DNA from: a virus | DNA: 64,000 nucleotides | Direction: 5' to 3' (one strand) | Virus record (IMG/VR): IMGVR_UViG_3300043787_000133 | Location: 1 to 64,000 of that record | Part shown: piece by piece, positions 1 through 64,000 of the stretch | Numbering within the stretch: the first letter of the stretch is position 1 | Layout: each line of letters opens with the position of its first letter | Notes under the pieces: generated by a model | Told to the model about the DNA's origin: nothing | The model's input: only the letters and a program-made list of their open reading frames with translations | Database searches by the model: none | Made by a program: the position numbers and the translations under genes

Positions 1-666
1 TACGAGATCTCCGGGAACAGCCAGCAGTACGCCTCCTACCTGGAGATCGGCCCGGCCAACCCGCACTACGACGCGCTGCCGCCGGAGATGCAGGACTTCC
101 TGAACGACCAGGTGTGGGTGCGGTTCGCCGACCTCTTCGACTCCCCCGGGGGCGGTCCCAACGTCCAGGCCTACTTCCAGGCCCACTGGTCCCGGGGCCG
201 CGCCGCGCAGATGATGGGCATCGCCCTGCACAAGATCAACGCGATGGCGCAGCCCTGGTCGAACTACACGCTCGACGGGGTAGACGGCCCTATGTACTCC
301 ATCCACTTCTGGGGCGGCCTCCTGGCCAGCTACACCTACGTGGAGTGCGTCAAGCAGCTCATCCGGGGCTACACCGAGCAGCCGCAGTTCTCCGGTCCGC
401 CCGTCGCCCGGATGGACCGCCGTGACTACGCCGACCGCTGGCGGCAGGCCCTGGCGGACGAGCAGGCCGAGCTGAAGTCCCTGCTCGACGTATTCAAGAT
501 AAGACATGTTATGACAGGCAGCCCCAAGGTGCTAGTTTCCGGTGGATCGTACGGAAGATATGCTCCCACCAGGATCGCAGGCTCCGTCGCAGCGCGACCG
601 AGGATGTGGGCGAGGTGGTATTTATGCCTATTTGTCCGATTCGGATCTGGAGCTAAAACGCTATAA
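1..666 (+). CDS. 3' part of an unrecognised gene, tail probably disrupted
   Basis: The window opens inside this frame, so the N-terminus is missing. To about base 490 the codons are strongly GC-biased and encode a Trp/Tyr-rich domain (WVRFADLF, MYSIHFWGG, YTYVECVKQL) followed by a charged helix (DEQAELKSLL). From about 495 to the TAA at 664-666 the codon pattern collapses, GC drops and the peptide looks random. I infer that the original gene was cut near 495 when the adjacent HNH endonuclease gene arrived. Its real C-terminus may be lost or may lie beyond the endonuclease. Function not recognised. Confidence 0.6.
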   Translation, partial: YEISGNSQQYASYLEIGPANPHYDALPPEMQDFLNDQVWVRFADLFDSPGGGPNVQAYFQAHWSRGRAAQMMGIALHKINAMAQPWSNYTLDGVDGPMYSIHFWGGLLASYTYVECVKQLIRGYTEQPQFSGPPVARMDRRDYADRWRQALADEQAELKSLLDVFKIRHVMTGSPKVLVSGGSYGRYAPTRIAGSVAARPRMWARWYLCLFVRFGSGAKTL

Positions 667-678
667 GCTTTCTTGCTA
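662..678 (+). promoter_or_regulatory. Divergent copy of the 17-bp spacer/operator element
   Basis: TATAAGCTTTCTTGCTA resembles the recurring element TACAGCTTTTCTTGMTA, differing mainly at its left end. It directly abuts the ATG of the HNH endonuclease gene. Unlike the good copies it leaves no room for a -10 box upstream of the start codon, so if functional it acts as an operator or serves a downstream start. Weakest copy in the set. Confidence 0.35.
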
Positions 679-1403
679 TGGCGACATGCGAGGAATGCAA
701 GCGCGATGACGTGAAGATCGTCGGCCGGAAGCGGTGCTCCCGCTGCTACCAGCAGTGGCGCAAGGACAACGCGCCTGAGTGCGCCGAGGACGGCTGCACG
801 AAGCCGCAGCAGGCGCAGAAGCGATGCCCCCAGCACTACCAGCAATGGCGTGCGGCGCAAGTTCCCGGCGGTTTTGAGCTGCCTGATGGGAACTGGAGAC
901 CCGTCGCCGGATACGAGGGCCTGTACGTCGTCTCCGACCGGGGCCAGGTGCACAGCCTGCCCAGGGCGACTACTAGAGGACAGCTAGTCCGCCAGCGGCA
1001 CGATCCGAACGGCTACCTGATGGTCACCCTTTCTAGGAGCGGCGAGCACGAGTCGATCCGGGTGCACATACTGGTCCTGACGGCTTTCCGTGGGGTGTGC
1101 CCGCCCGGCAAGGAGGGCGCTCACGACGACGGGGACAAGGAAAACTGCACTCTGGGGAACCTGTTCTGGAAGACACGCTCCGAGAACATCCGCGACATTA
1201 TCCGCCACGGCCGGCACAAGTACGGCAATGCGACTCACTGCAAGTGGGGGCATAGGTTCACTAAGAGCAACACCAGGTTCGCCAAGAACGGACAGCGGGT
1301 CTGCCGCACCTGCGACCGGACGCGCTGCTGCAAGGCGATTGACTGCAAGCTGAAGACCCACGACCACGAGGGGACCCCGTGGAAGGCACTGATCATCCTG
1401 TAG
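678..1403 (+). CDS. HNH homing-type endonuclease with NUMOD4 domain
   Basis: 241 aa. Two Cys-rich segments at residues 4-60 (CEECKRDD, CSRCYQQW, CAEDGCTK, CPQHYQQW) resemble paired zinc fingers. A NUMOD4-like motif follows at about 72-95 (WRPVAGYEGLYVVSDRGQVHSL is the typical form). An HNH core comes at about 119-165 (VLTAFRG, AHDDGDKENCTLGNLFW), then a second Cys/His cluster. NUMOD4-HNH proteins are homing endonucleases of phage introns and free-standing mobile genes. Codon bias is weaker than in neighbours, as expected for a recent arrival. It sits between a disrupted gene and a small ORF. Group I intron core elements were looked for by eye and not seen, so a free-standing gene is the default. 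Confidence 0.85.
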   Translation: MATCEECKRDDVKIVGRKRCSRCYQQWRKDNAPECAEDGCTKPQQAQKRCPQHYQQWRAAQVPGGFELPDGNWRPVAGYEGLYVVSDRGQVHSLPRATTRGQLVRQRHDPNGYLMVTLSRSGEHESIRVHILVLTAFRGVCPPGKEGAHDDGDKENCTLGNLFWKTRSENIRDIIRHGRHKYGNATHCKWGHRFTKSNTRFAKNGQRVCRTCDRTRCCKAIDCKLKTHDHEGTPWKALIIL

Positions 1404-1621
1404 ACGACGGCCACGCTCCGCAGTGGCCTGACGGGCAGCCGGTCACTCCCTGGGCCGACCCCTGGCACGACATCGCCGGGGACATCGCCGCCCTTCGCGC
1501 CCTGGAGTCGTTCACCGTCTCGCTGCCGACGACGCACAGCCACGAGCGCGAGCGCTGGCGCGAACCCGGCCAGCTCACCCGCGAGATGATCGCCCGGCTG
1601 CTGGCGGGCGAGTTCTGGTGA
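1379..1621 (+). CDS. Small hypothetical protein, possible displaced 3' exon
   Basis: 80 aa from GTG, with GAGGGG five bases upstream. It overlaps the end of the HNH gene by 25 bases. High-GC phage-like codon use resumes here. The protein is acidic and Trp/Pro-rich at the N-terminus (WPDGQPVTPWADPW) with a helical C-terminus (TREMIARLLAGEF). It may be an independent small gene or the separated C-terminal part of the gene interrupted near base 495. Both readings fit, and no family was recognised. Confidence 0.5.
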   Translation: MEGTDHPVDDGHAPQWPDGQPVTPWADPWHDIAGDIAALRALESFTVSLPTTHSHERERWREPGQLTREMIARLLAGEFW

Positions 1622-1751
1622 GCCGGCCGACTGCGACCTGCCAGTGCGACGTCATCCCGGAGCGGCCGTAACCGGGCCGGGATCTTCCTGTGCGGTCACG
1701 GGTGCTGGCGGACCGCCCGCCTGCTGTGGCGCGCCCGACTAGGCTTGCGTC

Positions 1752-2117
1752 ATGCCACCTATCCGCGATGTCGTCGGCTACTGCCCTATGGGGTGCGGCC
1801 CTCACCTGCACGTGATGTCCGGCGGGATGATCATGTGCCTCGCCCCGGGGTGCCCTGACCCTGGCACCGTCACCGCGATCCTCTCCGACCCCGAGACCGA
1901 GCACGTCGCCGAGGTCACCGAGGACGGGTGGACGCTGAAGCACCCGCTGCGCGAGCGGGCCGGCGACGGCCTGTTCGCCTGCCGCGCGGGAGAGGTAATG
2001 CACCAGGCTGAGGAGGACGGCGCGCTCGTTCCCGGGCGCTGGCGCCTGCTCCCCGGCCGGGACGGGGCTACGGCGGCTTTCCAGGCCGTGCCCCCGGACG
2101 GGGACGCCGCTCCCTGA
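1752..2117 (+). CDS. DUF6085-like conserved phage protein
   Basis: 121 aa. It begins with a zinc-knuckle-like segment (GYCPMGCG, then CLAPGCP) and continues with HVAEVTEDGWTLKHPLRER. This layout (YCPMGCG, a second Cys pair about 25 residues on, then EH and TxxHPLRER) matches the DUF6085 family as I remember it from actinobacteriophages. Function unknown; the paired Cys suggests metal binding. No strong Shine-Dalgarno precedes the ATG, and TAGGCT at 1740 could be a -10 box for a leaderless transcript. Confidence 0.8.
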   Translation: MPPIRDVVGYCPMGCGPHLHVMSGGMIMCLAPGCPDPGTVTAILSDPETEHVAEVTEDGWTLKHPLRERAGDGLFACRAGEVMHQAEEDGALVPGRWRLLPGRDGATAAFQAVPPDGDAAP

Positions 2118-2222
2118 GGAATCTCCCCGTGAGGCGCTCTCCTGCGTTACCCTGGTGCTGGCGAGGGGTTCCCCGACCCTCCGTCCTAGGAGGGCCGCTC
2201 CCCCGCCCTGAGGCCCTCCGCC

Positions 2223-2262
2223 AGAGCCCGCCTGCTCACTACCAGGCGGGCTCTGCCTTTTC
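2223..2262 (+). terminator. Intrinsic terminator
   Basis: A perfect 12-bp stem (AGAGCCCGCCTG, loop CTCACTAC, CAGGCGGGCTCT) is followed by GCCTTTTCC. It separates the DUF6085-like gene from the membrane-protein/fibre pair. Confidence 0.8.
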
Positions 2263-2292
2263 CCCCGGAAGACGTGAGACCCGGGAGGAACG

Positions 2293-2676
2293 ATGGCGGA
2301 GGATGACAGCACAGGGGTCGGGATACCCGCGAATCCTTCCGGGTTCGAGCGGGCACTGGGCATGATCCCCAGGTTCCTGGCCAGCCACGTCCACGTGATC
2401 TGGCTGCTGGTCCTGGGGAGCTACCTGATCGTGCTGCCGCTGTGCGGGGTGAACGTCAGCGCCAAGTCAGAGCTAATCGGCGGCAACTACACCAACGTCA
2501 CCAGCGACATCGGCGCGTGCATCGCGGCCGGGGGAACCGTGCACCTGGTGAAGCAGCAGCGCAGGCGCAGCAGGGTGACGGAGGCGACTCACAAGATCAT
2601 GGCCGACCTTTACCAGACCCACACGGGACAGGCGCACCCGGCCGCGATCACGGAGATCACCGAGCACCGGGAGTAG
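2293..2676 (+). CDS. Small membrane protein, holin-like topology
   Basis: 127 aa with GGGAGGAAC before the ATG. One clear membrane span lies at about residues 35-55 (VHVIWLLVLGSYLIVLPLCGV). A second, weaker amphipathic segment (VTSDIGACIAAGGTVHLV) follows, then a basic helical tail (KQQRRRSRVTEATHKI). It lies just upstream of the fibre-like gene, three bases apart. A holin or tail-associated membrane protein is possible from size and topology only; there is no family evidence. Confidence 0.7.
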   Translation: MAEDDSTGVGIPANPSGFERALGMIPRFLASHVHVIWLLVLGSYLIVLPLCGVNVSAKSELIGGNYTNVTSDIGACIAAGGTVHLVKQQRRRSRVTEATHKIMADLYQTHTGQAHPAAITEITEHRE

Positions 2677-2679
2677 CCC

Positions 2680-4869
2680 GTGGCGGGAATCCTCGCCGAG
2701 AACGGCACCGCGATCCTGGCGGAGAACGGCACCGCGATCCTCCAGGAGGGAAGCGGGTCACCCTCGGGCTCTGCGGCGCTCTCGGCCGGCACTGCCCTGA
2801 CCGCTACCGGGGCGACGTCCAGCCTCGGATCGTCGATGCACGCCTCGGCGACGCTGACGGCGGCCGGCTTCTCCGGGCCTCCCGGAGCGCACCTGACGGC
2901 CGCCGCGACGCTGCACGCGCCCGCCCGGGTCATCGTCCTGGATACGGCGCACCTGTCGGCCAGCCCGTCGCTGACCGCCTCCGGGTTCGTCCCGATGCTC
3001 CTGGCGCGGCCGTCGCTGTCGGCCTCCGCCAAGGTGACCCAGGCCGGTGCCGCCGCACTGCACGCGCCCGGCTCGCTGGCCGCCGCCACCTCCCAGTCGG
3101 CCGCTCACCTGTCGGCCGCCCCGTCCCTGCTCGCCCCCGGGCGGATGGCTGCGGCGCGGCTGTTCGCGGGCACCGGGCTGAGCGCGTCCGGGCAGTATTT
3201 CATGCCGGGCCAGGCGGCCCTGTACGGCGGGGCGCAGCTCCACGCCAGCGCCCTGAACTCGACCGGGGCCGGGTTCGTCATCCTGCGGGCCTCCACGTCC
3301 CTGGCCGCCGTCGCGCTGAACAAGGCGGTGGACTCGGCCGGCCTGTCGGCCGCCGCCCACCTGTCCGCAGCCACCTCCCAGTCGGCCGCTCACCTGTCGG
3401 CCGCCCCGTCCCTGGCCGCCGCCGGGCAGCACTCCGCCGTCGCCGCTGCCCACCTGGCCGCGTCGGCGTCCTCCGCTGCCGCCGCGAAGGTCACGGAGCG
3501 GGCCTCTGCGGGCCTGCACGGCTCGGCCGCCCTGTCGGCCGGGGCGGTGCCCTCCAGGGTCGCCAGGGGCCGCCTGAGCGCCGCTGCGGCCCTTTCCGCC
3601 ACCGGGGCGACCCACAGGGACGAGGCCGCCGCAGCGGTCCTCCAGGCCGCCACGGCGCTGCGCGCCGCCGGGCTGCGGACCACGTTCGGGACCGCCCGCC
3701 TGTCCTCGTCCCCGGGGCTGACCGCCCACGGGGCGCGCACGGCGGTCGCGAGGGCTCCGCTCGCCGCCCAGGGGCAGCTAGCCGCCCAGGGGCAGGACCT
3801 TCCCGGCGCCCGGCTGAGCGCCTCCGCCTCCCTGGCCGGGCCGGCGGTGCTCAGCCGCACCGGGAAGGCGCTGCTGTCCGGCGGGGCGAGGCTCACCGGG
3901 ACGGCCCACGGCACCACCTTCCCGAAGGCCGCCTTCACCGCGCCCGGCGTCTTCACCCCGGTGCCCAACGGCATCATCCAGGGCGCGTCGTCGCTCGCGG
4001 TGTCCCCGTCGCTGGCCGCGTCGGCGCTGACCAGGCCGAAGCTGCCGTTCCCGCTGCGGCCGAAGGGGCAGCAGCCGACCTGGCAGCGGGACATCCAGCG
4101 GTTCGCGGTGGTGCAGGAGCGGCAGCGGCACGCCCAGGCGCTGTGGCAGTACGGGGAGCTGGTGGTGTTCGCGCTGATGTGGCGTCCCCAGGACATCGAC
4201 CTGGGGCTCGCGCAGCGGTGCACCCGCTGCTACGTCCCGGCGCAGGTGATCACCGACCTGCCCCCGGAGACCCCGCCGCCGCTCGGCTGGGCGACCGCCT
4301 CCACCGAGGCGCAGATCTCCGCCGCCTACGGGCAGGGCAACCAGTTCCGCTGCACGCTGTGCTACGGGACCATGATCATCTCGAACCGGGATGTTCAGTA
4401 CCCCGGCTTGCGGGCGCTGATCGTCCGTCCGGCGATCCTGACCGACACCGACCAGAACCAGCAGCGCAGCGCGAAGGGCGTGGTGAGCACCGGGCAGGTG
4501 GCGGTGCAGTCCACCCCGGACTTCCGGGTGCACACGCTCGACTACTTTTTCAGGGCCGACGGCCGCCGCTACCAGCTCGCGGTCCCGGCGCGGACGACGC
4601 TGCGGACCGGGTTCGGCTCCCCGTGGCAGGCGTCGGCGGGCGTGAGCTACAACCTGTCCAGCGCGGTGCTGGAGGACCCGAGGGCGTCGGTGGCGTACGT
4701 GATCCCGCCAGCCGCCGCGCAGGTGGAGCAGGTGCTGGGCACCTACACCCGGGTTCCGGCTGACTACGCCTGGTTCGAGCAGGTGAACGGGCCGCTGATT
4801 CCCGGGGAGGAGCCGTCCCCTGCTGCTTACGGGCGCCAGCAGCCGGACGCGGTGCTGCTGGGATCGTGA
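2680..4869 (+). CDS. Repetitive Ala/Ser-rich fibre-like protein with Cys-pair domain
   Basis: 729 aa from GTG. Residues 1-20 repeat the unit ENGTAIL. Residues about 20-445 are degenerate repeats of the form HLSAAPSLTASG with period about 14-20 and almost no large residues. The remainder is ordinary sequence with two Cys pairs (CTRCY and CTLCY about 45 residues apart) and a beta-rich end. The same repeat style occurs in the 930-aa protein at 29945-32737 on the other strand. A virion fibre or surface protein with a globular tip is the likely role, inferred from composition. An internal 45-bp direct repeat shows recent slippage or duplication. Confidence 0.75.
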   Translation: MAGILAENGTAILAENGTAILQEGSGSPSGSAALSAGTALTATGATSSLGSSMHASATLTAAGFSGPPGAHLTAAATLHAPARVIVLDTAHLSASPSLTASGFVPMLLARPSLSASAKVTQAGAAALHAPGSLAAATSQSAAHLSAAPSLLAPGRMAAARLFAGTGLSASGQYFMPGQAALYGGAQLHASALNSTGAGFVILRASTSLAAVALNKAVDSAGLSAAAHLSAATSQSAAHLSAAPSLAAAGQHSAVAAAHLAASASSAAAAKVTERASAGLHGSAALSAGAVPSRVARGRLSAAAALSATGATHRDEAAAAVLQAATALRAAGLRTTFGTARLSSSPGLTAHGARTAVARAPLAAQGQLAAQGQDLPGARLSASASLAGPAVLSRTGKALLSGGARLTGTAHGTTFPKAAFTAPGVFTPVPNGIIQGASSLAVSPSLAASALTRPKLPFPLRPKGQQPTWQRDIQRFAVVQERQRHAQALWQYGELVVFALMWRPQDIDLGLAQRCTRCYVPAQVITDLPPETPPPLGWATASTEAQISAAYGQGNQFRCTLCYGTMIISNRDVQYPGLRALIVRPAILTDTDQNQQRSAKGVVSTGQVAVQSTPDFRVHTLDYFFRADGRRYQLAVPARTTLRTGFGSPWQASAGVSYNLSSAVLEDPRASVAYVIPPAAAQVEQVLGTYTRVPADYAWFEQVNGPLIPGEEPSPAAYGRQQPDAVLLGS
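3085..3414 (+). repeat. 45-bp exact direct repeat inside the fibre-like gene
   Basis: Bases 3085-3129 and 3370-3414 are identical over 45 positions and in the same frame, encoding ATSQSAAHLSAAPSL both times. They lie 285 bases apart. Confidence 0.9.
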
Positions 4870-4870
4870 A

Positions 4871-4900
4871 GAAGGCCAGGCCCGTGCGGGCCTGGCCTTC
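4871..4900. terminator. Bidirectional terminator between converging genes
   Basis: A perfect 13-bp stem (GAAGGCCAGGCCC, loop GTGC, GGGCCTGGCCTTC) begins two bases after the fibre-like gene and lies just before the end of the DUF397 gene on the opposite strand. Confidence 0.75.
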
Positions 4901-4915
4901 GGAGCAGGAGAGCGG

Positions 4916-5110
4916 CTAGCGGTCGAACTCTCCGTTGCGGACTCCGCCGAGGAAGGCGTCCCATTCGGCGGCGGTGAAGCGGAGGACCGGGCTGCCCTGG
5001 TCCTTGCTGTGGCGGACGTCGGTGCCGTCTGCCATGTGACGGACCTCGACGCAGTTGCCCTGGGCACTGAGGCTGCTCTTGAACCACACACCTGTGGCGT
5101 TCTGTTCCAT
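4916..5110 (-). CDS. DUF397 protein, copy 1
   Basis: 64 aa starting MEQNATG. The ATG was chosen because it aligns with the start of the paralogue next door. It carries the DUF397 pattern WFKSSLS, GNCVEVR, DGTDVRHSKD, LRFTAAEWDAFLGGVRNGEFD over nearly its whole length. DUF397 genes are abundant in Streptomyces, where they usually sit beside an XRE-type regulator. No such partner is adjacent here. Likely acquired from the host; the role is unknown. Confidence 0.9.
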   Translation of the reverse strand: MEQNATGVWFKSSLSAQGNCVEVRHMADGTDVRHSKDQGSPVLRFTAAEWDAFLGGVRNGEFDR

Positions 5111-5148
5111 AGTGTTCAGCTTACCGGCACGATATCCGGTTCTGCCTT

Positions 5149-5352
5149 TCAACGGTCGAAATCGCCGTTGCGGATGCCGCCGATGAAAGCGCTCCACTCC
5201 TCGGCGGTGAAGGTGAGCACGACATTGCGCCTGCGGCTGTTGCGGACCTGGGCTCCGCCGTCGGTGAGGAACTGCGCCTCAACGCAGTTGCCGTTCGCGA
5301 AGGAAAGCGACGACTTGAACCATCCGTCACGCGGTGTAGCGTTCTGATCCAT
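5149..5352 (-). CDS. DUF397 protein, copy 2
   Basis: 67 aa from MDQNATP. It is a paralogue of the downstream gene 38 bases away, with WFKSSLS, GNCVEAQ, VLTFTAEEWSAFIGGIRNGDFD. Arg-rich RRRN replaces the usual SKDPDG segment, so the two copies have diverged in the middle. An alternative ATG five codons upstream (MVTH) exists. The tandem pair suggests local duplication after transfer from an actinobacterial host. Confidence 0.88.
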   Translation of the reverse strand: MDQNATPRDGWFKSSLSFANGNCVEAQFLTDGGAQVRNSRRRNVVLTFTAEEWSAFIGGIRNGDFDR

Positions 5353-5426
5353 ATGTGTTACCATACCCTTCGTGTCTCCGGTTCAGCGGCCCGGACTGGG
5401 GACGCGCTGGCAGGGGGAGGCCCCGC

Positions 5427-5714
5427 TCATTGAGGGACGGACGGGGCATCCTCCTGCGACCACACCCGGATCGCCTCGCGGATCTCCCCGTCGTCGGGGT
5501 CCCCGAGGGCCTCGGCGAGGTCGGCGGCCGACGGCGGGTTGTCCATCCCGGTGCCCATGCGGACGCTCAGGTCCGCCAGGCGCTCGCGGGTGATCTCCTT
5601 CTCGTTGAGTTCGCCGACGACGCGCTCCTTGGCCAGCCACAGGGCGCTGGTGAGCACCTTGCGCGCTTCATCTCTCTGCATTTTTCGCTGCATGTTCCAA
5701 TCATAAAGCGGCAC
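5427..5714 (-). CDS. Small helical hypothetical protein
   Basis: 95 aa. The GTG start is preferred because CAGGATCACA precedes it; an ATG eight codons in (MQRKMQRD) has a weaker site. The protein is mostly helical and charged (RKVLTSALWLAKERVV, DGEIREAIRVW), with a short Pro-rich linker. It lies upstream of the DUF397 pair on the same strand and downstream of the tRNA-like region on the other. No family recognised. Confidence 0.65.
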   Translation of the reverse strand: MPLYDWNMQRKMQRDEARKVLTSALWLAKERVVGELNEKEITRERLADLSVRMGTGMDNPPSAADLAEALGDPDDGEIREAIRVWSQEDAPSVPQ

Positions 5715-5742
5715 TGTGATCCTGTCTGGTACCGTATGTCCC

Positions 5743-5885
5743 GAGCGAAAGCTGAGGTTCAGACTGAGGCTGACACGCCCGCATCAGTGAGAGGTGCCTG
5801 GTTCAAGTCCAGGGGGCGGCACAACGGGCCGCCCTAGCTCAGTGCAGAGCACTCGCAAGGGCATCAGGATCAAGCTGCGACGCTC
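5743..5885 (+). tRNA. Circularly permuted tRNA-like gene A
   Basis: The tRNA parts are in the order 3' half then 5' half. 3' half: anticodon-stem strand GTGAG 5787-5791, variable loop 5792-5796, T arm CCTGG-TTCAAGT-CCAGG 5797-5813, acceptor strand GGGCGGC 5814-5820. After a 7-base linker (ACAACGG) comes the 5' half: acceptor GCCGCCC 5828-5834, TA, D arm GCTC-AGTGCA-GAGC 5837-5850, A, then CTCGC 5852-5856. The acceptor strands pair perfectly (7 bp) and CTCGC/GTGAG pair with one G-U. The outer flanks are also complementary in nested order (GCCC/GGGC, CTGA/TCAG, AGCT/AGCT, GAGCG/CGCTC), closing the ends where an anticodon loop should be. The anticodon cannot be assigned and how it matures is unknown. 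Confidence 0.65.
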
Positions 5886-5909
5886 AAAGCTCAAGCTCGC
5901 GCCAGCGCT

Positions 5910-6042
5910 CGCGGATCGACCTGGCACCTGACCCACGCGGGGAAATGCAGGTTCGATTCCTGCCGGGAGCGCCCCGTGCTCCCGTGGCCTAACGGACAAG
6001 GCACCTCTTGTGAAAGCTGACGGGTGCCCAACCGCCGCCGCG
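5910..6042 (+). tRNA. Circularly permuted tRNA-like gene B (Arg-like body)
   Basis: Same permuted layout as copy A, 24 bases downstream. 3' half: GGGG 5939-5942, AAAT, T arm GCAGG-TTCGATT-CCTGC 5947-5963, acceptor CGGGAGC 5964-5970. A 7-base linker GCCCCGT follows. 5' half: acceptor GCTCCCG 5978-5984, TG, D arm GCC-TAACGGACAA-GGC 5987-6002, A, CCTC 6004-6007. The acceptor strands pair perfectly. CCTCTTGTG (6004-6012) pairs with CACGCGGGG (5934-5942) with one mismatch. The flanks GGCACC/GGTGCC and CGCGG/CCGCG extend the closure. The D and T arms resemble actinobacterial tRNA-Arg. Anticodon unassigned. Confidence 0.65.
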
Positions 6043-6099
6043 TTCCGTACCTGGCGTCGGAGACTCATCTCATACATGAGCGACTCTGTAAAAGTCACA

Positions 6100-6140
6100 G
6101 GCCCGGCGTACATGGCAAAGGTGCGCCGGGCCGCCTTTAC
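6100..6140 (+). terminator. Terminator after the tRNA-like pair
   Basis: GGCCCGGCG (6100-6108) pairs perfectly with CGCCGGGCC (6124-6132), followed by GCCTTTAC. It would end a transcript carrying both permuted tRNA-like units, just before the Shine-Dalgarno GGAGGAA of the next gene. Confidence 0.6.
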
Positions 6141-6152
6141 CCCGGAGGAAAG

Positions 6153-6911
6153 ATGCCGCAGACCCTCGGCCAGGTCATCGCCCTGGAGTCGGCCGCCCGC
6201 GCCGACGCCAACAAGCGACTCGGAGCGATCCACAAGAGCGCCCAGAAGGCCCCGCTCTTCAACGGCTTCGACAAGACGTACGCGCCGTTCTCCGAGACCG
6301 ACGAGGAGGCGCGGACCGGGATCAGGCGGCTCCCGGCGGAGGGCAGCAACATCCAGCTCCGCGCCGAGGACCTCCTCGTCACCTTCCTGCGCGAGATGGG
6401 CACCGCCGTCAACCTGGCGCACCTCAAGGACACCGCGAACTGCGAGGCGAAGGCCGACGTCACCGTGGACGGCCAGCTCCTCCTGCCCCAGGTCCCGGCG
6501 ACCCACCTGCTGCACATGGAGAAGGCGCTCGCCGACCTCGGCACGTTCATCGCGGCGCTCCCGGTGGAGGACCCGACCGAGGAGTGGCTCCCGCACACCG
6601 ACGGGCTGCGGAAGACCGCCGAGACCTTCACCGTGCGCAACAGCGTCAAGAAGGTCCCCCTGGTGCTGCACGCCCCCACCGACAAGCACCCCGCCCAGGT
6701 GGCGGTGATCGAGGACACGGTGCCGGAAGGGCGCTGGACGACGGTCAAGTACACCGCCGCCCTCACCCCGGGCCGCAAGCGCGAACTGGAGCGCCGCGTC
6801 TCTGCGCTCCGCGACGCCTTCAAGGTCGCCCGCGAGGCGGCCAACCGGATGGAGGTCCCAAACGGCCGTCTCGACGAGGGCGCGCTGCTGATGGACTATC
6901 TTCTGGGATAG
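6153..6911 (+). CDS. Conserved actinophage protein, DUF7873-like
   Basis: 252 aa from ATG, six bases after GGAGGAA. Longer starts would run back through the tRNA-like region and were rejected. Segments such as LGQVIALES, DANCEAKADVTVDG-like, LPQVPATHLLHMEKALADLGTFI, TDKHPAQVAVIEDTVPEGRWTTVKY and a C-terminal helix (RVSALRDAFKVAREAANR) match a family common in Streptomyces phages and plasmids that I recall as DUF7873. Function unknown. It is a single gene with its own terminator, so probably a stand-alone transcription unit. Confidence 0.85.
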   Translation: MPQTLGQVIALESAARADANKRLGAIHKSAQKAPLFNGFDKTYAPFSETDEEARTGIRRLPAEGSNIQLRAEDLLVTFLREMGTAVNLAHLKDTANCEAKADVTVDGQLLLPQVPATHLLHMEKALADLGTFIAALPVEDPTEEWLPHTDGLRKTAETFTVRNSVKKVPLVLHAPTDKHPAQVAVIEDTVPEGRWTTVKYTAALTPGRKRELERRVSALRDAFKVAREAANRMEVPNGRLDEGALLMDYLLG

Positions 6912-6930
6912 GAACCCGCATTCCGCGAGG

Positions 6931-6963
6931 ACCCCGGCGGCCAGGCCCCGCCGGGGTTTCTTG
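6931..6963 (+). terminator. Intrinsic terminator
   Basis: ACCCCGGCGG (6931-6940) pairs with CCGCCGGGGT (6948-6957), followed by TTCTTG. It closes the unit of the 252-aa gene. Confidence 0.8.
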
Positions 6964-7009
6964 CGTCCGGGGCCGGACAAGGGCGCGCGGTGCGACGTCA
7001 CAGGTAAGT

Positions 7010-7285
7010 GTGAGCGACGATCCGTTCCCGGGGCGCGACGAGGTGGACTGGTCGGTCCTGAAGGACCTGGCCGACCGGGACCACCCGCTGGTGAACAACT
7101 CCTGGCAGCCGCCCGACCCGGACACCCACTACTCCGCCGAGATGTTCTACGAGGCGAAGAACGTCCACCACCTGCTCGACATGGCCGGGGTGCCGCACGG
7201 CTACAGCATGGACACCAGGAGCATCGACTGCCGGGTGCTGCTGCTGGTCATGGCGTTCAACCGGCTGCGCGGGGCTACGGGGTAG
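7010..7285 (+). CDS. Small acidic hypothetical protein
   Basis: 91 aa from GTG (VSDDPFPGRDEVDW) with a CAGGTAA site just upstream. It is acidic and His/Tyr-rich in the middle (DPDTHYSAEMFYEAKNVHHLL), ending in a hydrophobic helix (VLLLVMAFNRL). It converges with and overlaps by 11 bases the winged-helix gene on the minus strand. No family recognised. Confidence 0.7.
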   Translation: MSDDPFPGRDEVDWSVLKDLADRDHPLVNNSWQPPDPDTHYSAEMFYEAKNVHHLLDMAGVPHGYSMDTRSIDCRVLLLVMAFNRLRGATG

Positions 7286-7541
7286 GCTCCTCGCAGATCG
7301 TGCAGCCGAGCGAGTGCTCGCAGGCACCCGGGGCGGCGTGGATGTGCCGGACCGAGTAGGCGCTCTCGTCGTAGTTGGCGATCACGCAGACCAGGCCCTC
7401 CATCGCGAGGGCGGCGACCGCCGTGCGCACGGTGATCCGGGGGATGCCGGCCCTGGCGGCGAGCTGCTTGACGGTCACCGTGCAGGGTCCCTCCGCGCGC
7501 AGGGCCGCGAGGACCGTGGCGTCGCTGTCTGGTCCGATCAT
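7275..7541 (-). CDS. Winged-helix DNA-binding protein
   Basis: 88 aa from the ATG preceded by GAGGAGGGAAG. Residues about 8-55 form a GntR/MarR-type winged helix (VLAALRAEG, VKQLAARAGIPRITVRTAVAALAMEGLV). A short Cys/His tail follows (HIHAAPGACEHSLGCTIC), which may bind metal. The upstream gene overlaps its start by ATGA, so the two are translationally coupled. Probably a small phage transcription factor; its target is unknown. Confidence 0.75.
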   Translation of the reverse strand: MIGPDSDATVLAALRAEGPCTVTVKQLAARAGIPRITVRTAVAALAMEGLVCVIANYDESAYSVRHIHAAPGACEHSLGCTICEEPTP

Positions 7542-7720
7542 CTTCCCTCCTCTGCTGCTTCCGGGCACTCGTGCTCGCCGATTCCCGACAGGGCCACCAG
7601 GCCGCCGCACGCCTCGTGCTGGAGCAGGGGACCCCGCACCGAGTGCGGCCCGCTGGCGAACCGGAGCGTCACGGTCACGGTTCCTGCGGGCCGGTACCCG
7701 GCCGGGGTCTCGTCTGGCAC
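7538..7720 (-). CDS. Small hypothetical protein coupled to the winged-helix gene
   Basis: 60 aa from GTG (VPDETPAGYRP). Its TGA overlaps the next ATG (ATGA), which supports its being real despite a weak ribosome site. It has a beta-like N-terminus (GTVTVTLRF) and a Cys/His-containing tail (HEACGGL, EHEC). No family recognised. Confidence 0.6.
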   Translation of the reverse strand: MPDETPAGYRPAGTVTVTLRFASGPHSVRGPLLQHEACGGLVALSGIGEHECPEAAEEGR

Positions 7721-7729
7721 ACGTGGAAG

Positions 7730-8785
7730 CTACCGCATCACCAGGAGGCGGGTACCCGGAAAGAGGTTACGGTTGACCGACGTGCTCTGGAAGAAGATCG
7801 TGCAGCCCGGCTTGCGGGCCGGCTGGACGGTCACCTCGTAGTCGGGGAGGCCGAGCACCTGCCGGGCGGCGTCGCCCGTGTAGAAGCACCTTCCCTGCTC
7901 GACGATGACCTCCTTGTAGGACTGGACCTTCACCTTCTCGGTGAGCTGGTAGAAGGCGTTCCCGTCCTTCGCCACGTAGGTCATCCCCGCCGCTTCGACG
8001 AACTCGCGGATCGGGGTCTTCTCCGTGACGTGCAGGACCACGTAGGTGTCCGGCGCGAGGGGCTCCAGGGCGGAGGTGACCTCGGCGGCGGTGAAGTCGC
8101 GGACCTTGAACAGCCCCCCGGCGTGCCCGGACTTGGCGTTGAAGCCCCGGATGCCCTGCTGGCGGCCCTCCATGAAGACGTCGGAGGCGTCCCGCAGGAC
8201 CTCGCCCATGCGCTCCACGCCCTGGGCGGAGGTCGTGTCCCAGACCGAGATGTTCTCGGCCGGGAAGCCGTGGCCCTTGGCCTCGAACACGCCGTGCTGG
8301 TCGGGCACGAAGCAGGCGAACGTCTGGTTCACCGGAGCCCCGGTGATGGCGCGGCGCAGGTCCGGCGCCCGGTGCCGAAGGCTGTCGTTCTCCAGTCCGT
8401 CGGTGATATCGACGACCATGACGGCGTGGTCGCCGTACTTCTGGGAGACCTCGCTGTTGACGTCCTCGATCGCCAGCATGGTGGCGTCGATCAGGGCGGT
8501 CCTGCCGTAATACTGCGGGGCGTAGAACCGGGCGATGGACGGCATGCGCAGCACGTCCTTGTCCCAGATGACGCACTGCTCGGAGCCGGCCTCGGCGAAG
8601 AGGTAGGCGGAGATCCTCGTCTCCTGGTCCATCTCCTTGGACCGGACGGCGAGGTGGGCGACGAAGTTGTCGAAGACCCTGATGAACGCGGCCTTGTGCT
8701 TCCCCATCGAGGGCGACATGTCCCCGACGATGAAGATGTGGTTGATGTAGTTGGCCGAGTGGCCGGCCTGCTGGGGAACTCGCAT
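7730..8785 (-). CDS. VWA-domain (MIDAS) protein
   Basis: 351 aa. The N-terminal two thirds fit a von Willebrand A fold: HIFIVGDMSPSMGKH carries the DxSxS metal-site motif at about residues 21-25, GRTALIDAT supplies the Thr, and VVDITDGLEN the Asp. The C-terminal third (about 240-351) is a beta-rich domain with motifs such as PIREFVEAAGMTYVAKDGNAFYQL and IFFQSTSVNRNLFPGTRLLV. VWA proteins mediate metal-dependent protein binding, often with AAA+ partners; none is adjacent. A degenerate copy of the 17-bp element lies 37 bases upstream of the ATG, with TAGAAT as a candidate -10. Confidence 0.85.
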   Translation of the reverse strand: MRVPQQAGHSANYINHIFIVGDMSPSMGKHKAAFIRVFDNFVAHLAVRSKEMDQETRISAYLFAEAGSEQCVIWDKDVLRMPSIARFYAPQYYGRTALIDATMLAIEDVNSEVSQKYGDHAVMVVDITDGLENDSLRHRAPDLRRAITGAPVNQTFACFVPDQHGVFEAKGHGFPAENISVWDTTSAQGVERMGEVLRDASDVFMEGRQQGIRGFNAKSGHAGGLFKVRDFTAAEVTSALEPLAPDTYVVLHVTEKTPIREFVEAAGMTYVAKDGNAFYQLTEKVKVQSYKEVIVEQGRCFYTGDAARQVLGLPDYEVTVQPARKPGCTIFFQSTSVNRNLFPGTRLLVMR

Positions 8786-8821
8786 AGTTAAACCATAGCG
8801 CCAGGGTCTGACATTCTAGGT

Positions 8822-8838
8822 TGTCAGGAAAACCTGTA
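8822..8838 (-). promoter_or_regulatory. 17-bp spacer/operator element upstream of the VWA gene (variant)
   Basis: Read on the minus strand it is TACAGGTTTTCCTGACA, matching the consensus at most positions. A TAGAAT box (rc of 8813-8818) follows a few bases later. The element is also flanked by CCTGTAGGTTACAGG, an extra small dyad. Confidence 0.5.
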
Positions 8839-8865
8839 ACCTACAGGTCGGACGGGTTTGGGCGG

Positions 8866-9090
8866 TCACCGCCGTGCCGCCCTCGCCAGCTCCTCCGGGG
8901 TGTACTCGCCGCACATGGCGAGGATATCGTTCGCCAGGTCCCACAGCGCGTGAATCGTGCCGAGGGTAAGGGGAGCGCGGTAGACGTCGGCGAGCTGGCA
9001 GACGTCAACGGCCGCCGGCAGTCCGGGGTAGCAGCCGAGGTAGTTGCCTGCCTCGGCGACGGCGCGCTTCAGGTCCGGTTTAGTATCCAC
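8866..9090 (-). CDS. Small helical hypothetical protein, leaderless
   Basis: 74 aa from GTG. Helical with three Cys (YLGCYPGL, VDVCQLADV, ILAMCGEYTPEELARAARR). Its promoter contains the 17-bp element, with TAACCT as -10 at 9098-9103. The predicted transcription start therefore falls about on the GTG itself, so the mRNA would be leaderless. It is the last gene before the VWA gene on this strand. No family recognised. Confidence 0.75.
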   Translation of the reverse strand: MDTKPDLKRAVAEAGNYLGCYPGLPAAVDVCQLADVYRAPLTLGTIHALWDLANDILAMCGEYTPEELARAARR

Positions 9091-9101
9091 GTCACCCAGG
9101 T

Positions 9102-9118
9102 TATCAAGAAAAGCTGTA
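9102..9118 (-). promoter_or_regulatory. 17-bp spacer/operator element with promoter for the 74-aa gene
   Basis: The minus strand reads TACAGCTTTTCTTGATA, an exact consensus copy. TAACCT overlaps its right end as the -10 hexamer, ending eight bases before the GTG start. Confidence 0.75.
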
Positions 9119-9171
9119 GTAGCGAATGGATCACCCGGAGCTGGTGCCCGGTGCTTCCCTGGCGGCCGTTA

Positions 9172-9423
9172 TCACTCATCGGTGATCAGCCGGCCCAGCT
9201 TTTCCATGGCGCGCCGGGTGCCCGCCCGGACCTTGGCCTCGTCGACCGGCAGGGCCACCCGCTGCATGGCCCAGCGGCCCTGCGCCTGGAGGTAGACAAA
9301 GCACTCAAGGGCGGCGCCGTCCTTGCTGAACAGGCAGGTGTAGCCGATGTCCTCGCCGTCGGCCCACTTGTCCACCTCGGTGGCCGCCCACTCGCCGCCC
9401 CTGGCCTGCACGTCGTACGTCAT
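9172..9423 (-). CDS. Small hypothetical protein
   Basis: 83 aa starting MTYDVQARGG, with AAGGGAG six bases upstream and a 4-base ATGA overlap with the preceding gene. Beta-strand pattern with aromatic residues (DIGYTCLFSKDG, LECFVYLQAQGRWAMQRVALPV) and a basic C-terminal helix. Last gene of the coupled chain that begins at 10696. Function unknown. Confidence 0.75.
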   Translation of the reverse strand: MTYDVQARGGEWAATEVDKWADGEDIGYTCLFSKDGAALECFVYLQAQGRWAMQRVALPVDEAKVRAGTRRAMEKLGRLITDE

Positions 9424-9698
9424 CGCCGCTCCCTTACGTGATAAGTCCGCACCCGGTGCCACCAGTGCCCCGAGGCGGTCATCGTCAGAAGGTAGTTCCC
9501 GGCGCTCGTGTCGACGGGCATCTCGTCGCCGTCCTTCATGCTGTCCACCACGTAGCTGATCGCCCAGGCGGCCGACATCCCCCAGGTGAAGGTGGTCGGC
9601 CCGATGCTGCCGAGCAGCCAGGCGATCACCTCTTCCCGGGTCATGTACGGGGCCGGGTCCCGCTCGAAGAAGGTAACGCGGGTCCGCACGGCCCTCAC
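9420..9698 (-). CDS. Small hypothetical protein
   Basis: 92 aa from GTG, overlapping the previous stop as GTGA. It contains a short helix (MTREEVIAWLLGSIG), a hydrophobic stretch (TTFTWGMSAAWAISYVV) and a beta-rich end (NYLLTMTASGHWWHRVRTYHV). Part of the coupled five-gene chain. Function unknown. Confidence 0.7.
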   Translation of the reverse strand: MRAVRTRVTFFERDPAPYMTREEVIAWLLGSIGPTTFTWGMSAAWAISYVVDSMKDGDEMPVDTSAGNYLLTMTASGHWWHRVRTYHVRERR

Positions 9699-9976
9699 CC
9701 GTTCTGCGCGAGGACGGTGCAGTCCCGGTGCGTGACGATGACGGCCTGGTCGATAGTCTCGCCGCCGATGACGTCGCACGCGTCGTGCCGCACCAGCTTC
9801 CACTGGCCGGACTCGTAGTGGGCTGGCACCAGGATGTCGATCTCCGGGCTGTCCGGCAGCTCGAACTCCTGGATCTCGCCGAACACGTCCTGGCCGCACG
9901 CCAGCTCCAGGGCCACGCCCCCGGCGGCCCAGCGAGTGATCAGGGCGGCCAGCTCCTCTGCTTCCCCGGGTGTCAT
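9695..9976 (-). CDS. Small acidic hypothetical protein
   Basis: 93 aa. It starts MTPGEAEELAALITRWAAGG and ends with beta-like strands (QWKLVRHDACDVIGGETIDQAVIV). It is joined to both neighbours by 4-base ATGA/GTGA overlaps, so translation is coupled along the chain. Function unknown. Confidence 0.72.
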   Translation of the reverse strand: MTPGEAEELAALITRWAAGGVALELACGQDVFGEIQEFELPDSPEIDILVPAHYESGQWKLVRHDACDVIGGETIDQAVIVTHRDCTVLAQNG

Positions 9977-10281
9977 GACGAGACCTCTTCTCTGATGCCG
10001 TCCAGTACCCGGTGCAGCAGCGGGAAATCCGCCGCGCTGCCCAGGCCGTGACCGTCCCCGTCCGCTTCAACCGCTTTCAGGATTTCCCGGCCGAGAGAGT
10101 GCTGCCACCCGGTGTCGTCAGGCGACTGGAACGCCAGCAGCGCCCGCAGCAGGTCACGCAGCGCGCCCAGGTTGCCGCAGCACGGCGGGACCTCCGACTC
10201 CTGGCCCTCGCTGGCCAGGTGCAGCCACTCGTCGGCGGTCAGCCCGTACAGCCAGCGGCGCGGCTCGGTTGTCTCGGGCAC
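9973..10281 (-). CDS. Small hypothetical protein
   Basis: 102 aa from GTG. The N-terminus reads RRWLYGLTADEWLHLASEG; a CC pair (PPCCGN) precedes a run of helices (LRDLLRALLAFQS, LGREILKAVEA, LLHRVLDGIREEV). Coupled by ATGA to the following gene. Function unknown. Confidence 0.72.
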   Translation of the reverse strand: MPETTEPRRWLYGLTADEWLHLASEGQESEVPPCCGNLGALRDLLRALLAFQSPDDTGWQHSLGREILKAVEADGDGHGLGSAADFPLLHRVLDGIREEVSS

Positions 10282-10283
10282 GG

Positions 10284-10487
10284 TCAGCAGCTCCCGAACC
10301 AGGTGGAGTAGAAGCCCATGCCGTCGCTGTCCGGGTAGAAGTGCAGCCCTTCCAGCCGGGCCAGGTCGGCCGGGGAGACGAGCCCGGGGTCTACGCAGAC
10401 CTGGAGCAGGTCGTGCGTGCAGTTGGTGGGCTGCTCCGGGTTGGCGTACTTGCGCATGATGGTCAGCGCCTCGATCAGTTCGTTCAT
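10284..10487 (-). CDS. Small hypothetical protein
   Basis: 67 aa. MNELIEALTIMRKYA is a helix; NCTHDLLQVCVDPGLVSPADLARLEGLHFYPD looks like a short winged or beta-hairpin domain. Its start overlaps the preceding stop by one base. Second gene of the chain driven from the 10707 promoter. Function unknown. Confidence 0.72.
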   Translation of the reverse strand: MNELIEALTIMRKYANPEQPTNCTHDLLQVCVDPGLVSPADLARLEGLHFYPDSDGMGFYSTWFGSC

Positions 10488-10696
10488 CAGCCCTGGTCCG
10501 CTTCCGCCAGCGGGACCAGCCGCCAGGACCGGACCGTGGTCTTCAGGCTGTCATCGGCCGTGACCTCCTGGACCGTCACGGTCAGGGTGCTTCCGTCGGC
10601 CTGGTAGTGGTAGTAGCCGCCGCGCTCGCCGACGTCCTCGCTGAAGTCGCTGCTGCTGTCCTCCGCCACGAGGCGGAGAACCTCTTCATCTGTCAT
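10487..10696 (-). CDS. Small hypothetical protein, first gene of a leaderless operon
   Basis: 69 aa, MTDEEVLRLVAEDSSSD then a beta-rich part (YYHYQADGSTLTVTVQEV, TVRSWRLVPLA). The promoter with the 17-bp element has its -10 (TAAGCT, 10703-10708) placed so that the predicted start of transcription is on the A of the ATG. It heads a five-gene minus-strand chain ending at 9172. Function unknown. Confidence 0.75.
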   Translation of the reverse strand: MTDEEVLRLVAEDSSSDFSEDVGERGGYYHYQADGSTLTVTVQEVTADDSLKTTVRSWRLVPLAEADQG

Positions 10697-10706
10697 GACA
10701 GCAGCT

Positions 10707-10723
10707 TATCAAGAAAAGCTGTA
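10707..10723 (-). promoter_or_regulatory. 17-bp spacer/operator element heading the 10696-9172 operon
   Basis: The minus strand reads TACAGCTTTTCTTGATA, an exact consensus copy. TTTTGC lies 17 bases before the -10 TAAGCT. The predicted +1 coincides with the start codon. Confidence 0.75.
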
Positions 10724-10727
10724 ATGC

Positions 10728-10753
10728 AAAAGCCCCCGGCCGGAGCCGGGGGC
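10728..10753 (-). terminator. Terminator of the capsid/endonuclease unit
   Basis: Read on the minus strand, GCCCCCGGC-TCCG-GCCGGGGGC is a perfect 9-bp stem followed by TTTTGC. It lies between the endonuclease stop and the promoter of the next minus-strand operon. Confidence 0.75.
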
Positions 10754-10771
10754 CAGAGCAGGAGAAGCAGG

Positions 10772-11545
10772 TCAGGACTTGGTGATGCTGGCCAGGGTCC
10801 AGCTCTCGCTGGTGGCCATGAAGTCAAGCTGACGCCTCAGATCGCCCTCATTCGCCCGCAGGCCGAGGAACTTCAGGTCTTCGCGGCCGAGCAGGGCGAG
10901 CCTCCGGCCTCCCTCGCGCCAGGCCGCCCACCGGGGAGGGTCTTCAGGGCCGGCGACGCCCTTGGTCTCCACCCAGGCGTCCATGTCCGGGAGGTAGAAG
11001 TCCGGGCAGTACCAGCCGTTGTCTCCGACGGCCACGGCCAGCGTGCGGTCGGCCCGCTCTACCGGGATCTTCCACAGCCGCATCAGGCCGTAGAAGAACG
11101 CCTCGTACGGGGAGTCGAGCACTACGGCGTCCTCGACGACGATGTGCTGCTTGGTCCGGTTGTGCTTGGCTGAGCACTCGTTCGAGCAGTACTTCTGGTG
11201 GTTGCTGTACTTCTTAAGGCGAGTGACTTCCTTGCCACAATTTAGGCAGTCGAAGGTGATGTAGTTCGCTGGGTCCTTCGCCCGGAACGATCCGTATTCG
11301 ACGCGGTGCTCCCACGAGCAGTACTTCTGGCCCTTGACGCCGGTCTTCTTGCCGCACGGGCATCGGTCGGCTGGCTTGTCTTCGTCCGGGTAGGCCAGCA
11401 GACCCTCCCGGTCTAGGGCGACCCTTAGCCTGTACCAGTCCAGGTGGATGCCCTTGACGATGGCGTCGAGCGTTGCTCCGTCGCGGTACATCTGGCAGGC
11501 GAGCTGCTGCTTCCTGCTGTTGTTGTCGTATCGATTACCCTGCAT
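10772..11545 (-). CDS. Homing-type endonuclease behind the capsid gene
   Basis: 257 aa. The N-terminal 60 residues look like a helix-turn-helix/NUMOD-type binder (ACQMYRDGATLDAIVKGIHL). Two zinc-finger segments follow (CPCGKK..KYCSWEH; CLNCGKEV..KYCSNECSAKH). The C-terminal domain has a PD-(D/E)xK-like nuclease pattern: PYEAFFYGLMRLW, then WYCPDFYLPDMDAWVETKG. Such fusions are typical of phage homing endonucleases. The last residues, LASITKS, are identical to the end of the major capsid protein just upstream, and 11 bases (GCCAGCATCAC) are shared there. I infer insertion at the 3' end of the capsid gene with the target end carried along. Confidence 0.82.
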   Translation of the reverse strand: MQGNRYDNNSRKQQLACQMYRDGATLDAIVKGIHLDWYRLRVALDREGLLAYPDEDKPADRCPCGKKTGVKGQKYCSWEHRVEYGSFRAKDPANYITFDCLNCGKEVTRLKKYSNHQKYCSNECSAKHNRTKQHIVVEDAVVLDSPYEAFFYGLMRLWKIPVERADRTLAVAVGDNGWYCPDFYLPDMDAWVETKGVAGPEDPPRWAAWREGGRRLALLGREDLKFLGLRANEGDLRRQLDFMATSESWTLASITKS

Positions 11546-11548
11546 GAC

Positions 11549-11607
11549 GAGAGCCCCTTCAGTGATCGGTTGGCACCAACCACTGTAGGGGCTCTCTTAG
11601 CTTTTTT
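11549..11607. promoter_or_regulatory. Long hairpin between capsid and endonuclease genes
   Basis: GAGAGCCCCT (11549-11558) and AGGGGCTCTC (11587-11596) pair perfectly. The interior also folds (CAGTG/CACTG and GGTTGG/CCAACC). On the minus strand the hairpin ends three bases before the endonuclease ATG and would bury its ribosome site, as in translationally silenced phage homing genes. On the plus strand it is followed by TTAGCTTTTTT and could terminate antisense transcripts. Confidence 0.65.
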
Positions 11608-11626
11608 CACTAACCCATCTGGTTAG

Positions 11627-12655
11627 CTATAAGCTTTTCGTGATGCTGGCGAGGCCGCGCGGATTGAGGATCGACATCGCGATCATCTCATCGAAGACCC
11701 AGCCCTTCCAGAACGCCTCGACGTTGTGGTTTTCCTCGACGTCGAGACTGTAAAGAACCGGAAAAACTCCGAGGAAATTCGGTTCGGGCGCGAGGAAGAT
11801 CTTGGCCTGCGGGACGATGATGCTTCGCTGGATCTGGAACTCGCCGAAGCTCGTGATGGTCTCGCCCGCGACGACCCGGTCCTTGAACGCCCAGCCGGTC
11901 TGGTTGATGTCCCACCGGAACATGTCCCGGTAGTCGAACGGGTTGATCAGGATGCGGGCCGACGGCAGCTCGTGCAGGTCGGTCATCGCGACCGCGCTGT
12001 AGAGCGAGCCCGGGGTCAGGTAGCCCGACGCCTCGGTGATGTTGTGGTTCGGGGTGACCACGTGGTCGGGGCGCGTCGCGTAGTCGGTGATCGCCGCCTG
12101 GAGCAGCACCAGGAGCCGGGCGTCCTCCTGCTTGAGGATCGCCTGCTTGGTCTCGTCCTGAGCCTGCTCGACCGCGTTGATCCGGAGGTAGAACAGGTCT
12201 TCCTTGCGGAGGGCGGGCCGGGAGGCGATCCGGAAGAACCGCACGGGGATGCGCTTGCCCTCGAACGGGGTCACCCGGACCTCGCCCTCGGTGCCGGACA
12301 AGATGTAAGCCTGGCCGAGGTCGTCCCAGACGTCGTACTCGACGGGGGTGCCCGGGGTGACCGGGTCCTCGACGAGCACGTTCCGGACGATGCCCTGGTA
12401 CCGGAGCTTGAGCTGGATGGGGCCGACCATCCCCACGCCCAGGCGGCGGAAGCCGTGCATCTCGTCGCTGAGGATGAGCGCCATCTTCCGGACCTTGGCC
12501 TCCCGGGTAAGGGAGACGCCGTTGTTCCGGCTGCGCCGAGCCTCGATCTGCGCTACGTAGTCGTCGGACTTCCTGCTTGCCACGCGGGGGCGCAGGCCGC
12601 CGCCGGGAGCCAGCGCCAGTTGCCCGCCGGCCGAAGTGGTCGCCAGCTCGCTCAT
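11627..12655 (-). CDS. Major capsid protein
   Basis: 342 aa with AAAGGAAAC upstream of the ATG. The sequence has the mix typical of HK97-fold capsid proteins: a Gly/Pro-rich N-arm, a long helical region (AQDETKQAILKQEDARLLVLLQAAI), then ARILINPFDYRDMFRWDINQ, GEFQIQRSIIVPQAKIFLAPEPNFLGVFPVLYSL and DEMIAMSILNPRGLAS. The fold assignment is inferred from this pattern and from position at the end of the virion block. It has no adjacent scaffold gene. The final LASITKSL is duplicated at the end of the next gene. Confidence 0.75.
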   Translation of the reverse strand: MSELATTSAGGQLALAPGGGLRPRVASRKSDDYVAQIEARRSRNNGVSLTREAKVRKMALILSDEMHGFRRLGVGMVGPIQLKLRYQGIVRNVLVEDPVTPGTPVEYDVWDDLGQAYILSGTEGEVRVTPFEGKRIPVRFFRIASRPALRKEDLFYLRINAVEQAQDETKQAILKQEDARLLVLLQAAITDYATRPDHVVTPNHNITEASGYLTPGSLYSAVAMTDLHELPSARILINPFDYRDMFRWDINQTGWAFKDRVVAGETITSFGEFQIQRSIIVPQAKIFLAPEPNFLGVFPVLYSLDVEENHNVEAFWKGWVFDEMIAMSILNPRGLASITKSL

Positions 12656-12700
12656 GGGTTTCCTTTCCTGCTTTCCCGCGTGTTCCTGGTGCTTCCGGGC

Positions 12701-13051
12701 TTAACTCGGGGTGACGTCGGTAGTCTGTTCGCCCGTGACGCACGTGATCTTCACGCCATGGGTGGTTGCTAGGCCGGGACCCCAATTGACTCCCTCGGCC
12801 CAGGTCTTGACGGCGCTAAGCAGGGACGGAACCACGTCCGCGTAGTCGCTGATGGTTGCGCCGAGAAGCGCGTTGGTGCCTTCCCCGGCGGCAGGATCGT
12901 AAGTAGTCAGCGCCGGCGACCCAGAGGAGGAAAACCCGTCCTGAGAGCCGGGAACGGCAGCTAGCCAGAAGCCGACGTCGGCACCGCCCAGGTTGATGGA
13001 AACCAGGTATGCGGGGTACCCGACTGGCTCGCCGCCGTTGAAGAGGGCCAT
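12701..13051 (-). CDS. Probable virion protein near the capsid gene
   Basis: 116 aa starting MALFNGGEPVGYPAYLVSINLGGADVGFWLAAV, with longer in-frame starts rejected because they overlap the upstream gene in another frame. Ser/Gly/Thr-rich and beta-like throughout (TTYDPAAGEGTNALLGATI, GVKITCVTGEQTTDVTPS). Position between the capsid gene and a second beta-rich gene suggests a decoration or head-completion protein; this is inference only. Confidence 0.65.
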   Translation of the reverse strand: MALFNGGEPVGYPAYLVSINLGGADVGFWLAAVPGSQDGFSSSGSPALTTYDPAAGEGTNALLGATISDYADVVPSLLSAVKTWAEGVNWGPGLATTHGVKITCVTGEQTTDVTPS

Positions 13052-13065
13052 GTTCAGTGCCCTTC

Positions 13066-13704
13066 TTAGTCCCGGCCTGCGTTGCTGTTGGCCGTGAGCT
13101 GGGCTGCCGCGTACGGGGTAAGGCCGCCGATGGTGATCTTGGTAGAGCTGTTGACCTTCAGCAGTCTTGCCACTGGGGCGGTTGCTGTGGCTGATCCCGC
13201 GCCCGTCACCGGGATGAGCATCCCCTGGTTGGACCCGGCAGTGGAAACGGCGACCAGCGCCGCGCCGGAGCCGTCGGACGGGTCCGTCCACGTCTGGGTG
13301 GCGTCGAAGGCGGGAGCCAGGATCTCGAACTCCGCGTCGGGGCCGAGGACCCACACCGCGAAGGCGTTGATGCCCGCGTAGAGCAGCTCGTCGATCCCGT
13401 CGCCTCCGACGTACAAGGCCCCGAGCCCGTAGACGGGGACGGAGTTCTGCGTCAGGGTGCCAGTGCCCGCGTTCCCCGTGTAGGCGGTGCCGGTCATCGT
13501 CTTGGAGCCCATCTGGGTGCTGTTCGCGCCCGCCAGGGTCACCAGGTCGCCGCCCGTGCGGACGAAGCCCATACCCGGCCAGATCGGCACCGCGCGGGTC
13601 CAGGCGGGGTCGAGGAAGCACGACTTCGGGGTCGCCTGCGTCCACGAGTAAAGGGGCCTGATCGTGCGCTTAACATAATCGTTGCTGAGATAAGTACGGA
13701 TCAT
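13066..13704 (-). CDS. Probable virion decoration or head protein
   Basis: 212 aa, MIRTYLSNDYVKRTIRPLYSW, followed by long Gly/Ala/Thr-rich beta segments (GTAYTGNAGTGTLTQNSVPVYGLGALYVGG, GAGSATATAPVARLLKVNSS when read in pieces). No membrane or nucleotide-binding motifs. The composition and the location next to the capsid gene suggest a surface-exposed head protein. Its start lies 144 bases from the endonuclease VII-like gene, which runs the other way. Confidence 0.65.
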   Translation of the reverse strand: MIRTYLSNDYVKRTIRPLYSWTQATPKSCFLDPAWTRAVPIWPGMGFVRTGGDLVTLAGANSTQMGSKTMTGTAYTGNAGTGTLTQNSVPVYGLGALYVGGDGIDELLYAGINAFAVWVLGPDAEFEILAPAFDATQTWTDPSDGSGAALVAVSTAGSNQGMLIPVTGAGSATATAPVARLLKVNSSTKITIGGLTPYAAAQLTANSNAGRD

Positions 13705-13810
13705 GGCCGTTAATCCCCTCCATCTGTGCTGGTCAAAGCTCCGACCATGGATAGAGCGGCCGGATGATCCGCTTTAGAACCGTTCCCTGTAAAACGAACA
13801 ATTCGTCCGC

Positions 13811-13840
13811 TTGATGTGTTTAGAACGCATCTGCTAGTGT
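13811..13840 (+). promoter_or_regulatory. Promoter of the endonuclease VII-like gene
   Basis: TTGATG (13811-13816), an 18-base spacer, then TAGTGT (13835-13840). The ATG is at 13848, so the predicted transcript is leaderless. TTTAGAAC occurs twice just upstream and within the spacer. The 17-bp element is absent here, unlike most phage promoters in the window. Confidence 0.6.
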
Positions 13841-13847
13841 CATTCTC

Positions 13848-14720
13848 ATGACCGAGCAGAAGACCTGTGGATGCGAGCCGGGATGTCTCGTCCCTTACGG
13901 GGAGTGCCACTGCGGGTGCGGGGAGAAGACCAGCATCGTCACTCACACGGCTCGTGCCCGAGGGCAGATCGCCGGACAGCCCATGAAGTTCATCCGGGGC
14001 CATGCACGCGGCACCCACCACGGGCTCAGCGAAATCGACGAGGAGAACCGAACCGCCGTTTGCTCCCGGTGCGGCGAGGTTGTCGTCAAGCGAGACGGAG
14101 ACAAGTGGAAGTGCACCGCCAAGCCCCAGGCCCGGCACCGCCTCACCCAGGTTGATTCCGAGGCCCGTACCGCCTGGTGCGGAGCCTGCAAGCAGACCGT
14201 CGATATCGTCCGGCACAAGCGAGAGGGAGAGCGGCAGGGAAAGAACTGGCTGTGCGGACCCGAGAGCCGCCGCCGCGCCCAGGCCTACAAGGACGCCAAC
14301 CGAGAGAAGATCCGCTCGGACCACCGCGCCTGGCGCGAGAGCAATGCCGAGCACGTCCGGAACGAGCACCTGCTCCGGAGCTACGGCATTACCCTGACCC
14401 GGTACAACGACATGCTCGCCGCCCAGGGGGGCGGCTGCTATATCTGCCAGGCTCCCCCGCCCGGTGCCGCCGCCCGCAAGAAGTTCCTGCACGTCGATCA
14501 CGACCACGCTTGCTGCCCTGGCCCCAAGAGCTGCGGGAAGTGCGTCCGCTTCCTGCTCTGCGACAAGTGCAACGTCGGACTCGGGTCGTTCTCCGACGAC
14601 CCGCTCCGCATGGCTAAGGCCATCATCGCCCTGAAGCCGGACTCCGCCACCATCAACGAGATCATCAAGAGGCTGGAGTGGTTCCGGGACGTGCGCGATT
14701 ACGCCCTGGCGGCTAAGTAG
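13848..14720 (+). CDS. Recombination endonuclease VII-like nuclease
   Basis: 290 aa. Residues 1-130 carry repeated Cys clusters (CGCEPGC, CHCGCGEKT, CSRCGEV, CGACKQT). The C-terminal half has the endonuclease VII pattern: LLRSYGITLTRYNDMLAAQ, CYIC, LHVDHDHACC, CGKCVRFLLCDKCNVGLG. This family includes T4 gp49, which resolves branched DNA, and many mobile phage nucleases. It lies alone on the plus strand inside a minus-strand virion block with its own leaderless promoter, so a mobile insertion is more likely than a packaging role. Confidence 0.85.
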   Translation: MTEQKTCGCEPGCLVPYGECHCGCGEKTSIVTHTARARGQIAGQPMKFIRGHARGTHHGLSEIDEENRTAVCSRCGEVVVKRDGDKWKCTAKPQARHRLTQVDSEARTAWCGACKQTVDIVRHKREGERQGKNWLCGPESRRRAQAYKDANREKIRSDHRAWRESNAEHVRNEHLLRSYGITLTRYNDMLAAQGGGCYICQAPPPGAAARKKFLHVDHDHACCPGPKSCGKCVRFLLCDKCNVGLGSFSDDPLRMAKAIIALKPDSATINEIIKRLEWFRDVRDYALAAK

Positions 14721-14799
14721 CCCGGTCGTCATCGTGCACCTCCTCGGGTTCATCAGGTCTCTGCTATTCCTTCTGGGGCTGCGGGCGCAAAAGGCGTCG

Positions 14800-15150
14800 T
14801 CATGTCAGCGATGTGGTGTCGGAGGAGAAAAGCGCGCTCAGGGCCGAGTGGGGTACCAGCCCGTACTCGGCGTCCGACAGCACCACGACGTCGCCCGCGT
14901 CGTAGCGCAGGCCGTTGGGCAGGACCACGTTGCTCAGCCCCGCCGCGATGGTCACCTGATGGCTCACCGTTCCCCCCAGGTAGCCGCTGCTGGTCGCCCC
15001 CGACACCGCTGCCAGCACGTCTTTCGCCTCGGCCGTCAGCAGCCCGAACTCCGCGTCGGTGAGCGTGAAGGCGCTCTCCGCCGCGTACCGGATGCCGTTC
15101 GGCATCACGATCGAGTCGGTGCCGGAGCTGACGGTCAGGGCGTAGGTCAT
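14800..15150 (-). CDS. Small two-repeat virion-associated protein
   Basis: 116 aa starting MTYALTVSSGTDSIVMP. It consists of two similar units: VMPNGIRYAAESAFTLTDAEFGLL and VLPNGLRYDAGDVVVLSDAEYGL, each beta strands followed by a short helix. Its ATG overlaps the stop of the giant upstream gene by one base, so the two are coupled. Likely a small structural or adaptor protein; no family recognised. Confidence 0.7.
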   Translation of the reverse strand: MTYALTVSSGTDSIVMPNGIRYAAESAFTLTDAEFGLLTAEAKDVLAAVSGATSSGYLGGTVSHQVTIAAGLSNVVLPNGLRYDAGDVVVLSDAEYGLVPHSALSALFSSDTTSLT

Positions 15151-18100
15151 CAGTCGAAGATGTCCGAGGCGTCCAGGTCGTCGGCTGCGGCCGGCGCGTA
15201 CTGGGAGGAGGCCCCCACCGAGGCGAGCGACGGCACCGCGCGGGCCGCCGTGCGCTGCTGCGGGCGCTGCGGCTGGGCGGCGCGCATCATCCCGGCGCGG
15301 CCGACCTGCTCCAGGGTGGCGATCTCGTGCTCGATCATCGGCGTGGAGAAGGAAGCGTCCCGCTCGATGCGCTCGGCGACCGACAGCTCCTCGCCCTGGG
15401 CGAGCCCGGCCTGCACCCGCATCTTCGCCAGCCGGATCGCGGCGAAGGTGCGCCGCGACGCGGCCCCCTCGTCGGGGGCAGCCAGGTAGCTGCCGCCGTG
15501 AAGCGCGGCCGAGCGCGTCCCCTGGCCGGTCCGGGCGGACATGACGCTGCCGCCGGCCCCGCCCTGCTGCTGGTCGGGCATCCGGGCGTCGAGCACCCAC
15601 GGGAACGCCGAGCCGTTGTCGCCCTGGCCGCCGATCCCCGGGCCGTGCGCCTTGAGCGGGTCGGGGTCGATCCGGACGTCGGTCTCGATGCGCCGCTGCT
15701 CCAGCGGGACGCCGCCGTCCTGGCTGGGGTTGGTGCCCTGCACCGGGGCGGTCACGTCGATCAGGTTGGTCGCCGGGGGCGTCTGCACCTCCACGCCCGG
15801 GGTGATCGGGGTGGTGGTCTGCATCGCCGGCACCCGCGAGTTCGCGCCCGGGGTCGTCCCGGGGCGTCCCGCGTTGTCCATGGACTCCGGCTGGAGCGCC
15901 TGCTCGGTCGTCTCCGTCGGCGGGGCCTGCGGGGGGTCGGGCACCGGGCTGGCGGGGTTGAGGATGTCCGCGTGGCGGCGCAGCACCTGGCGGCCGACCT
16001 CGGCCAGCTCCCGGTCGATCCCCGCAGCGGAAGCGAGGAACCGGAGCTGCGCCGACAGGACATCGTTCTGCGCGCTCAGCTCGGCGATGCGGCGCGCCTG
16101 GGCCTGAGCGAGCGCACTTGCCGTCTTGCGGTCTGGCATTTCCTGGTCCTCGTCTTCCTCGTCCTCTTCGTCCTCGGGTTCCTCGCCCTCGGCAGACGGG
16201 TCTTCTGCTCCTTCCGGGGGTGCCGCGCCGTCCTCGTCCTCTCCGGCCTCCAGGCCGGCGGGGTCCTCGTCGATCGGGTGGAGCGCGGCCATGCCGCAGG
16301 CGGGGCACGGGACGCCAGGCTGGGCCGCCCCGTCGGTCTCGAAGGTGGTCCCGCAGGCGGGGCAGATCAGGTCCTCCGGCCCGGCGTCGTCGTCGAGGGG
16401 AGGCTCTCCCTCCTCGTCGTCGGGCGGGACCTCGCCGTCTTCCTCCTGCTCCTCCTCGGCCAGCTCCTCGTCGTCCTGCGGCGGCTGCCCGTCGAACCCC
16501 TCCGGGCCGCCCTCGCCGCCCTGCACGGTCGGTACGCCGTCGGGCGCGATCTGGTCGGGGTGCACGAGCTGGTCGTCGGCGTCCTCGCCCGACCCGATCT
16601 GGGCGGCGGGGAGCGCGCCGTCCGGCTGCCCCTGGTCCGCGCCGTCCGGCGGGATCTCGACGTCGCCCGTGTCGTCGAGCTGCTCGCGGACCTCCTGCGC
16701 CTTGCTGGTGTCGGGGTCCCGGAAGACGCTCGGGGGGACCACGAAGCCGCAGACTGGGCAGCGGGACCCGGACCACACGTTGTGCTCCCCGCAGACCGGG
16801 CACTCGTCCATCCGCAGGGTGTCCACCTGCGGCGGCATCCGGGTCTCGCCGTAGGCGAGCTTCGAGGACATCGAGCTGCGCACCCGGTCGTCGTACCTGT
16901 TCCAGTCGCGGGAGCGGCCCCCGGTGCCCTGCACGGTGTCCCGCGCCTGGGCGGGGCTCATGTAGCCGGGCAGCGCGGTGTCGTCGCCGTGGCCCTGGAC
17001 CTTGCCGGCGCAGTCCTGGCACATCATCGGCACGCTCCGGCTGACCGCCTTGCCCCCGGGGTTGCCCGGGTGGGCGAGCGGCTGGCCGCACAGCGCGCAG
17101 TGGGTCCCGCCGATGGGCCACGGCTCGCGGGGCGGCGGCGCTGGCTCGTCCTTCGCGCCGTGGTAGTGCATGTTCTCCTCCGGGATGCCGCCGGGGTGGT
17201 GCTGGTGGTGGTGCTCCACCCACCGCCTGCGGCTGTTGTCGCCCATCTGGACGCGGCCCTTGCCGCCCGCGCCCTTAGCGCCCGAGGAGTCCTCCTCGGC
17301 GTTCTTGCGGACCTGGCGCAGCCAGGTGGCCGCCTGCACCTGGTGGGGGCTGATCTCCCGCCCGTTCTTGGCGGACAGGTAGCGGGCCGCCACCCGGTAG
17401 GCGCGGGAGACGTGCTCGTAGTGCTGCGGCTGGCTGATCGGCATCTTGTCGGTGTCGGAGTCGGTGAGCCGCTTGCCGGTGGCGACGGACATGGCGTGCC
17501 GGTCGATGACGACGCGCCGGCTGCCGGTGCGCTTGTCCTCCTCGCTGTCGCCGCCGTGCTCGATCAGGTGCGCGAACGCGGCGGTCTTAGGCGCGGTGAG
17601 GACCTTGGAGTGGTGCTCGCCGCCCAGGATGCGGATCGCCTTGCGCTGGTGGTCGCCGAGCGCGCCCGTGCCGGGGCCGGGCGGGTCCCCCTGGGCCGCG
17701 CGGCTGGCGTTGAACATGTTGACCGGCCACAGGGTGCGCGGGCTGTAGGCGGACAGCAGGCCCGCGCCGAGGGCCGCGTCGCCCTTGCCGATCAGCTTGG
17801 CGACGTGGTGGGCGTCGGAGTACCAGCGGTCGCCCAGCGCCCGCTCGTCGTCGGTGGAGTCCTCGTAGGCGTGCACGATGTGCCGGGCGGACACCGGGTG
17901 GTTCATGAACCACGGGTGCTCCCGCGACGGCTTGCGCGCCGCGCCGGTCGCCCGGATCTCCTCGATCTCCGAGTCCGGGATGTCGTCGGCCGTGGGGTAG
18001 GAGTCGCTTCTCGACCTATGAGTGCTGTTGTGCACGTAAAACCCGTTCCGGTCCTTCTTGAGGCCCACGCCGTCGAAGCGCGGGTCCCGGCCGTGGCCCC

Positions 18101-19328
18101 TCACCGGCTTGCCCTGCGGCCTCCTGCGCCGGGCGGCGAGGAACGGGTCCGGCGGCATCCGGTCCTCGTCCCCCCGGGGGCGCTGCGGCAGCGGGTGCCC
18201 GCTGAGCTGCTCGAACTGGGAGTGCAGGCGGTCGCGCACCACCTGGCGCGCCTGGTCCCGGGCCGCCTTCTGGGCGGTGATCGAGTCGTAGACCGCCCGC
18301 GTGTCCCCGGGGACGGCCAGGTGGTCGCGCTTCATCCCGTCGGCGTGGTGGAAGCCGCCGCCGGGCCTGTCGAGGGCGTTCAGGTTGATGCTCACCGGCT
18401 CGCCGCACGCCAGGCAGCGCCCGGCGCTGAACGTCGGGTCCTCCGCCACGCGCCGCCTGTCCGACGGGTCTGAGGGGACGGCCTCGTGGCCCATGTCGGC
18501 GTTGTGTCGGTGCGTCCACGGGTAGCGGCCCGTGCGCTCGCGCCCGGCGGAGTAGCTGACCGGCTTCCCGCACTCGGTGCACGGGTTGGCGACGTGATCG
18601 CGGAAGTCGGGCTCGGCCGCTGCGGTCCTCGCGGCGGCCTTCGCCATGCCCCGGGCGTCCGGCTCGCCAAGCAGGTACGCGGTCGGGTCGGCCGGGTCCT
18701 CCACCAGGAGGCTGTTCTCGAAGAAGCTCAGGCCCGCGCAGATCTCGTGGATCAGCTTCTCTTCGACCTTGCCCGTGCGCTGGTTGCGCTGGCGGATCTT
18801 CTTGCCCTTCATGGCGGGCAGGTGCTTGCAGTACTCGGCCGGGCTGGTGGCCTTGTTCCCGCAGGCCGAGCAGGTGGACCAGTCCACGTCCACGCCCATG
18901 CTGGTGCGGTTCACCCGGCCCGCGAGGATCGCCTGGGCGAGTTTCGGGAACCGGACCGCGTCGACCTCCATCAGGCCTTCCACCCAGGTGTCGGGGGTGC
19001 CGTCGCCGTTGCGGTCCCGGTGCAGGGCGACGGCGACGATGACGCCCCGCGCCCGGCGGTGGTTGGCGTTGTGGTGGTTGACGAACACCGGCTTGCCGAG
19101 GAACGAGTGGTAGCCCTTCTCGATCTCGCCGGCGGGGAAGGTGTCGTGGTTGTCGTTGGTCCGGCTGGAGATCATCCGGGAGCGGACGTACAGGTAGCCG
19201 GGCCTGGGCTCGTAGTCGAAGGCCACGCGGTGGGCCGTCTTCCCGATCCGCCCGGCCCCCTCGCGGATGCCTCCGGGGCGCGGCTGCCGCCACGCCTCCA
19301 GCACCTCCAGCGACGCATACTTCCGCAC
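15150..19328 (-). CDS. Giant multidomain prohead-protease-like protein
   Basis: 1392 aa from GTG with GGGAGGACCC upstream. Residues about 30-250 resemble phage prohead proteases and their associated domains (MISSRTNDNHDTFP, GYHSFLGKPVFVNHHNAN, RVNRTSMGVDVDW, FFENSLLVEDPADP). Residues about 440-650 match a domain recalled as DUF7178 (GLLSAYSPRTLWPVNMFNASRA, VVIDRHAMSVATGKRLT, QVQAATWLRQVRK). Several zinc ribbons (CALCGQ, CPVCGEHN..CPVCGF, CPACGTTF..CPACGM), a long acidic Glu/Asp linker and a helical C-terminus ending DASDIFD follow. The fusion suggests a virion-packaged or scaffold-like protein that carries its own protease; catalytic residues were not assigned. Confidence 0.7.
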   Translation of the reverse strand: MRKYASLEVLEAWRQPRPGGIREGAGRIGKTAHRVAFDYEPRPGYLYVRSRMISSRTNDNHDTFPAGEIEKGYHSFLGKPVFVNHHNANHRRARGVIVAVALHRDRNGDGTPDTWVEGLMEVDAVRFPKLAQAILAGRVNRTSMGVDVDWSTCSACGNKATSPAEYCKHLPAMKGKKIRQRNQRTGKVEEKLIHEICAGLSFFENSLLVEDPADPTAYLLGEPDARGMAKAAARTAAAEPDFRDHVANPCTECGKPVSYSAGRERTGRYPWTHRHNADMGHEAVPSDPSDRRRVAEDPTFSAGRCLACGEPVSINLNALDRPGGGFHHADGMKRDHLAVPGDTRAVYDSITAQKAARDQARQVVRDRLHSQFEQLSGHPLPQRPRGDEDRMPPDPFLAARRRRPQGKPVRGHGRDPRFDGVGLKKDRNGFYVHNSTHRSRSDSYPTADDIPDSEIEEIRATGAARKPSREHPWFMNHPVSARHIVHAYEDSTDDERALGDRWYSDAHHVAKLIGKGDAALGAGLLSAYSPRTLWPVNMFNASRAAQGDPPGPGTGALGDHQRKAIRILGGEHHSKVLTAPKTAAFAHLIEHGGDSEEDKRTGSRRVVIDRHAMSVATGKRLTDSDTDKMPISQPQHYEHVSRAYRVAARYLSAKNGREISPHQVQAATWLRQVRKNAEEDSSGAKGAGGKGRVQMGDNSRRRWVEHHHQHHPGGIPEENMHYHGAKDEPAPPPREPWPIGGTHCALCGQPLAHPGNPGGKAVSRSVPMMCQDCAGKVQGHGDDTALPGYMSPAQARDTVQGTGGRSRDWNRYDDRVRSSMSSKLAYGETRMPPQVDTLRMDECPVCGEHNVWSGSRCPVCGFVVPPSVFRDPDTSKAQEVREQLDDTGDVEIPPDGADQGQPDGALPAAQIGSGEDADDQLVHPDQIAPDGVPTVQGGEGGPEGFDGQPPQDDEELAEEEQEEDGEVPPDDEEGEPPLDDDAGPEDLICPACGTTFETDGAAQPGVPCPACGMAALHPIDEDPAGLEAGEDEDGAAPPEGAEDPSAEGEEPEDEEDEEDEDQEMPDRKTASALAQAQARRIAELSAQNDVLSAQLRFLASAAGIDRELAEVGRQVLRRHADILNPASPVPDPPQAPPTETTEQALQPESMDNAGRPGTTPGANSRVPAMQTTTPITPGVEVQTPPATNLIDVTAPVQGTNPSQDGGVPLEQRRIETDVRIDPDPLKAHGPGIGGQGDNGSAFPWVLDARMPDQQQGGAGGSVMSARTGQGTRSAALHGGSYLAAPDEGAASRRTFAAIRLAKMRVQAGLAQGEELSVAERIERDASFSTPMIEHEIATLEQVGRAGMMRAAQPQRPQQRTAARAVPSLASVGASSQYAPAAADDLDASDIFD

Positions 19329-19387
19329 GGGTCCTCCCGGTCTGCTCTCCTCTCTTCCGGGGCAGCCGGGCCAACTCTGTTGAGCAA

Positions 19388-19404
19388 TACAGCTTTTCTT
19401 GATA
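19388..19404 (+). promoter_or_regulatory. 17-bp spacer/operator element with promoter
   Basis: TACAGCTTTTCTTGATA lies between divergent genes. TTGAGC is exactly 17 bases before TATTGT (19403-19408), so the element fills the spacer of a sigma70-type promoter reading right. The predicted leader to the ATG at 19461 is about 46 bases. Confidence 0.8.
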
Positions 19405-19460
19405 TTGTTGGCTCAGCGAACGCAGAGAAGCTGGTTAAGCAGGGATGATGAGGAGAAGAC

Positions 19461-20045
19461 ATGGGACTCGTAGTGGGCACCAGCATGAGCACCGGGCAGA
19501 TGGCGGCGGAGGTCGCCCGGGTCGCGGCGGGCAAGCAGCACCGCCTCGCCGCTTACCTGGTGGACGGGAGCCACCCGATCAACCCGGCGCAGTACGAGGG
19601 GATCATGCGGCACCTCAGCGGGTGCCGGGACCTGCCAGGGTCAAGGGTCACGGAGGAGAACATGGGGCGTGCGCGCGCCGGCGCCGAGGCGGAGGCGGCC
19701 TGCTCCCGCGATCACGTCGCCGACATCACGGCCGGCTTCTACGCCACGCCGTCAAGGACCGGGAACAACGACCTGGACTTCTGGAAGGTGACCGAGGGCC
19801 GCAAGCCCGGCGTCCGCTTCGCCAAGCGGGTCATCGGCGGCGGCGACACCAAGTACCCCAGGCTGGTCGAGATCTCCCAGCAGGAGCAGAGGACGGCCCT
19901 CGGCGCTATCCTCCGGGCAGGCATCCCCGAATCGGCGAATATGTACGCGGACAACCAGGAACGGTGCATGAAGTGCGGAATCCACCTCACCGACGACGAG
20001 TCCCGGGCGGCCAGGATGGGGCCGGTGTGCCGGGGCGACAGGTGA
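19461..20045 (+). CDS. DUF6011-type zinc-finger protein
   Basis: 194 aa with GAGGAGAAG before the ATG. N-terminal helices (MAAEVARVAAGKQHRLAAYL), then a middle region (ADITAGFYATPS, DLDFWKVTEGRKPG). The C-terminal zinc finger reads CMKCGIHLTDDESRAARMGPVC, matching the CxxC-Lxd-S-GPxC layout of DUF6011. Such proteins are common in actinophages and of unknown role. First gene of a plus-strand island driven by the 19388 promoter. Confidence 0.82.
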   Translation: MGLVVGTSMSTGQMAAEVARVAAGKQHRLAAYLVDGSHPINPAQYEGIMRHLSGCRDLPGSRVTEENMGRARAGAEAEAACSRDHVADITAGFYATPSRTGNNDLDFWKVTEGRKPGVRFAKRVIGGGDTKYPRLVEISQQEQRTALGAILRAGIPESANMYADNQERCMKCGIHLTDDESRAARMGPVCRGDR

Positions 20046-20734
20046 ACAACTGGGACTTGTCGGCGGCCCTCCTCGCCGCAGCCGTCCTCGTGCTGGCCAT
20101 GCCGCGCGAGGACGGCTTCCTCATTCCCGAGCGCAGGGACTGGTTCGGTTGGCTGCGGCGGATGAAGCCCGGGTCGCGGCGCAGGCGCGAGGAGGCAGGC
20201 GGCTACGAGGCCGAGCGCTACGTCACCGACCTGCGCACCGACCGGGACCAGGACCCGATGACCATCCGGCAGGACCAGCTCCCCGTCATGAGCAGGGTCT
20301 ACCGGGGGCCGCTGATCAGCCCCCCGACGGACCAGAAGCCGCCGTGGAAGACGTCCGAGAATCCCGCGTGGACCACGGGCGCCAGCCGGGTACCCGGGCA
20401 GGAGGAGCCGCAGGAACTCCCGGTGCAACGGCCGCGCAGGCGCGCCCCCGGCGACCCGCCGACGATCGTAGTCGAGATCATGCGGCCGGCCGTCGAGGGC
20501 GACCTGGGGACTTACCTGGCGCAGCTCCCGGCCTACACCGACGAGGACTGGTCAGCCGGAGACCTCTTCGTCCCGCACTCTGCCCTGCCGCTGGGTACGC
20601 CAGATCATGAGGGTCCTCCACACGACGTTCAGGGTAACCAGGGCCAGGAAGACGATCTGGCTCCATTCCAGCCCCGAGTCAGTGACGTGGAATGTCAGGA
20701 AGAGCCAGGAGGGGAAGAGCGTCCCGGCTATTGA
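20042..20734 (+). CDS. Membrane-anchored hypothetical protein
   Basis: 230 aa from GTG, overlapping the preceding stop as GTGA. A single membrane span near the N-terminus (LSAALLAAAVLVLAM) is followed by a basic, disordered Pro/Arg-rich region (RRMKPGSRRRREE, PVQRPRRRAPGDPPT). The last 60 residues read antisense through the membrane-protein gene on the other strand, so the functional C-terminus may be nearer residue 170. Function unknown. Confidence 0.6.
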   Translation: MNNWDLSAALLAAAVLVLAMPREDGFLIPERRDWFGWLRRMKPGSRRRREEAGGYEAERYVTDLRTDRDQDPMTIRQDQLPVMSRVYRGPLISPPTDQKPPWKTSENPAWTTGASRVPGQEEPQELPVQRPRRRAPGDPPTIVVEIMRPAVEGDLGTYLAQLPAYTDEDWSAGDLFVPHSALPLGTPDHEGPPHDVQGNQGQEDDLAPFQPRVSDVECQEEPGGEERPGY

Positions 20735-20875
20735 CAGCTCCAGCAGGACGGTGTTCCACCCCCACCAGCTCTGGTGCCAGGGCCAGAAGAAGCGCGTCAC
20801 GACCGGGAACGCCAGCGACACCCAGAAAGCGACGTTTATCTCAACGTGAGCAATGTCTAGCAGAGCGTAGTTCAT
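20552..20875 (-). CDS. Multi-span small membrane protein
   Basis: 107 aa with three probable membrane spans (INVAFWVSLAFPVV, NTVLLELSIAGTLFPSWLFL, WSQIVFLALVTLNVVW) and a basic tail. Trp-rich. It overlaps the C-terminal part of the plus-strand gene by 183 bases. First member here of a coupled minus-strand set that precedes the giant ParB/SWIM gene in coordinates but follows it in transcription. Holin-like or virion-membrane role possible. Confidence 0.7.
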   Translation of the reverse strand: MNYALLDIAHVEINVAFWVSLAFPVVTRFFWPWHQSWWGWNTVLLELSIAGTLFPSWLFLTFHVTDSGLEWSQIVFLALVTLNVVWRTLMIWRTQRQGRVRDEEVSG

Positions 20876-21072
20876 GACGGGCGTTCCTGTGGGCCGCGCT
20901 GGATAAGCATCGTGATGGCCTCCGCTACGTGGTTCTTCTCGCGCAGCTCGCGCAAGGGGAGGATTACGTGCTCGCGCGCATCTGCCAGCCTGCGCTCCGC
21001 CGTCTCCCGCTGCTCGCGGGCCTCGGCGAGGTCACGGCCGGCCTCTGCTCTCCAGTGCCACGGAAGCCGCAT
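20872..21072 (-). CDS. Small coiled-coil protein
   Basis: 66 aa, MRLPWHWRAEAGRDLAEAREQRE then RRLADAREHVILPLRELREKNHVAEAITML. Almost entirely a charged coiled coil, a type seen beside small membrane proteins in many actinophages. It overlaps the following gene as ATGA and starts one base after the preceding stop. Function unknown. Confidence 0.78.
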   Translation of the reverse strand: MRLPWHWRAEAGRDLAEAREQRETAERRLADAREHVILPLRELREKNHVAEAITMLIQRGPQERPS

Positions 21073-21073
21073 C

Positions 21074-21334
21074 TCACTCCAGCTCCTTGACCTTCTTGTC
21101 TTCGACGGCGGCGTCGTGAAGGGCCTTGAAGACGTCCCTTGCAGCCTGCCCGGCCAGCACTCCGGCATCCGCACGCGCGCCGTTGAGTTCGGCAGCCCGC
21201 TTCCACTCATCGCGCTCTGCCTTCATCTCGTCGAGCCTGCTCTTGGGCACAAGGACCTCAGTGACGAGGAGCGCGATGAACACGATGATCGCGCCGCCGT
21301 TTTCGAGCAGCGTGATGACGTCACCCGTGTTCAC
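21074..21334 (-). CDS. Single-span membrane protein with coiled coil
   Basis: 86 aa from GTG with GGAAGGG upstream. One membrane span (GGAIIVFIALLVTEVLV) at about residues 12-28, then a charged helix (SRLDEMKAERDEWKRAAEL). The size and layout resemble small holin or anti-holin proteins. The adjacent coiled-coil and three-span proteins make a membrane module plausible. No lysin was seen nearby. Confidence 0.75.
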   Translation of the reverse strand: MNTGDVITLLENGGAIIVFIALLVTEVLVPKSRLDEMKAERDEWKRAAELNGARADAGVLAGQAARDVFKALHDAAVEDKKVKELE

Positions 21335-21578
21335 TCGCCCTTCCCCCGTTCCATCGCTCCCGGAAAGCCACGGCATCCATCCCGCTGCTTCCGGGGTCAA
21401 CCCAGACTCCTGCGTCACCCCACGCAACAGCGGGCACAGCCGCTCCCGCGCACGCGGTGACCCGGGCGAGCATCTGCGCCGTCGTCTTCCCCAGCGCTTC
21501 GAGGAAGACCCCACGGCCGCCGAACGGGTCGGCCCGGACCATCTCCTCCCGGGAGACTGCCTGCATCAGGTAGCTCAT
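21321..21578 (-). CDS. Small hypothetical protein coupled to the giant gene
   Basis: 85 aa, MSYLMQAVSREEMVRADPFGGRGVFLEAL, with a helical middle (TTAQMLARVTACAGAAV). Its ATG overlaps the giant upstream gene's stop (ATGA), and its own end overlaps the start of the membrane protein by 14 bases. Function unknown. Confidence 0.7.
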   Translation of the reverse strand: MSYLMQAVSREEMVRADPFGGRGVFLEALGKTTAQMLARVTACAGAAVPAVAWGDAGVWVDPGSSGMDAVAFRERWNGGRASEHG

Positions 21579-24500
21579 GCGAAGATCACGTCATCGTCGT
21601 AGTCGTCGAGGGAAAGGCCGCGCTTGGCCATCTCCTCGTCTTCATCCTGGTAGTGCGTTCCCTCCAGGCGGAGCAGGTCCAGGTTCCTCGCCCGGTGCCC
21701 GGCGCCCTCCCGGATCAGCTCGTCGGCCTCGGCCTTCGGCAGCACCTCGGCGGTCTTCGCCAGGTACTGCCGGGCGGCCACCGCGATGTCCCCGTCGGCC
21801 TTCCCCGGTGTCCCGCCCTCGTACCCACGGGCGGCGGCCGACCGCTGGAAGGACGCCACGATGTCCTCGATGCCGCCCTGCGGCTGCCCGGCGGGGACGT
21901 CCACCTCGTCGGAGTCCGCCCCGCCTCCCGACCACTGCTGGTTGCCGACCGTCTGGATCGAGGTGTCGTCGGGGCTCAGGTAGTCGTCCGTCGCGCCCAG
22001 GCCGGGACTCTGGCCCACGGGGGACGGCTGCTGCGCCTGCGGGGAGGTCTCCCGGCCCAGGTCGCCCATGGGCGTGCCGCCGAACTTCTGCCGGAAGCTG
22101 GCACGTACCGCCGCGCCGAACTCGCCCAGCGCCGCCTCGTCGAGCGGCGCGCCCTGCCCCTGGCCCGTTCCGGCGTCCGTGCCGCCGATCGTGCCGTCGG
22201 CCGCGCCGCTGGCACGGAGCGTGCCGGGTCCCGGCTCGTCGGCGGTCACCTCGGGGAGTGCTGGCTCGGGGCCGTCTTTCAGCTCCGCCAGCGCGCCGTC
22301 GAGCTGCGGCACGGTGTCGTGGTACGGGAACGGCGTGCCGGAGGCCAGCGCGCCGAACACCGGGTCGATCGGCCCCTCGTGCGCGTGGTAGCGGGCCTCG
22401 TCCATCGGCTCCAGCTCGTCCTCGGCGTGCAGGTGGATCTGGTTGTGCTCGTGGTTCAGCTCTTCCAGCGTCATCCCCATGGCCCGGCGCTCGTCGTCCC
22501 GGCTCCAGCCGTCCCCCGCGTGCTCGAACGACAGGTGGGCCTCCAGCCAGTCGCGCGACGGCGGCCCCTGCCGGTAGGGCGACGGCCAGGGGTGGCGCGG
22601 GTCCCGGGCCGACTCCTCCATGCGGATGCCGTTCGGGTCGCGGGGCGTGATCGCCGTCGAGGGTCCTGCGGCGTTCGCCCGGTCGGTGTAGCGGAACGGG
22701 TCCTGGTCCTCCGGGGCCTGGTCCTTCGCCTGCCAGCCGTTCATGTCCGGCCAGTGCAGGTCTCCCGGCACCGGGTGCGGCGCGCCCGGCACGAGGACCT
22801 GGTGCGCCGACGCAGTGTTCCCGATCGGCATCTGGTACGCGCTGTCCTCCTGGATGCCGCCCCAGTTCTCCGGGTCGGGCGCTGCCAGCGGCCCGTACGA
22901 CCCGGGGTCCTGGTCCTTGTTCGGCGGGGAGGTGGCACCGTAGGGTTTCTGCGGCGGGTGCTGGGTGACGTTGTTGGAGCCCCACGGCGCGTTCGCCTGG
23001 TCGGCGACGGCACGCATCCCGGCCAGCAGGCACAGTGCGCCGACCGTGCCAGGCTCTTCCCCGGCACGGAGCAGGGCGGTGGCGGCACGTGCCGCTGGCA
23101 CGGCGGCACGCTCCCACTCGTCTCTTTCCTCCGGGGTCCAGTTCCAGTCGCGTGCCTCGTCCGGCGTGGCGTGCCGCCGTGCCAGCGGAGCGCGCCACTC
23201 CTCGCGCCAGCGCCCCGCGTGCGGCTCGCCCTCGTACGGCGGCCAGGACTTCACGACGACGCTCGGCGGCGACCAGGCGGAGACGCCGGTGTCCGGCTCG
23301 ACGTAACGGCCGAACATCCCGCGCGCCTGGGCCTCGAACTGGAGGGCCATCACGTGGGAGCAGGGCCGGCCGGCGTAGCGGGTGCCGTGGCTCTTGTCCT
23401 GGTGGAAGCTCGCCCACGGGCAGCCGCACGCCCAGTGCTGGATGGTGAGCCGCTTGCCGACGGGCCGCTGGATGCCCGACTCGTAGGTGTCGTGGTCCCC
23501 CCGCACCTCGCCGATCACCATGCCCGCCGAGGCGTGCACGATCCGGACGTGGCCCTCGGCCCTGATCCGCTTCGCCTTGGCCACCACGTCGTTCCACGCG
23601 GCGGTGAACTCGAAGCGGAACGAGGCGTCCCCGGCGGCCCGGGTGAACGCGGCCAGGTGGGCTCTGCGCTTCACCTTCCCGTCGTTCTTCCCCTGGGTCA
23701 TCGCCCGGCTGGTCTCGGTGACGGCCGCCCCGGCGGCCGGCCACTGGTCAGGCTGGCTGGCGGGGGCGTCCGCGTCGGCCCCGACCGGACCGGCATCCAG
23801 GGAGTGGGCGTCCTCGTCGTGCTCGCCCTCCAGGCCGAGGGAGGAGATCGCGTCATCGACGTCGCCCTGGAACTGCTCGACCTCCCCGGGCGGGGCGTCC
23901 GGCCCGGTGGTGCGCTTCGTGCTGTCCTTCGACGTGGCCCGGAACTGCCTGTCGTGCATGGTGTCCCAGGGACCATCCTCGTCGTCCACCCGCGCGGTGA
24001 ACGCCCACACCCCGGGCTCGCCCTCGCCGCTCGCGGCGGCCAGGAGCTGCACCAGGGACCGGTGGTGCCCGTCGCCGATGAACGGCTGCTTGCCCCCGGC
24101 GGAGACAATCAGGGCGGCCTTGAGGTGCTCGCCCTCCGAGGTCTTCTTCGCCAGGTGGTCCATGAACTTCCCGCACTTGCGGGGCTGCTTGTAGGAGGTC
24201 CAGGTGTGCCGGTCCGACCAGTCGATGTCCTCCAGCGGCACCAGGTGCGGGCCGGTGACCCGGGCGGTCCTGATCCAGTCCAGTGCCTCGGGCGGGTAGT
24301 CGTCCTCCAGCTCGGCCAGCAGCGCGTTGCGCGCGTCCAGGCTGGACATCATCCGCCGGAACCGCGCCGGGTCGAACTGCCGGTAATACTCGTGGGGCCT
24401 CGGCGGCTCGGCCATCTCCGAGGAGAAGATCGCGGTGGCCGGGTCGTTCTTGCTCGAACCGCCCAGCTCGGACCTGGTCAGTGGCATCTGCTGCGGGGTG

Positions 24501-25768
24501 CGGCGCGGGTAGGCCGGGCCGAACATGTTGGTCACCGAGGAGTCCCGGGCCTCGTCACGGGCGTCCTCGGGTCCTCCGGCGTGCCGGTGGTCGGGCAGGC
24601 CGAGCTGGTGCAGTGCCTCGTGCACGTCCCGGAAGCGGCCCGCCTGGCGGGCCTGCTCGATCCGGGCGTCGTCCCACCCGTGCCGGTGGCGCAGGTGCTC
24701 CTCCCACTGCCGGTCGCTGGCCCCTTCGACCGCGCCGATGCCCTCGCCCTCGTCCTCGTGGCTAACGTGCTCGCCCGGCTTCAGCGCCGGGAACTCCGAC
24801 GACGGCACGAAATCGCCCCAGGTGGCGGTGGGCTCCTCCTGCCAGCGGTGGAGCTGGCCGCGCTCCTTGCCGGTCCAGGGCACCCGGGCTTCCCGGCGCA
24901 GGCCGGTGAACTCGTGGTAGCCGCCGACCTCGTGCTCGTCCCAGTAGGGGTTGAACTCGTAGTCCTCCCCGTGAGAGTGCCCAGGCTGGCCGTAAGCGTG
25001 GGCTGCCGCGTGCCGTCCTGCCAGGCTCTTCGCCCAGAATTCGTTGTATCCCCCGGTGGAGTCGGGCTCCCCGTGGTCTCCCTTCATGTGCCGACGCAGG
25101 TCATCGAACTCCTCCCGCGTCATGGCGGCGGTGAACGGGCCGACGGAGATCCCCGGGCCGCTGCCGCTGGAGATCCCCTCGGGGTACATGCCGACGGTGG
25201 CGGCGTTCTCGTCGGTCTTGCTCCCCCACGGCAGCGGGTCGTCCCACTTGTCGTCGCCCTCGCCCTCGTGGGAGGCGTCGTCGTAGGCGTCGGGGTCCTC
25301 CGCCCGGGGAACAGTGCCGTGCTGCGGCGCGTCCCCGGCGTCATCGACCTGGGTGCCGTTGATCGTGGTGGCGTGGTGGCGCAGCCCGAAGAACGCCTGG
25401 GCCTCCTCGATCGCGGCCAGCCGCGCCATGGCGGGCGGCAGCATGTCCGGGTCGTAGAGGGGCGGCGGGGCCTCTTCCTGCGGGCCTGCGTTCTCGTGCA
25501 TCCAGCCCTGCTCGGCGGGCTCGGCCCAGTAGGTTCCGGTAGCGCCCTCCCCGCCGTTGTAGTCCTCGTCGCGCTCGTCGTGCCCTTGCGCGTAGGCCTC
25601 GCCCTCGCGGCGCATGCCGATGACCGTGATCTGCCGCCCCGGGTCGGGGCGCTCGGTCAGGACGCTGCCCAGCTCGGGGTAGTCGAGCGCAGCCGTCCGC
25701 TGGTCCTGCCCTTCGTCCGGCTCCTCGTCGTGAGCCTGGGACAGCCTGGTCGAGTGCCTCCGCATCAT
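21575..25768 (-). CDS. Giant protein with ParB-like and SWIM domains
   Basis: 1397 aa with GTGAGGAGG upstream. The N-terminal third is acidic and low-complexity. About residues 480-600 form a ParB/sulfiredoxin-like domain (VTGPHLVPLEDIDWSD, KQPFIGDGHHRSLVQLLAA). About residues 740-840 hold a SWIM zinc finger (HWACGCPWASFHQ then GRPCSHVMALQFEAQ). Three copies of a tetra-His motif occur (LRRHMKGDHGE, EEHLRHRHGW, EAHLSFEHAG with their HxxxH partners). The C-terminal part is Gly/Pro-rich and ends DDYDDDVIFA. Position within the virion block suggests a virion-associated or ejected protein; the biochemical role is unknown. Confidence 0.7.
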   Translation of the reverse strand: MMRRHSTRLSQAHDEEPDEGQDQRTAALDYPELGSVLTERPDPGRQITVIGMRREGEAYAQGHDERDEDYNGGEGATGTYWAEPAEQGWMHENAGPQEEAPPPLYDPDMLPPAMARLAAIEEAQAFFGLRHHATTINGTQVDDAGDAPQHGTVPRAEDPDAYDDASHEGEGDDKWDDPLPWGSKTDENAATVGMYPEGISSGSGPGISVGPFTAAMTREEFDDLRRHMKGDHGEPDSTGGYNEFWAKSLAGRHAAAHAYGQPGHSHGEDYEFNPYWDEHEVGGYHEFTGLRREARVPWTGKERGQLHRWQEEPTATWGDFVPSSEFPALKPGEHVSHEDEGEGIGAVEGASDRQWEEHLRHRHGWDDARIEQARQAGRFRDVHEALHQLGLPDHRHAGGPEDARDEARDSSVTNMFGPAYPRRTPQQMPLTRSELGGSSKNDPATAIFSSEMAEPPRPHEYYRQFDPARFRRMMSSLDARNALLAELEDDYPPEALDWIRTARVTGPHLVPLEDIDWSDRHTWTSYKQPRKCGKFMDHLAKKTSEGEHLKAALIVSAGGKQPFIGDGHHRSLVQLLAAASGEGEPGVWAFTARVDDEDGPWDTMHDRQFRATSKDSTKRTTGPDAPPGEVEQFQGDVDDAISSLGLEGEHDEDAHSLDAGPVGADADAPASQPDQWPAAGAAVTETSRAMTQGKNDGKVKRRAHLAAFTRAAGDASFRFEFTAAWNDVVAKAKRIRAEGHVRIVHASAGMVIGEVRGDHDTYESGIQRPVGKRLTIQHWACGCPWASFHQDKSHGTRYAGRPCSHVMALQFEAQARGMFGRYVEPDTGVSAWSPPSVVVKSWPPYEGEPHAGRWREEWRAPLARRHATPDEARDWNWTPEERDEWERAAVPAARAATALLRAGEEPGTVGALCLLAGMRAVADQANAPWGSNNVTQHPPQKPYGATSPPNKDQDPGSYGPLAAPDPENWGGIQEDSAYQMPIGNTASAHQVLVPGAPHPVPGDLHWPDMNGWQAKDQAPEDQDPFRYTDRANAAGPSTAITPRDPNGIRMEESARDPRHPWPSPYRQGPPSRDWLEAHLSFEHAGDGWSRDDERRAMGMTLEELNHEHNQIHLHAEDELEPMDEARYHAHEGPIDPVFGALASGTPFPYHDTVPQLDGALAELKDGPEPALPEVTADEPGPGTLRASGAADGTIGGTDAGTGQGQGAPLDEAALGEFGAAVRASFRQKFGGTPMGDLGRETSPQAQQPSPVGQSPGLGATDDYLSPDDTSIQTVGNQQWSGGGADSDEVDVPAGQPQGGIEDIVASFQRSAAARGYEGGTPGKADGDIAVAARQYLAKTAEVLPKAEADELIREGAGHRARNLDLLRLEGTHYQDEDEEMAKRGLSLDDYDDDVIFA

Positions 25769-25820
25769 GCCGCCTCCTCACCCCTTCCCTGGTCGCCCGG
25801 ACGCGGAAAACGTTGAGGAA

Positions 25821-25837
25821 TACAGCCTTTCTTGATA
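25821..25837 (+). promoter_or_regulatory. 17-bp spacer/operator element with leaderless promoter
   Basis: TACAGCCTTTCTTGATA sits between divergent genes. TTGAGG lies 17 bases before TATTGT (25836-25841). The ATG at 25848 coincides with the predicted +1. Confidence 0.8.
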
Positions 25838-25847
25838 TTGTCCTTTC

Positions 25848-26147
25848 ATGAGAAACGCCATAGACATCAACGAGTACATTCACGACGGGGCACCCGGGGC
25901 CATCGCGCTGGCCACCGCGTTCATGGAGGCGTCCACGCGCTCCATGACCGGGGGCGTCACCTACGTCTACAGCGACGGCGACATCATTGCCGCCATCAGC
26001 CCGCCTGAGGCCGCCGAGCGCTACGAGCACCAGGGCGAGGTGGAGGTCCAGGTGCGCCAGCACCAGGAAAACGTCCCCGTCCTGGTCAGGACCGAGCGCC
26101 CGAGGCTCCGCCGCAGGTGGCTAGGGCCGTTCGAGGGAGTCTTCTGA
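25848..26147 (+). CDS. Small hypothetical protein, leaderless
   Basis: 99 aa, MRNAIDINEYIHDGAPGAIALATAFMEA, then a beta hairpin (GGVTYVYSDGDIIAAISPPE) and a basic tail (RTERPRLRRRWLGPF). Its promoter contains the 17-bp element and predicts a leaderless message. Head of a three-gene plus-strand island. Function unknown. Confidence 0.75.
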   Translation: MRNAIDINEYIHDGAPGAIALATAFMEASTRSMTGGVTYVYSDGDIIAAISPPEAAERYEHQGEVEVQVRQHQENVPVLVRTERPRLRRRWLGPFEGVF

Positions 26148-26366
26148 GTGGAGCTGACGTCGGCCAGGGCCTACGACCTGGCGATGCACCTGGTGGGACG
26201 GCACAAGAACTCGGCCGCCGTGCACAGTACAGCGGCCGACAACTTCAATGCCCATCACCATGATCACACCGGGCCGGGAGGCGTCAGGAACCATCCCTAC
26301 TACGACTACTCCTATGGCGAGGCCGAGGTAGAGGAAGTGCTGGAAGAAGCAGAGGAGGCTGAGTAA
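26148..26366 (+). CDS. Small His-rich acidic protein
   Basis: 72 aa from GTG immediately after the preceding stop. It has a helical start (SARAYDLAMHLVGRHKN), a His cluster (NAHHHDHTG), a Tyr cluster (HPYYDYSYG) and a Glu-rich end (EVLEEAEEAE). The His cluster could bind metal. No family recognised. Confidence 0.65.
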   Translation: MELTSARAYDLAMHLVGRHKNSAAVHSTAADNFNAHHHDHTGPGGVRNHPYYDYSYGEAEVEEVLEEAEEAE

Positions 26367-27245
26367 ATGCTGCTAGCCATCGGCCTGGTCGCCGCCGCGC
26401 TGCTGCTCGCCTGGGGAGGCGTGGAGGTCAACGACCTCTACCACGCCCACCAGGGGCAGTTCTGGTTCTCGGCGATCGCCTTCCTGGTGCTGTCGTTCGC
26501 CCTGGCGGCGGTCAGGGTGCGCAGGTCCAACGAGCGCGTCCCGCTGCGGCCGGCCGTGCCTCCCGCGCTCCCGCCTGCGGTCAGGGCGACGGCGGAGCTG
26601 CCCGCCGCGCCGACCCTGCGCGCCATCGCCTCTCCCCATGCTGCGGACGCAGCCGGCTGCGAGGGTCCCGGCTGCCTGAACAAGGTGGACGAGGACCCGT
26701 GGACCGCCTGCGTGGAGGGGGACGAGGCCGGCCATGTGTTCTGCTCGCAGTCCTGCGCGCAGCGGTGGAGGGACCGCAGGCCGGCCTCGTCCCTGTTAGG
26801 AACCGTAGGTGGGGGCGTAGGCGTTCCCGTGGGCCAGCAGGATGCCGCTGTTGGTCACTCCGGTCGGGAACCCGGACCCGGCCGAGCCGCCGCCTCCGGC
26901 ACCGTGGTAGATCCCGGTGGTGTAACCCCAGGCGAGCCCGTTGGCGAAGAGCATCGGGGTGGTGTAGCTCGACTGGGTGAAGTAGATCCCGTAGTTGGGG
27001 CTCATGGTCCCGCTGCCGCCGTCCCCGATGTCGGGGCTGATCCCGAACCCGTTGACGATCAGGGGCAGGGTGGTCGCCCCGACGCCGATCCCCGCGTAGG
27101 TGCCGCTGCCGGGGGCGGTGCCCTGGCCGTCGCGGCGGCAGTGGAGCCCGTCTACGAGGATGGTGCAGGGGCCGGTGCCCGCCCCGCCGCCCGTAGTCCA
27201 GGTGGCGTCGATGTAGAAGCCGTACTCGGTGTTCGCGTCAGTTGA
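26367..27245 (+). CDS. Two-span membrane protein with zinc-finger-like tail; C-terminal half doubtful
   Basis: The frame encodes 292 aa. The first 145 residues are convincing: two membrane spans (LLAIGLVAAALLLAWGGV, FWFSAIAFLVLSFALAAV), a Pro/Ala linker, then CEGPGC and HVFCSQSCAQRW, a Cys4-like knuckle. From about base 26800 the frame only reads antisense through the tail-spike gene and becomes Gly/Val/Asp-rich. Either the protein carries a long junk tail or the real stop was lost by mutation. Treat the part after about 26800 as unsupported. Confidence 0.55.
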   Translation: MLLAIGLVAAALLLAWGGVEVNDLYHAHQGQFWFSAIAFLVLSFALAAVRVRRSNERVPLRPAVPPALPPAVRATAELPAAPTLRAIASPHAADAAGCEGPGCLNKVDEDPWTACVEGDEAGHVFCSQSCAQRWRDRRPASSLLGTVGGGVGVPVGQQDAAVGHSGREPGPGRAAASGTVVDPGGVTPGEPVGEEHRGGVARLGEVDPVVGAHGPAAAVPDVGADPEPVDDQGQGGRPDADPRVGAAAGGGALAVAAAVEPVYEDGAGAGARPAARSPGGVDVEAVLGVRVS

Positions 27246-28133
27246 GCAGCCGGTGAACTGGCATCCGCCAGTGAACCACTGCCAGTCCCCGGTGATGTAG
27301 TAGCCGTACGTGGAGTTCCACTCAGCGTTACATCCTACGAACTTAGTGTTGTCGCACCCGCTGATGTAGAAGCCGGGGCCGTTGCCGTTGCCGATCGAGT
27401 AGAGCCCGATGAAAACGCTGTCCTCGCACCCGTTGAGCTGGAAGCCGCCGCCCGATACGACCCCGCAGCTGTCGGCGAGGACGTTGTACCAGGTCTGCCC
27501 GTTGGGGAACTGCTCAGCAGCGCTCGTGTCCTCGGCGGTCGCTACCGCCCAGCCGGACATCTGCGCGATGGTGATGTCCCGCAGCAGCGTCTGGGCCGGC
27601 CCGGTGAACAGCATCCCGGCGACCGCGCTGGACGTCTGGGAGGACCCGTCGATGAGGATGTCGCTGACCTGCGCGCCGTTGGCCGGGGTGTGGTTCGAGT
27701 TGTCGTTGAAGCCCAGGACGTACGTCCCGCTGAACGCGGGGTCCACCTTGAACTGGGTGCCCGTGAACTGATCGGTTACGTCGCCGCCCACTGACCCGGA
27801 GCCCCGCAGCACCAGGTTCCAGGGCAGTACCTGGGGCGCGGTGACCTTGAACGTCCCCGGCGGGACAGTCAGCCCCACGGTGGCCGGCTGCGCCGAGACG
27901 GCGGCGGAGCACGCGGACGCGAACGGCGATGCGATCGTGGTGGTCCCGGTCGGGTCCGCCCCGAAGTCGCGCACGAGGTCCTGCCATCCCGTGACCACCT
28001 TGCCGACCGAGGAGATCGTCACCCTCTTGTCGGTGCCCGTCGAGGCCATCGTGTGGTCGGCGGTGTCCAGCTCCAGCAGCAGCTTGCTCGGCGTCGGGCT
28101 GGAGTCCAGGGTGAACCCGCTGATTTCAGTCAC
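26796..28133 (-). CDS. Tail spike, right-handed beta-helix type
   Basis: 445 aa. After a short N-terminal adaptor (LLLELDTADHTMA), the sequence has the pectate-lyase-like opening VRDFGADPTGTTTIASPFASACSAAV, common to phage tail spikes. Many short beta turns follow (DILIDGSSQ, FYISGCDNTKFVGCNAEW, YGYYITGDWQWF). Such spikes bind and often cleave surface polysaccharide. Catalytic residues were not assigned. Together with the next two genes it forms the receptor-binding set. Confidence 0.8.
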   Translation of the reverse strand: MTEISGFTLDSSPTPSKLLLELDTADHTMASTGTDKRVTISSVGKVVTGWQDLVRDFGADPTGTTTIASPFASACSAAVSAQPATVGLTVPPGTFKVTAPQVLPWNLVLRGSGSVGGDVTDQFTGTQFKVDPAFSGTYVLGFNDNSNHTPANGAQVSDILIDGSSQTSSAVAGMLFTGPAQTLLRDITIAQMSGWAVATAEDTSAAEQFPNGQTWYNVLADSCGVVSGGGFQLNGCEDSVFIGLYSIGNGNGPGFYISGCDNTKFVGCNAEWNSTYGYYITGDWQWFTGGCQFTGCSTDANTEYGFYIDATWTTGGGAGTGPCTILVDGLHCRRDGQGTAPGSGTYAGIGVGATTLPLIVNGFGISPDIGDGGSGTMSPNYGIYFTQSSYTTPMLFANGLAWGYTTGIYHGAGGGGSAGSGFPTGVTNSGILLAHGNAYAPTYGS

Positions 28134-28163
28134 AGTGCCTCCCTCGCCTTCCGGGTTCCGGTC

Positions 28164-29906
28164 CTACGGGGCTGACAACGGGAGAATCTCGATATAGGCG
28201 CCCAGGTTGACGCTGAACGTGTCCGCCGTGGCGCTGGTGTAGGCGCTCAGGCCGAGCGTCCCGGCCGAGCTGAACACGATCACGCCGTCTCCCACGAGAG
28301 CGAGCGTGGTAGCGGTGGACAGCGTCGGCCCGAGCATCGTCGGCGCGGATGCCGCTATCCCCGCATTGGTGGTGCCGCCCGTCCGGAACGGGGTCGCATT
28401 CGTCTGGTAGTACCAGTTGAACGACGCGAGCCCGGATGCCCAGGCAGGCCCGGTGAACAGGAATGTCGGGGTCCCCGCCGTCTTCGTTGACGAGTAGGGA
28501 ATGTAGAGGCGGACGCGGTAGGCGGTGTAGGAAGCAACAGGCACGCTGATGCTTCCCACTGCCGCCGGGGATGAGCTGACTGCGCTGATGGTCTGGGCGC
28601 TGTCGGCGACGTTGGTGCTGCCCTGCGCCAGTGCCGCCGGGAGGGCTGGGTCGCCGAAGATAACCCCGACGAAACCCGTCCACTGGCCAGCGTTGTTGCT
28701 GCTGGTAAAAGCGGCGTCCGCGCCGAAGTCAATGTTCCCGGTGCAGGAGGCGACGTAGTTGTCGGTGGTGCCGAAGTAGACGGTGTACGGCGCGAAGTCA
28801 TCGCCTGGGCTGAGTTCGGTGCCGATGTTGATGACGCTGTCGGAGATGTTCGAGATGTCGCTCTGGGCGGTCCCGGACGGGGTGCTGCCGTTGAGCACCA
28901 GCACTGCGGAGGTTACCGTGGTCCCCGATGTGATGAAGTTCCCGTGGACACCCAGGACGCCGTCCTGGATGAACGCTCCGTTCTGGAGCGTCACGCCGTT
29001 CTGGGTGGCCGTCCCCTGGTCTATGTTCAGGTCCAGGTTGCAGCGCATGAAGCTGCCGGTATTGGTGGTGTTCGCCGCGCTGACGTCGAACAGCACCCCG
29101 GTCGTGCAGTTCTCCGCGAAAACACGCCCGTATGCCTGCTCAGTCCAGTAATACCTGTTGTCCAGGTGCGCGCCCGAGCTGGTCGTCCCGGCCGTGAAGT
29201 TCTGAACCCGGAAGTCCAGGGCCATCTCGAAGATGTCGCCTACGTGCAGGGCGGTAGCGTTCCCGGTGGTGTTCGTCCCGTCGAAGACCCCGAATCCGAG
29301 GATGCCGCCGCCGTGGACCGTGCGGTCGAGGAAGACGCTTGAGTCGTGCATGTCGATGCCGTCGCCGCTGCCGACCATGTAGATCAGGCAGGCCGTGGTG
29401 TCGATGTAGACGCCGGACTGGTTGATGACGACCTGGCCGCACTCGATGTACCAGGGGGCCACCGGGGACAGCCTGATGATGCCCCCGGTGGCGGGCATCG
29501 CGGTGACGGCGTTATTGATGGACGTGGCGTCTGTAACGCCGGTCTCGTCGCCTGAGGGCATGAGCAGCCCGACCTGGAACGCCTGGATGAGCGCCTCGAT
29601 CGCGGCGGCAGTGACCACGTTCTGGACGCTGAATCCTGAGGAGTGGGCGACAGGGGTAGTGCCATCCGTGCCGCGCGTCACCGTCCAGGTGGTGCCGGAG
29701 ACGTTGGTGACGATCATCTTCTCGCTCGACAGGGCCGGGTCGGTGATCCGGAAGAACGTCGGCGGCGACGCGGTGGAGCTGGCGGCGGGGAAGCCTGAGG
29801 ACGACGACACCGTCCAGGTCTGCGAGGTGCCGGCCGCCGGGGCGGTGGTACCGCCGCTGCTGACGCTGGTGGACGCCTGGTTGGCGAACAGCTCAAGGCC
29901 GCCCAT
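28164..29906 (-). CDS. Tail spike / fibre with beta-helix domain
   Basis: 580 aa with GGAGGGGATC before the ATG. The N-terminal 115 residues form a beta domain seen on phage fibres (TWTVTRGTDGTTPVAHSSG, AAIEALIQAFQ). A beta-helix follows (TDATSINNAVTAMPATGGIIRLSP, YIECGQVVINQSGVYI, VFAENCTTGVLFDVSAANTTN). The C-terminal 130 residues resemble a jelly-roll receptor-binding head (YRVRLYIPYSSTKTAGTPTFLF). Probably a second adsorption protein assembled with its neighbours. Confidence 0.8.
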   Translation of the reverse strand: MGGLELFANQASTSVSSGGTTAPAAGTSQTWTVSSSSGFPAASSTASPPTFFRITDPALSSEKMIVTNVSGTTWTVTRGTDGTTPVAHSSGFSVQNVVTAAAIEALIQAFQVGLLMPSGDETGVTDATSINNAVTAMPATGGIIRLSPVAPWYIECGQVVINQSGVYIDTTACLIYMVGSGDGIDMHDSSVFLDRTVHGGGILGFGVFDGTNTTGNATALHVGDIFEMALDFRVQNFTAGTTSSGAHLDNRYYWTEQAYGRVFAENCTTGVLFDVSAANTTNTGSFMRCNLDLNIDQGTATQNGVTLQNGAFIQDGVLGVHGNFITSGTTVTSAVLVLNGSTPSGTAQSDISNISDSVINIGTELSPGDDFAPYTVYFGTTDNYVASCTGNIDFGADAAFTSSNNAGQWTGFVGVIFGDPALPAALAQGSTNVADSAQTISAVSSSPAAVGSISVPVASYTAYRVRLYIPYSSTKTAGTPTFLFTGPAWASGLASFNWYYQTNATPFRTGGTTNAGIAASAPTMLGPTLSTATTLALVGDGVIVFSSAGTLGLSAYTSATADTFSVNLGAYIEILPLSAP

Positions 29907-29944
29907 GATCCCCTCCGGAGGTAGTGCTCAGGGCTTCCGTGGGC

Positions 29945-32737
29945 TCAGCCGGTAACCCCGGCGAAGACGCGCCGCTGCGCCGCCTGGAAGGCCTTGTAGG
30001 CGAGGTCGGCACGGCGCTCGGCTTCGTATGCTTTCGCGTACAGGAACCCGGCGGTGCCGTCGGTCCCGCCGGCCTGGCGCATCATCCGCCAGTTCTCGAA
30101 CGCCCGGTTCTCCAGGTGCCTGGCCGCCTGGTAGGCGGCCCACAAGGCGTTCAGGTCCGGTCCGGCCGTGGCGGAGGCGGCGAGGACGCCCCCCGACGAC
30201 AGGGACGCGGTGCCCAGGCGGTTGAAGGCGGAGGCGAAGAGCACCGCCTGCCCGCTGAGCGCGGCGCGGCCGAGCTGGGGCACCACCCCGGTCACGGACA
30301 AGGTGCCCGGCGCGGACAGGCGCGCCGTCCCCGGCTTCGCCAGGGTCCCGTGCACCGTCAGGGACGGGGCGGCGGACATGGCCGCGCGGCTGACGGCCGT
30401 CTTGACGGCGGCGGCGTGCAGAGTGCCCGGCGCGGAGCCGGCGAACGCGGCCTTCCCGGTGACCAGGGCGGGCGCTGCGAGCGTGCCGTGCGCGGCCAGG
30501 CCGGCGGCTCCAGGGCGCCCGGGGGCACCGGCCGCGCTGAGGGACGCCGCCGCGCTCAGGGCCGCCGCCGCGTAGGTGACCCGGGTGCCCGCAGCCCCCA
30601 GTGCAGCCGCAGCGCTCAGCGCGGCCGAGCCCCTGGGGCTGCGGACGCCGCCGGCCACTGTCGTCCCGGTGCCGGAGAGGACGGCGGCCCCGGTGACGAA
30701 GCCCACGGGCATTGCGGTGAAGGCGCCCGCTCCTGCCAGGGCGGCCGATGCCTGGAACCGGGCCGTCCCGCTGGCCGCCAGCGCCCCGCCACCGGAAAGC
30801 GCGGCGGCTCCCAGGGCATTCTCCTGCCCCGTCGCGGCCAGGGAGCCGTCACCGGACAGGGCGGCGCCACCGGGGAGCAGCTTCTGGCCCGTGATGACGG
30901 CGTCCCCGGTGCCCGACAGGGCGACGGCACCGGGGAGCAGCTTCTGGCCCGTTACGGTGCCGGAGCCCGTTCCTGCCAGTACGACGGCCCCTGGCACGGT
31001 CTTCTGGCCGCCGGGGGTGACGGAGCCCGTTCCCGACAGCCCGGCCGCCGCGAGGTAGCTCACCTGGGAAACGGCGGAGGCGGTGCCCAGCCCGGACAGG
31101 GAGACAGCACCCGGCACGGCCTTCTGGCCCGAAACCCCGAGGGTGCCCGAACCGGCCAGCGGGCCAGAACCCGGCGTGATGCTGCCCGAGGAGGCAGTGA
31201 CCGTGCCGCTCCCCGCCATCGCGGCTGCACCGGGCGCTGATACCTGGCCTGATGCCGTGGCCGACCCGGACCCTGCCAGGGAGGCAGCGCCGGGGACCGT
31301 CTTCTGGCCCGCCACGTCTGCGTCGCCGGTCCCTGAGAGCGCTGCCGCACCGGGAACGGCCTTCTGGCCGGCGGGAGCGAGCGACCCGGCGCCCGACAGC
31401 GGGGCGGCACCGGGAACGGCCTTCTGGCCCGACGCGGTTACCAGTCCCAGGCCCGCCAGGGTCACCGCGCCCGGCACCGCCTTATGCCCGGACGCCGTGA
31501 CGGCTCCGGTGCCGGACATCGCGGCGCCCCCGGGGACGGCCTTCTGCCCCGTGGCGGTAACGGTCCCGGAACCGGACGCGGAAACAGCCCCGGGTACCGT
31601 CTTCTGCCCGGCAGCAGCGAGCGACCCGGTGCCGGACAAAGGGGAGGACGCAGCGAGGTCGGCTCCTGCGGTGAGCGACCCGGCACCGGACGCGGAGGCG
31701 CCCCCGGGGACTGCTTTCTGGCCCTGCGCAGCCAGCGCGCCAGCGCCCGAGAGCGCGGCCGTCCCGGTGAACTCCCCGGTACCCGACAGTGACCCCGTGC
31801 CCGAGAGCGACGCCGCGCCGGGGACCTTCTTCTGCCCGGCGGCTGACGCTGATCCTGTTCCAGACAGGGATACGGCTCCGTCGAGTGCCCCGGCGGCGCT
31901 GAATGCCCCGGTGCCACTGAGGGAGGCTGCACCAGGCAAGGCGGTGGGAGCGCTGGGAGTGCCCGGGACCATGCTGCCCGGGACGGCGCTGCCCGGGACG
32001 GCAGGGGTAAAGAACGGCGGCTGCCTGAAGGCCAGCAGGGTTCCCGTGCCGCCGATGGACACAGCCCCGGCGACCTTCTCCTGGCCTGCGGCGCCGGCGG
32101 TGCCGCTGCCGGACAACGGGGCGGCGCCGGAGATCACCACCCGCTCGTAGAGCAGCACGGCGATCCCGTAGTAGCCGTCACTCGGCCAGGTCGGCTCCTG
32201 GGCGGAGGACGTGCAGGACGGGTTGGCGCACATCCCGTTGCCGCTCGGGTCCAGGCCGTAGGAGTACCCGCTCGTCGATCCGTCCGTGGTCGTCGAGACC
32301 GCGAAGGCGTAGCCGAAGTACGCTTCTCCGCTGCCGTGACCGGGGGTCAGCAGCGGGTAGTCGGTGGTGGCGGCACTCGCCACGGTCCCGGCGACGTCGA
32401 GCAGGACGTTCGCGTACCCGGCGGTGGTGGAGAACTCCCAGCCGCCGACCCGGATGGACGGCGTCCCGGAGCTGGACGTCACCGTCACCGTGGCCGTGCT
32501 CGCGGCGGTGACGCTGCCTTTGAAGACGGTGGCGGCGTAGGAGCCGACCACGGTCGGGCCGGAGACCGGGGAGGAGTCCCAGGTGACGTTAGAGCTGCTC
32601 AGCGCGGTCGGGTGGTCACCCGAGGTCGTCGAGATGACCTCGATCACCATGACGTCCCCGACGGCGCCCGGAGTCAGGGGGAACGTCAGGCCCGTGACGG
32701 TGGGGCCGATCGCCGAGCCGACAAGCGCGAGGGTCAT
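29945..32737 (-). CDS. Repeat-built fibre protein with 20-residue repeats
   Basis: 930 aa. Residues 1-210 form a globular beta domain (VMVIEVISTTSGDHP, GYAFAVSTTTDGSTSGY, YYGIAVLLYER). Residues about 215-700 contain some 25 tandem copies of a 20-residue unit with consensus GQKAVPGAxxLSGTGSLxAA; a degenerate Ala-rich continuation runs to about 860. The last 70 residues are a helical domain (LNALWAAYQAARHLENRAFENW, AYKAFQAAQRRVFAGV). The repeats predict a long thin shaft; the C-terminal helices may trimerise it. It shares its repeat style with the gene at 2680-4869. Confidence 0.8.
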   Translation of the reverse strand: MTLALVGSAIGPTVTGLTFPLTPGAVGDVMVIEVISTTSGDHPTALSSSNVTWDSSPVSGPTVVGSYAATVFKGSVTAASTATVTVTSSSGTPSIRVGGWEFSTTAGYANVLLDVAGTVASAATTDYPLLTPGHGSGEAYFGYAFAVSTTTDGSTSGYSYGLDPSGNGMCANPSCTSSAQEPTWPSDGYYGIAVLLYERVVISGAAPLSGSGTAGAAGQEKVAGAVSIGGTGTLLAFRQPPFFTPAVPGSAVPGSMVPGTPSAPTALPGAASLSGTGAFSAAGALDGAVSLSGTGSASAAGQKKVPGAASLSGTGSLSGTGEFTGTAALSGAGALAAQGQKAVPGGASASGAGSLTAGADLAASSPLSGTGSLAAAGQKTVPGAVSASGSGTVTATGQKAVPGGAAMSGTGAVTASGHKAVPGAVTLAGLGLVTASGQKAVPGAAPLSGAGSLAPAGQKAVPGAAALSGTGDADVAGQKTVPGAASLAGSGSATASGQVSAPGAAAMAGSGTVTASSGSITPGSGPLAGSGTLGVSGQKAVPGAVSLSGLGTASAVSQVSYLAAAGLSGTGSVTPGGQKTVPGAVVLAGTGSGTVTGQKLLPGAVALSGTGDAVITGQKLLPGGAALSGDGSLAATGQENALGAAALSGGGALAASGTARFQASAALAGAGAFTAMPVGFVTGAAVLSGTGTTVAGGVRSPRGSAALSAAAALGAAGTRVTYAAAALSAAASLSAAGAPGRPGAAGLAAHGTLAAPALVTGKAAFAGSAPGTLHAAAVKTAVSRAAMSAAPSLTVHGTLAKPGTARLSAPGTLSVTGVVPQLGRAALSGQAVLFASAFNRLGTASLSSGGVLAASATAGPDLNALWAAYQAARHLENRAFENWRMMRQAGGTDGTAGFLYAKAYEAERRADLAYKAFQAAQRRVFAGVTG

Positions 32738-32781
32738 GCCTCACCCCCTCCGGGCGCGCGAGGGCTGCTAAGAGGGCGGCG

Positions 32782-33222
32782 TTACCACTGGGTCGCGTTG
32801 AGCGAGATGGACGCGGCGGCGAACTGCACGGTGTCGCCGTTGGCCACCCCGGTGATGTTGGCGCTCAGGACTCCCTGGAACCACCGCAGCTTGGTGCCCG
32901 AGGTGGAGTCCCAGATCTCGATCCCGACGACCGTGGTCCAGGAGGACCCGGCCGTCCAGGTGACGGCGTTGGCGTTGGACGCGGTCGGGGCGGTGGTGGA
33001 GAACGACCCGAACGGGGCGGACGCGCCGAGGGTGGAGCCGCCGGCTGTGTAGCCGGTGGCGGACAGCTCGGTGCCGTTGGTGCCGTTGACGTTGCCGTTG
33101 CCCGAGCCCATCGCGGTCATCAGCCGGAGCATGTACGGCTGGGTGATGGTGGGGGCGGACGCCCCGTCGAGCGCGAAGTTGAGCAGCGCGGCGGTACGGC
33201 CGGTGTCGGTCATGTACGCCAC
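32782..33222 (-). CDS. Small phage tail/fibre protein
   Basis: 146 aa, starting MAYMTDTGRTAALLNFALDG. Motifs YMLRLMTAMGSGNG, GTELSATGYTAGGSTLG, WTAGSSWTTVVGIEIWDS and ISLNATQW match the small tail-fibre-like family found beside fibre genes in actinophages and other siphoviruses. It begins three bases after the Cys-rich gene ends, so the two are cotranscribed. Probably a structural fibre or shaft component. Confidence 0.75.
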   Translation of the reverse strand: MAYMTDTGRTAALLNFALDGASAPTITQPYMLRLMTAMGSGNGNVNGTNGTELSATGYTAGGSTLGASAPFGSFSTTAPTASNANAVTWTAGSSWTTVVGIEIWDSTSGTKLRWFQGVLSANITGVANGDTVQFAAASISLNATQW

Positions 33223-33225
33223 CGG

Positions 33226-33438
33226 TTACACCAGCCCGATCTCGGCGGAGGCAGGAAGGAGGGTGATGGTCACGGGACGGCACGGGGTGCCGCTCATGCT
33301 GGCGTTGTCGCCGTGGTGATGGTCCTGCGGGCAGCAGTTGCAGCCGGCGGCGTCGAGCGCGGCGTGCACGTCCACGTCGTGCTCGCTGATGGTGGCGACT
33401 GCCGTGCAGTCCCTGTTCTTGCACTGCACCAGGTGCAT
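33226..33438 (-). CDS. Small Cys/His-rich protein
   Basis: 70 aa. HLVQCKNRDCTAVATISEHD has a CxxxxC pair, and CNCCPQDHHHGDN adds a dense Cys/His cluster, strongly suggesting bound metal. A hydrophobic beta-like tail follows. It lies between the portal and the small tail protein. No family recognised. Confidence 0.7.
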   Translation of the reverse strand: MHLVQCKNRDCTAVATISEHDVDVHAALDAAGCNCCPQDHHHGDNASMSGTPCRPVTITLLPASAEIGLV

Positions 33439-33448
33439 GCCGTCCTCC

Positions 33449-35737
33449 TCAGCCCCTCGGCGGGGTGTACCGCTCGTAGTCAGCGAGTTCGCCGTCGTCC
33501 TCCGTCACGCCGAGGCGCGAGCGGATTCCGACGTGGGGCGGGTCCTGGTAGCCACGGATCGACGGGCCGGACAACCAAGTGCCCTGTCCCTTCTGGGCCT
33601 GGGCCTCGGTTTCCGGCAGGTGAGCGGTGAGGGCGGAGCCCTCCCCGGCCGGCGCGGTCGCGGCCTCGCCCTCCCGGGCGGCCTCGTCCACGGCCCGGGA
33701 CAGGGCCGCCACCCGGCGGACGCGCTCCGTGCGCGCCAGCAGCGCGCCCTTCTTCGGCATCCCGCGCTTCCTGCGCCCGGCTTTCGGCATCGGGCCGCGC
33801 TGCTCGCTGGACTCCGGGGGCACCTGCGGCTCGCCGCCCGCGTCCTGCCCGGCTTCCTCGCCCTCAGGCGGGGCATTGACCGGGCCGCCCATCTCGGCCT
33901 CCATCTGCTCGGCCTGGGCGGCGTCCTCAGGGGTGGGGGCGAGGTCGGGCAGCGGGATCGGCTGGGCTCCCATCCGGTCGATCATCATCTGCTGGCCCGC
34001 GACGGCAGGCGGGACGCCTTCCACCTGCGCGACGGGGGCGAAGTCGGCCATGAGGTCGGCGGGGATCGGCAGCCCGGCGTTGCGCAGCTCGATGAAGGCC
34101 TGCTTGCGGGTGCTCGCCTGGGCCACGATGTCGGCGACCGCCTCGTCCTGGCTGCGCTCGCGCTCCTCGTCCAGGTCGATGCCGAGGCCCCGGGTGCGGG
34201 TGCGCTGGGAGACGGGGATGCCGGAGGCCCGGATCGCCTCGACGAACTGCCTGGTGGTGTCCTCGTCCCGGAAGTTGAGGACGGCGCACTTCAGGTCGGG
34301 TACCAGGAGCCTGGGCTGCTCGGTGATCCGCTTCTCGCCGGTCTCCTCGTCGGTCTCCAGGACTTCTTCCATGATCACGAACCGGCGACCGTTGCGCTCC
34401 TCGTAGTCGTAGTGCTCCTGGGCCTCGGCGACGATCAGGGCACGCTGCCGGAAGTGCCGCATCAGCATCTTCTGGTAGGTGGTCATGAGCTGCTCGACGA
34501 GCTGCTTGTTGAGCGCGTCGGCCGCGTAGGTCTGGCCCTCCCCGGCTCCCATCAGGAAGGTGCGCGACAGGCCGAAGACCTGGAGGATGCGGTCCTCGAT
34601 CCTCTCGAAGTCCATGCTCAGGTCCGGCATGTTCTCGCGTCCGAACACCGACTCCAGCTCGACGGCGAAGTTGTGGATCAGCACGCGGAAGTCGCCGGCC
34701 AGCGCGGCGTCGAGGGCCAGCTCGAAGTTCTCCAGGTCGTCGTCGGTGGGAATCCACGGGACGGACGTGCCGAGGTCGGTGGCGCTCGCGCCGAGCTTGG
34801 CTAGCAGCAGCGGGGTGTAGAGCCGGTCGGCGATCGAGTCGAGCGCGGTGTTGAGCATCTCCTGCTGGAGCATGGAGCGCATCGCGCGGGTGAGCAGGGG
34901 GAGCCCGCGCAGGTTGAAGGTGTCGCCCTTGAACTTGAGCTGGCGCAGCAGCACGCCGCTGACCGGCATGAACGCGTTCTCCGCCGTGTAGGCGGCCAGC
35001 TCGGGGTACTCGGTGACCAGCTTGTTGTACTCCCAGGCCGGCTGGCGGGTGGTGAGGATCTGCCGGATCGTCCACGGCAGCCGGGTGAAGTAGCGGGGTT
35101 CCTTCAGGAACGGGGACCGCTCGACCTTGATGTCGTCGGAGTTCAGCAGCTCCTCGTCGTCCCAGATGCCGAGGTCCTCGTTGAAGGTGGCGAAGGGCCA
35201 CGCCTCGCCCGTGGTGTAGTACTCGCGGCCGATGTCCACGAGGAACTCGCTGTAGTCCAGCCCGTCCCCGTCGTCGTTGAAGAACAGGTCCTCGTAGAAG
35301 TCGGTGAGGCGCTGGTCCTTGCACTCCAGGTGCGCGCCGACCACGGGGAACTTGCTGAAGATGTCCACGCAGGAGCCGACGATCGGGTCGGTCTGGTAGA
35401 GCAGCCGGCAGAACGCCCGGACCTTGGCCAGCTCCTCGTTCTGGCTGAAGTCGTACGGGAGGTTATTCTGCCTCCAATAGAACAAAGGATCGCGTGGACG
35501 CCCTGTGGCAAACTGAATGTCGGAGAACCCCGACCCTCCCGCGCCGCCGGTCGAGTAGGCGGTGCGGCGGCCGAGGGACGCGGTGCGCGCGTTGATCCGC
35601 CGGTTCTTGCGGGCCTCGGCGACCTCGGGGCTGAGCTGCTCGGCCGACGCCGCCCCGACGCCCATCGTGCGGCCGAGTTGCCTCGCCACCGACCCCTGGC
35701 GGGCAGCACCCGACCCCGGCTTGTACGCAACTCGCAT
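33449..35737 (-). CDS. Portal protein
   Basis: 762 aa. The core (about residues 75-560) fits large phage portals: FCRLLYQTDPIVGSCVDIFSKFP, YSEFLVDIGREYYTTGEAWPFATF, LRGLPLLTRAMRSMLQQEMLNTALDSI, ADRLYTPLLLAKLG and IEDRILQVFGLSRTFLMGAGEGQTYA with ALNKQLVEQLMTTYQKML. The N-terminal 60 residues are basic and the C-terminal 200 are Pro/Glu-rich with a basic patch (KAGRRKRGMPKKGALL). It would form the dodecameric DNA gate at the capsid vertex. No terminase gene was seen beside it. Confidence 0.82.
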   Translation of the reverse strand: MRVAYKPGSGAARQGSVARQLGRTMGVGAASAEQLSPEVAEARKNRRINARTASLGRRTAYSTGGAGGSGFSDIQFATGRPRDPLFYWRQNNLPYDFSQNEELAKVRAFCRLLYQTDPIVGSCVDIFSKFPVVGAHLECKDQRLTDFYEDLFFNDDGDGLDYSEFLVDIGREYYTTGEAWPFATFNEDLGIWDDEELLNSDDIKVERSPFLKEPRYFTRLPWTIRQILTTRQPAWEYNKLVTEYPELAAYTAENAFMPVSGVLLRQLKFKGDTFNLRGLPLLTRAMRSMLQQEMLNTALDSIADRLYTPLLLAKLGASATDLGTSVPWIPTDDDLENFELALDAALAGDFRVLIHNFAVELESVFGRENMPDLSMDFERIEDRILQVFGLSRTFLMGAGEGQTYAADALNKQLVEQLMTTYQKMLMRHFRQRALIVAEAQEHYDYEERNGRRFVIMEEVLETDEETGEKRITEQPRLLVPDLKCAVLNFRDEDTTRQFVEAIRASGIPVSQRTRTRGLGIDLDEERERSQDEAVADIVAQASTRKQAFIELRNAGLPIPADLMADFAPVAQVEGVPPAVAGQQMMIDRMGAQPIPLPDLAPTPEDAAQAEQMEAEMGGPVNAPPEGEEAGQDAGGEPQVPPESSEQRGPMPKAGRRKRGMPKKGALLARTERVRRVAALSRAVDEAAREGEAATAPAGEGSALTAHLPETEAQAQKGQGTWLSGPSIRGYQDPPHVGIRSRLGVTEDDGELADYERYTPPRG

Positions 35738-35785
35738 CTGTCCTCCTAACCCTTCTGGGTCAGGAGGACAGGGGCCTGCCGGAGG

Positions 35786-35995
35786 CTATTGCGGCGGAGG
35801 GGTGTCCAAGATCAGCTTCGCCAGCTCGCGCCACTGCTCCCAGGCGCGGTCGGGGCGCACGTCGGGCCAGCCGCATGACCGGCACTCGATCAGTTCGAGG
35901 ACCCCCCCCGGGGGGGACCGCGCCTTCCGGCTGCCGTCCTCGGCGGAAACCCGCAGGCCCGGAGGGAGGCCGGGGGCGGATGACTTGTCACTCAT
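35786..35995 (-). CDS. Small hypothetical protein
   Basis: 69 aa. The end is helical and Trp-rich (IECRSCGWPDVRPDRAWEQWRELAKLIL) with a CxxC pair. It overlaps the upstream paralogue-array gene by eight bases and lies 48 bases before the portal. Function unknown. Confidence 0.65.
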   Translation of the reverse strand: MSDKSSAPGLPPGLRVSAEDGSRKARSPPGGVLELIECRSCGWPDVRPDRAWEQWRELAKLILDTPPPQ

Positions 35996-36353
35996 CGCCG
36001 TACGGCCCGTTCATCTGCTCGTGCATCCGCTGCATGACCTCCCGGCTGTTCAGGTGCCTGATCAGGTTCGGCATCCACTGGGACGGGTCATGCCCGAGCG
36101 GCACGGACATGGGGTAGCCGGCGTTGCGGTGCTGGATGATTACCTGCGGGCCTTTTACGTCGTCAGGGCCAAAGGAATCGGGATGGGTCGCGGGGAGCAG
36201 CGTGTGGCCGGTTTCCATCCGGACGCTGTGCGGCCCGATAGGAGTGAACGCCGAGGCGAGCTGCTGCCGGAAGGAGACGTCGTTCCGGTAGTCTTCCAGG
36301 CTCTGGCTCTCGTACGGCTCCGGGCTGGTGAAATGGTAATCGTTATAGCCCAT
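35988..36353 (-). CDS. Tandem paralogue 4 of a four-gene array
   Basis: 121 aa. It shares the family layout with the next three genes: a mid-protein METGHTLLP segment, a beta stretch, and a C-terminal helix with paired Met/Gln (LNSREVMQRMHEQM). It has lost the GDxDxG segment of the other copies, being the most diverged. Its start overlaps the previous stop by one base. Function unknown; position beside the portal suggests a virion role. Confidence 0.75.
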   Translation of the reverse strand: MGYNDYHFTSPEPYESQSLEDYRNDVSFRQQLASAFTPIGPHSVRMETGHTLLPATHPDSFGPDDVKGPQVIIQHRNAGYPMSVPLGHDPSQWMPNLIRHLNSREVMQRMHEQMNGPYGDE

Positions 36354-36721
36354 CAGAACCTCCTCGGCCAGGTGCCGTCGTCCTCAGCGCCCGGGATCAT
36401 CTGCTCGCGCATCGACCGGAGCACGTGCGGGCTGCGCAAGGCGGAAGCGGCGCGCTCGCCCACGTCCTCGTCGCCGGGGCCGAGGTTCGCTATGACCAGT
36501 CGCTGGTCATCGGGGTCACTGTCATGGGACACCCACATCCGCCACTGCCCGCTCCCGTGGCTGTAGGGGATTATCACGGAATGCCCGGTCTCGAAGCGGG
36601 CGTAACCCGGTCCCTCTGTCGGCGAGACCAGCCCGTTCCGCTCCAGCGAGGGCCAGGCGCGCTCCCAGCGCCGCTCGTCCTCCGCTGCGGCCTGCCTGCG
36701 GATCAGGTCGGAGATCCCCAT
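36353..36721 (-). CDS. Tandem paralogue 3 of a four-gene array
   Basis: 122 aa. Family signature: FETGHSVIIPYSHGSGQWRMWV, then LGPGDEDVGERAASALRSPHVLRSMREQM. The one-base stop/start overlaps with both neighbours show tight coupling. No known family recognised. Confidence 0.78.
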   Translation of the reverse strand: MGISDLIRRQAAAEDERRWERAWPSLERNGLVSPTEGPGYARFETGHSVIIPYSHGSGQWRMWVSHDSDPDDQRLVIANLGPGDEDVGERAASALRSPHVLRSMREQMIPGAEDDGTWPRRF

Positions 36722-37125
36722 CAGCGGCTCCTGTCCATGAAGACGTCGGTGTCCGGCGAGCGGTGGGTGGTCACCCGCTGGGCGTCGAAGTCGTAGCCGG
36801 TCGGGTTGTTGTTGAGCCGCGCCCGGTTGTACTGGTCGCCGAGGTGCCCCATGAACTCGCGGTCCCGGAACACCCGGCTGACCTTGCCGCCGATGTCGTC
36901 GTCGCCGGGGCCGAGGTGCACGTGCACCAGGGACAGGTCAGGGTCCCCGGCGTGGCCCGCGCTCAGCTCCCAGTTGCCCTCGGGGTCCCGGTCCACCCTG
37001 AAGTGGTGGCCGGTCTCCGTCTCCCAGAAGCCCGACCCGCCGTGCACCGGGAAGCCGTGCCCGGCCAGGTCCTGCGAGGCCCGGTCGATCGCCTTGATGT
37101 GGTCCCCGAGGGTCCAGCCGGCCAT
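36721..37125 (-). CDS. Tandem paralogue 2 of a four-gene array
   Basis: 134 aa starting MAGWTLGDHIKAIDRASQDL; longer in-frame starts were rejected because this ATG gives the one-base overlap seen throughout the array. Signature: TETGHHFRVDRDPEGNWELSAG, VHLGPGDDDIGGKVSRVFRDREFMGHLGDQ. A C-terminal extension follows (NNPTGYDFDAQRVTTHRS). Function unknown. Confidence 0.78.
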   Translation of the reverse strand: MAGWTLGDHIKAIDRASQDLAGHGFPVHGGSGFWETETGHHFRVDRDPEGNWELSAGHAGDPDLSLVHVHLGPGDDDIGGKVSRVFRDREFMGHLGDQYNRARLNNNPTGYDFDAQRVTTHRSPDTDVFMDRSR

Positions 37126-37538
37126 CAGCGGCCTCCCGTCATGTCGATCATCAGCCGGTTGCCCGTCTGGTCGGGACCGCGCCCCTGCGCCCTGGCCATC
37201 TGGCCCATCAGGTGCTGCTGCACGTCGCGGCGGGCGAACATGTCCCGCAGCAGGGGGCCGACGTGCTCCGGGGTGTCGCCAAGGTGCGCCTCCACGACGT
37301 GGCCCTCGTCGCCGGCCGGGTGCCAGACCTGGACGTGGAAGCCGGGCCGGCTGCTCTCGCCGAACAGGCCGCCCGGCTTCGCGTGCGGCCCCTTGTGGTA
37401 GACCCACATCTTGTGCCCGGTGTCGAGCTGCATCTGCGAGTCGGGGAACCCCGCGCCGCCCAGGGAGTCCATGGCGCGGTCCCAGTAGTCGCCCCAGTCG
37501 CCGGAAGCCGCCCGGCGAACCGCCTCGTAACCGTCCAT
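37125..37538 (-). CDS. Tandem paralogue 1 of a four-gene array
   Basis: 137 aa starting MDGYEAVRRAASGDW. The second of two adjacent ATGs was chosen for its GGAGGGGATG spacing and one-base overlap. Signature: QLDTGHKMWVYHKG, VVEAHLGDTPEHVGPLLRDMFARRDVQQHLMGQM. First gene of the array in transcription order. Function unknown. Confidence 0.78.
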   Translation of the reverse strand: MDGYEAVRRAASGDWGDYWDRAMDSLGGAGFPDSQMQLDTGHKMWVYHKGPHAKPGGLFGESSRPGFHVQVWHPAGDEGHVVEAHLGDTPEHVGPLLRDMFARRDVQQHLMGQMARAQGRGPDQTGNRLMIDMTGGR

Positions 37539-37783
37539 CATCCCCTCCCCGCGACGAACCCGGGGCTGCGGGAGGCGTCGGGAGAGCCGCCCCACTCCGG
37601 CTCCGCGCCCTCGTGGTCCTGCTCGTGCATGCCCAGCAGCACCCGCAGCGGGAGCATCCCGGCGGCGTCGAGCCCGTGCGCTTCCCGCATGTGCTCGCGG
37701 AGCGAGGCGAGGTCTTCCAGCGCCTCGTGCCCCTCGGGGGCCGCCGCGCGGGTGAATGCCCAGGCCAGGCGCAGGCTGCTCAC
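37538..37783 (-). CDS. Small tetra-His motif protein
   Basis: 81 aa. Residues about 25-58 read LREHMREAHGLD and, 16 residues later, MHEQDHEG, giving an H-x4-H-x16-H-x3-H pattern likely to bind a metal. The same pattern with identical spacing is in the next gene and, with other spacings, in two giant proteins of this window. It ends one base into the first array gene. Confidence 0.75.
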   Translation of the reverse strand: MSSLRLAWAFTRAAAPEGHEALEDLASLREHMREAHGLDAAGMLPLRVLLGMHEQDHEGAEPEWGGSPDASRSPGFVAGRG

Positions 37784-39009
37784 CGCCAGTTGTACCCGCC
37801 GTCGATGCCGTGCTGGCCCAGCCAGTCGTGGTCGCCGAGGTGGATGTCCTCGCCGTACTCGGCGTCCAGGTCAGGGTGCGAGTGCTCCAGGGGAGCGTCG
37901 GCGTGCTCGTTCCGGTGCGTCTCGTCGATCAGCCATCCCGGGTCGTCGGGAGAGTCGAGGAACCCGTGGCGGTCCCTCATGTGACGCCGCAGCCCGGCCT
38001 CCGTCATGTCCCCGTGGTTACGCTCGGCGTGCACGGCCGCTCTCCCGAAAGGGCGGCGGCCCCGCGATCCCGTCGCGGCGCGCCACTCCGACGGGGCGGT
38101 GCCGGCCCCGGGACCCCGGTACCACTCCGGTGACTGGTAGCCCGACGCCGGGCCGCCGACGTCCCCGCTGGTGGCGCGCACGAAGTCGCGGGCCGGGCCG
38201 CGCCGCAGGTGCGCCTCGGCCATCTGGGCGGCCTCCTGGCGGCTGCCCCCGTGGCCCAGGTCCATGAAGTGGACCTGGCTCGCGTGGGGCTCGGGCGGGC
38301 TGATCATCCCGTACCAGCCGGCCCCGTTGCGGCCGATGGTGACCTGGTGGCCGCTGGACAGGGTGCGGTAGTGGCGGGAGCCGCCGTCGTCCGCCCGGTC
38401 GGCGACCCGCCGGCGTCCCTCGGCGCGGAGCGCGGCCATGACCCGGGAGTCGGCCCCGGACGCGCGCACGGCGATGTGCCGGACGAGCTGGTCCTCGGTG
38501 AGCGGCTGCCCTTCGAGGCCGTTGTACCTGCGCACGGCGACGCCGCGCAGGGAGGACTTCTTCCTGGACTTGCCGGAATCGCCCTTCTTCGGGGGCGCGG
38601 ACCCGGTAGCGTCGTCATCGCCACCGCCTCCAGGCGGCGGGAAGTCACCTTCGCCGCCTGCGGCATCATCCTGCGGCCCGCCCCCTGGTTCGGCATCTTC
38701 CCCGGGGAGCGGGCCGCTCCCGTCTGCGGGCATCCCGTCGGGGCCGATCATCCCCGGATCGACGAGGCCGCCGTCCGGGCCGACGTCGGAGGGAGCCCCA
38801 GGCCCCGTGGGCATCTGGGGCATCCCCGGGAACGCGGGCTGCACCCTCACGATGTAGTTCTGGCCGCAGAAATCGCAGCCGATGGTTCCGTCGCTGCGGC
38901 CGACCACCTGGCCGGAGCCGCAGAACGGGCAGTGGCTCGTGACGAGCGGGTCGCCGGGGTCATGAGCTACCTTGCGGACGGTGCCGGTCCGCCGGGTCAT
39001 CGTGGTCAT
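37780..39009 (-). CDS. Zinc-ribbon protein with tetra-His motif
   Basis: 409 aa. An N-terminal zinc ribbon (CPFCGSGQ, CDFCGQNY; residues about 27-52) is followed by a Gly/Pro/Asp-rich linker, a basic region (KSRKKSSLRGVAVRRYNG), a mid domain (LSSGHQVTIGRNGAGWYGMISPP) and the tetra-His motif (LRRHMRDRHGFL, then THRNEHAD). It overlaps the following gene by ATGA. First large gene of the virion block in transcription order; it may be a virion-associated DNA- or protein-binding factor. Confidence 0.72.
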   Translation of the reverse strand: MTTMTRRTGTVRKVAHDPGDPLVTSHCPFCGSGQVVGRSDGTIGCDFCGQNYIVRVQPAFPGMPQMPTGPGAPSDVGPDGGLVDPGMIGPDGMPADGSGPLPGEDAEPGGGPQDDAAGGEGDFPPPGGGGDDDATGSAPPKKGDSGKSRKKSSLRGVAVRRYNGLEGQPLTEDQLVRHIAVRASGADSRVMAALRAEGRRRVADRADDGGSRHYRTLSSGHQVTIGRNGAGWYGMISPPEPHASQVHFMDLGHGGSRQEAAQMAEAHLRRGPARDFVRATSGDVGGPASGYQSPEWYRGPGAGTAPSEWRAATGSRGRRPFGRAAVHAERNHGDMTEAGLRRHMRDRHGFLDSPDDPGWLIDETHRNEHADAPLEHSHPDLDAEYGEDIHLGDHDWLGQHGIDGGYNWR

Positions 39010-39106
39010 GTGGGGCCTCCTGCCCCTTCCGAGCCTGTGAGGCGGCCCTCTTCAGGGCGTCCCCCAGCTCGGTCAGGAGCCACACGGCGGCGAATATCAG
39101 GAGCAT
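38960..39106 (-). CDS. Very small single-span membrane protein
   Basis: 48 aa: MLLIFAAVWLLTELGDALKRA and then a hydrophilic His/Asp-rich tail. It overlaps the start of the zinc-ribbon gene by 50 bases. TTGAGG lies just before the ATG. The hydrophobic opening is not expected from chance out-of-frame reading, but the overlap and weak site make it tentative. Confidence 0.45.
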   Translation of the reverse strand: MLLIFAAVWLLTELGDALKRAASQARKGQEAPHDHDDPADRHRPQGSS

Positions 39107-39137
39107 GCCTCAATAGTAAGGGAAGACGGTAGTTAGT

Positions 39138-39154
39138 TACAGCTTTTCTTGATA
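39138..39154 (+). promoter_or_regulatory. 17-bp spacer/operator element with leaderless promoter
   Basis: TACAGCTTTTCTTGATA between divergent genes. The -10 TAACAT (39153-39158) overlaps its right end, and the predicted +1 is the A of the ATG at 39165. It begins the long plus-strand accessory block. Confidence 0.8.
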
Positions 39155-39164
39155 ACATACGGCC

Positions 39165-39386
39165 ATGGACCAGCTAGAGAAGACAGACGCCGCATCCGAC
39201 GCGGCGATCCTCGAAGACGCCATCGAGGTGCTCCGGCTCAGGTTCGGGGTGCTCACCGCCGGGGACCTGATCTCCGGCCTCACCGGGGCAGCCGCGAGCA
39301 TCCGAGCCCGGGGCGGCATCATCCGCCCCGCCCAACCGCGCAACGCGACGCTGGAGCGGCAGCTAGACGAGCCCTGGGAGGACTGA
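39165..39386 (+). CDS. Small helical protein, leaderless
   Basis: 73 aa, mostly helical: DAAILEDAIEVLRLRFGVLTAGDLISGL, then a basic segment (RARGGIIRPAQPRN). First gene of the 39-45 kb operon; expressed from a leaderless promoter carrying the 17-bp element. No family recognised. Confidence 0.75.
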   Translation: MDQLEKTDAASDAAILEDAIEVLRLRFGVLTAGDLISGLTGAAASIRARGGIIRPAQPRNATLERQLDEPWED

Positions 39387-39388
39387 CC

Positions 39389-39760
39389 GTGGACTCAGAG
39401 GGCGGCAGCGAGACCATCCTCGGCAGGGACGGGAAGCCCCGCGTGCTGTCCGAGCAGTGCTCCACCTGCATCGGCCGCCCCGGCAACCTCATGCAGCTCT
39501 ACCCGGGGCGCGTCCGCGAGATGGTCCAGGGCGGGGTGAACGGCGGCGGCATCACCTGCCACCAGACGCTCAGCTACGGGGAGTACCCGGAGTTCGGCGG
39601 GGCGGCCTGCCGCTGGTTCTACGACCACTACGGTCACCTGTGCGGCCTCTACCGGATCTACGGCCGCATCAGCGGCTTCACCGAGGTAGACCCGCCCGGG
39701 CAAGACGAAACCGACGAGGAGCCGGGTCACGGCTACCGGGAAGCAGGAGACTACTCATGA
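39389..39760 (+). CDS. Conserved four-Cys phage protein
   Basis: 123 aa from GTG. CSTCIGRPGNLMQLYPGRVREMV, GITCHQTLSYGEYPEFGGAACRWFYDHYG: the four Cys and the RPGNLM segment match a protein seen in very many actinophages, as I recall. The Cys arrangement suggests a metal or Fe-S site. Function unknown. Coupled by ATGA to the next small gene. Confidence 0.8.
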   Translation: MDSEGGSETILGRDGKPRVLSEQCSTCIGRPGNLMQLYPGRVREMVQGGVNGGGITCHQTLSYGEYPEFGGAACRWFYDHYGHLCGLYRIYGRISGFTEVDPPGQDETDEEPGHGYREAGDYS

Positions 39761-39870
39761 GGCAGCTCAGGTCGCTGGATACCAGGGAGATCAAGGAGGC
39801 GACCGCCGCAGCGATGCGCGAACTCGGCCACGCCGAGGCGCACGAGCTGATCTGGCCGGTCGCCGAGTGA
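39757..39870 (+). CDS. Very small helical protein
   Basis: 37 aa: MRQLRSLDTREIKEATAAAM and a short acidic end. It shares 4-base overlaps with both neighbours (ATGA before, GTGA after), which is the main argument that it is translated. Function unknown. Confidence 0.6.
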   Translation: MRQLRSLDTREIKEATAAAMRELGHAEAHELIWPVAE

Positions 39871-40142
39871 GCGCCAGGGCGAAGTGCCGGGACTCGGTCG
39901 AGGCGGTGTGGGAGGCCATCTCCTGCGCGATCGAGCGGCCGGCGACCGAGCGCCTCGAAGAGGCCAGCTTCGGCCGCTACAACCCGGAGGCCACCAAGGC
40001 TGAGGGCTGGCACTGGCACCTGAAGTTCGCCTCCAGGATCGACCAGGACGGGGAGGTCCTCGGCGACACCATCGCCGACCGGGTGACCCTGATCCTGCGC
40101 GCCTGGGACGCCGACCGGCTCAAGTACGAGGGAGAGGCGTGA
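39867..40142 (+). CDS. Small hypothetical protein
   Basis: 91 aa from GTG. Helical N-terminus (CRDSVEAVWEAISCAIERPATERL), then WHWHLKFASRIDQDGEVLGD and a helix (VTLILRAWDADRLKY). Linked on both sides by GTGA. Function unknown. Confidence 0.7.
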   Translation: MSARAKCRDSVEAVWEAISCAIERPATERLEEASFGRYNPEATKAEGWHWHLKFASRIDQDGEVLGDTIADRVTLILRAWDADRLKYEGEA

Positions 40143-40300
40143 AGGTCCGCAAGCAGGACGTGCCTATCACGACCGTCTACGAGATCGACTGCAAGGTCTG
40201 CGGGGAGGCCGTGTACCCGGACGACCGGGTGACCGACGCGGAAGAGGCCCGCCGGGTGAGGGACGGCCACATCGCCGAGCACGAGCGGGGAGAGCTGTGA
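40139..40300 (+). CDS. Very small C2H2-type zinc-finger protein
   Basis: 53 aa from GTG. CKVCGEAV is followed about 25 residues on by HIAEHE, a CxxC...HxxxH arrangement. Its start and stop overlap the neighbours as GTGA. A small DNA- or protein-binding finger is likely; the target is unknown. Confidence 0.68.
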   Translation: MKVRKQDVPITTVYEIDCKVCGEAVYPDDRVTDAEEARRVRDGHIAEHERGEL

Positions 40301-41139
40301 GGCGCAGGGCGCTGCTCGGCTGCGAGATGTCGGGGCGCGTCGCCAACGAGTTCGCGAAGCTGGGCTGGGAGGCGGTCTCGGCCGACCTGCTGCCCAGCGA
40401 GATGCCCGACACCGACTACCGGACCATCAGCTCCGTGCTGAACGACGGCGACCTGATCGACGGCAAGCCGAGCGGCTCCTACCGGCACTACCAGGGGGAC
40501 GTGCGCGACCTGTTCTCCTGGGACCACCCGGTGAACCTGCGGCGCGCCAGGGAGCGGGAGGCCGCCGCCCTGCCCCGGCTCCGGGAGCGGATGCCGCTGT
40601 GGGACCTGGCCGTGCTGTTCCCGCCGTGCACTCACCTGTCCCAGGCGGGCGCGGTGTGGTGGAAGCACAAGGACGCCACCCGGGGCGGCGACGGCCGCAT
40701 GCAGGAGGGCGCGGCCTTCTTCATGGAGATGGTAGCCGCGCCCGCGCCCCTGGTGGCGGTGGAGAACCCGGTCGGCGTCATGTGCCGCAAGCCCGACCCG
40801 GGCAGCGGCAGGAACGTCGGGTACCGCGAGCCCGACCAGGTGGTCGAGCCCTGGTGGTTCGGCGACCCGCTGCGCAAGAAGACCTGCCTGTGGCTGAAGG
40901 GCCTGCCGCTCCTCGTCGCCGACAGGCCGGTCGAGCCGCTGCCCGGCGGGCGCGTGGCGACCGGCGGGGGGTCGTGGCGCACCGACCAGCGGCACGGGCG
41001 CGGCGCGAACAACGGGCACGAGGACAGCGAGGGCCGCAAGATGCGCCAGGTCGTGCGCAACCGGACGCTGCCCGGCCTCGCAAGAGCCATGGCATCCCAG
41101 TGGACTGTTTTCGTGGAAGCGAAGGAGGCGGCGGCTTGA
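40297..41139 (+). CDS. C5-cytosine methyltransferase-like protein
   Basis: 280 aa from GTG. ALLGCEMSGRVANEFAKLGWEAVSAD matches motif I with an AdoMet-type loop; LFPPCTHLSQAG is a motif IV with the catalytic PC; VAVENPVGVM corresponds to motif VI (EN). A long basic C-terminal part replaces the usual recognition domain. Similar short proteins are annotated as DNA methyltransferases in many actinophages. It could modify phage DNA against restriction, or act on modified nucleotides. Activity is inferred. Confidence 0.75.
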   Translation: MRRRALLGCEMSGRVANEFAKLGWEAVSADLLPSEMPDTDYRTISSVLNDGDLIDGKPSGSYRHYQGDVRDLFSWDHPVNLRRAREREAAALPRLRERMPLWDLAVLFPPCTHLSQAGAVWWKHKDATRGGDGRMQEGAAFFMEMVAAPAPLVAVENPVGVMCRKPDPGSGRNVGYREPDQVVEPWWFGDPLRKKTCLWLKGLPLLVADRPVEPLPGGRVATGGGSWRTDQRHGRGANNGHEDSEGRKMRQVVRNRTLPGLARAMASQWTVFVEAKEAAA

Positions 41140-41167
41140 AGATGACGGGCCTGGCGGGGAGCGGGCA

Positions 41168-41527
41168 GTGAGCGCCGTCCTGGACCTGGCAACTGACCTG
41201 GAACTGGTCGCGGGGCTGGAGGCCGCCCCGGATTACGTCCTGGCCTGGACGCCGCCGTGGGCGTACGGGCGCATCCGGGACCGGCTGCGCCGTCCCGGGT
41301 TCTGGGAGCTTCTCACCTTCGAGGAGTACCAGGAGGGAGCCTGGGCTCCTGACGAGCGGACCACCGAGAGAGGCGCGGACTGCGGCCAGGCGGTCCTCGT
41401 AGCCTGGGCAGGCAGCCTCCTCGGCTACCCGGTTGCCCTGGAGCATGACGAGAGGTACCTGAAGATTCCGGGCCTCTTCTCCCTCTGGGTCCAGGTGCCG
41501 CTCTACTGGGTCAGGAGGAACACGTGA
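41168..41527 (+). CDS. Small hypothetical protein
   Basis: 119 aa from GTG. Acidic helical start (VLDLATDLELVAGLEAAP), then LAWTPPWAYGRIRDRLRRPGFW, LTFEEYQEGAWAPDERT and a hydrophobic end (LFSLWVQVPLYWV). Overlaps the next gene as GTGA. Function unknown. Confidence 0.7.
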   Translation: MSAVLDLATDLELVAGLEAAPDYVLAWTPPWAYGRIRDRLRRPGFWELLTFEEYQEGAWAPDERTTERGADCGQAVLVAWAGSLLGYPVALEHDERYLKIPGLFSLWVQVPLYWVRRNT

Positions 41528-41673
41528 GCAGGACGGTGCGGCTGATCGACGACAGCGACGAGGTGACGGGGGAGTCGGCCTACTGCGGTGCCCCCGTGTC
41601 GGTGCAGGGCCGCACTACTCGTTACTACGTCTGCTCCGGCTGCGGCCGGGCGTGTGACGTAAAGGCTTCCTGA
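41524..41673 (+). CDS. Very small zinc-ribbon-like protein
   Basis: 49 aa from GTG: VSRTVRLIDDSDEV, then AYCGAPV and YYVCSGCGRACDV. The single Cys followed by CxxCxxxC could bind zinc. The start overlaps the previous stop. It ends two bases before a copy of the 17-bp element. Confidence 0.62.
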   Translation: MSRTVRLIDDSDEVTGESAYCGAPVSVQGRTTRYYVCSGCGRACDVKAS

Positions 41674-41674
41674 A

Positions 41675-41691
41675 TACAGCTTTTCTTGCTA
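41675..41691 (+). promoter_or_regulatory. 17-bp spacer/operator element with internal promoter
   Basis: TACAGCTTTTCTTGCTA; TAAGCT overlaps its end as -10 and TTCCTG lies 17 bases before that. It restarts transcription inside the accessory block with a leader of about 30 bases. Confidence 0.75.
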
Positions 41692-41733
41692 AGCTACTGC
41701 TTAGCAGGGATCACCCGGCAGGAAGGGACCCAG

Positions 41734-42003
41734 ATGTCAGGCGGGAATGCGAAGGACTTCTCGTACGGAGACATGCTCCGCGACAAGGAAGAGGTCAACG
41801 CGGCGAACATCCAGTACGAGGAGACCGGCCGCCAGTCCTACGACGACGACGAGACGAAGGCCGTCCAGGTTGCCGGCGCCCTCCGCAAGCAGGCGGCCAG
41901 GGCCAAGAACGGCGCGGTCGTCACGGTGAAGAACACCGGCAGCAGCCGCAGGCCCGACTGGACCGTGATCGTCGAGGTCCCGAAGCCGAAGGGCAAGAAG
42001 TAA
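41734..42003 (+). CDS. Small basic hypothetical protein
   Basis: 89 aa from the ATG after GGAAGGGACCC. Acidic first half (FSYGDMLRDKEEVNAANI), then a basic, beta-like end (RKQAARAKNGAVVTVKN, WTVIVEVPKPKGKK). The design resembles a small nucleic-acid-binding protein; no family recognised. Confidence 0.7.
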   Translation: MSGGNAKDFSYGDMLRDKEEVNAANIQYEETGRQSYDDDETKAVQVAGALRKQAARAKNGAVVTVKNTGSSRRPDWTVIVEVPKPKGKK

Positions 42004-42034
42004 CCCCCGAGCAGCGCGATCACAGGAGGATGAA

Positions 42035-42295
42035 ATGGCACGATTCTACGGGACGGTGAGCGGCCGGCGCGGCGACCTCAAGACCGCGACCGACCCCGAG
42101 TACGTCGACCTCAACGGGTGGGACGCCGGGGTCACCGTCCGGGCGGCGGTCGTCGGGGACAAGAAGGACAACAGGGACGCCTTCGAGGTCTTCATGAACT
42201 ACGGCAGCAACGCCCACGGCAACCCGGTGAAGATCGGCACGGTCTACCAGACGCCCGCCGGCCCGCAGTTCGAGCCGGCGGAGGACGTCGCCTAA
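42035..42295 (+). CDS. Small beta-rich hypothetical protein
   Basis: 86 aa with ACAGGAGGATGAA upstream. MARFYGTVSGRRGDLKTA, GWDAGVTVRAAVVGDKKDN, FEVFMNYGSNAHGNPVKIG. Predominantly beta strands, suggesting a small barrel or OB-like fold. Followed at once by another 17-bp element. Function unknown. Confidence 0.72.
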   Translation: MARFYGTVSGRRGDLKTATDPEYVDLNGWDAGVTVRAAVVGDKKDNRDAFEVFMNYGSNAHGNPVKIGTVYQTPAGPQFEPAEDVA

Positions 42296-42307
42296 CCTCT
42301 TTGTCTT

Positions 42308-42324
42308 TATCAAGAAAAGCTGTA
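42308..42324 (+). promoter_or_regulatory. 17-bp spacer/operator element, reverse orientation, with promoter
   Basis: TATCAAGAAAAGCTGTA (reverse of consensus) upstream of a plus-strand gene. TTGTCT lies 16 bases before TATCCT. The leader contains GACAAGGAAAACGAGCGC, a box shared with two other leaders. Confidence 0.75.
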
Positions 42325-42364
42325 TCCTAGGTGGACAAGGAAAACGAGCGCCCGGGAGGCACCG

Positions 42365-42604
42365 ATGACAGTCGCCAAGGTGATGGAGCTGAAGGCGAAG
42401 GAGTCCACGGCCGAGATCGAGGCCGGGGACGGGACGCTGGACATCCACCTGCCCCTCACCCTGGCCGGGTGGAACCTGGTCGAGATGATCACCGGCTACG
42501 GGCCGCGCCCGGTCGTGGTCACCTCAGCCGACGGGGGCAAGTTCATCGGCGAGGTCACCGGGGCCGACGAGGCGCGGTACATCCTGACCGTGGAGCTGTC
42601 GTGA
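42365..42604 (+). CDS. Small hypothetical protein
   Basis: 79 aa with GGGAGGCACC upstream. MTVAKVMELKAKESTAEIE, then beta strands (TLDIHLPLTLAGWNLVEMI, PVVVTSADGGKFIGEVTG, RYILTVELS). Overlaps the next gene as GTGA. Function unknown. Confidence 0.7.
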   Translation: MTVAKVMELKAKESTAEIEAGDGTLDIHLPLTLAGWNLVEMITGYGPRPVVVTSADGGKFIGEVTGADEARYILTVELS

Positions 42605-42849
42605 GCGGCGGAGACTCCTACCTCCCCCGGATTAACCTGAGCGCCCGGTCCGTCGATGCGATCTACGCTGACGCCGGCCTCCCCGTCCGCGAGGTGCAGA
42701 TCGTCATCCGGGAGGAAGACTGGGACGAGTTCCTCGCCATGGCGCACCTCGGGATGGAGATCCCGGTCAGGGTCGAGGGCGAGGACGACTACATCACGGC
42801 GGTCCTCGCCGAGGTGCACGACGGGCACTTCATCACGGTGGTGATCTGA
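42601..42849 (+). CDS. Small hypothetical protein
   Basis: 82 aa from GTG. SYLPRINLSARSVDAIYADAG then VREVQIVIREEDWDEFLAMA and DYITAVLAEVHDGHFITVVI: a compact alpha/beta layout. Linked to the preceding gene by GTGA. Function unknown. Confidence 0.7.
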   Translation: MSGGDSYLPRINLSARSVDAIYADAGLPVREVQIVIREEDWDEFLAMAHLGMEIPVRVEGEDDYITAVLAEVHDGHFITVVI

Positions 42850-42850
42850 G

Positions 42851-42994
42851 GTGGAAGGCGAGTGCCCCCGGTGCCGGCAGCCGGGCGAGCCCGACGGGGA
42901 GGGCGGCTTCCGCCACGCCGAGTTCGCGGACGCCGTCGCCTGCGAGGCGATGTTCGGGGGCGGCATGCTCCGCTCCCTGTTCGAGGAGGACTGA
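42851..42994 (+). CDS. Very small CxxC protein
   Basis: 47 aa from GTG: VEGECPRCRQPGE, then FRHAEFADAVACEAMF and a hydrophobic end. One CxxC and a later His/Cys could form a small finger. Start lies one base after the previous stop. Tentative because of size. Confidence 0.55.
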   Translation: MEGECPRCRQPGEPDGEGGFRHAEFADAVACEAMFGGGMLRSLFEED

Positions 42995-42997
42995 CCA

Positions 42998-43114
42998 GTG
43001 AGGATATTCGGCCGGTCATCCGGCAGCTCGCCCAACAACAGCAGGCAGTACGAGCTTCGCTGCGAGGACGGCGACAGGTACCGCTACGAGCACGGCCGCC
43101 AGGACAGGAGATGA
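42998..43114 (+). CDS. Very small basic protein
   Basis: 38 aa from GTG: Ser/Asn-rich start (SGSSPNNSRQYELRCEDGD) and basic end (RYRYEHGRQDRR). Tight spacing to both neighbours and the phage codon pattern argue for translation. Function unknown. Confidence 0.5.
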   Translation: MRIFGRSSGSSPNNSRQYELRCEDGDRYRYEHGRQDRR

Positions 43115-43118
43115 CCTG

Positions 43119-43379
43119 ATGCCCTACCCGGCACCGCGCCGCAGCCGCGCCGAGCTGACCCTTAGCGCCGCGAACAACGTGATTACCGACCCGGACGACG
43201 AGGGCGCGCTGATGGTCCGCTACCTGAGCGTCGAGGGCCTGGAGGCGGTCCGAAACCGCGTCGCCTGGGTGCGGGTGACCCGCTGGAGCCTGGCCATGTG
43301 GCTGCGGTGCTTCCCCTTCCCCGACGACCTGAAGGCCGCCGTGGAGCAGGTCGCCGCCTACCTGGACTACGGGAGCTGA
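43119..43379 (+). CDS. Small hypothetical protein
   Basis: 86 aa with AGGAGATGACCTG upstream. PAPRRSRAELTLSAANNVI, then LEAVRNRVAWVRVTRWSLAMWLRCFPFP and a helical end (LKAAVEQVAAYL). Basic and Trp-rich centre. Function unknown. Confidence 0.7.
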   Translation: MPYPAPRRSRAELTLSAANNVITDPDDEGALMVRYLSVEGLEAVRNRVAWVRVTRWSLAMWLRCFPFPDDLKAAVEQVAAYLDYGS

Positions 43380-43380
43380 C

Positions 43381-43788
43381 ATGGGACGCAGGCACGAGGA
43401 GGGCGGCGGCTACGGCAGCGAGGACCGCAACCTGCTGCGCGTCGTCGCCGGGTACGAGGATTTCCCGCCCACCGGGAGCGACATCGCCCGGATGATGGGC
43501 ATCAGCCGGCAGCGCACCACCGCACTGGCCAGCGTCCTGGTGCACGGCGGCCTGCTGTCGTGCGCCCGGGGCATGGCCGGGACCGCGACCTACTCGCTCA
43601 CCGACGCCGGGCGCAGGGAGCTGGACGCCCACGTCGCCGCGTACCTGCTGGTGAAGGCGGACGACCGGCTGGCCGAGGACATCGCCTACTACACGGAGCG
43701 CAACGTCGGCGGCGTCCTGTCGGTCGAGGTCCACGGCCAGGGGTGCTGCTGCCAGCACTGCCCGCACGGAGGGAACTGCCGTGACTGA
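43381..43788 (+). CDS. MarR-like winged-helix regulator with Cys-rich tail
   Basis: 135 aa. Residues about 20-75 form a winged helix: LLRVVAGYEDFPPTGSDIARM, SRQRTTALASVLVHGGLLSC, ATYSLTDAGRRELDAHVAAYL. The end is Cys-rich (GCCCQHCPHGGNC), so metal sensing is possible. A candidate for a phage regulator; whether it recognises the 17-bp element is unknown. Confidence 0.75.
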   Translation: MGRRHEEGGGYGSEDRNLLRVVAGYEDFPPTGSDIARMMGISRQRTTALASVLVHGGLLSCARGMAGTATYSLTDAGRRELDAHVAAYLLVKADDRLAEDIAYYTERNVGGVLSVEVHGQGCCCQHCPHGGNCRD

Positions 43789-43960
43789 CGAGGACGAGCT
43801 GTGCCAGGCGTGCCGCGCGGAGCCGGACTTCTCGATCGTGCCCGACGCGGGCGACGAGATCCTGGCGTGCGCCGCCCACCTGGCGGTGCTGGTCGCTTCG
43901 CTGTTCGACCAGCGGCTCGCCTCCGGGGAGCTGAAGGTCTACGACGTCAGGCACCGCTGA
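43781..43960 (+). CDS. Small CxxC protein
   Basis: 59 aa from GTG, overlapping the regulator by eight bases. CQACRAEP, then ILACAAHLAVLVASLF: CxxC plus CxxH gives a plausible zinc site. Ends YDVRHR. Its TGA overlaps the next ATG (TGATG). Confidence 0.65.
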   Translation: MTDEDELCQACRAEPDFSIVPDAGDEILACAAHLAVLVASLFDQRLASGELKVYDVRHR

Positions 43961-44358
43961 TGCCGCGCAAGGCGGGCGCCTGCTGGGCCGGCCCGGAGGA
44001 GGCCGTCTTCCAGGTGCACGGCACCGAGACGGGCGCGCCGCCCGCGCCGTCGTGCCGGCTTCACGCGGGGGACGCGGCGGAGGCGATGTTCAGGGCGGGC
44101 GCGGGGCTGGTGCTGGTCGCCCCGCTGGAGAACGGCCGGAAGCCGCCGAAGCGGGGCTTCCCGGCGCTCGACGAGGTCGTCGAGCAGGTGCGGCGCGCCG
44201 GCGCGCACTCGAATGACGCGGACGCGCTTGAGGCGATGGAACGGGAGCTGCACGTCGCAGTGCTTGCCGCCATCGCCGACGGCGCCCCGCAGGCAAGGGA
44301 GATGGCGGCAGCGGCCCTGCTGACGCTGAAGTACGGGCACGAGAGGACAAGACGGTGA
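43960..44358 (+). CDS. Hypothetical protein
   Basis: 132 aa from ATG sharing one base with the previous stop. Beta-like first half (ACWAGPEEAVFQVHG, SCRLHAGDAAEAMF, GLVLVAPLENGRKPPKRG), helical second half (LDEVVEQVRRAG, AMERELHVAVLAAI). Overlaps the next gene as GTGA. Function unknown. Confidence 0.7.
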   Translation: MPRKAGACWAGPEEAVFQVHGTETGAPPAPSCRLHAGDAAEAMFRAGAGLVLVAPLENGRKPPKRGFPALDEVVEQVRRAGAHSNDADALEAMERELHVAVLAAIADGAPQAREMAAAALLTLKYGHERTRR

Positions 44359-44567
44359 CACTGCTCATATCAAACAAGGCGATCAGGTTCGGGAACCCGG
44401 ACCCGCTGACGGCGGAAGAGGCTCTCGGCCAGCGGGCGTGGGGATCACTGTGCGGCTGGGGCACCGTGGAAAGCACCTTCCACGACGGGTTCTGCGAGGT
44501 GGCCGTCGTCAGGCTGGACGACGGCCTGACCGCCGTCCCGCCGCTGTCCGCTCTGGTGGAAGCGTGA
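44355..44567 (+). CDS. Small hypothetical protein
   Basis: 70 aa from GTG: LLISNKAIRFGNPDPLTAEEAL then SLCGWGTVESTFHDGFCEVAVVRLDDGLTAVPPL when read in parts; mostly beta, possibly an SH3-like barrel. Coupled both sides by GTGA. Function unknown. Confidence 0.68.
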   Translation: MTLLISNKAIRFGNPDPLTAEEALGQRAWGSLCGWGTVESTFHDGFCEVAVVRLDDGLTAVPPLSALVEA

Positions 44568-44845
44568 CCACGGCAGACGGCCTCGCGGAGGCAGCCCCGG
44601 AGGACGTGGTGCCGGTGTCGTTCCGGCTGAGCACCTACTGGAAGCTCGGCAAGGACCGTTACGGGCCCACCCACGTGGACAGCAAGCGGATCTCGCTGCC
44701 GGAGGTGCTCGGCCTGCTGTGGCCGCACCTGTCGGAGGAGGAGCTGGCGGTCTCCCAGGACGGCGCGGTGACGACGATCGTCATCGACTGGGCGAAGGTC
44801 CCCATGGAGATCCGCGACCCGTTCGCCTACGGCGTGAGGCGGTGA
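44564..44845 (+). CDS. Small hypothetical protein
   Basis: 93 aa from GTG. VPVSFRLSTYWKLGKDRYG, KRISLPEVLGLLWPHLSEEEL, GAVTTIVIDWAKVPMEIRDPF. Mixed alpha/beta. Coupled both sides by GTGA. Function unknown. Confidence 0.7.
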   Translation: MTTADGLAEAAPEDVVPVSFRLSTYWKLGKDRYGPTHVDSKRISLPEVLGLLWPHLSEEELAVSQDGAVTTIVIDWAKVPMEIRDPFAYGVRR

Positions 44846-45066
44846 GCGTGCCGGGCATCAGCGGCGTGGTGAACGGGGACGCCGGCGACCCGGAGGCGTA
44901 CGGGTTCGCGCCCGGCGCGCGGGTGAGGGACGCCGAGACCGGCTTCACCGGCTGCGTGCTCGAACCCGGCGACGAGCACGCGCTGGTGCGCTTCCCGAAC
45001 ATCGGCGACCTGTGGGTGCCGTACGACGAGCTGCTCCCCGGCGACAAGATCATCGGGGAGTACTGA
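44842..45066 (+). CDS. Small beta-barrel-like protein
   Basis: 74 aa from GTG. FAPGARVRDAETGFTGCVLEPGDEHALVRFPN in parts and LWVPYDELLPGDKII: a pattern typical of small SH3/Tudor-like barrels that bind nucleic acid or protein. The following gene starts directly after its stop. Function unknown. Confidence 0.68.
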   Translation: MSVPGISGVVNGDAGDPEAYGFAPGARVRDAETGFTGCVLEPGDEHALVRFPNIGDLWVPYDELLPGDKIIGEY

Positions 45067-45486
45067 ATGACAGGCGAGGAGAAGACGGCGCAGCCGGGGG
45101 CGTGGCGCGACCGCGCCGGGTTCCTGTGGCTGGAGTCGTCGCCGGGGAGGGTGTTCTGCTACGACGACCCGGCCAGGCGGCGGATGGGCGAGCGCTGGCC
45201 GTCGCAGCCGCAGGCCGAGGCCGAGCGGGAGTTCGGCCCCCTCACGGCGCTGGAGCCGTCCGGGGCGCCGCAGGAGGACCGGGTCGTCTTCCTGTACGGC
45301 GGCGGCCACTCGGCCGAGGTGCCTCCGGCTCATCTTGCAGTGGCGGGGCGCGGGCCGGACGAGGACAGCTTCGCGGAGGTGGTGCCGGGCTACGCGATAG
45401 CGCTGCTGTCGTACGGCTGGTACGTCGTCGAGGGCGGAGAGGCCCTGGAGGGCGTGTTCGTAGTAGTGCGGCGCACGGGCCGCTGA
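45067..45486 (+). CDS. Hypothetical protein
   Basis: 139 aa. WRDRAGFLWLESSPGRVFCYDD, then EREFGPLTALEPSGAP, VVFLYGGGHSAEVPPAHLAV and YGWYVVEGGEALEGVFVVVR. Beta-rich throughout. Last gene of the coupled run from 43119. Function unknown. Confidence 0.7.
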   Translation: MTGEEKTAQPGAWRDRAGFLWLESSPGRVFCYDDPARRRMGERWPSQPQAEAEREFGPLTALEPSGAPQEDRVVFLYGGGHSAEVPPAHLAVAGRGPDEDSFAEVVPGYAIALLSYGWYVVEGGEALEGVFVVVRRTGR

Positions 45487-45502
45487 GTGGTTACATGGCC
45501 GC

Positions 45503-45892
45503 GTGGGCACCAGCGAGGACACGCGGCCGTGCCGCTCGTGCGGTCACGAGCGGCGTCTGCACGATCACTACACGTCATCGACTTACTGCTCCCGGTGCGA
45601 CTGCGGCCGGTGGCGCGGAGAGCATAGCTGGAATACAGGGTTTATTGCTATTCTCATACAGATCGACACGCCAGAGGGAGACAGGGTGAAGCTCACGACG
45701 ATCGCGCGGGCCTGGGCCGTGGAGCTGTGGCTCAACGCGCGGTACGAGCCGTGGAAGATCCTCCCGCACCCCTGCCGGCCGTACCGGGCCGCAGGAGACG
45801 GGTACCGCTGCGAGAGGTGCGGGTCAAGGTCCGCCCGGGTGCAGCGCAAGGGGCAGGCGCTCCGCGAGCGCCTGCGGAGGGAGCTGGCCTGA
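45503..45892 (+). CDS. Zinc-finger protein, possibly two genes in one frame
   Basis: 129 aa from GTG. The first 45 residues hold a compact finger (CRSCGHERRLHDH, TYCSRCDCGRW). The last 68 residues look like a separate protein starting GTG at 45686 (VKLTTIARAWAVELWLNARYE, CERCGSRSARVQRKGQ) with GAGGGAGACAG upstream. A copy of the 17-bp element with a -10 lies between the two parts at 45634, which supports an internal start. No stop separates them, so a fusion is also possible. Confidence 0.6.
   Translation: MGTSEDTRPCRSCGHERRLHDHYTSSTYCSRCDCGRWRGEHSWNTGFIAILIQIDTPEGDRVKLTTIARAWAVELWLNARYEPWKILPHPCRPYRAAGDGYRCERCGSRSARVQRKGQALRERLRRELA
45634..45650 (+). promoter_or_regulatory. 17-bp spacer/operator element (variant) with promoter inside a frame
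   Basis: TACAGGGTTTATTGCTA, with TATTCT (45649-45654) as -10. The predicted start near 45661 serves the GTG at 45686. It shares GGTTTATTG with the copy at 50759. Confidence 0.65.
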
Positions 45893-46518
45893 TGGCCGAG
45901 GAAACCGATAACGAGACGAGCCCCGAGGTCCTGGCTGACATCCTCAGCCTCGCGACCGGGGTCATGATCCCCGCCGCCGTGGTCGCCACCTGGACGAGCA
46001 ACGAGCGCGCCGAGGCGGTCGAGTGGGCGCTCGCCGAGCACCTGCACGCCTCCGGCAACCAGGTGAAGCGGCTGCCGCAGCCGGACCTGGCGAAGCGGAC
46101 CGTGGAGATCTGCGCGAGCCCCGCCATGGCGCAGCTCGCCGTCGAGAACTGGGTGAAGGCCAAGGAGCAGATCGAGCAGTCCAGGGCGAGCTGCGCCGGG
46201 GAGCTTCTCGAAGACACCGGGCCCCTCGTGGCCGCTGCCCAGGCCGCGATCACCGGGCTGCTGGTGCTGCTCAGCGGCAGCCAGCAGGACGAGGGAGAGC
46301 GCCCCGGGTGGCAGGACACGGCGATCGGGGCCATGTGGCGTCACCCGGCCGGGCTGCGGGCGGCGGACCTCGCCGCGATGCTCGGCGGCCGGTGCCCGCC
46401 GCGCGAGGCACTGCACGCGTGGCTGGAGGAAGGCGAGCGGGAAGGGCTGCTCGCGCGTTCGGGGATGACCGCGTGGAAGCTGGCGTGGACGAAGCGGGGG
46501 GAGGCGCACCCCGGGTGA
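45892..46518 (+). CDS. Helical hypothetical protein with possible winged helix
   Basis: 208 aa from ATG overlapping the previous stop. Long helices (SPEVLADILSLATGVMIPAAVV, KAKEQIEQSRASCAGELLED) and a C-terminal wing-like segment (AIGAMWRHPAGLRAADLAAML, LHAWLEEGEREGLLARSG). The end resembles a winged helix. Overlaps the next gene as GTGA. Function unknown. Confidence 0.68.
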   Translation: MAEETDNETSPEVLADILSLATGVMIPAAVVATWTSNERAEAVEWALAEHLHASGNQVKRLPQPDLAKRTVEICASPAMAQLAVENWVKAKEQIEQSRASCAGELLEDTGPLVAAAQAAITGLLVLLSGSQQDEGERPGWQDTAIGAMWRHPAGLRAADLAAMLGGRCPPREALHAWLEEGEREGLLARSGMTAWKLAWTKRGEAHPG

Positions 46519-47102
46519 AGGGCAGGGCGACGATGCGCCGGGGACTGACCGCCTGGTTCTCCGGGCTGTTCTTCGAGGTCGCCGGGTGGGCGTCACCGCC
46601 CGGCTGGGAGGCGGCGGTCTTCAGCGACGTCTCGGGGGTGCTCGTGCTCTGCGGCGTCATCACGATGGGGGTCGTCGGCCTCTGGAACGGCATGACGCCT
46701 GCCGGGGAGGCGGAGACGGAAAACGCCGCCGCGTCCTGCCGGCGGGGACGGTGCGGGCACGGCCGCCCTGCGGGCGATGCCGCCGGGTTCATCACGGCGC
46801 TCCAGCGGGCTGTCGAAGCGGGAACGTACAGCGTCAACGGGCAGCGCTACACCGGGCTGCCACAGGTGGTGACGTACCGGGAAGAGGTCTTCTGCGAGGT
46901 GCGCGACGGAGTCCGGCTGTTCAGGGGAGCACGGGTGACCAAGCGGCGTATGCTCCCGTCCGGGTCTTCCGCCTTGTCCGCCGTTCCCCGCGTCTCGAAG
47001 AATAAGTGCGACGGGTGCGGGAGCCCGCTGGGCGTCGCCTGGTGCCCGCCGTCAACGCCTTATTTCTGCTTCAGGTGCCGACAGCGGGAAATCTTCCGGT
47101 AA
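46515..47102 (+). CDS. Membrane protein with C-terminal zinc ribbon
   Basis: 195 aa from GTG. Two hydrophobic segments (LTAWFSGLFFEVAGWA, VLVLCGVITMGVVGLW), a basic Cys-containing loop (SCRRGRCGHGR), a beta region (YTGLPQVVTYREEVFCEV) and a terminal ribbon (KCDGCGSPLGVAWC, YFCFRCRQ). Function unknown. About 70 bases of lower-GC leader follow before the next gene. Confidence 0.65.
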   Translation: MKGRATMRRGLTAWFSGLFFEVAGWASPPGWEAAVFSDVSGVLVLCGVITMGVVGLWNGMTPAGEAETENAAASCRRGRCGHGRPAGDAAGFITALQRAVEAGTYSVNGQRYTGLPQVVTYREEVFCEVRDGVRLFRGARVTKRRMLPSGSSALSAVPRVSKNKCDGCGSPLGVAWCPPSTPYFCFRCRQREIFR

Positions 47103-47171
47103 CCGCTCCGGAACCGCTGGCGCTTCTTCCCGTATTCGATAAGAACAAAAAGAAGATCTTCGGAGGATAAA

Positions 47172-47444
47172 ATGACCCTGGCAGCCGTTGAGGACATCGA
47201 GGTGCCCGCCGGGCACGGGCTCATGAGCACCCTGGACCGATCAGGGGACGTCCGGCACATGTGGGACAGCGGCAACGAGGACGAGGTGGAGGCGGCGCGT
47301 GCGCTGTTCAACCGCCTCACCAGGGACGGCGGCCACATCGCCTACAAGGCGGTCGGCAAGCGCGGCGCGCAGGGCGAGGTGATCCGCGAGTTCGACCCGG
47401 CCGCCGAGCGGATCATCCTGGTCAAGCAGCTCGTGGGCGGCTGA
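47172..47444 (+). CDS. Conserved actinophage protein
   Basis: 90 aa with CGGAGGATAAA just before the ATG, one of the strongest ribosome sites in the window. MSTLDRSGDVRHMWDSGNEDEV, EAARALFNRLTRDGGHIAYKAVG, EVIREFDPAAERIILV: this layout recurs in many Streptomyces phages as I recall. The AT-rich leader (GATAAGAACAAAAAG) and palindrome GAAGATCTTC suggest high or controlled expression. Role unknown; the next gene begins two bases later. Confidence 0.78.
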   Translation: MTLAAVEDIEVPAGHGLMSTLDRSGDVRHMWDSGNEDEVEAARALFNRLTRDGGHIAYKAVGKRGAQGEVIREFDPAAERIILVKQLVGG

Positions 47445-47445
47445 C

Positions 47446-48264
47446 GTGCCCGCGTCACTGGCAGCGGTGGCGCAGCAGCTCGCGGCTCCGCCAGCGGGAA
47501 CGCTGGCGGAGCTTGCTGCTGTCCAGCCGCAGAAGCGCGAGGCGTTCGACGCGGGCGCGTCCGGGTGGGTCACGTGGAACGCCGACTACACCACGGCGCT
47601 CTACACCGCCACGACTTCGAACACCGCCTACATCGAGCCGGCCTGGGGCTCGTGGAACATCACCTACACCGTGACCAGCGGCAACACGCTGGTCTACGAC
47701 GCGAACTCGAATGTCGCGATCCCGTCGGGCGGCTCGCTCACCGTCACCACGCCCCAGGGGTCGTACTGGAACGAGCAGGCGCAGGAGACCGGGGACCAGC
47801 GCGCGGCACGCGAGGAGCGCGAGCAGCAGGTGCAGGCGGACTGGCAGCGGCGGTACGAAGAGCAGGAGCGCGAGCGGCAGGCGGTGCGGGACCGCGCCCT
47901 GGAGCTGCTGCGGTCGCTGCTCACCGACGGGCAGTGGGCCAGCTACCAGGAGAAAGGCTGGTTCGAGGTCAGGGGGAAGAGCGGCCGGCGCTGGCGCGTC
48001 CGCAACCGTGGCCAGTCCGGGAACATCGACCTGATGCCGGAGATCGGCGAGGAGCGCGACGCCACGTACTGCGCTCACCCGCCGGGCGACCTGCCCGACG
48101 CCGACGCGCACGCCGCGCAGATGCTGGCGCTGGTCACCGACGACGAGGCGTTCCTGCGGGTCGCCAACCGGTACTGGAGACGTCCTCCGGGCGACGACCC
48201 CGGCGCCATCGCGCAGGAGCGCGTTCAAGCGCGCCGCGAGCCCTGGGTACAGGAGGCCGCCTAG
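47446..48264 (+). CDS. Hypothetical protein with beta domain and coiled coil
   Basis: 272 aa from GTG. Residues about 35-105 are Thr/Asn-rich beta (WVTWNADYTTALYTATTSN, WNITYTVTSGNTLVYDANSN). Then a coiled coil (REEREQQVQADWQRRYEEQERER) and a C-terminal domain (LLRSLLTDGQWASYQEKGWFEV, GNIDLMPEIGEERDATYC) that occurs alone in many phage and bacterial proteins. A virion or assembly role is possible. Precedes another 17-bp element. Confidence 0.7.
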   Translation: MPASLAAVAQQLAAPPAGTLAELAAVQPQKREAFDAGASGWVTWNADYTTALYTATTSNTAYIEPAWGSWNITYTVTSGNTLVYDANSNVAIPSGGSLTVTTPQGSYWNEQAQETGDQRAAREEREQQVQADWQRRYEEQERERQAVRDRALELLRSLLTDGQWASYQEKGWFEVRGKSGRRWRVRNRGQSGNIDLMPEIGEERDATYCAHPPGDLPDADAHAAQMLALVTDDEAFLRVANRYWRRPPGDDPGAIAQERVQARREPWVQEAA

Positions 48265-48287
48265 TTCGGGCAATTCCCGTTGTTCTT

Positions 48288-48304
48288 TATCAAGAAAGCC
48301 TGTA
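48288..48304 (+). promoter_or_regulatory. 17-bp spacer/operator element, reverse orientation, with promoter
   Basis: TATCAAGAAAGCCTGTA with TTGTTC 17 bases before TATTGT. A plus-strand promoter with the element reversed relative to the copies at 19388 or 39138. Confidence 0.78.
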
Positions 48305-48348
48305 TTGTTGGGCCAGCTAGCACGACCGAGCCCAGGCAGCGCCTGGCA

Positions 48349-48378
48349 GCCCACGGGAGGGTCAGGCCTCCCGTGGGC
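48349..48378 (+). promoter_or_regulatory. Leader hairpin downstream of the 48288 promoter
   Basis: GCCCACGGGAGG, loop GTCAGG, CCTCCCGTGGGC form a perfect 12-bp stem in the 5' leader, preceded by a smaller one (CCAGGC/GCCTGG). No T-run follows, so a leader structure or attenuator is more likely than a terminator. Confidence 0.6.
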
Positions 48379-48402
48379 ACTCACGCAGAAGGCGGCCACC
48401 TG

Positions 48403-49047
48403 ATGAACCTGCACCTGACCCCGCAGCCCCGCCCGGCCAGCAGCGACCCCGGCACCGACAAGGCCGCCGGCTGGTGGTGGCGCGCCACCGTGCTCCTCAC
48501 CGCGCTGTTCCTCGGCCTGCGGCTGGCAGGCATCACCTCCTGGCAGTGGTGGGCGGTGCTCCTGCCGGCGGAAGTCCTTATCGGGGCGCTGCTCCTGGCG
48601 CTCCTCATGGTCATCCCGTGGGCGTTCATGAGGTGGGCTTCCGGGCAGCCACGCGCGTTAGACGGGCAGCGAAACTGGCTGCTGCGGACAAACCTCGCAC
48701 GAGGGGGCATACAGCACCACGTGCGCACAGTAATACACATCAGGACACAACGGAACATGAAAATACGACCTGGAACGGGAAGGAACGACATGGCAGGGGG
48801 TAGCCCCGACGCGCCCACCGAGCGCTTCAGGAGGCTCACCAGGGCCCTGGAGGTGCCGGTGTGGCTCCAAGGGCTCGAACACCTCCTCCAGGCCGTCCAG
48901 GGGGCCTCCTGCGCCCGCTGCGGGGGGCGCATCGAGAACCTGTCCCAGGGGCACTACGGCAGTGCCTGCCTCGTCACGTGGACCGAGGAGAGGTTCCACT
49001 TCTGCTGCCCGGGAGACGCCCCGGGCTGCGAGCTGCAAGCGCCCTGA
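48403..49047 (+). CDS. Membrane protein with possible separate Cys-rich C-terminal gene
   Basis: 214 aa from ATG. Two membrane spans (WWRATVLLTALFLGLRLAGI, WAVLLPAEVLIGALLLALLMVI). A central stretch (residues about 85-128) has weak codon bias and looks non-coding. A second ATG at about residue 129 (MAGGSPDAPTERF) follows GGGAAGGAACG and opens a Cys-rich domain (CARCGGRIENLS, CLVTWTEERFHFCCPGDAPGC). One frame covers both, so fusion or two genes are both possible. Confidence 0.6.
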   Translation: MNLHLTPQPRPASSDPGTDKAAGWWWRATVLLTALFLGLRLAGITSWQWWAVLLPAEVLIGALLLALLMVIPWAFMRWASGQPRALDGQRNWLLRTNLARGGIQHHVRTVIHIRTQRNMKIRPGTGRNDMAGGSPDAPTERFRRLTRALEVPVWLQGLEHLLQAVQGASCARCGGRIENLSQGHYGSACLVTWTEERFHFCCPGDAPGCELQAP

Positions 49048-49117
49048 GACGGGTGCCCGGCACGGCACCCGCCAGGACAACAAAAGGGAACAGAGCGGAA
49101 CAAGGAAGAAGGCCGCA

Positions 49118-49990
49118 ATGACAATGCACAGCCAGTGGGAAGATATCACCCCGAGCCGGGCGCGCACCGACCTCGTGACCGCCAACTGCGGCCGTCCGGT
49201 GAGCGCGTCCCTGGTCGAGAAGTACGCCCGCGACATGGAGAACTCCCGGTGGCACGACTCACCGGAAGGCCCCATCTACGACACTCACAAGATCCTGCGC
49301 GACGCCCAGCACAGGTACCTCGCCGTCATCAAGGCATCCCAGGCGCTCCTGGAGAGGGGCGTCATCGAGGCCGAGGACGAGTTCTCGGTCCGGATGTGGG
49401 TAACCAGGGACGCGCCCGAGGACGTGTTCCCGTTCCTCAACATCGGCCTCAACCGGACGGCCGCGAACCAGCTCTACATCGCCGGGTACGGCAACAGCGC
49501 CACCACCCTCGCCGCGATCTGCCGCCGCGTCGTCATGTGGGAGGCGGGCCACCCCACCGGATACGCTTACCGGCCCACCCGAGCGGAGATCCTCGAAGTC
49601 CTGATGCCGGTCGAGGCCTCCCCGGCGCGCACCGCGCGCATCCTGGAGGCGGCCGAGTACGCCCGGACGTGGAAGATGTACGACATCTCCCCCGCCACGG
49701 CCGGGTTCCTCTACTGGGTGGTCACCGGCAGGAACCACGACGAGGGCCTCGACTTCATGGAGAAGGTCCGCACGGGCGCGGACATCGGCCAGGCGCACCC
49801 CGTGACCCTGCTGCGCAAGCGGCTCGGCGACGACAAGAGGAACGCCCTCAAGCGGGGCAGCCAGGTGAAGTCCGAGATGGTCATCTGGCTGACCATCAGG
49901 GCGTGGAACGCCGTGCGGCTGGACGAGAAGATCACCAAGCTCCAGGTGCCTGAGAAGCTCTCCGACAAGACGTTCATCAGGCCCCGCTAG
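49118..49990 (+). CDS. ParB-superfamily-like phage protein
   Basis: 290 aa from ATG. SLVEKYARDMENSRWHDSPEGPIYDTHKILRDAQHRYLAVIKA in parts follows the phage ParB-like pattern (helix, W, then a G/DGQHR-type loop), but the usual DGQHR is RDAQHR, so the nucleotide-binding or nuclease site may be altered. The remainder is helical (TTLAAICRRVVMWEAG, MEKVRTGADIGQAHPVTLLRKRL). Such proteins are common in actinophages and of unsettled function. A small hairpin (CGGGTGCC/GGCACCCG) lies in its leader. Confidence 0.72.
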   Translation: MTMHSQWEDITPSRARTDLVTANCGRPVSASLVEKYARDMENSRWHDSPEGPIYDTHKILRDAQHRYLAVIKASQALLERGVIEAEDEFSVRMWVTRDAPEDVFPFLNIGLNRTAANQLYIAGYGNSATTLAAICRRVVMWEAGHPTGYAYRPTRAEILEVLMPVEASPARTARILEAAEYARTWKMYDISPATAGFLYWVVTGRNHDEGLDFMEKVRTGADIGQAHPVTLLRKRLGDDKRNALKRGSQVKSEMVIWLTIRAWNAVRLDEKITKLQVPEKLSDKTFIRPR

Positions 49991-49998
49991 CATCGGAC

Positions 49999-50067
49999 GG
50001 GCGTGCCCCCTTCGAGGGGAGGGCGCGCCCAGCGGGGCCTCGCGAACGCCACACCGAGAGGCCCCGC
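49999..50067 (+). terminator. Double hairpin terminator
   Basis: A long hairpin (GGGCGTGCCCC, TTCG, AGGGG, A, GGGCGCGCCC) is followed by a 10-bp stem (GCGGGGCCTC / GAGGCCCCGC). It separates the ParB-like gene from the membrane/WhiB pair. Confidence 0.65.
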
Positions 50068-50109
50068 GCCGTTTCCCGGGAACATGACCCAAGGGGAGAG
50101 GACTGCCTC

Positions 50110-50391
50110 ATGCAGGCAAGAGGGAACGCGCCGGAGCGTGCCAGCGGCACGGCGCGGTACGGGCTGAGGTGGCGCGCCAGGGACGCGGCACGGCTGGCCC
50201 GCTTCCGGCTGGCACGCGCCGGCATCGCGGAGATCATGGGCGTCTACTGGATGGGCGCCGGGCCGCTGCTGTTCGCCGCGTCGTGGGCGAGCGGCCCGCT
50301 GGACGCCGGGGCGTACGTGCCAGGACCGGTGATGTTCCTGGCGGGAGCCGCGCTGGTCGCGGCGGCACGGCTGCGGGGGTGGCGCAGGTGA
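50110..50391 (+). CDS. Two-span small membrane protein
   Basis: 93 aa with AAGGGGAGAGGA upstream. Basic N-terminus (RYGLRWRARDAARLARFRLAR) and two membrane spans (IAEIMGVYWMGAGPLLFAAS, GPVMFLAGAALVAAARL). Its end overlaps the WhiB gene's GTG. A membrane partner for the WhiB protein is conceivable but unsupported. Confidence 0.7.
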   Translation: MQARGNAPERASGTARYGLRWRARDAARLARFRLARAGIAEIMGVYWMGAGPLLFAASWASGPLDAGAYVPGPVMFLAGAALVAAARLRGWRR

Positions 50392-50744
50392 GCCGTACCG
50401 CGCCGCGTGCCGCGCAGTGGCGCAAGGAGGCGAAGCCGATCTGGCGCGCACCGGGCCGTACCGCGTGCCTCGGCGAGGACACCAGCCTGTTCTACAAGGG
50501 CGAGCAGGAACGTGCCGCAGCGCGCCAGGTACGGGTCAGGAAGGCCAAGGGGCTGTGCCAGGCGTGCCGGTTCCGGGCCGAGTGCCTGGAGGCGGCGATG
50601 GAGGAGGAGAAGGACGGCGGCGGCCGGTACGGCATCAGGGGCAGCCTCACCGAGGAGGAGCGCAGGCAGCTCCAGGTAAGCCGCACCCTGAAGGCGAGGA
50701 ACGAGCGCAAGCGGGCGGAGAGGGCAGCGGAGGAGGCCGCCTGA
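50388..50744 (+). CDS. WhiB-family regulator
   Basis: 118 aa from GTG. The four Fe-S-binding Cys are present: TACLGED, then GLCQACRFRAEC. The segment after the cluster reads YGIRGSLTEEER, where most WhiB proteins have a G[VI]WGG turn; the Trp and second Gly are replaced by Arg and Ser. The basic C-terminal helix (KARNERKRAERA) would bind DNA. Phage WhiB proteins such as TM4 WhiBTM4 repress host genes; a similar role is possible. Confidence 0.85.
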   Translation: MSRTAPRAAQWRKEAKPIWRAPGRTACLGEDTSLFYKGEQERAAARQVRVRKAKGLCQACRFRAECLEAAMEEEKDGGGRYGIRGSLTEEERRQLQVSRTLKARNERKRAERAAEEAA

Positions 50745-50758
50745 AAAGCCTTCCTCAA

Positions 50759-50775
50759 TACAAGGTTTATTGATA
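50759..50775 (+). promoter_or_regulatory. 17-bp spacer/operator element (variant) with promoter
   Basis: TACAAGGTTTATTGATA; TTCCTC lies 17 bases before TAATCT (50774-50779). Transcription would start within the palindrome that follows. Confidence 0.7.
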
Positions 50776-50782
50776 ATCTCTA

Positions 50783-50808
50783 AAGGGCGGCCCGCGCGGG
50801 CCGCCCTT
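50783..50808 (+). promoter_or_regulatory. Perfect 26-bp palindrome at the transcription start
   Basis: AAGGGCGGCCCGC followed by its exact complement, centred between 50795 and 50796. The predicted +1 of the upstream promoter falls inside it. It could be a very early attenuator or a protective 5' stem, or a protein-binding site. Confidence 0.65.
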
Positions 50809-50877
50809 CAGCCGGAAGATCACCCCCGAGCAGGCCCAGGAGATCTTCGACCACCACGACGACCCCGAGGAAGACGA

Positions 50878-51426
50878 ATGACCAAGCGCTGCGACAACGC
50901 GAGCGTGGGCGTGCTCGCCGAGCGGAAGGGGCGCTGGCTGTTCGTCTGGCGCAACACCTTCCCGTTCAGCGTCGCCCCCGTGTCGGGCCACGTGTTCGAC
51001 GAGCACCGCTGCTACGACGAGGCGGCCCGCGCCGAGATGCGCGAGGAGGCCGGGCTCGAAGTGGAGAGCCTGTACCTCACGCCGGCCGGAGGGTGGCGTC
51101 CCAACAGGTGCAGGCGCGAGCCCGGGCCGGCGGGCACCGGCCACCTGTGGGAGGTCTACACGGCCACGGTGAGCGGCGAGCTGGCCCCCTCGCAGCGCGA
51201 GGTGAAGCAGGCCCGCTGGCTGGGCCACGCCCAGGTGCAGCTCCTGGCGAACCGCACCATGCTGTACGCGCAGAACCGCGTCCCTGAGGACGAGTGGCGG
51301 GACTCGCCCGGCATCGAGCCGGTGTGGGTGGGATTCCTGGCCGACCTGGACCTGGTCCGCATGCCCGTGGAGAACCTGGACCTGGTAGCGCGCCACGCGG
51401 CCGAGGGAAGGCCGCTGGTCTTATGA
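50878..51426 (+). CDS. Nudix-fold hydrolase
   Basis: 182 aa from ATG. LAERKGRWLFVWRNTFPF, GHVFDEHRCYDEAARAEMREEAGLEV: this is a Nudix box (G...E...REUxEExGU) in which the first Arg of REUxEE is Ala, the remaining acidic residues being kept. The second half contains YTATVSGELAP and W, typical of the fold. Phage Nudix proteins often hydrolyse nucleotides or NAD-like compounds; substrate unknown. Between promoter and ATG an open stretch lacks a start codon. Confidence 0.8.
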   Translation: MTKRCDNASVGVLAERKGRWLFVWRNTFPFSVAPVSGHVFDEHRCYDEAARAEMREEAGLEVESLYLTPAGGWRPNRCRREPGPAGTGHLWEVYTATVSGELAPSQREVKQARWLGHAQVQLLANRTMLYAQNRVPEDEWRDSPGIEPVWVGFLADLDLVRMPVENLDLVARHAAEGRPLVL

Positions 51427-51650
51427 GCCTGCGCGATTCCGAGGTCATGGACATCGGCGACCTACGGGAGAATCTCACCGAGATCACCGAGGTGGGCACC
51501 TGGGTGCTGAACGGCGGGCGCCTCAGCCCGGACCGCAAGGTGCTGCTGTGCGTGCACGGCCACTACTTCCCGCTGGAGCGCGTGAGCATCACCAGCGCGG
51601 AGGGCTCGTTCGTCCTGGTGCTCGGCAGCGACACGTCCCTGGCGTTCTGA
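51423..51650 (+). CDS. Small beta-rich hypothetical protein
   Basis: 75 aa from ATG overlapping the Nudix stop (ATGA). MSLRDSEVMDIGDLRENL, GTWVLNGGRLSPDRKVLLCVHGHYFPLERV in parts, then GSFVLVLGSDTS. Function unknown; coupled to the Nudix gene. Confidence 0.7.
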   Translation: MSLRDSEVMDIGDLRENLTEITEVGTWVLNGGRLSPDRKVLLCVHGHYFPLERVSITSAEGSFVLVLGSDTSLAF

Positions 51651-51847
51651 TGGCCCGCTCGCACTCCGTCTACTTGGTCCTGGACCCGGGGCTGCCGCCT
51701 GCCGCCTTCACGGTCAAGCACGAGCTGGAGAGCTTCCTGAACGGGACGCCCGACCCGGACGGCAGGCAGCTCTGGCGCTGCCGCGACGGTCACCCGGAGT
51801 TGTACCCGGCTGTTCTCCTGGACCCTGAAGCACTTCAGCCAAAGTAG
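51650..51847 (+). CDS. Small hypothetical protein
   Basis: 65 aa starting MARSHSVYLVLDPGLPPAAF, sharing one base with the preceding stop. KHELESFLNGTPDPDGRQLW and ELYPAVLLDPEALQPK complete a short alpha/beta protein. Last gene of the Nudix unit. Confidence 0.68.
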   Translation: MARSHSVYLVLDPGLPPAAFTVKHELESFLNGTPDPDGRQLWRCRDGHPELYPAVLLDPEALQPK

Positions 51848-51855
51848 TTGGCGAT

Positions 51856-51872
51856 TATCAAGAAAGCCTATA
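51856..51872 (+). promoter_or_regulatory. 17-bp spacer/operator element, reverse orientation, with promoter
   Basis: TATCAAGAAAGCCTATA; TTGGCG lies 17 bases before TATTGT (51871-51876). The leader carries TGCAAGGAAACGAGCGCT (51883-51900), and TCCTG there can pair with CAGGA of the ribosome site. Confidence 0.78.
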
Positions 51873-51913
51873 TTGTTTGTCCTGCAAGGAAACGAGCGCT
51901 ACAGGAGGACCTG

Positions 51914-52291
51914 ATGGCACACCAGATCGTCTGCAACTCGAAGTGGGGCATGCAGCCTAAGCACACACATCCCAGCGCCGAACTGGTGCGGGCCTGCTAC
52001 GAGGCCAAGCGGGACGTCCAGGCGGGCATCGCCGTCTGGCCGTGCTCCTGGCTCGCGCAGGAGGGCTTCACCGAGGATGGCGTCCCCGTTATCGTCGAGT
52101 GCGGCCTCCCCACGCGGTTCACCGACGACAAGGGCTCCTACGCCTGCATCGGCGGCCACGACCACGTACCAGCCGAAGTGCGCTTCGAGCAGGGCTGGGA
52201 CTACGCGGAGGACGACGACGAGGCCCGGCGGCTCGCCCAGGCGGGCACCCGGCCCGTCCAGGTGAACGGCGACTCCTGGATCTGGTCATGA
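51914..52291 (+). CDS. Cys/His-containing hypothetical protein
   Basis: 125 aa from ATG after CAGGAGGACCTG; a longer in-frame start was rejected because it precedes the promoter. IVCNSKWGMQPKHTHPSAELVRACYEAKR, WPCSWLAQEGF, SYACIGGHDHVP: several Cys and His in spaced pairs suggest metal binding. Overlaps the next gene by ATGA. Function unknown. Confidence 0.7.
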   Translation: MAHQIVCNSKWGMQPKHTHPSAELVRACYEAKRDVQAGIAVWPCSWLAQEGFTEDGVPVIVECGLPTRFTDDKGSYACIGGHDHVPAEVRFEQGWDYAEDDDEARRLAQAGTRPVQVNGDSWIWS

Positions 52292-52575
52292 ACATGGTCA
52301 GCCCCGAGGTGATGAAGGCCCACCGTGCCGCCTGGTACGTGTGGGCCGGGGGCGTGAAGATGCGCCGCAAGGCCACGATGCGCGGCTCCCGGGGTTACGA
52401 CGTCACCTGCTCGTGCGGGGACTTCGAGACGAAGACCGGCGGGGCCACCCGCCAGTACGTCGAAAACGAGCTTTGGTTCCACAGATACCAGGCGCAGGAG
52501 GCATCCGCTCCTCCACTATTCCATCGTGACCAGGAGAGACGCCCCGCGCTGCCCGTTGTGCCAGAAGTCCTTTAA
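52288..52575 (+). CDS. Small CxC protein
   Basis: 95 aa from ATG. SPEVMKAHRAAWYVWAGGVK, then VTCSCGDFETKTGG and RYQAQE. TCSCGDF resembles the Cys turn of small zinc-binding phage proteins. The last 30 residues overlap the next gene in another frame. Confidence 0.65.
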   Translation: MNMVSPEVMKAHRAAWYVWAGGVKMRRKATMRGSRGYDVTCSCGDFETKTGGATRQYVENELWFHRYQAQEASAPPLFHRDQERRPALPVVPEVL

Positions 52576-52819
52576 AGGCTGGTTTCGTACCGCTTTGCAC
52601 TTTTACCTCATTCACCACTACAGCTACCAGGTCAAGGGAAAGGAGGGGCTGAGAGAAGATGCCACGGACCGCAGGCCCGTTCGAGAAGAACGGGATCAGG
52701 CCCCGCAGCCCGGACGTGTCCCGCGTCGCCAGGACGGAGGGAGCGCGCCAGGTAGTCGCTTACCTGGAGCGCGAGGGCGTCCTGGACGGCATGAGCTGGG
52801 AGTCGCTCGGCGTGCCTGA
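52526..52819 (+). CDS. C2H2-type zinc-finger protein, end doubtful
   Basis: 97 aa from GTG. CPLCQKSFKGWFRTALHFYLIHHY is a clear CxxC-x12-HxxxxHH finger near the N-terminus. From about residue 42 the frame overlaps the start of the next gene and becomes Arg/Pro-rich, so the natural end may be close to base 52660 and only the finger is well supported. Confidence 0.58.
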   Translation: MTRRDAPRCPLCQKSFKGWFRTALHFYLIHHYSYQVKGKEGLREDATDRRPVREERDQAPQPGRVPRRQDGGSAPGSRLPGARGRPGRHELGVARRA

Positions 52820-53048
52820 CCGCGAGACGTGGGTCAGGGCGATCACCGAAGTCTTCACCACCGCTAACCGCGAGGCAGCCAAGGCCGCGCTCGCCGAGCT
52901 GGCCGAGTGGGAAGAGCTGGCCATGATCCTGCCGTGCCGCCGCTGCGGGGCGGACGAGGAAGAGCCGTGCCGCGACCTGCGGACCAACGTCATCACCCAC
53001 ATCAAGCACCCGCACGCCGACCGGATGGAAGACATGGAGGCAGCCTGA
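52659..53048 (+). CDS. Helical protein with Cys4/His site
   Basis: 129 aa. ARQVVAYLEREGVLDGM, RAITEVFTTANREAAKAALAEL, CRRCGADEEEPCRD and HIKHPHADRM. The CxxC...C...H arrangement near the end suggests a zinc finger. Shares one base with the next start. Function unknown. Confidence 0.7.
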   Translation: MPRTAGPFEKNGIRPRSPDVSRVARTEGARQVVAYLEREGVLDGMSWESLGVPDRETWVRAITEVFTTANREAAKAALAELAEWEELAMILPCRRCGADEEEPCRDLRTNVITHIKHPHADRMEDMEAA

Positions 53049-53305
53049 TGGCATCAGCCATTCCACTGGAATCGTCCCGCTACGACGGGGACGGCACCCT
53101 CACCCTGCACTTCGACTGCCCTGGATGCCACCAGGTCAACGAGGTCGCCGGGATAGACCCCGAACGCTACATGACCTGGCGCAGCGGGCGCGGGCCGTCC
53201 GTCGGCGGGGCGTTCCCCGAGCTGAGCGCGGCGGACCGCGAGGCGCTCATGACGGGCTACCACGAAAAGTGCTTCGACGATCTGTTCGCCGGGGATGACG
53301 AGTGA
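53048..53305 (+). CDS. Small Cys-pair protein
   Basis: 85 aa. TLTLHFDCPGCHQVNEV opens with a CxxC; a later His/Cys pair (YHEKCFDDLF) could complete a site. Overlaps the next gene as GTGA. Function unknown. Confidence 0.7.
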   Translation: MASAIPLESSRYDGDGTLTLHFDCPGCHQVNEVAGIDPERYMTWRSGRGPSVGGAFPELSAADREALMTGYHEKCFDDLFAGDDE

Positions 53306-53736
53306 ACCGCGAGGAGTTGACCGAGCGCGACGCGCACCTGCTCGAAGAGACGCGCCAGGTGGTGCTGTCCGCCCCGGCGGACATCCCGCGCAACCCGGTG
53401 TGGGGCCAGGACTACGATCCCCTGGCGATCCTCTCCAACCCGCGCTCCTACCCCGAGCACACCGAGATCGCACTGGTAAACGTGCGCATCGCAATGCACC
53501 CGGAGGAGCACTGGTCCAAGTGCGCCGACTGCGGGCGCGTCTTCCTCGCCGACGATGAGACCCCGGGCGAGACCGTGTGCTCGCCCGAGTGCTGGAACTT
53601 CTACGCCCGCTACATGGCGGCGGAGGTGGGCTGCCCGCTCAGCACCTTCACGATGCTGGACGAGAGCCCGTCGGAGCCAGCGCCCTCCTACGGCGGCGAC
53701 CGCCCGGAGGAAGGCCGCTACGGGCGCGACCTCTAA
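53302..53736 (+). CDS. Zinc-finger hypothetical protein
   Basis: 144 aa from GTG. Helical start (LTERDAHLLEETRQVVLSAP), then CADCGRVFLADDETPGETVCSPECW in parts: a treble-clef-like Cys4 site of the kind seen in many small phage proteins. The end is Pro-rich. Function unknown. Confidence 0.72.
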   Translation: MNREELTERDAHLLEETRQVVLSAPADIPRNPVWGQDYDPLAILSNPRSYPEHTEIALVNVRIAMHPEEHWSKCADCGRVFLADDETPGETVCSPECWNFYARYMAAEVGCPLSTFTMLDESPSEPAPSYGGDRPEEGRYGRDL

Positions 53737-53902
53737 TGAACACCGCAGCAAACTGACGGGAAGCAGCGAGAGGGCCGTACGGGAGACCGTGCAGCCGCCT
53801 TCGGCCCACCGTCCCTGGCACCGGGTGGTTCCGGGCGGACTCCGACAAGGCCGTCACCGCCACCGTCAGGCGCACCCGCAAGGCCTACTTCGGCTGAGAC
53901 CG

Positions 53903-53937
53903 CGAGTCCGGCCCCGTCTCCCGGGGCCGGGCTCGCC
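53903..53937 (+). terminator. GC-rich terminator-like hairpin
   Basis: GCGAG, T, CCGGCCCCG pairs with CCGGGGCCGG, G, CTCGC: about 15 bp with one mismatch, and no T-run. The bases 53737-53902 before it hold no convincing gene; a frame ending KAYFG lacks a start. Confidence 0.55.
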
Positions 53938-53951
53938 TGTAAGGAGGACCA

Positions 53952-54218
53952 GTGAACTACAAGCCGTTCGGCTACCAGGATGAGCCGCTGACGTGCCTGT
54001 GGTGCGGCAGGAAGCTCTCGCACCACACGGTCATCGACGAGGACCGGGAGAAGGCCGCCAGGGCGGCTGGCATGGACGCCGACGCGGTGTACCAGCACTC
54101 CCTGGTCCGGGCGGAGAAGGCCGGCCCCTACCAGGATGACTCGTTCTGCACTCTCTCCTGCGGTTACCTGTTCGGCCTGCGCCTGGCTGAACTCGGTAGC
54201 CGGCTAGAGAGCAAGTAA
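53952..54218 (+). CDS. Zinc-finger hypothetical protein
   Basis: 88 aa from GTG with TAAGGAGGACCA upstream. CLWCGRKLSHHTVID near the start and FCTLSCGYLFGLRL near the end form a split Cys4-type site around a helical insert. Ends just before a 17-bp element. Function unknown. Confidence 0.72.
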   Translation: MNYKPFGYQDEPLTCLWCGRKLSHHTVIDEDREKAARAAGMDADAVYQHSLVRAEKAGPYQDDSFCTLSCGYLFGLRLAELGSRLESK

Positions 54219-54235
54219 TATCAAGAAAACCTGTA
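54219..54235 (+). promoter_or_regulatory. 17-bp spacer/operator element, reverse orientation, with consensus -10
   Basis: TATCAAGAAAACCTGTA followed by TATAAT (54234-54239), the best -10 hexamer in the set. The ATG at 54249 is about three bases from the predicted +1. Confidence 0.8.
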
Positions 54236-54248
54236 TAATGGAGGGACT

Positions 54249-54581
54249 ATGAGCGACCACTACCACTACGCCAGCGAGGTCCAGGGCGCGGCCGACGACA
54301 ACCACGGCCACAGCCCCCGGGACATCGGGGCCGCCGAGGAGCACGACCTGAACATGCTCGAACGGCGCGTCCTGCGCGCCGAAGCCGGTGTGGCGGAGCT
54401 GGAGCGCAGCGCCGGCAGCGAGGTCAACGGGCTGAAGCGCCGGGTCGCAGAGCTGGAGGCGGGCTACCTCGAACTCCAGGGCCAGTTCGCCCAGCTCCAG
54501 CGCATGGTTCTCGAAGCTGCCGGCAACAGCACGGCGAGGCTCAACCAGTTCGCCGACCTACTAGAAGGAAGGATCGCCTGA
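54249..54581 (+). CDS. Coiled-coil protein
   Basis: 110 aa. His/Tyr-rich start (MSDHYHYASEVQG) then an unbroken coiled coil (LERRVLRAEAGVAELERS, LKRRVAELEAGYLELQGQF, LQRMVLEAAGNSTARLNQF). Near-leaderless promoter. Coupled to the small membrane protein that follows (TGATG). Likely a membrane-linked multimeric partner. Confidence 0.78.
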   Translation: MSDHYHYASEVQGAADDNHGHSPRDIGAAEEHDLNMLERRVLRAEAGVAELERSAGSEVNGLKRRVAELEAGYLELQGQFAQLQRMVLEAAGNSTARLNQFADLLEGRIA

Positions 54582-54748
54582 TGCCCGGATGGATTCCGCG
54601 CTGGCACCCGTTCGTGTGGATCTTCGTGATCGTCATGATCTACATGATCTGGACGGACCCGGCCGAGTGGGGCCAGAAGGCCGCCGGCGTACTCCACCTG
54701 ATCCCCGAGGCGGCCAGCCGCATCGGGATCTTCATCCAGCACCTGTAG
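54581..54748 (+). CDS. Very small single-span membrane protein
   Basis: 55 aa: MPGWIPRWHPFVWIFVIVMI then YMIWTDPAEWGQK and an amphipathic end (LHLIPEAASRIGIFIQHL). This WIPRWHPFVW layout recurs in actinophages as I recall. Its start shares one base with the coiled-coil gene's stop. Holin-like or membrane-anchoring role possible. Confidence 0.72.
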   Translation: MPGWIPRWHPFVWIFVIVMIYMIWTDPAEWGQKAAGVLHLIPEAASRIGIFIQHL

Positions 54749-54754
54749 CCCACC

Positions 54755-55330
54755 ATGGCTGCCAACGGGAGGCACCGCCCTCCGTCGCGCACCCTCGGCC
54801 GCGTCGCGCTGCCGGGGGTCTTCGCGTTCTTCACCTGGCTGGCGGAGAACACCCCCGCCGGCCTGTGGGGTTTCCTCGGCCTGCTCGGCACGGGGCTGCT
54901 GGTCAGCCTCTTCTACCCGCTGATCGTCCTCATGGCGATCGAGGCACCCGGCGGCCTGGTGCCGTGGCAGTGGCGCGCCTGGTGGCGCAAGGGCGAGGCG
55001 CGCCGGCCGTCCATCCGGAAGCGGCTGCGGCGCGTCGTGTACGCCGCCGACGGCTACGCCTGCGCCTACTGCCGCAAGAGCCACGACATCCAGCTCGACC
55101 ACATGCGGCCCTGGTCACTGGGCGGCCGGACGTCGTTCTTCAACTCGATGACCCTCTGCAGCACCTGCAACCGGATCAAGTCGAACTACTGGCGCTTTAG
55201 GGACGGGCGGGTCACCTACCGCTCGTCCGACGGCTACCACTACCCGGCGAAGGCCGCCGAGATCCTCGCCTTCGAGATGCGCCACCGCTGGAGCCCCTGG
55301 CGGTTCATCCGCGCCGCGATTGCCCTGTAG
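54755..55330 (+). CDS. Membrane-anchored HNH endonuclease
   Basis: 191 aa from ATG. Two membrane spans come first (VALPGVFAFFTWLAEN and GLWGFLGLLGTGLLVSLFYP through LIVLMAI). A classical HNH domain follows at about residues 95-150: RRVVYAADGYACAYCRKS, IQLDHMRPWSLGG, NSMTLCSTCNRIKSNYW. Both CxxC zinc pairs and the DH and N of the active site are present. A nuclease tied to the membrane is unusual among phage HNH proteins; exclusion of incoming DNA is one guess. Confidence 0.82.
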   Translation: MAANGRHRPPSRTLGRVALPGVFAFFTWLAENTPAGLWGFLGLLGTGLLVSLFYPLIVLMAIEAPGGLVPWQWRAWWRKGEARRPSIRKRLRRVVYAADGYACAYCRKSHDIQLDHMRPWSLGGRTSFFNSMTLCSTCNRIKSNYWRFRDGRVTYRSSDGYHYPAKAAEILAFEMRHRWSPWRFIRAAIAL

Positions 55331-55430
55331 CGGGGTAACAACTGGGGTGCAGAACGCGCTTTGTGCGGGCGAGAGTGCTCCTGTGCCGCTATGGTCTTCC
55401 TTGCCATTGATGGACTAAGGAAGGAACTGC

Positions 55431-56378
55431 ATGAAGCTGAACCGCAGGGGTGCCCTGGGCATCGCGGCAGCGGCGATTGTCCTGGCAGGCGGCGGTGCTG
55501 CCTTCGCGGCCACCAGCGCGGACCCGCCCTCCTCCGTCACCGCCGTGACGCAGGTCCAGAACGACGGCGACTCCGGCAACGGCGGCGGCATCTGGGCCAT
55601 CGACCAGATGCACCGCACCCTGACGGTCGCGGACGCCGCCCCGAACACCGCCCCGTCCGGCTCCGTTGCCTACACGGCCACGGTCGCCGACACCGGCACC
55701 TTCACCACCGTTGCCGGGGCGCTTGACCCCAACCAGGTGATCCCCGGGCAGAGGATCGCCCACGCGGTCAGCGGGGACGTGACCTGCTCGGCCTCGTACG
55801 CGATCACCGCTCCATCCCCCACCTACGTCCTGAGCAGCCTCGCCAACGCCGGCCTGCCCGCCTCGATCAACGACAACTTCCAGCACGTGTCCATCGGGCC
55901 GCTGTCGTTCAGCGGCTGGCCGGCTCAGGCATTCTCCTCCGAGATCCCCGCGACGGACATCAGCCAGACGCACTACAACTGCGTCTACACCACCGCAGCG
56001 GGCGAGTCCTGGACTGACTCTGACACCAACGACGACGGCAACCTGGTGCAGGACGGCAACATCACCGGCCTGCTGGCCCCGCCGCCCGTGATCATCCGCC
56101 TGTCGCACGGCCAGGGCACCGCCACCGCGCCGACCCGCGAGACCGTCTCCTTCCAGCAGTCCGGCACGGCATCCTGGGACGAGTTCTACATCGTCGGCCC
56201 CGGACCGATCAACGGGCACAAGGGCTGGGTCAACGGGAAGGTGGGCCTGAACTTCGGCTACTACGAGGGCCTTGAGGCCAACCACGGCTACACGGTCTAC
56301 TACACCCCGGTCGAGGGGCAGGGGAGCAACGTCCAGGTCCCGGACGCTCACCCTGGTGACGTGTACTTCGTGAGCTAG
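55431..56378 (+). CDS. Exported protein with Sec signal peptide
   Basis: 315 aa with AAGGAAGGAAC upstream. A signal peptide is clear: MKLNRRGALGIAAAAIVLAG, then a small-residue cleavage region (AAFAATSA). The mature part is Thr/Ser/Gly-rich and beta-like with three Cys. It has no virion features and its own terminator, so it may be a moron changing the host surface or secreted milieu. Host-type signal peptide suggests transfer from an actinobacterium. Substrate unknown. Confidence 0.78.
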   Translation: MKLNRRGALGIAAAAIVLAGGGAAFAATSADPPSSVTAVTQVQNDGDSGNGGGIWAIDQMHRTLTVADAAPNTAPSGSVAYTATVADTGTFTTVAGALDPNQVIPGQRIAHAVSGDVTCSASYAITAPSPTYVLSSLANAGLPASINDNFQHVSIGPLSFSGWPAQAFSSEIPATDISQTHYNCVYTTAAGESWTDSDTNDDGNLVQDGNITGLLAPPPVIIRLSHGQGTATAPTRETVSFQQSGTASWDEFYIVGPGPINGHKGWVNGKVGLNFGYYEGLEANHGYTVYYTPVEGQGSNVQVPDAHPGDVYFVS

Positions 56379-56392
56379 CCGCAGCGCCGCCG

Positions 56393-56426
56393 AGGCCCGG
56401 GTCAGCGATGACCCGGGCCTTTCGCG
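56393..56426 (+). terminator. Intrinsic terminator of the exported-protein gene
   Basis: AGGCCCGGGTCA, loop GCGA, TGACCCGGGCCT: a perfect 12-bp stem followed by TTCGCGTT. Confidence 0.8.
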
Positions 56427-56447
56427 TTGGCTGACCCCTTGTGCCAA

Positions 56448-56464
56448 TACAGCTTTTCTTGATA
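56448..56464 (+). promoter_or_regulatory. 17-bp spacer/operator element with promoter
   Basis: TACAGCTTTTCTTGATA with TAAGCT overlapping its end as -10 and TTGTGC about 18 bases before that. The leader holds TGCAAGGGAACAAGCGCT (56474-56491), the box shared with the leaders at 42334 and 51883. Confidence 0.78.
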
Positions 56465-56503
56465 AGCTCATCGTGCAAGGGAACAAGCGCTGAGGAGGAA
56501 GCA

Positions 56504-57040
56504 ATGAGCAGGAGCAGCAAGAAGTTCGCCGCTTACGTGCCGGCCACGTGCCAGGGCGGTGGCGGCACCGAGGTTACTTTCGAGACCTCCAGCGACAAGT
56601 ACCGCTACGCAGGCCTCGTGCTTCCCCTGAACGGCGGCGGCCAGTGGGACGTCGCCGTCGTTGGCTGGTCGGCTGAGTCAGTTACCTCCCGCAACCGGAC
56701 GCAGGCCAACAAGCGCCTCGGCGCCTACCGGGGGCAGGCCTGGGCACTCGACCGCTACACCGGCACCTCGATCGCCTGGGAGCACACCGCCCCGGTCGTC
56801 CGCGAGTACTTCGGGCACCACCGGGTGGCCGTCACCGCAGTCTTCTTCCCCGGGGAGGGGTGGACCGAGCGCGACTACCACGGCGGCAAGTCGCTGCTGC
56901 GCATGCTGAAGGGCGACGGCGTGACCCACGTCCGGTTCACCGGCCGGGGCACCTTCGAGGGCGAGCGCCCCGGAGTTCACGCGGCCGACTTCACCATGGA
57001 CGAGCTGCTCAAGTCGATGAATGCCAGGAAGAAGTCCTGA
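56504..57040 (+). CDS. Hypothetical protein
   Basis: 178 aa with GAGGAGGAAGC upstream. KFAAYVPATCQGGG, YAGLVLPLNGGGQWDVAVVGWS, NRTQANKRLGAYRGQAWALDRY, VVREYFGHHRVAVTAVFFP and MDELLKSMNARKK. Beta-rich core with a helical end. Sole gene of its unit, under a 17-bp-element promoter. No family recognised. Confidence 0.75.
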   Translation: MSRSSKKFAAYVPATCQGGGGTEVTFETSSDKYRYAGLVLPLNGGGQWDVAVVGWSAESVTSRNRTQANKRLGAYRGQAWALDRYTGTSIAWEHTAPVVREYFGHHRVAVTAVFFPGEGWTERDYHGGKSLLRMLKGDGVTHVRFTGRGTFEGERPGVHAADFTMDELLKSMNARKKS

Positions 57041-57124
57041 TGGACTGAAGGGGACACAGGCCAGGTTCCGGGTTATATTGACCCGAGAGGCACAACGCTC
57101 CCCAAGTAGTACCTCTGTGGCACA

Positions 57125-57161
57125 GAGAAGCCGCCCGGTGCCCCCGTCCGGGCGGCTTCTC
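57125..57161 (+). terminator. Terminator closing a possible small RNA
   Basis: GAGAAGCCGCCCGG pairs perfectly with CCGGGCGGCTTCTC (14 bp). Its left arm overlaps a smaller hairpin (CTCTGTG, G, CACAGAG; 57113-57127), so the two are mutually exclusive. A TATATT box at 57074-57079 would give a transcript of about 75 nt ending here. Confidence 0.6.
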
Positions 57162-57167
57162 ACGTTC

Positions 57168-57188
57168 CTAGATCGTTGACCGGGAAAT
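57168..57188. repeat. Left copy of a perfect 21-bp inverted repeat
   Basis: CTAGATCGTTGACCGGGAAA plus one more T is the exact reverse complement of 57860-57880. The pair encloses a promoter and two genes. An imperfect half-copy (GGTCAATGATC, 57196-57206) lies just inside. Confidence 0.9.
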
Positions 57189-57291
57189 AGATGCAGGTCA
57201 ATGATCGTAGGCGGTAAGCGAGCGCTTGACGGGCGCGCCGATGGGGCGCCCCTGGTGCCGGACCAGTGTCCCGAGGGGCACCGACATTCAA

Positions 57292-57358
57292 GAAAGTTGT
57301 CTTGGTGCTTGACAACTTTCAGTGCGCGACATAAAGTTGTCTTTATACAAGACAACTT
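57292..57358 (+). promoter_or_regulatory. Strong promoter with two operator dyads
   Basis: TTGACA (57309-57314), a 17-base spacer, TAAAGT (57332-57337). Dyad 1: GAAAGTTGTC (57292-57301) and GACAACTTTC (57311-57320) overlap the -35. Dyad 2: AAGTTGTCTT (57334-57343) and AAGACAACTT (57349-57358) overlap the -10 and start. All four arms share GTTGTC. This is a classical repressor-controlled layout, unrelated to the 17-bp element. Confidence 0.8.
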
Positions 57359-57369
57359 ATGGAGGGCAC

Positions 57370-57570
57370 GTGGACACGAACTACCGCTACGACAGCAACG
57401 AGGACTACGCCCAGGCCTACGGCTACACCAGTGCGGCCGAGTACGCCGCAGCGCGCGCCGCCCACGACGGCGCAGGGACCGGCCACAACCCGGCGCTTTG
57501 CGGCGACCGGTGCCCGTGCAAGGCCCGCCGGGACAACAGCGCCGCCCAGTCGGTCAGCCGTGCAGCCTGA
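57370..57570 (+). CDS. Small protein of the inverted-repeat module
   Basis: 66 aa from GTG after GGAGGGCAC. Tyr/Asn-rich start (VDTNYRYDSNEDYAQAYG), helix (SAAEYAAARAAHDG), then CGDRCPCKARRDN, a compact three-Cys motif. First gene under the dyad-controlled promoter; overlaps the HTH gene by 11 bases. Function unknown. Confidence 0.7.
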   Translation: MDTNYRYDSNEDYAQAYGYTSAAEYAAARAAHDGAGTGHNPALCGDRCPCKARRDNSAAQSVSRAA

Positions 57571-57835
57571 GCAGCAGCCCGCGACGGCCGCCCGGACCCG
57601 CTACCAGGGCCGGGCGGCCGTCGCCGTGATACTCGGCGCTACCCCCGACCTGCTCGCGCACTGGATGCGCCGCCACCCGGAAGGCATGCCCGAGCCTGAC
57701 GCAGAAGAGGAGAGGCCCGGCGGCGACCTCGTCCCGCTCTGGCTGCCCGGGCGCGACGCCGAATGGCACGCGTGGCGCGCATCGTTCCCCGGCCGCACAG
57801 GACGGCCACGCAAGGGAGACACTTCAGCCGACTGA
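57560..57835 (+). CDS. Excisionase/AlpA-like HTH protein
   Basis: 91 aa from GTG. RYQGRAAVAVILGATPDLLAHWMRRH is a compact helix-turn-helix, followed by a wing-like WLPGRDAEWHAW and a basic end (GRTGRPRKGD). Such proteins are common in actinophages and mobile elements as small DNA-binding factors or excisionases. It may bind the operator dyads of its own promoter or the flanking inverted repeats. Confidence 0.75.
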   Translation: MQPEQQPATAARTRYQGRAAVAVILGATPDLLAHWMRRHPEGMPEPDAEEERPGGDLVPLWLPGRDAEWHAWRASFPGRTGRPRKGDTSAD

Positions 57836-57859
57836 TGCCAGGCTCAATGACCTGCCCGG

Positions 57860-57880
57860 ATTTCCCGGTCAACGATCTAG
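57860..57880. repeat. Right copy of the perfect 21-bp inverted repeat
   Basis: The exact reverse complement of 57168-57188; it overlaps the last codons and the TAG (57877-57879) of the minus-strand gene that ends here. Confidence 0.9.
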
Positions 57881-58905
57881 AGCGCGATCAGCGGCGCAAG
57901 CTCGGCCAGCTCGCCAGCGCCCGCCGCAGCCTCCCCGGCCCCGGCAGCCTCGCCGCCGCCGCTCATGCCCTTCATCAGCGACCGCGCGCCCTGCCACTCC
58001 AGGGCCTTGCCCGCCGGGCCCGCGCCGCCCGAGGAACTTCCGGAAGAGCCGCTGTCGGTCATCGGGCCGTTGCCCATCACGGAGTCGGTCAGGTCAGCGC
58101 GGCGCAGGTAGCGCGAGACCACCTTGCGGCCCAGGCGCTCGCACTCGGAGGCAGGCAGCCCCGGGTTCGCCTCGGCGATCATCGCGGTCACCCGCAGCAC
58201 CCGGGCGTGCACCGGGTCGCGGCTGGCCGTCGAGGACACCCCCGGCCGGCTGGTCGGCTGGCCGACGGGAGCGACCCCGCCGCCGCCCTGCGTCCCCGCC
58301 GGGATGCTCGGGGTGAGGCCCCCGCTCCCCGACGACGGCAGGCCCATGTCCACCGACCCGTCCCCCGTGCCGACGTCCGGCGGCATGTACGGCGACATCA
58401 TCATCGACTCGGGGTTCGCGTCCGCCCGCCGGCGCAGCGAGCCGGCCGCCTGCGTCACCGCGCCGGGCGTGTCCGCCCGCACCTGGGTCACCTGCGGGCT
58501 GGGGCCGCCCGGAGCGCCCATCGGCACCTCGGAGTAGCCGCCCCTGAAGTCCGGCCCCTCGTCGTGCTCGTCAGGCTTCTCCGGCCCCTGGCCGTAGCCG
58601 CCGCCGTTCAGCAGCGGCTCCAGCGAGATCACCGGGTCCGTGCCCTCAGTGAGGGCCTCGCGGTACAGCTCGTAGCGCCTGCGCGCCGTGGCAGCCAGGT
58701 CGTCGTACTCGATCCCGTTGCGGGCCGCTATCGCCTCAAACTGCTGGCTCATGAGGGACGAGCGGTGCGCGAACTCCTCGGGGGTCCGCGCGGCGAGCAG
58801 GAAAGGGAAGACCTGCTCCATCTCCGCGTCCGCCCTGGCGATAGCCGCCTCCCGGGCGAATGAGTCGTGGTCCTCGCTGGCAATCACCCAAAGGTCGTCC
58901 GTCAT
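57877..58905 (-). CDS. Probable virion-associated protein
   Basis: 342 aa starting MTDDLWVIASEDHDSF, with GGAGGACTGGGA upstream and an ATGA overlap with the preceding gene. N-terminal helices (FAREAAIARADAEMEQVF), then a Gly/Pro-rich region holding GYGQGPEKPDEH and YSEVPMGAPGG, which recurs in the gene at 61668. A helical segment (ARVLRVTAMIAEANPGL, CERLGRKVVSRYLRRADL) and an Ala/Gly-rich end complete it. Role inferred only from context. Confidence 0.7.
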   Translation of the reverse strand: MTDDLWVIASEDHDSFAREAAIARADAEMEQVFPFLLAARTPEEFAHRSSLMSQQFEAIAARNGIEYDDLAATARRRYELYREALTEGTDPVISLEPLLNGGGYGQGPEKPDEHDEGPDFRGGYSEVPMGAPGGPSPQVTQVRADTPGAVTQAAGSLRRRADANPESMMMSPYMPPDVGTGDGSVDMGLPSSGSGGLTPSIPAGTQGGGGVAPVGQPTSRPGVSSTASRDPVHARVLRVTAMIAEANPGLPASECERLGRKVVSRYLRRADLTDSVMGNGPMTDSGSSGSSSGGAGPAGKALEWQGARSLMKGMSGGGEAAGAGEAAAGAGELAELAPLIAL

Positions 58906-61667
58906 TCCCAGTCCTCCACGTTCCACGGGTTGTGAGCCAGCTCGGCAGGATCGTGATCATGAGCGAAGTCGTAGTCCTCGTGCAGGACCTGGTGCCATCC
59001 TCGCGGGTCAGGATGCCCCTGGGCCGGAAGCATGTGATCGTGCTCCAGGTGGTCTACCAGCCCTTCGCGGCTCATCATCGACACCTTCGCAAGACTAGCC
59101 CGCACCGTGCGCCGGAATGCCGCCAGGCGGTCGTTGCCGTGCGGGTCGCCCCGGTAGGCGTCGCGGTTGGTGTAGCCGCCCCGGTCAGCCGAGTTAGGCG
59201 CCGCCGGCGCAAGCGTGACGTTCTCGGGGTGCACCCCGGAGAACGTCTGCACCATCGGGCCGTCCGGCTGCGGCTGCCGCTGCGGCTGGCCCATCACGTC
59301 GTCCGGCACCACCGGGCCGCCCGGGAGCGGCGGAGCCCCCTGGTACGGCGGGGCACCGCCCGGCACGGCCGCCTGCGACAGGCCGCCCATCGGCGGCGGC
59401 GAGCCCGGACCGTTCAGCGGGGTGGAACCCATCGGGTCGGGCGACGTGCCCGGCCCGTCGGTGATCAGGTCGGTGGACACCCCGCCCTCGGCCTGGAGGT
59501 AGGTGCTCCTGGGCGCCCGGCCGCGCGCTGCCTCGTGCCTGCGGGTGAAGTCCTGGTGCAGCATCATCCGGCGGCTCAGCTCCGGATGGGTGCCGGAGCG
59601 CGCCATGTGCTCGGTGAACCAGCGCTGCTGCACCCCGGGGTGGTCGGTTATCCCCGCGTACAGGCCGGCCTCGAACCGCGCCGAGCCCTTCCCCGCCAGC
59701 CGCTGGCCCGGATGCCACTTACGGGCGAAAAGGTAGCCCTTGCGGAAGTCGGGGTCGTCCATCAGCGAGTCGGGGGCGAACGCGGCCGACACCCGGCGCA
59801 GCGACGAGGTCTTCCAGGTGGCGCCCGAGCGTCCCCCGGTGCCCTCGCCTTCGAGCTTCTCGTCGCCGGGAGCGCCGCTGACGTTCCGGCCGCCCGTGAC
59901 GTCGTGCTGGCGCTCCAGGTTGTCCCGGGCGTCCTCCCAGGCATCCTGAGCCGAGGCGGCGCGCCGCGACGCGCGGGCCACCTGGAAGTGCTCCCTGGCC
60001 TCGTTCGAGTTCTTGAGCTGCCCGGAGTCCCCGCCCATCGAGAAGGGGACGTCCTGCGGCCCGGAGGGGCTCTGCGCGGCCCCGTAGCCCTGGGCGTAGC
60101 CCTTGACGTACGGCGAGACCGCCGAGCTGTTGTCGGCGAACAGGGGGCGCTCCCCGGCGGTCCTGTCGGCCTGCCCGGCGCTCACCCCCGCCTGGAAGTC
60201 AGGCGACTTCTCCGACATGTTCTGCGACCACGGGTCAGGCGTGGTCGCCGGGCTGCTGAACGGCTCGGCGAAGTCGTCGGTGGTCCGGTGCGGCTGCGTC
60301 CAGGTGTCCGCCTCCCGGCGCAGCGACGCGGTGGTCTGGCCGCCGTCGTCGGCGCGGTACAGGGAGTTGCTCTGCCCGTGCATGGCGCGGCCCTGGGAGT
60401 AGGCCGCCAGGTAGTGGGAGTGCAGGTCGGGACGCCCGGTCTTCTCGCCGTACTCCTGCTTCGTCAGCGGTGCGCGGCCGACCAGACCGTGGATCAGCCC
60501 GGCGGTCTGGTTCCAGCCCTCCAGGTAGCGGCGGTGCTTCTGCTTCGACGCGCCGAAGGAGTCCTTGTGCTCGGGCTGCTGGTTGTTCATCGCGTCGGCG
60601 CGGCCGAGCATGTCCGCGCCGGTCGAGGACACCTGGGCGTAGGCGGTGCGGCGCAGCATCGCCTTGTTGCGCCACCCGAAGATCGGGTCGTACTCCGTCT
60701 CGGACTCCGGCGGACGGCCGCCCCGCGACGGGTTGGTGAACCCCTCGCCGTAGGGGTCGTAGTGGGTGCCCTCGCCGGACAGGCCCGACTCGGTGCCCGG
60801 GTCGATGCCCCGGGCGAACGATGGAGCGGCAGGCCGCGACGGGCGCGGCGCGGGAGCCTGGCGGGGAGCCGGGCGCGACGGCCGGTCCGGGCGGGCGAAC
60901 TCCGAGGTGGCCAGCGGCCCTTCGAGCTGGACGCGGCGGGCGAACCTGTCCGGGTTGAAGGTGCGGTTCCCGTTGTAGTTGAAGGCCGACCCGGCGTGCA
61001 TCGCGCCGGCGATCGTCGGCACGACGTGGTTGTGGAAGTCCTCGTCGGAGATCGCCCCGGAGTACCGCGTCCCGCGCAGCATGTCCGCAACGGCGTCGTG
61101 GTGGCCCTGGGTGTACCCGGGATGGCGGCCCCGGCTCCGCCAGGAGTAGGAGCCCGGGTCGGTGGCCGCGCCGATGAACTTGTCCCGGTCGAACGGGCCG
61201 AGGCCGTTCGAGCCGGTGCCCGGCATCTGGCGGCCGAACGACTCGGCGACCGGCCCGCGCAGGTGCTCGGGCAGCGTGGAGATCGTCGCGGCCAGGTCCT
61301 CGTAGTGCTTGCGCGACCAGGCGACCGCCGTCACCTGGAAGGCCCCGGTGCGCGGCTGCGGGCCGTCCGGCCCGGTGGACCACTGCTGGCTGAACGTGGA
61401 CTGCGGCGAGTTGTCGCCGACGGGGAACGCCACCCCGACGGGCAGCTCGTCGCCCTCAGGGTCAGGGTTGTTGCTGGGGTCAGTGTGCTGCTGGATCTGC
61501 GGGAGCCCCGAGGCCGCCTGGGAGCGCATCGGGCGGCCGTCGGTGGACCACCAGTCGTGGTCGGTGTCGCCCTCGGGCGTCGAGTCGTCGTCCCCGTCGC
61601 GGTCAGGGTCGGAGGCGAGCGCCCACATCAGGCCCTCGCGCACCCGGGGGTATGCGGGCTGCGCCAT
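58902..61667 (-). CDS. Large low-complexity virion-like protein with tetra-His motif
   Basis: 921 aa. Glu/Asp/Gly-rich N-terminus, then helices (HYEDLAATISTLPEHLRGPVAESF), several Ser/Arg-rich segments (SRPAPRQAPAPRPSRP) and repeated short units such as FQAGVSAGQADR, YQKGYLFARKWHPGQRLAGKG-like, AGLYAGITDHPG. The C-terminus has LVDHLEHDHMLP and WHQVLHEDYDFAHDHD, the tetra-His pattern. It resembles the two giant proteins at 15150 and 21575 in composition. Coupled to both neighbours. Confidence 0.68.
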   Translation of the reverse strand: MAQPAYPRVREGLMWALASDPDRDGDDDSTPEGDTDHDWWSTDGRPMRSQAASGLPQIQQHTDPSNNPDPEGDELPVGVAFPVGDNSPQSTFSQQWSTGPDGPQPRTGAFQVTAVAWSRKHYEDLAATISTLPEHLRGPVAESFGRQMPGTGSNGLGPFDRDKFIGAATDPGSYSWRSRGRHPGYTQGHHDAVADMLRGTRYSGAISDEDFHNHVVPTIAGAMHAGSAFNYNGNRTFNPDRFARRVQLEGPLATSEFARPDRPSRPAPRQAPAPRPSRPAAPSFARGIDPGTESGLSGEGTHYDPYGEGFTNPSRGGRPPESETEYDPIFGWRNKAMLRRTAYAQVSSTGADMLGRADAMNNQQPEHKDSFGASKQKHRRYLEGWNQTAGLIHGLVGRAPLTKQEYGEKTGRPDLHSHYLAAYSQGRAMHGQSNSLYRADDGGQTTASLRREADTWTQPHRTTDDFAEPFSSPATTPDPWSQNMSEKSPDFQAGVSAGQADRTAGERPLFADNSSAVSPYVKGYAQGYGAAQSPSGPQDVPFSMGGDSGQLKNSNEAREHFQVARASRRAASAQDAWEDARDNLERQHDVTGGRNVSGAPGDEKLEGEGTGGRSGATWKTSSLRRVSAAFAPDSLMDDPDFRKGYLFARKWHPGQRLAGKGSARFEAGLYAGITDHPGVQQRWFTEHMARSGTHPELSRRMMLHQDFTRRHEAARGRAPRSTYLQAEGGVSTDLITDGPGTSPDPMGSTPLNGPGSPPPMGGLSQAAVPGGAPPYQGAPPLPGGPVVPDDVMGQPQRQPQPDGPMVQTFSGVHPENVTLAPAAPNSADRGGYTNRDAYRGDPHGNDRLAAFRRTVRASLAKVSMMSREGLVDHLEHDHMLPAQGHPDPRGWHQVLHEDYDFAHDHDPAELAHNPWNVEDWE

Positions 61668-63215
61668 CTACTTGCCCTTCCTGCCCTTGGACTTGGACTC
61701 GACGCCCACCGGGGCGACGCCGTACTCCTTGGCCATCTCGTCGATGTACTTCACGACCTTGCCCTTGGGCTCGTTCGTCCGGCCGATGTCGTGCTTGGCG
61801 TTCTCCACGTCGGCCGGCCCGTTGACCGGGAACTTGTCCTTGGTCCCGGGCAGGTGGTGCTTGGCGGTGCCGCGCTCCTTCTCGGTGACCCCGCCGGCCG
61901 CCAGGCCCTTCGCGGCGGTGCGCGGCCCTCTCGGGTGCTTGGCGCACGCGCAGTCCCGGTCGGTGCAGTTCCCGCAGTCGCCGCCCTTGCAGGCGGTGCA
62001 GTGGATCTCGGCGAGCACCGGCCGCACGACGGCCATGAAGCCGTGCAGGACGGCGGTGTCGTCCATGGTGCGGTCGCTCTGCCCCCACGCGGAGGCGAAG
62101 CGGTTGTGGGCGTCGCCCAGCTCGGCGGCCGAGTGGCTCGCGGTGATGGCGCGCAGCCCCTCGCGGACGCCGACCGCCTCGCACTGGGCGGCGCGCCGGG
62201 CGGCGTCCAGGTCCATCAGGTAGCCGACGGCCACCGAGGAGGTGACGGCGATCCCGCCGCAGGACTCGTCGGGCCAGTGGCCGCTGCCGCACCGCTCGTG
62301 GAACGGGTGCATGACGTCAGGCTGCATCGCCCAGCGGTAGCCGAACGGGTCGGGCAGCGAGTAGCCGTCGATCACGGCGGCGACCGCCTGGCGGTGCTCA
62401 GCGCCCGCGTCCTGCTGCGTCCCGGCGACGGGGTTAGGGTGGCTCGACCCCGTCGAGTCGGTGGCGACGGGCGCGACGGGGATCTGGCCGGGCGGCCCCA
62501 GCGGCACCTCGGCGTAGGAGTCGGCGGTGTCGAAGCTGGTGGTGTGCGCGTCGGGCCGCTCGGGTCCCGCGCCGTACCCGGAGCCGCCCTGGTCCTGCTG
62601 CATCACCTGCTGGACCAGCGGGGCCTGCTGGCTGGAGATCTGCGAGTCGTGGTTGAAGCCCTCGATCGGCGCGTTGAGCGGGTCCTGGTCCGGCGCGAAC
62701 GTCGGGAACACCTGCGTGGGGTAGGGCGTCTGCTGCGGCTGGTTGTTCGGGTCGATGAGCTGGTCGATCTGCGGGAGGCCCGAGGCCCCCTGGGCGTGCA
62801 GGTAGGCGACCACCTGGAGGAACTCGTTCTTGGCCGCGCCCATCTTCAGCCCGTACCCGGACGCCAGGGTGCGCGCCCGGCCGTCAGCCTGGGCGGCCAG
62901 CTCGGAGGCGTCGGCGCGCACGGCCGGGTCGAGCCCCCGGTACCAGACCGACGCCTCGGCGATCATCGCGGTGCGGTAGTCGCCGGACGGCTCGTACTCG
63001 GCAAGCCAGTCGGTGGCCGCCGTGTGGTGCTCGTGGAGCGGGGCCGGCGTGAGCCGCTGCGCGGCGATCCGCGCGCCGAGGTCGGTGGCGCGGTCCTCGT
63101 CGGCGAGTGCCGCCTGCCGCCGGTCGAACAGGTCGAGGGCCGCCACCGCCTGAGCGGCCTCCTGGCCCGTGGACGCCTGGCGGATCATCCGCACCAGGTC
63201 GCTGCGGTTGGTCAT
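61668..63215 (-). CDS. Probable virion-associated protein with Cys cluster
   Basis: 515 aa from MTNRSDLVRMIRQAST, with CGGGAGGGCTG upstream; longer starts were rejected for their weaker site. Helical N-terminal half, then GYGAGPERPDAH and YAEVPLGPPGQ (shared with the 342-aa protein), a His/Asp mid-region, and a dense Cys cluster (HCTACKGGDCGNCTDRDCAC) at about residues 410-430. Lys-rich C-terminus (SKSKGRKGK). First gene of the three-gene coupled set. Confidence 0.7.
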   Translation of the reverse strand: MTNRSDLVRMIRQASTGQEAAQAVAALDLFDRRQAALADEDRATDLGARIAAQRLTPAPLHEHHTAATDWLAEYEPSGDYRTAMIAEASVWYRGLDPAVRADASELAAQADGRARTLASGYGLKMGAAKNEFLQVVAYLHAQGASGLPQIDQLIDPNNQPQQTPYPTQVFPTFAPDQDPLNAPIEGFNHDSQISSQQAPLVQQVMQQDQGGSGYGAGPERPDAHTTSFDTADSYAEVPLGPPGQIPVAPVATDSTGSSHPNPVAGTQQDAGAEHRQAVAAVIDGYSLPDPFGYRWAMQPDVMHPFHERCGSGHWPDESCGGIAVTSSVAVGYLMDLDAARRAAQCEAVGVREGLRAITASHSAAELGDAHNRFASAWGQSDRTMDDTAVLHGFMAVVRPVLAEIHCTACKGGDCGNCTDRDCACAKHPRGPRTAAKGLAAGGVTEKERGTAKHHLPGTKDKFPVNGPADVENAKHDIGRTNEPKGKVVKYIDEMAKEYGVAPVGVESKSKGRKGK

Positions 63216-63254
63216 CAGCCCTCCCGTGGGTTCCTGTACCTTCTGCGGCCAGGT

Positions 63255-63480
63255 CACGGGACAGGGTTGTCCGAAGGTAACGGGAAGGTCGCACAGTAGA
63301 TCACGGGAAGGTAACAGCGACCGCCTGCCTGCGAGGAAGGCGCGCTCCTTCTCGTCGAAGGCCAGCAGGTAAAGACGCAGCCGGGCGAACAGCATCACGG
63401 TCCGGTCACGGCGCTTCCAGGGGCGGTGGCCGCTCAAGCCGGCACCTGCCGTCCGCCACGTCCATGATCACGGAAAGGTC
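63255..63480 (-). repeat. Cluster of short GTGACCTTYCCGTGAT-type repeats
   Basis: On the plus strand, units such as ATCACGGGAAGGTAACAG (63301), ATCACGGAAAGGTCACAG (63467), GGTAACGGGAAGGTCGCA (near 63277) and ATCACGGTCCGGTCACGG (63394) recur. The region 63216-63405 between the two minus-strand genes has no other gene that I can see. Five copies in 220 bases suggest protein-binding sites controlling the large downstream genes. Confidence 0.5.
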
Positions 63481-63897
63481 ACAGGTTCTCAGGGGAGGCA
63501 TCCGGCCCGCGTCCAGGAAGTCCAGCCACATGCCCGCCACCTCCGAGGCGGCCAGGCCGTTCTTCACCCGCTCGGCGGACCACCCGGGCATCCGGCCGTA
63601 CCACTGGCGGCGTCCGGTGTCCGGCTTCCGGACGGGCTCCAGGCCGCGCCCGACGGCAAGGGCGACCAGCGCCCGGAGCTGCGAGCGGCTGAGCACCACC
63701 CGGGACCCGGCGGTGAGGATGTCACGGGCGGCCGTCAGCGGGTCGCTGTCGGTGCCCCGGCGGGCCGCCGCATCGGCCGACGCGCACCCCTGGTGGAGCT
63801 TCCTGCCGTAGAAGTACAGGTACTCCTCGCCCAGGGTGAACTCCGTCCCGCACCCGTCACACGTGATCCCGGTTTCCCGGGCCGTCGCTGTCGCCAC
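63406..63897 (-). CDS. Zinc-finger hypothetical protein
   Basis: 163 aa from GTG at 63897, chosen over a GTG 11 codons upstream because GGGAGGCTTTC precedes it. CDGCGTEFTLGEEYLYFYG then LHQGCASADAA is a LIM/treble-clef-like Cys site. The rest is helical (LTAARDILTAGSRVVLSRSQL, ERVKNGLAASEVAGMWLDFL). Function unknown. Leads the minus-strand set at the right end. Confidence 0.7.
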   Translation of the reverse strand: MATATARETGITCDGCGTEFTLGEEYLYFYGRKLHQGCASADAAARRGTDSDPLTAARDILTAGSRVVLSRSQLRALVALAVGRGLEPVRKPDTGRRQWYGRMPGWSAERVKNGLAASEVAGMWLDFLDAGRMPPLRTCDLSVIMDVADGRCRLERPPPLEAP

Positions 63898-64000
63898 GAA
63901 AGCCTCCCGTGACTTCCGTGGCAAGCTCACCGGGTTCCTCGGGGAGGGGCACGCGGAACGAGCGGAGGATCATCTCCGCCAGCTCGGCGCGCACCGCGTG
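63857..64000 (-). CDS. C-terminal end of a gene running off the window
   Basis: The frame enters at base 64000 and reads AVRAELAEMILRSFRVPLP, then an acidic Gly-rich tail to the TGA at 63857-63859. It overlaps the next gene's start by 41 bases. Only 47 residues are visible; no assignment possible. Confidence 0.6.
   Translation of the reverse strand, partial: HAVRAELAEMILRSFRVPLPEEPGELATEVTGGFRGDSDGPGNRDHV

What the first reader, a model, noticed from the sequence alone, without database searches (positions are those of the whole stretch)
54755..55330. HNH nuclease with two N-terminal membrane spans
A complete HNH domain follows two hydrophobic segments, directly after a coiled-coil protein and a 55-aa membrane protein under a strong near-leaderless promoter. 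A membrane-fixed nuclease module could cut incoming DNA (superinfection exclusion).
Basis: partly seen in the sequence, partly recalled or inferred. Interest (0 to 1): 0.62.

Follow-up and report, generated by a model that had tools for sequence, protein, structure and literature searches.

The report
Phage membrane-anchored HNH nuclease family
The gene is real: it encodes a predicted DNA-cutting enzyme pinned to the inside of the host cell membrane, it belongs to an undescribed family conserved in large soil bacteriophages of at least three kinds, and it is usually made together with a tiny membrane protein, but whether it blocks rival phages is untested.

Summary
The 191-aa HNH protein at 54755-55330 is real and its HNH domain complete. 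It has one strong and one weaker N-terminal hydrophobic helix; charge distribution puts the nuclease in the cytoplasm. The window is part of an uncultivated phage related in capsid and portal to cluster C (Myrna-type) actinobacteriophages. A profile of the protein recovers 20 viral contigs from at least three phage lineages, but no full-length match in 50,697 phage records. In nine Myrna-type loci it sits at a fixed place just downstream of a 45-58-aa single-span membrane protein, usually translationally coupled to it; an independent neighbour-gene query gave 8/8 carriers. It is thus a vertically kept core gene, not a roaming homing nuclease. The 'strong near-leaderless promoter' is not supported: the sequence is one of 14 copies of a phage-wide intergenic element whose TATAAT is not conserved. 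Best reading: a membrane-fixed DNase acting on DNA at the inner membrane face. Superinfection exclusion, by analogy with SNIPE, is my favoured role but untested. An FtsK-like membrane DNA translocase, rare in cultured phages, co-occurs in 12 of 20 contigs, often 0.7-3 kb away, which opens a rival reading.

The parts
   Evidence: 14 copies in the window, chance 0.01; all intergenic, 11-103 nt before a start codon; same place in L004, L022, L023, L025
54249..54581 (+). 110-aa His-rich coiled-coil protein (MSDHYHYASEVQGAAD...), soluble by hydropathy
   Evidence: homologues at the same place in L004, L022, L023 and, weaker, L030; no match to a named family
54581..54748 (+). sTM: 55-aa single-span membrane protein, predicted partner of TM-HNH
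   Evidence: present just upstream of TM-HNH in 9 of 9 Myrna-type loci, stop/start within -4 to +12 nt in 8 of 9
54755..55330 (+). TM-HNH: membrane-anchored HNH nuclease, 191 aa
54791..54850 (+). first (weaker) membrane helix, residues 13-32
   Evidence: AlphaFold2 helix; KD17 1.48
54863..54943 (+). second (strong) membrane helix, residues 37-63
   Evidence: AlphaFold2 helix; KD17 2.24
54956..54991 (+). conserved motif LVPxxWRxWWR after TM2, short helix, basic; residues 68-79
   Evidence: R74 invariant, R78 nearly so in 16 sequences; helix 71-79
55061..55195 (+). HNH zinc nuclease domain, residues 103-147
   Evidence: PF01844 E=6.5e-10; C103, C106, H116, N130, C135, N139, K142 invariant
55244..55324 (+). 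conserved C-terminal helical extension, residues 164-190
   Evidence: AlphaFold2 helices 164-178 and 181-190; A167, L171 invariant, E174, R183, R186 nearly so
55431..56378 (+). 315-aa protein with a signal-peptide-like N-terminus; next gene, present in 5 of 9 Myrna-type loci
   Evidence: signal region 50-75% identical, mature part 26-36%

Best explanation
TM-HNH is a DNase anchored by one or two N-terminal helices in the host cytoplasmic membrane, with its zinc HNH domain on the cytoplasmic side. It is made together with a tiny single-span partner (sTM) that probably holds or regulates it. Shown by sequence: the architecture, the intact active-site residues, conservation across several phage lineages, the fixed locus in the Myrna-type clade, and the coupling with sTM. 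Inferred: that it is an active nuclease, sits in the membrane, and cuts whatever DNA is at the inner membrane face. The most likely target is DNA arriving through the membrane after this phage's own genome is inside (another phage or a conjugating element). That would be location-based exclusion working like SNIPE, without being a member of that family.
For: Complete HNH domain. A profile of the family finds 20 viral contigs with E <= 1.4e-47; the next hits are at about 1e-20. Exactly one copy per record in the 13 viral records tested. Topology: the stretch after TM2 is basic in all 15 members tested (+3 to +8 against 0 to -2), and where TM1 exists the loop between the helices carries 0-1 basic and mostly 1-2 acidic residues. 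HNH and zinc residues are invariant. sTM lies just upstream in 9 of 9 Myrna-type loci and is coupled in 8 of 9. A neighbour-gene query not using TM-HNH found 8 contigs, all 8 carrying it, one of them new. The following secreted protein keeps its signal region but diverges in its mature part, as a surface arms-race gene might. Precedent: SNIPE, a membrane-bound nuclease that cuts phage DNA during injection (PMC13190303).
Against: No functional data. The gene behaves as a core gene of an apparently lytic clade (no tyrosine integrase in 17 contigs), whereas exclusion genes are often optional. No SNIPE domains are present. No family member at E <= 1e-20 was found in 989 actinobacterial genomes, though only the top few candidates per genome were scored, so there is no lysogenic setting to support exclusion. 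Co-occurrence with an FtsK-like translocase allows another job. The AlphaFold2 model is of medium confidence (pLDDT 72). Nei-Gojobori dN/dS values of about 0.15-1.0 are unreliable at this GC3 and do not by themselves show strong purifying selection.
Confidence: 0.42

Rival explanations
1. Membrane DNA processing with a translocase: TM-HNH works with the phage-encoded FtsK/SpoIIIE-like membrane ATPase, cutting DNA that the motor moves at the membrane or septum (host chromosome, or phage DNA moving between cell compartments).
For: The FtsK-like protein is found in 12 of 20 TM-HNH contigs and in 8 of 10 contigs of 120 kb or more. It lies 0.7-3.0 kb from TM-HNH in G979, G007, G012, G009 and G014/G982, although only 6 of 50,697 phage records hold a relative. 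Next to the motor in Myrna-type contigs are a DUF2637/SpdA-like and a DivIVA-like gene by reading.
Against: In Myrna-type contigs the two genes are some 40-110 kb apart; G005 and G011 lack the motor; shared soil actinobacterial hosts could explain the co-occurrence; no fusion gene was seen.
Confidence: 0.22
2. Host take-over nuclease: TM-HNH degrades or nicks the host chromosome from the membrane to stop host transcription and feed phage DNA synthesis.
For: Core gene of an apparently lytic clade; intact active site facing the cytoplasm.
Against: No reason why a host-DNA nuclease should be membrane-bound or coupled to a tiny membrane protein; nothing here shows host-DNA breakdown by these phages.
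Confidence: 0.17
3. Action on the phage's own DNA: trimming, resolution or packaging of phage DNA at the membrane.
For: Many phages carry an HNH gene next to the terminase (memory); the gene is fixed in the clade.
Against: The locus is not next to a recognised terminase gene; the membrane anchor is unexplained; unrelated phages with different terminases share it.
Confidence: 0.09
4. Free-standing homing endonuclease that spreads itself.
For: Most phage HNH genes of unknown role are called so; the HNH domain is ordinary.
Against: One copy per record, fixed locus with conserved neighbours, present in 8 of 8 contigs found through another gene, membrane helices and coupled partner.
Confidence: 0.05
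5. Part of the lysis cassette (holin-like membrane proteins).
For: Small membrane proteins and a coiled-coil protein stand together, as in some actinophage lysis cassettes.
Against: GH25-like lysin genes (by reading) lie near the FtsK-like gene, tens of kb away, in Myrna-type contigs; a nuclease has no known role in lysis.
Confidence: 0.03

Closest known systems
SNIPE (membrane-bound GIY-YIG nuclease, PMC13190303)
   Same: N-terminal membrane anchor, cytoplasmic nuclease domain, possible action on DNA at the membrane
   Different: SNIPE has DUF4041 and GIY-YIG and is a bacterial defence gene; TM-HNH has neither domain, is HNH, is phage-encoded and about 190 aa
Phage HNH endonucleases (PHROG 2118, 589; Mycobacterium phage Tweety gp75)
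   Same: the HNH domain itself
   Different: no membrane helices in the eight examined; no LVPxxWRxWWR motif or conserved C-terminal helices
Zorya type II ZorE and Septu PtuB (defence HNH proteins)
   Same: HNH nuclease in a defence setting; Zorya acts at the membrane (PMC13190303); PtuB matches at HNH level
   Different: no sequence relation beyond HNH; no ZorAB or PtuA genes recognised here; ZorE details from memory
CBASS Cap5 and IscB/Cas9 HNH domains
   Same: closest solved structures by fold and by sequence, weak
   Different: only the HNH core is shared; no SAVED domain, no RNA guide domains
Phage superinfection exclusion proteins such as T4 Imm and Sp, Lactococcus Sie2009 (memory)
   Same: small phage-encoded membrane proteins made early
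   Different: they block injection and have no nuclease domain

Membership tests
HNH endonuclease superfamily | HNH profile match and catalytic and zinc residues | tested here: met
   PF01844 E=6.5e-10, 39.4 bits over a cut-off of 21.4; C103, C106, H116, N130, C135, N139 invariant in 16 sequences
HNH endonuclease superfamily | metal-dependent DNA cleavage | not testable with these tools
   needs a biochemical assay
SNIPE | GIY-YIG nuclease domain and DUF4041 | tested here: not met
   Pfam scan shows HNH only; domain list of SNIPE from PMC13190303
SNIPE | N-terminal membrane anchor with a cytoplasmic nuclease | tested here: met
   by prediction only: hydropathy, positive-inside rule and model
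Superinfection exclusion system | protects the infected cell from a second phage | not testable with these tools
   needs expression and challenge
Homing endonuclease | irregular presence, several copies or sites, insertion in conserved genes | tested here: not met
   one copy per record, fixed locus, 8 of 8 carriers in an independent query
Lysis cassette | adjacent endolysin gene | tested here: inconclusive
   GH25-like genes lie far away in Myrna-type contigs, but one stands near TM-HNH in L003; lysins by reading only
Cluster C (Myrna/Bxz1-type) phages, for the virus | major head and portal proteins of that type | tested here: met
   head 59% identical to Gordonia phage Stormageddon and Mycobacterium phage Myrna over 92-93%; portal 37-38% over 64-68% to Myrna-type phages; PHROG 2522 and 2833

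The most novel reading that the evidence does not exclude
TM-HNH, sTM and the phage's FtsK-like membrane translocase are parts of one phage-encoded membrane machine that moves DNA at the membrane and cuts it there, a device not described for phages, used either to destroy incoming DNA or to process host or phage DNA in actinobacteria.
Probability: 0.13. Interest if true: 0.8.

Novelty: new variant of a known kind. Interest (0 to 1): 0.5.

Why it matters
Nucleases fixed to the membrane were only recently shown to stop phages by cutting DNA as it enters (SNIPE). A phage-encoded HNH version, kept as a core gene in large soil phages and present in several unrelated lineages, would show that phages use the same location-based trick against each other or use the membrane as a DNA-processing site. 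The two-gene unit sTM plus TM-HNH is small enough to test directly in a laboratory actinobacterium.

Tried and rejected
Promoter reading: no sigma-70-type site, and the TATAAT is not conserved. Homing nuclease: rejected on synteny, copy number and membrane spans. SNIPE membership: rejected on domains. Known anti-phage system membership: PADLOC gives only HNH-domain-level matches to PtuB, PDC-M01B and restriction enzymes. Plasmid origin: no plasmid record covers 80% of the protein. The FtsK and DUF2637-like neighbours first suggested that some contigs were conjugative elements, but G009 has terminase, portal and capsid genes and G007 has portal and tape-measure genes. A restriction-modification pair was considered: C5-methyltransferase-like ORFs lie within 6 kb of TM-HNH in G006, G980, G008, G009 and G014, but none was seen in the window's close relatives, so it is not part of the unit. 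Structure of the secreted protein: the model failed (pLDDT 30). Foldseek gave only weak HNH-level matches. Host-genome search: 0 of 989 actinobacterial genomes, but only about 8-11 candidates per genome were scored, so this is weak.

Full report
What is there. The ORF at 54755-55330 (+) encodes 191 aa with a complete HNH domain (Pfam PF01844, E=6.5e-10, residues 103-144). The window is part of a 67,666-base IMG/VR virus record with a major head protein 59% identical to those of Gordonia phage Stormageddon and Mycobacterium phage Myrna and a portal protein 37-38% identical to Myrna-type phages. It is thus an uncultivated relative of the cluster C phages, probably a fragment, since several related records are 162-166 kb.

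Family. The whole protein has no full-length match among 50,697 phage records or 72,556 plasmid records; no place covers 80% of it and the matches centre on the HNH region. Viral contigs do hold full-length relatives. After iterative searching a profile of 16 members hits 20 contigs at E <= 1.4e-47, clearly apart from other HNH proteins at about 1e-20. Identity to the window protein runs from 69% (L022), 65% (L023), 53-54% (L004, L025) down to 35-49%. HNH and zinc residues are invariant, and several C-terminal residues invariant or nearly so; the last zinc ligand is His instead of Cys in four members.

Membrane anchor. Hydropathy shows a strong segment (TM2) in nearly all members and a weaker one (TM1) in most; L032 and L013 lack TM1. 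The region after TM2 is basic in all 15 tested members; the inter-helix loop, where TM1 exists, has 0-1 basic and mostly 1-2 acidic residues. This predicts both ends inside and the HNH domain in the cytoplasm. AlphaFold2 gives helices 13-32 and 37-63, a short helix 71-79 after the LVPxxWRxWWR motif, the HNH core, and two C-terminal helices (pLDDT 72). As a control, 8 of the nearest HNH proteins of cultured phages have no such segment.

Neighbourhood. In L004, L022 and L023 the order is the same as in the window: His-rich coiled-coil protein, sTM, TM-HNH, protein with signal sequence; L025 has lost the first gene. L030 has the first three genes; L036 and L052 have sTM and TM-HNH with a coiled-coil-like gene upstream; L032 has sTM and TM-HNH. 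sTM lies just upstream in 9 of 9 Myrna-type loci, with stop and start codons -4 to +12 nt apart in 8 of them; L032 has about 130 nt and a short ORF between. The protein with the signal sequence keeps its first 29 residues (50-75% identity) while the rest is 26-36%.

Core gene, not a roaming nuclease. In the Myrna-type contigs TM-HNH is followed by homologues of window genes 56504-57040, 57877-58905 and 58902-61667 in the same order (L036 ends before them). A query with the gene at 57877-58905, which does not use TM-HNH, found 8 contigs; all 8 carry TM-HNH, including one not seen before, L052. Each of 13 viral records tested has exactly one copy. None of 17 contigs has a tyrosine integrase, while the control genomes all do; this does not exclude serine integrases, and several contigs are fragments.

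Other lineages. Nine of 17 contigs have the Myrna-type capsid. G009 instead has PHROG 10 capsid, PHROG 12 portal and PHROG 9 terminase genes; G007 has a PHROG 113 portal and a 2433-aa tape-measure protein. The gene therefore crosses at least three phage lineages.

FtsK-like co-occurrence. A membrane FtsK/SpoIIIE-like protein (alignment A11) is present in 12 of 20 TM-HNH contigs. Only 6 of 50,697 phage records hold a relative. It lies 0.7-3 kb from TM-HNH in G979, G007, G012, G009 and G014/G982, but some 40-110 kb away in the Myrna-type contigs G002, G003, G006, G008 and G980. The annotated neighbourhoods of two cultured phages with the motor, P1312 and Hiyaa, name no HNH gene. Shared hosts may explain the co-occurrence.

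The 'promoter'. The sequence before the cassette is a copy of TATCAAGAAAANNTGTAT, present 14 times in the window against 0.01 expected. All copies lie in the roughly 7.5% of the window that is intergenic by my gene calls, 11-103 nt before a start codon, in both orientations. It is kept at the cassette head in L004, L022, L023 and L025, but TATAAT becomes TATCAT in all four. A regulatory role is likely; a leaderless promoter is not supported.

Mechanism. Shown by sequence: membrane-anchored HNH architecture, intact active site, coupling to sTM, fixed locus, several lineages. Inferred: nuclease activity, membrane location, target. I favour location-based cutting of DNA that enters through the membrane, because a cytoplasm-facing nuclease fixed at the membrane does just that in SNIPE (PMC13190303), because sTM coupling suggests a controlled membrane complex, and because the downstream secreted protein diverges as a surface gene under conflict might. 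The main rivals are host take-over and a partnership with the FtsK-like motor.

Limits. All structure and topology statements are predictions. The gene calls are from my own simple caller, without RNA data. dN/dS values are distorted by GC3 near 0.95. The contigs were largely found through TM-HNH itself, so its frequency in the clade rests on the neighbour-gene test. The GH25, DivIVA-like, DUF2637-like (outside L013) and methyltransferase labels in other contigs are readings or motif hits, not profile matches.

Noticed in passing
window 8822-56464 (14 sites): TATCAAGAAAANNTGTAT repeated 14 times (chance 0.01), every copy intergenic and 11-103 nt before a start codon, in both orientations relative to the gene; also six copies in the L004 locus of a relative. 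Looks like a phage-wide regulatory element.
   Followed up: partly
window 4916-5364 (-): Two adjacent small proteins of DUF397 type (one confirmed, PF04149 E=2e-19; the other by reading), a family common in actinobacterial chromosomes, here in a phage.
   Followed up: partly
L067-L071 (G006, G002, G003, G008, G980): Large Myrna-type soil phages carry an FtsK-like membrane translocase next to a DivIVA-like gene and a multi-span DUF2637/SpdA-like gene (by reading), resembling a conjugation or septum module.
   Followed up: partly
window 55431-56378 and relatives: Secreted protein with conserved signal sequence and strongly divergent mature part among close relatives; the structure prediction failed.
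   Followed up: partly
window 678-1403, 10772-11545, 13848-14720: Three further nuclease-type genes: an HNH-like gene by reading, an HNH-type gene (PHROG 1271 E=3.7e-12) and an endonuclease VII-like gene with zinc motifs by reading.
   Followed up: no
L030:6693-8135: Homologue of window gene 56504-57040 fused in one ORF to a C5 DNA methyltransferase-like part, directly downstream of TM-HNH.
   Followed up: no
window 50379-50744: WhiB-like small cysteine protein by reading (77% identical in L022).
   Followed up: no
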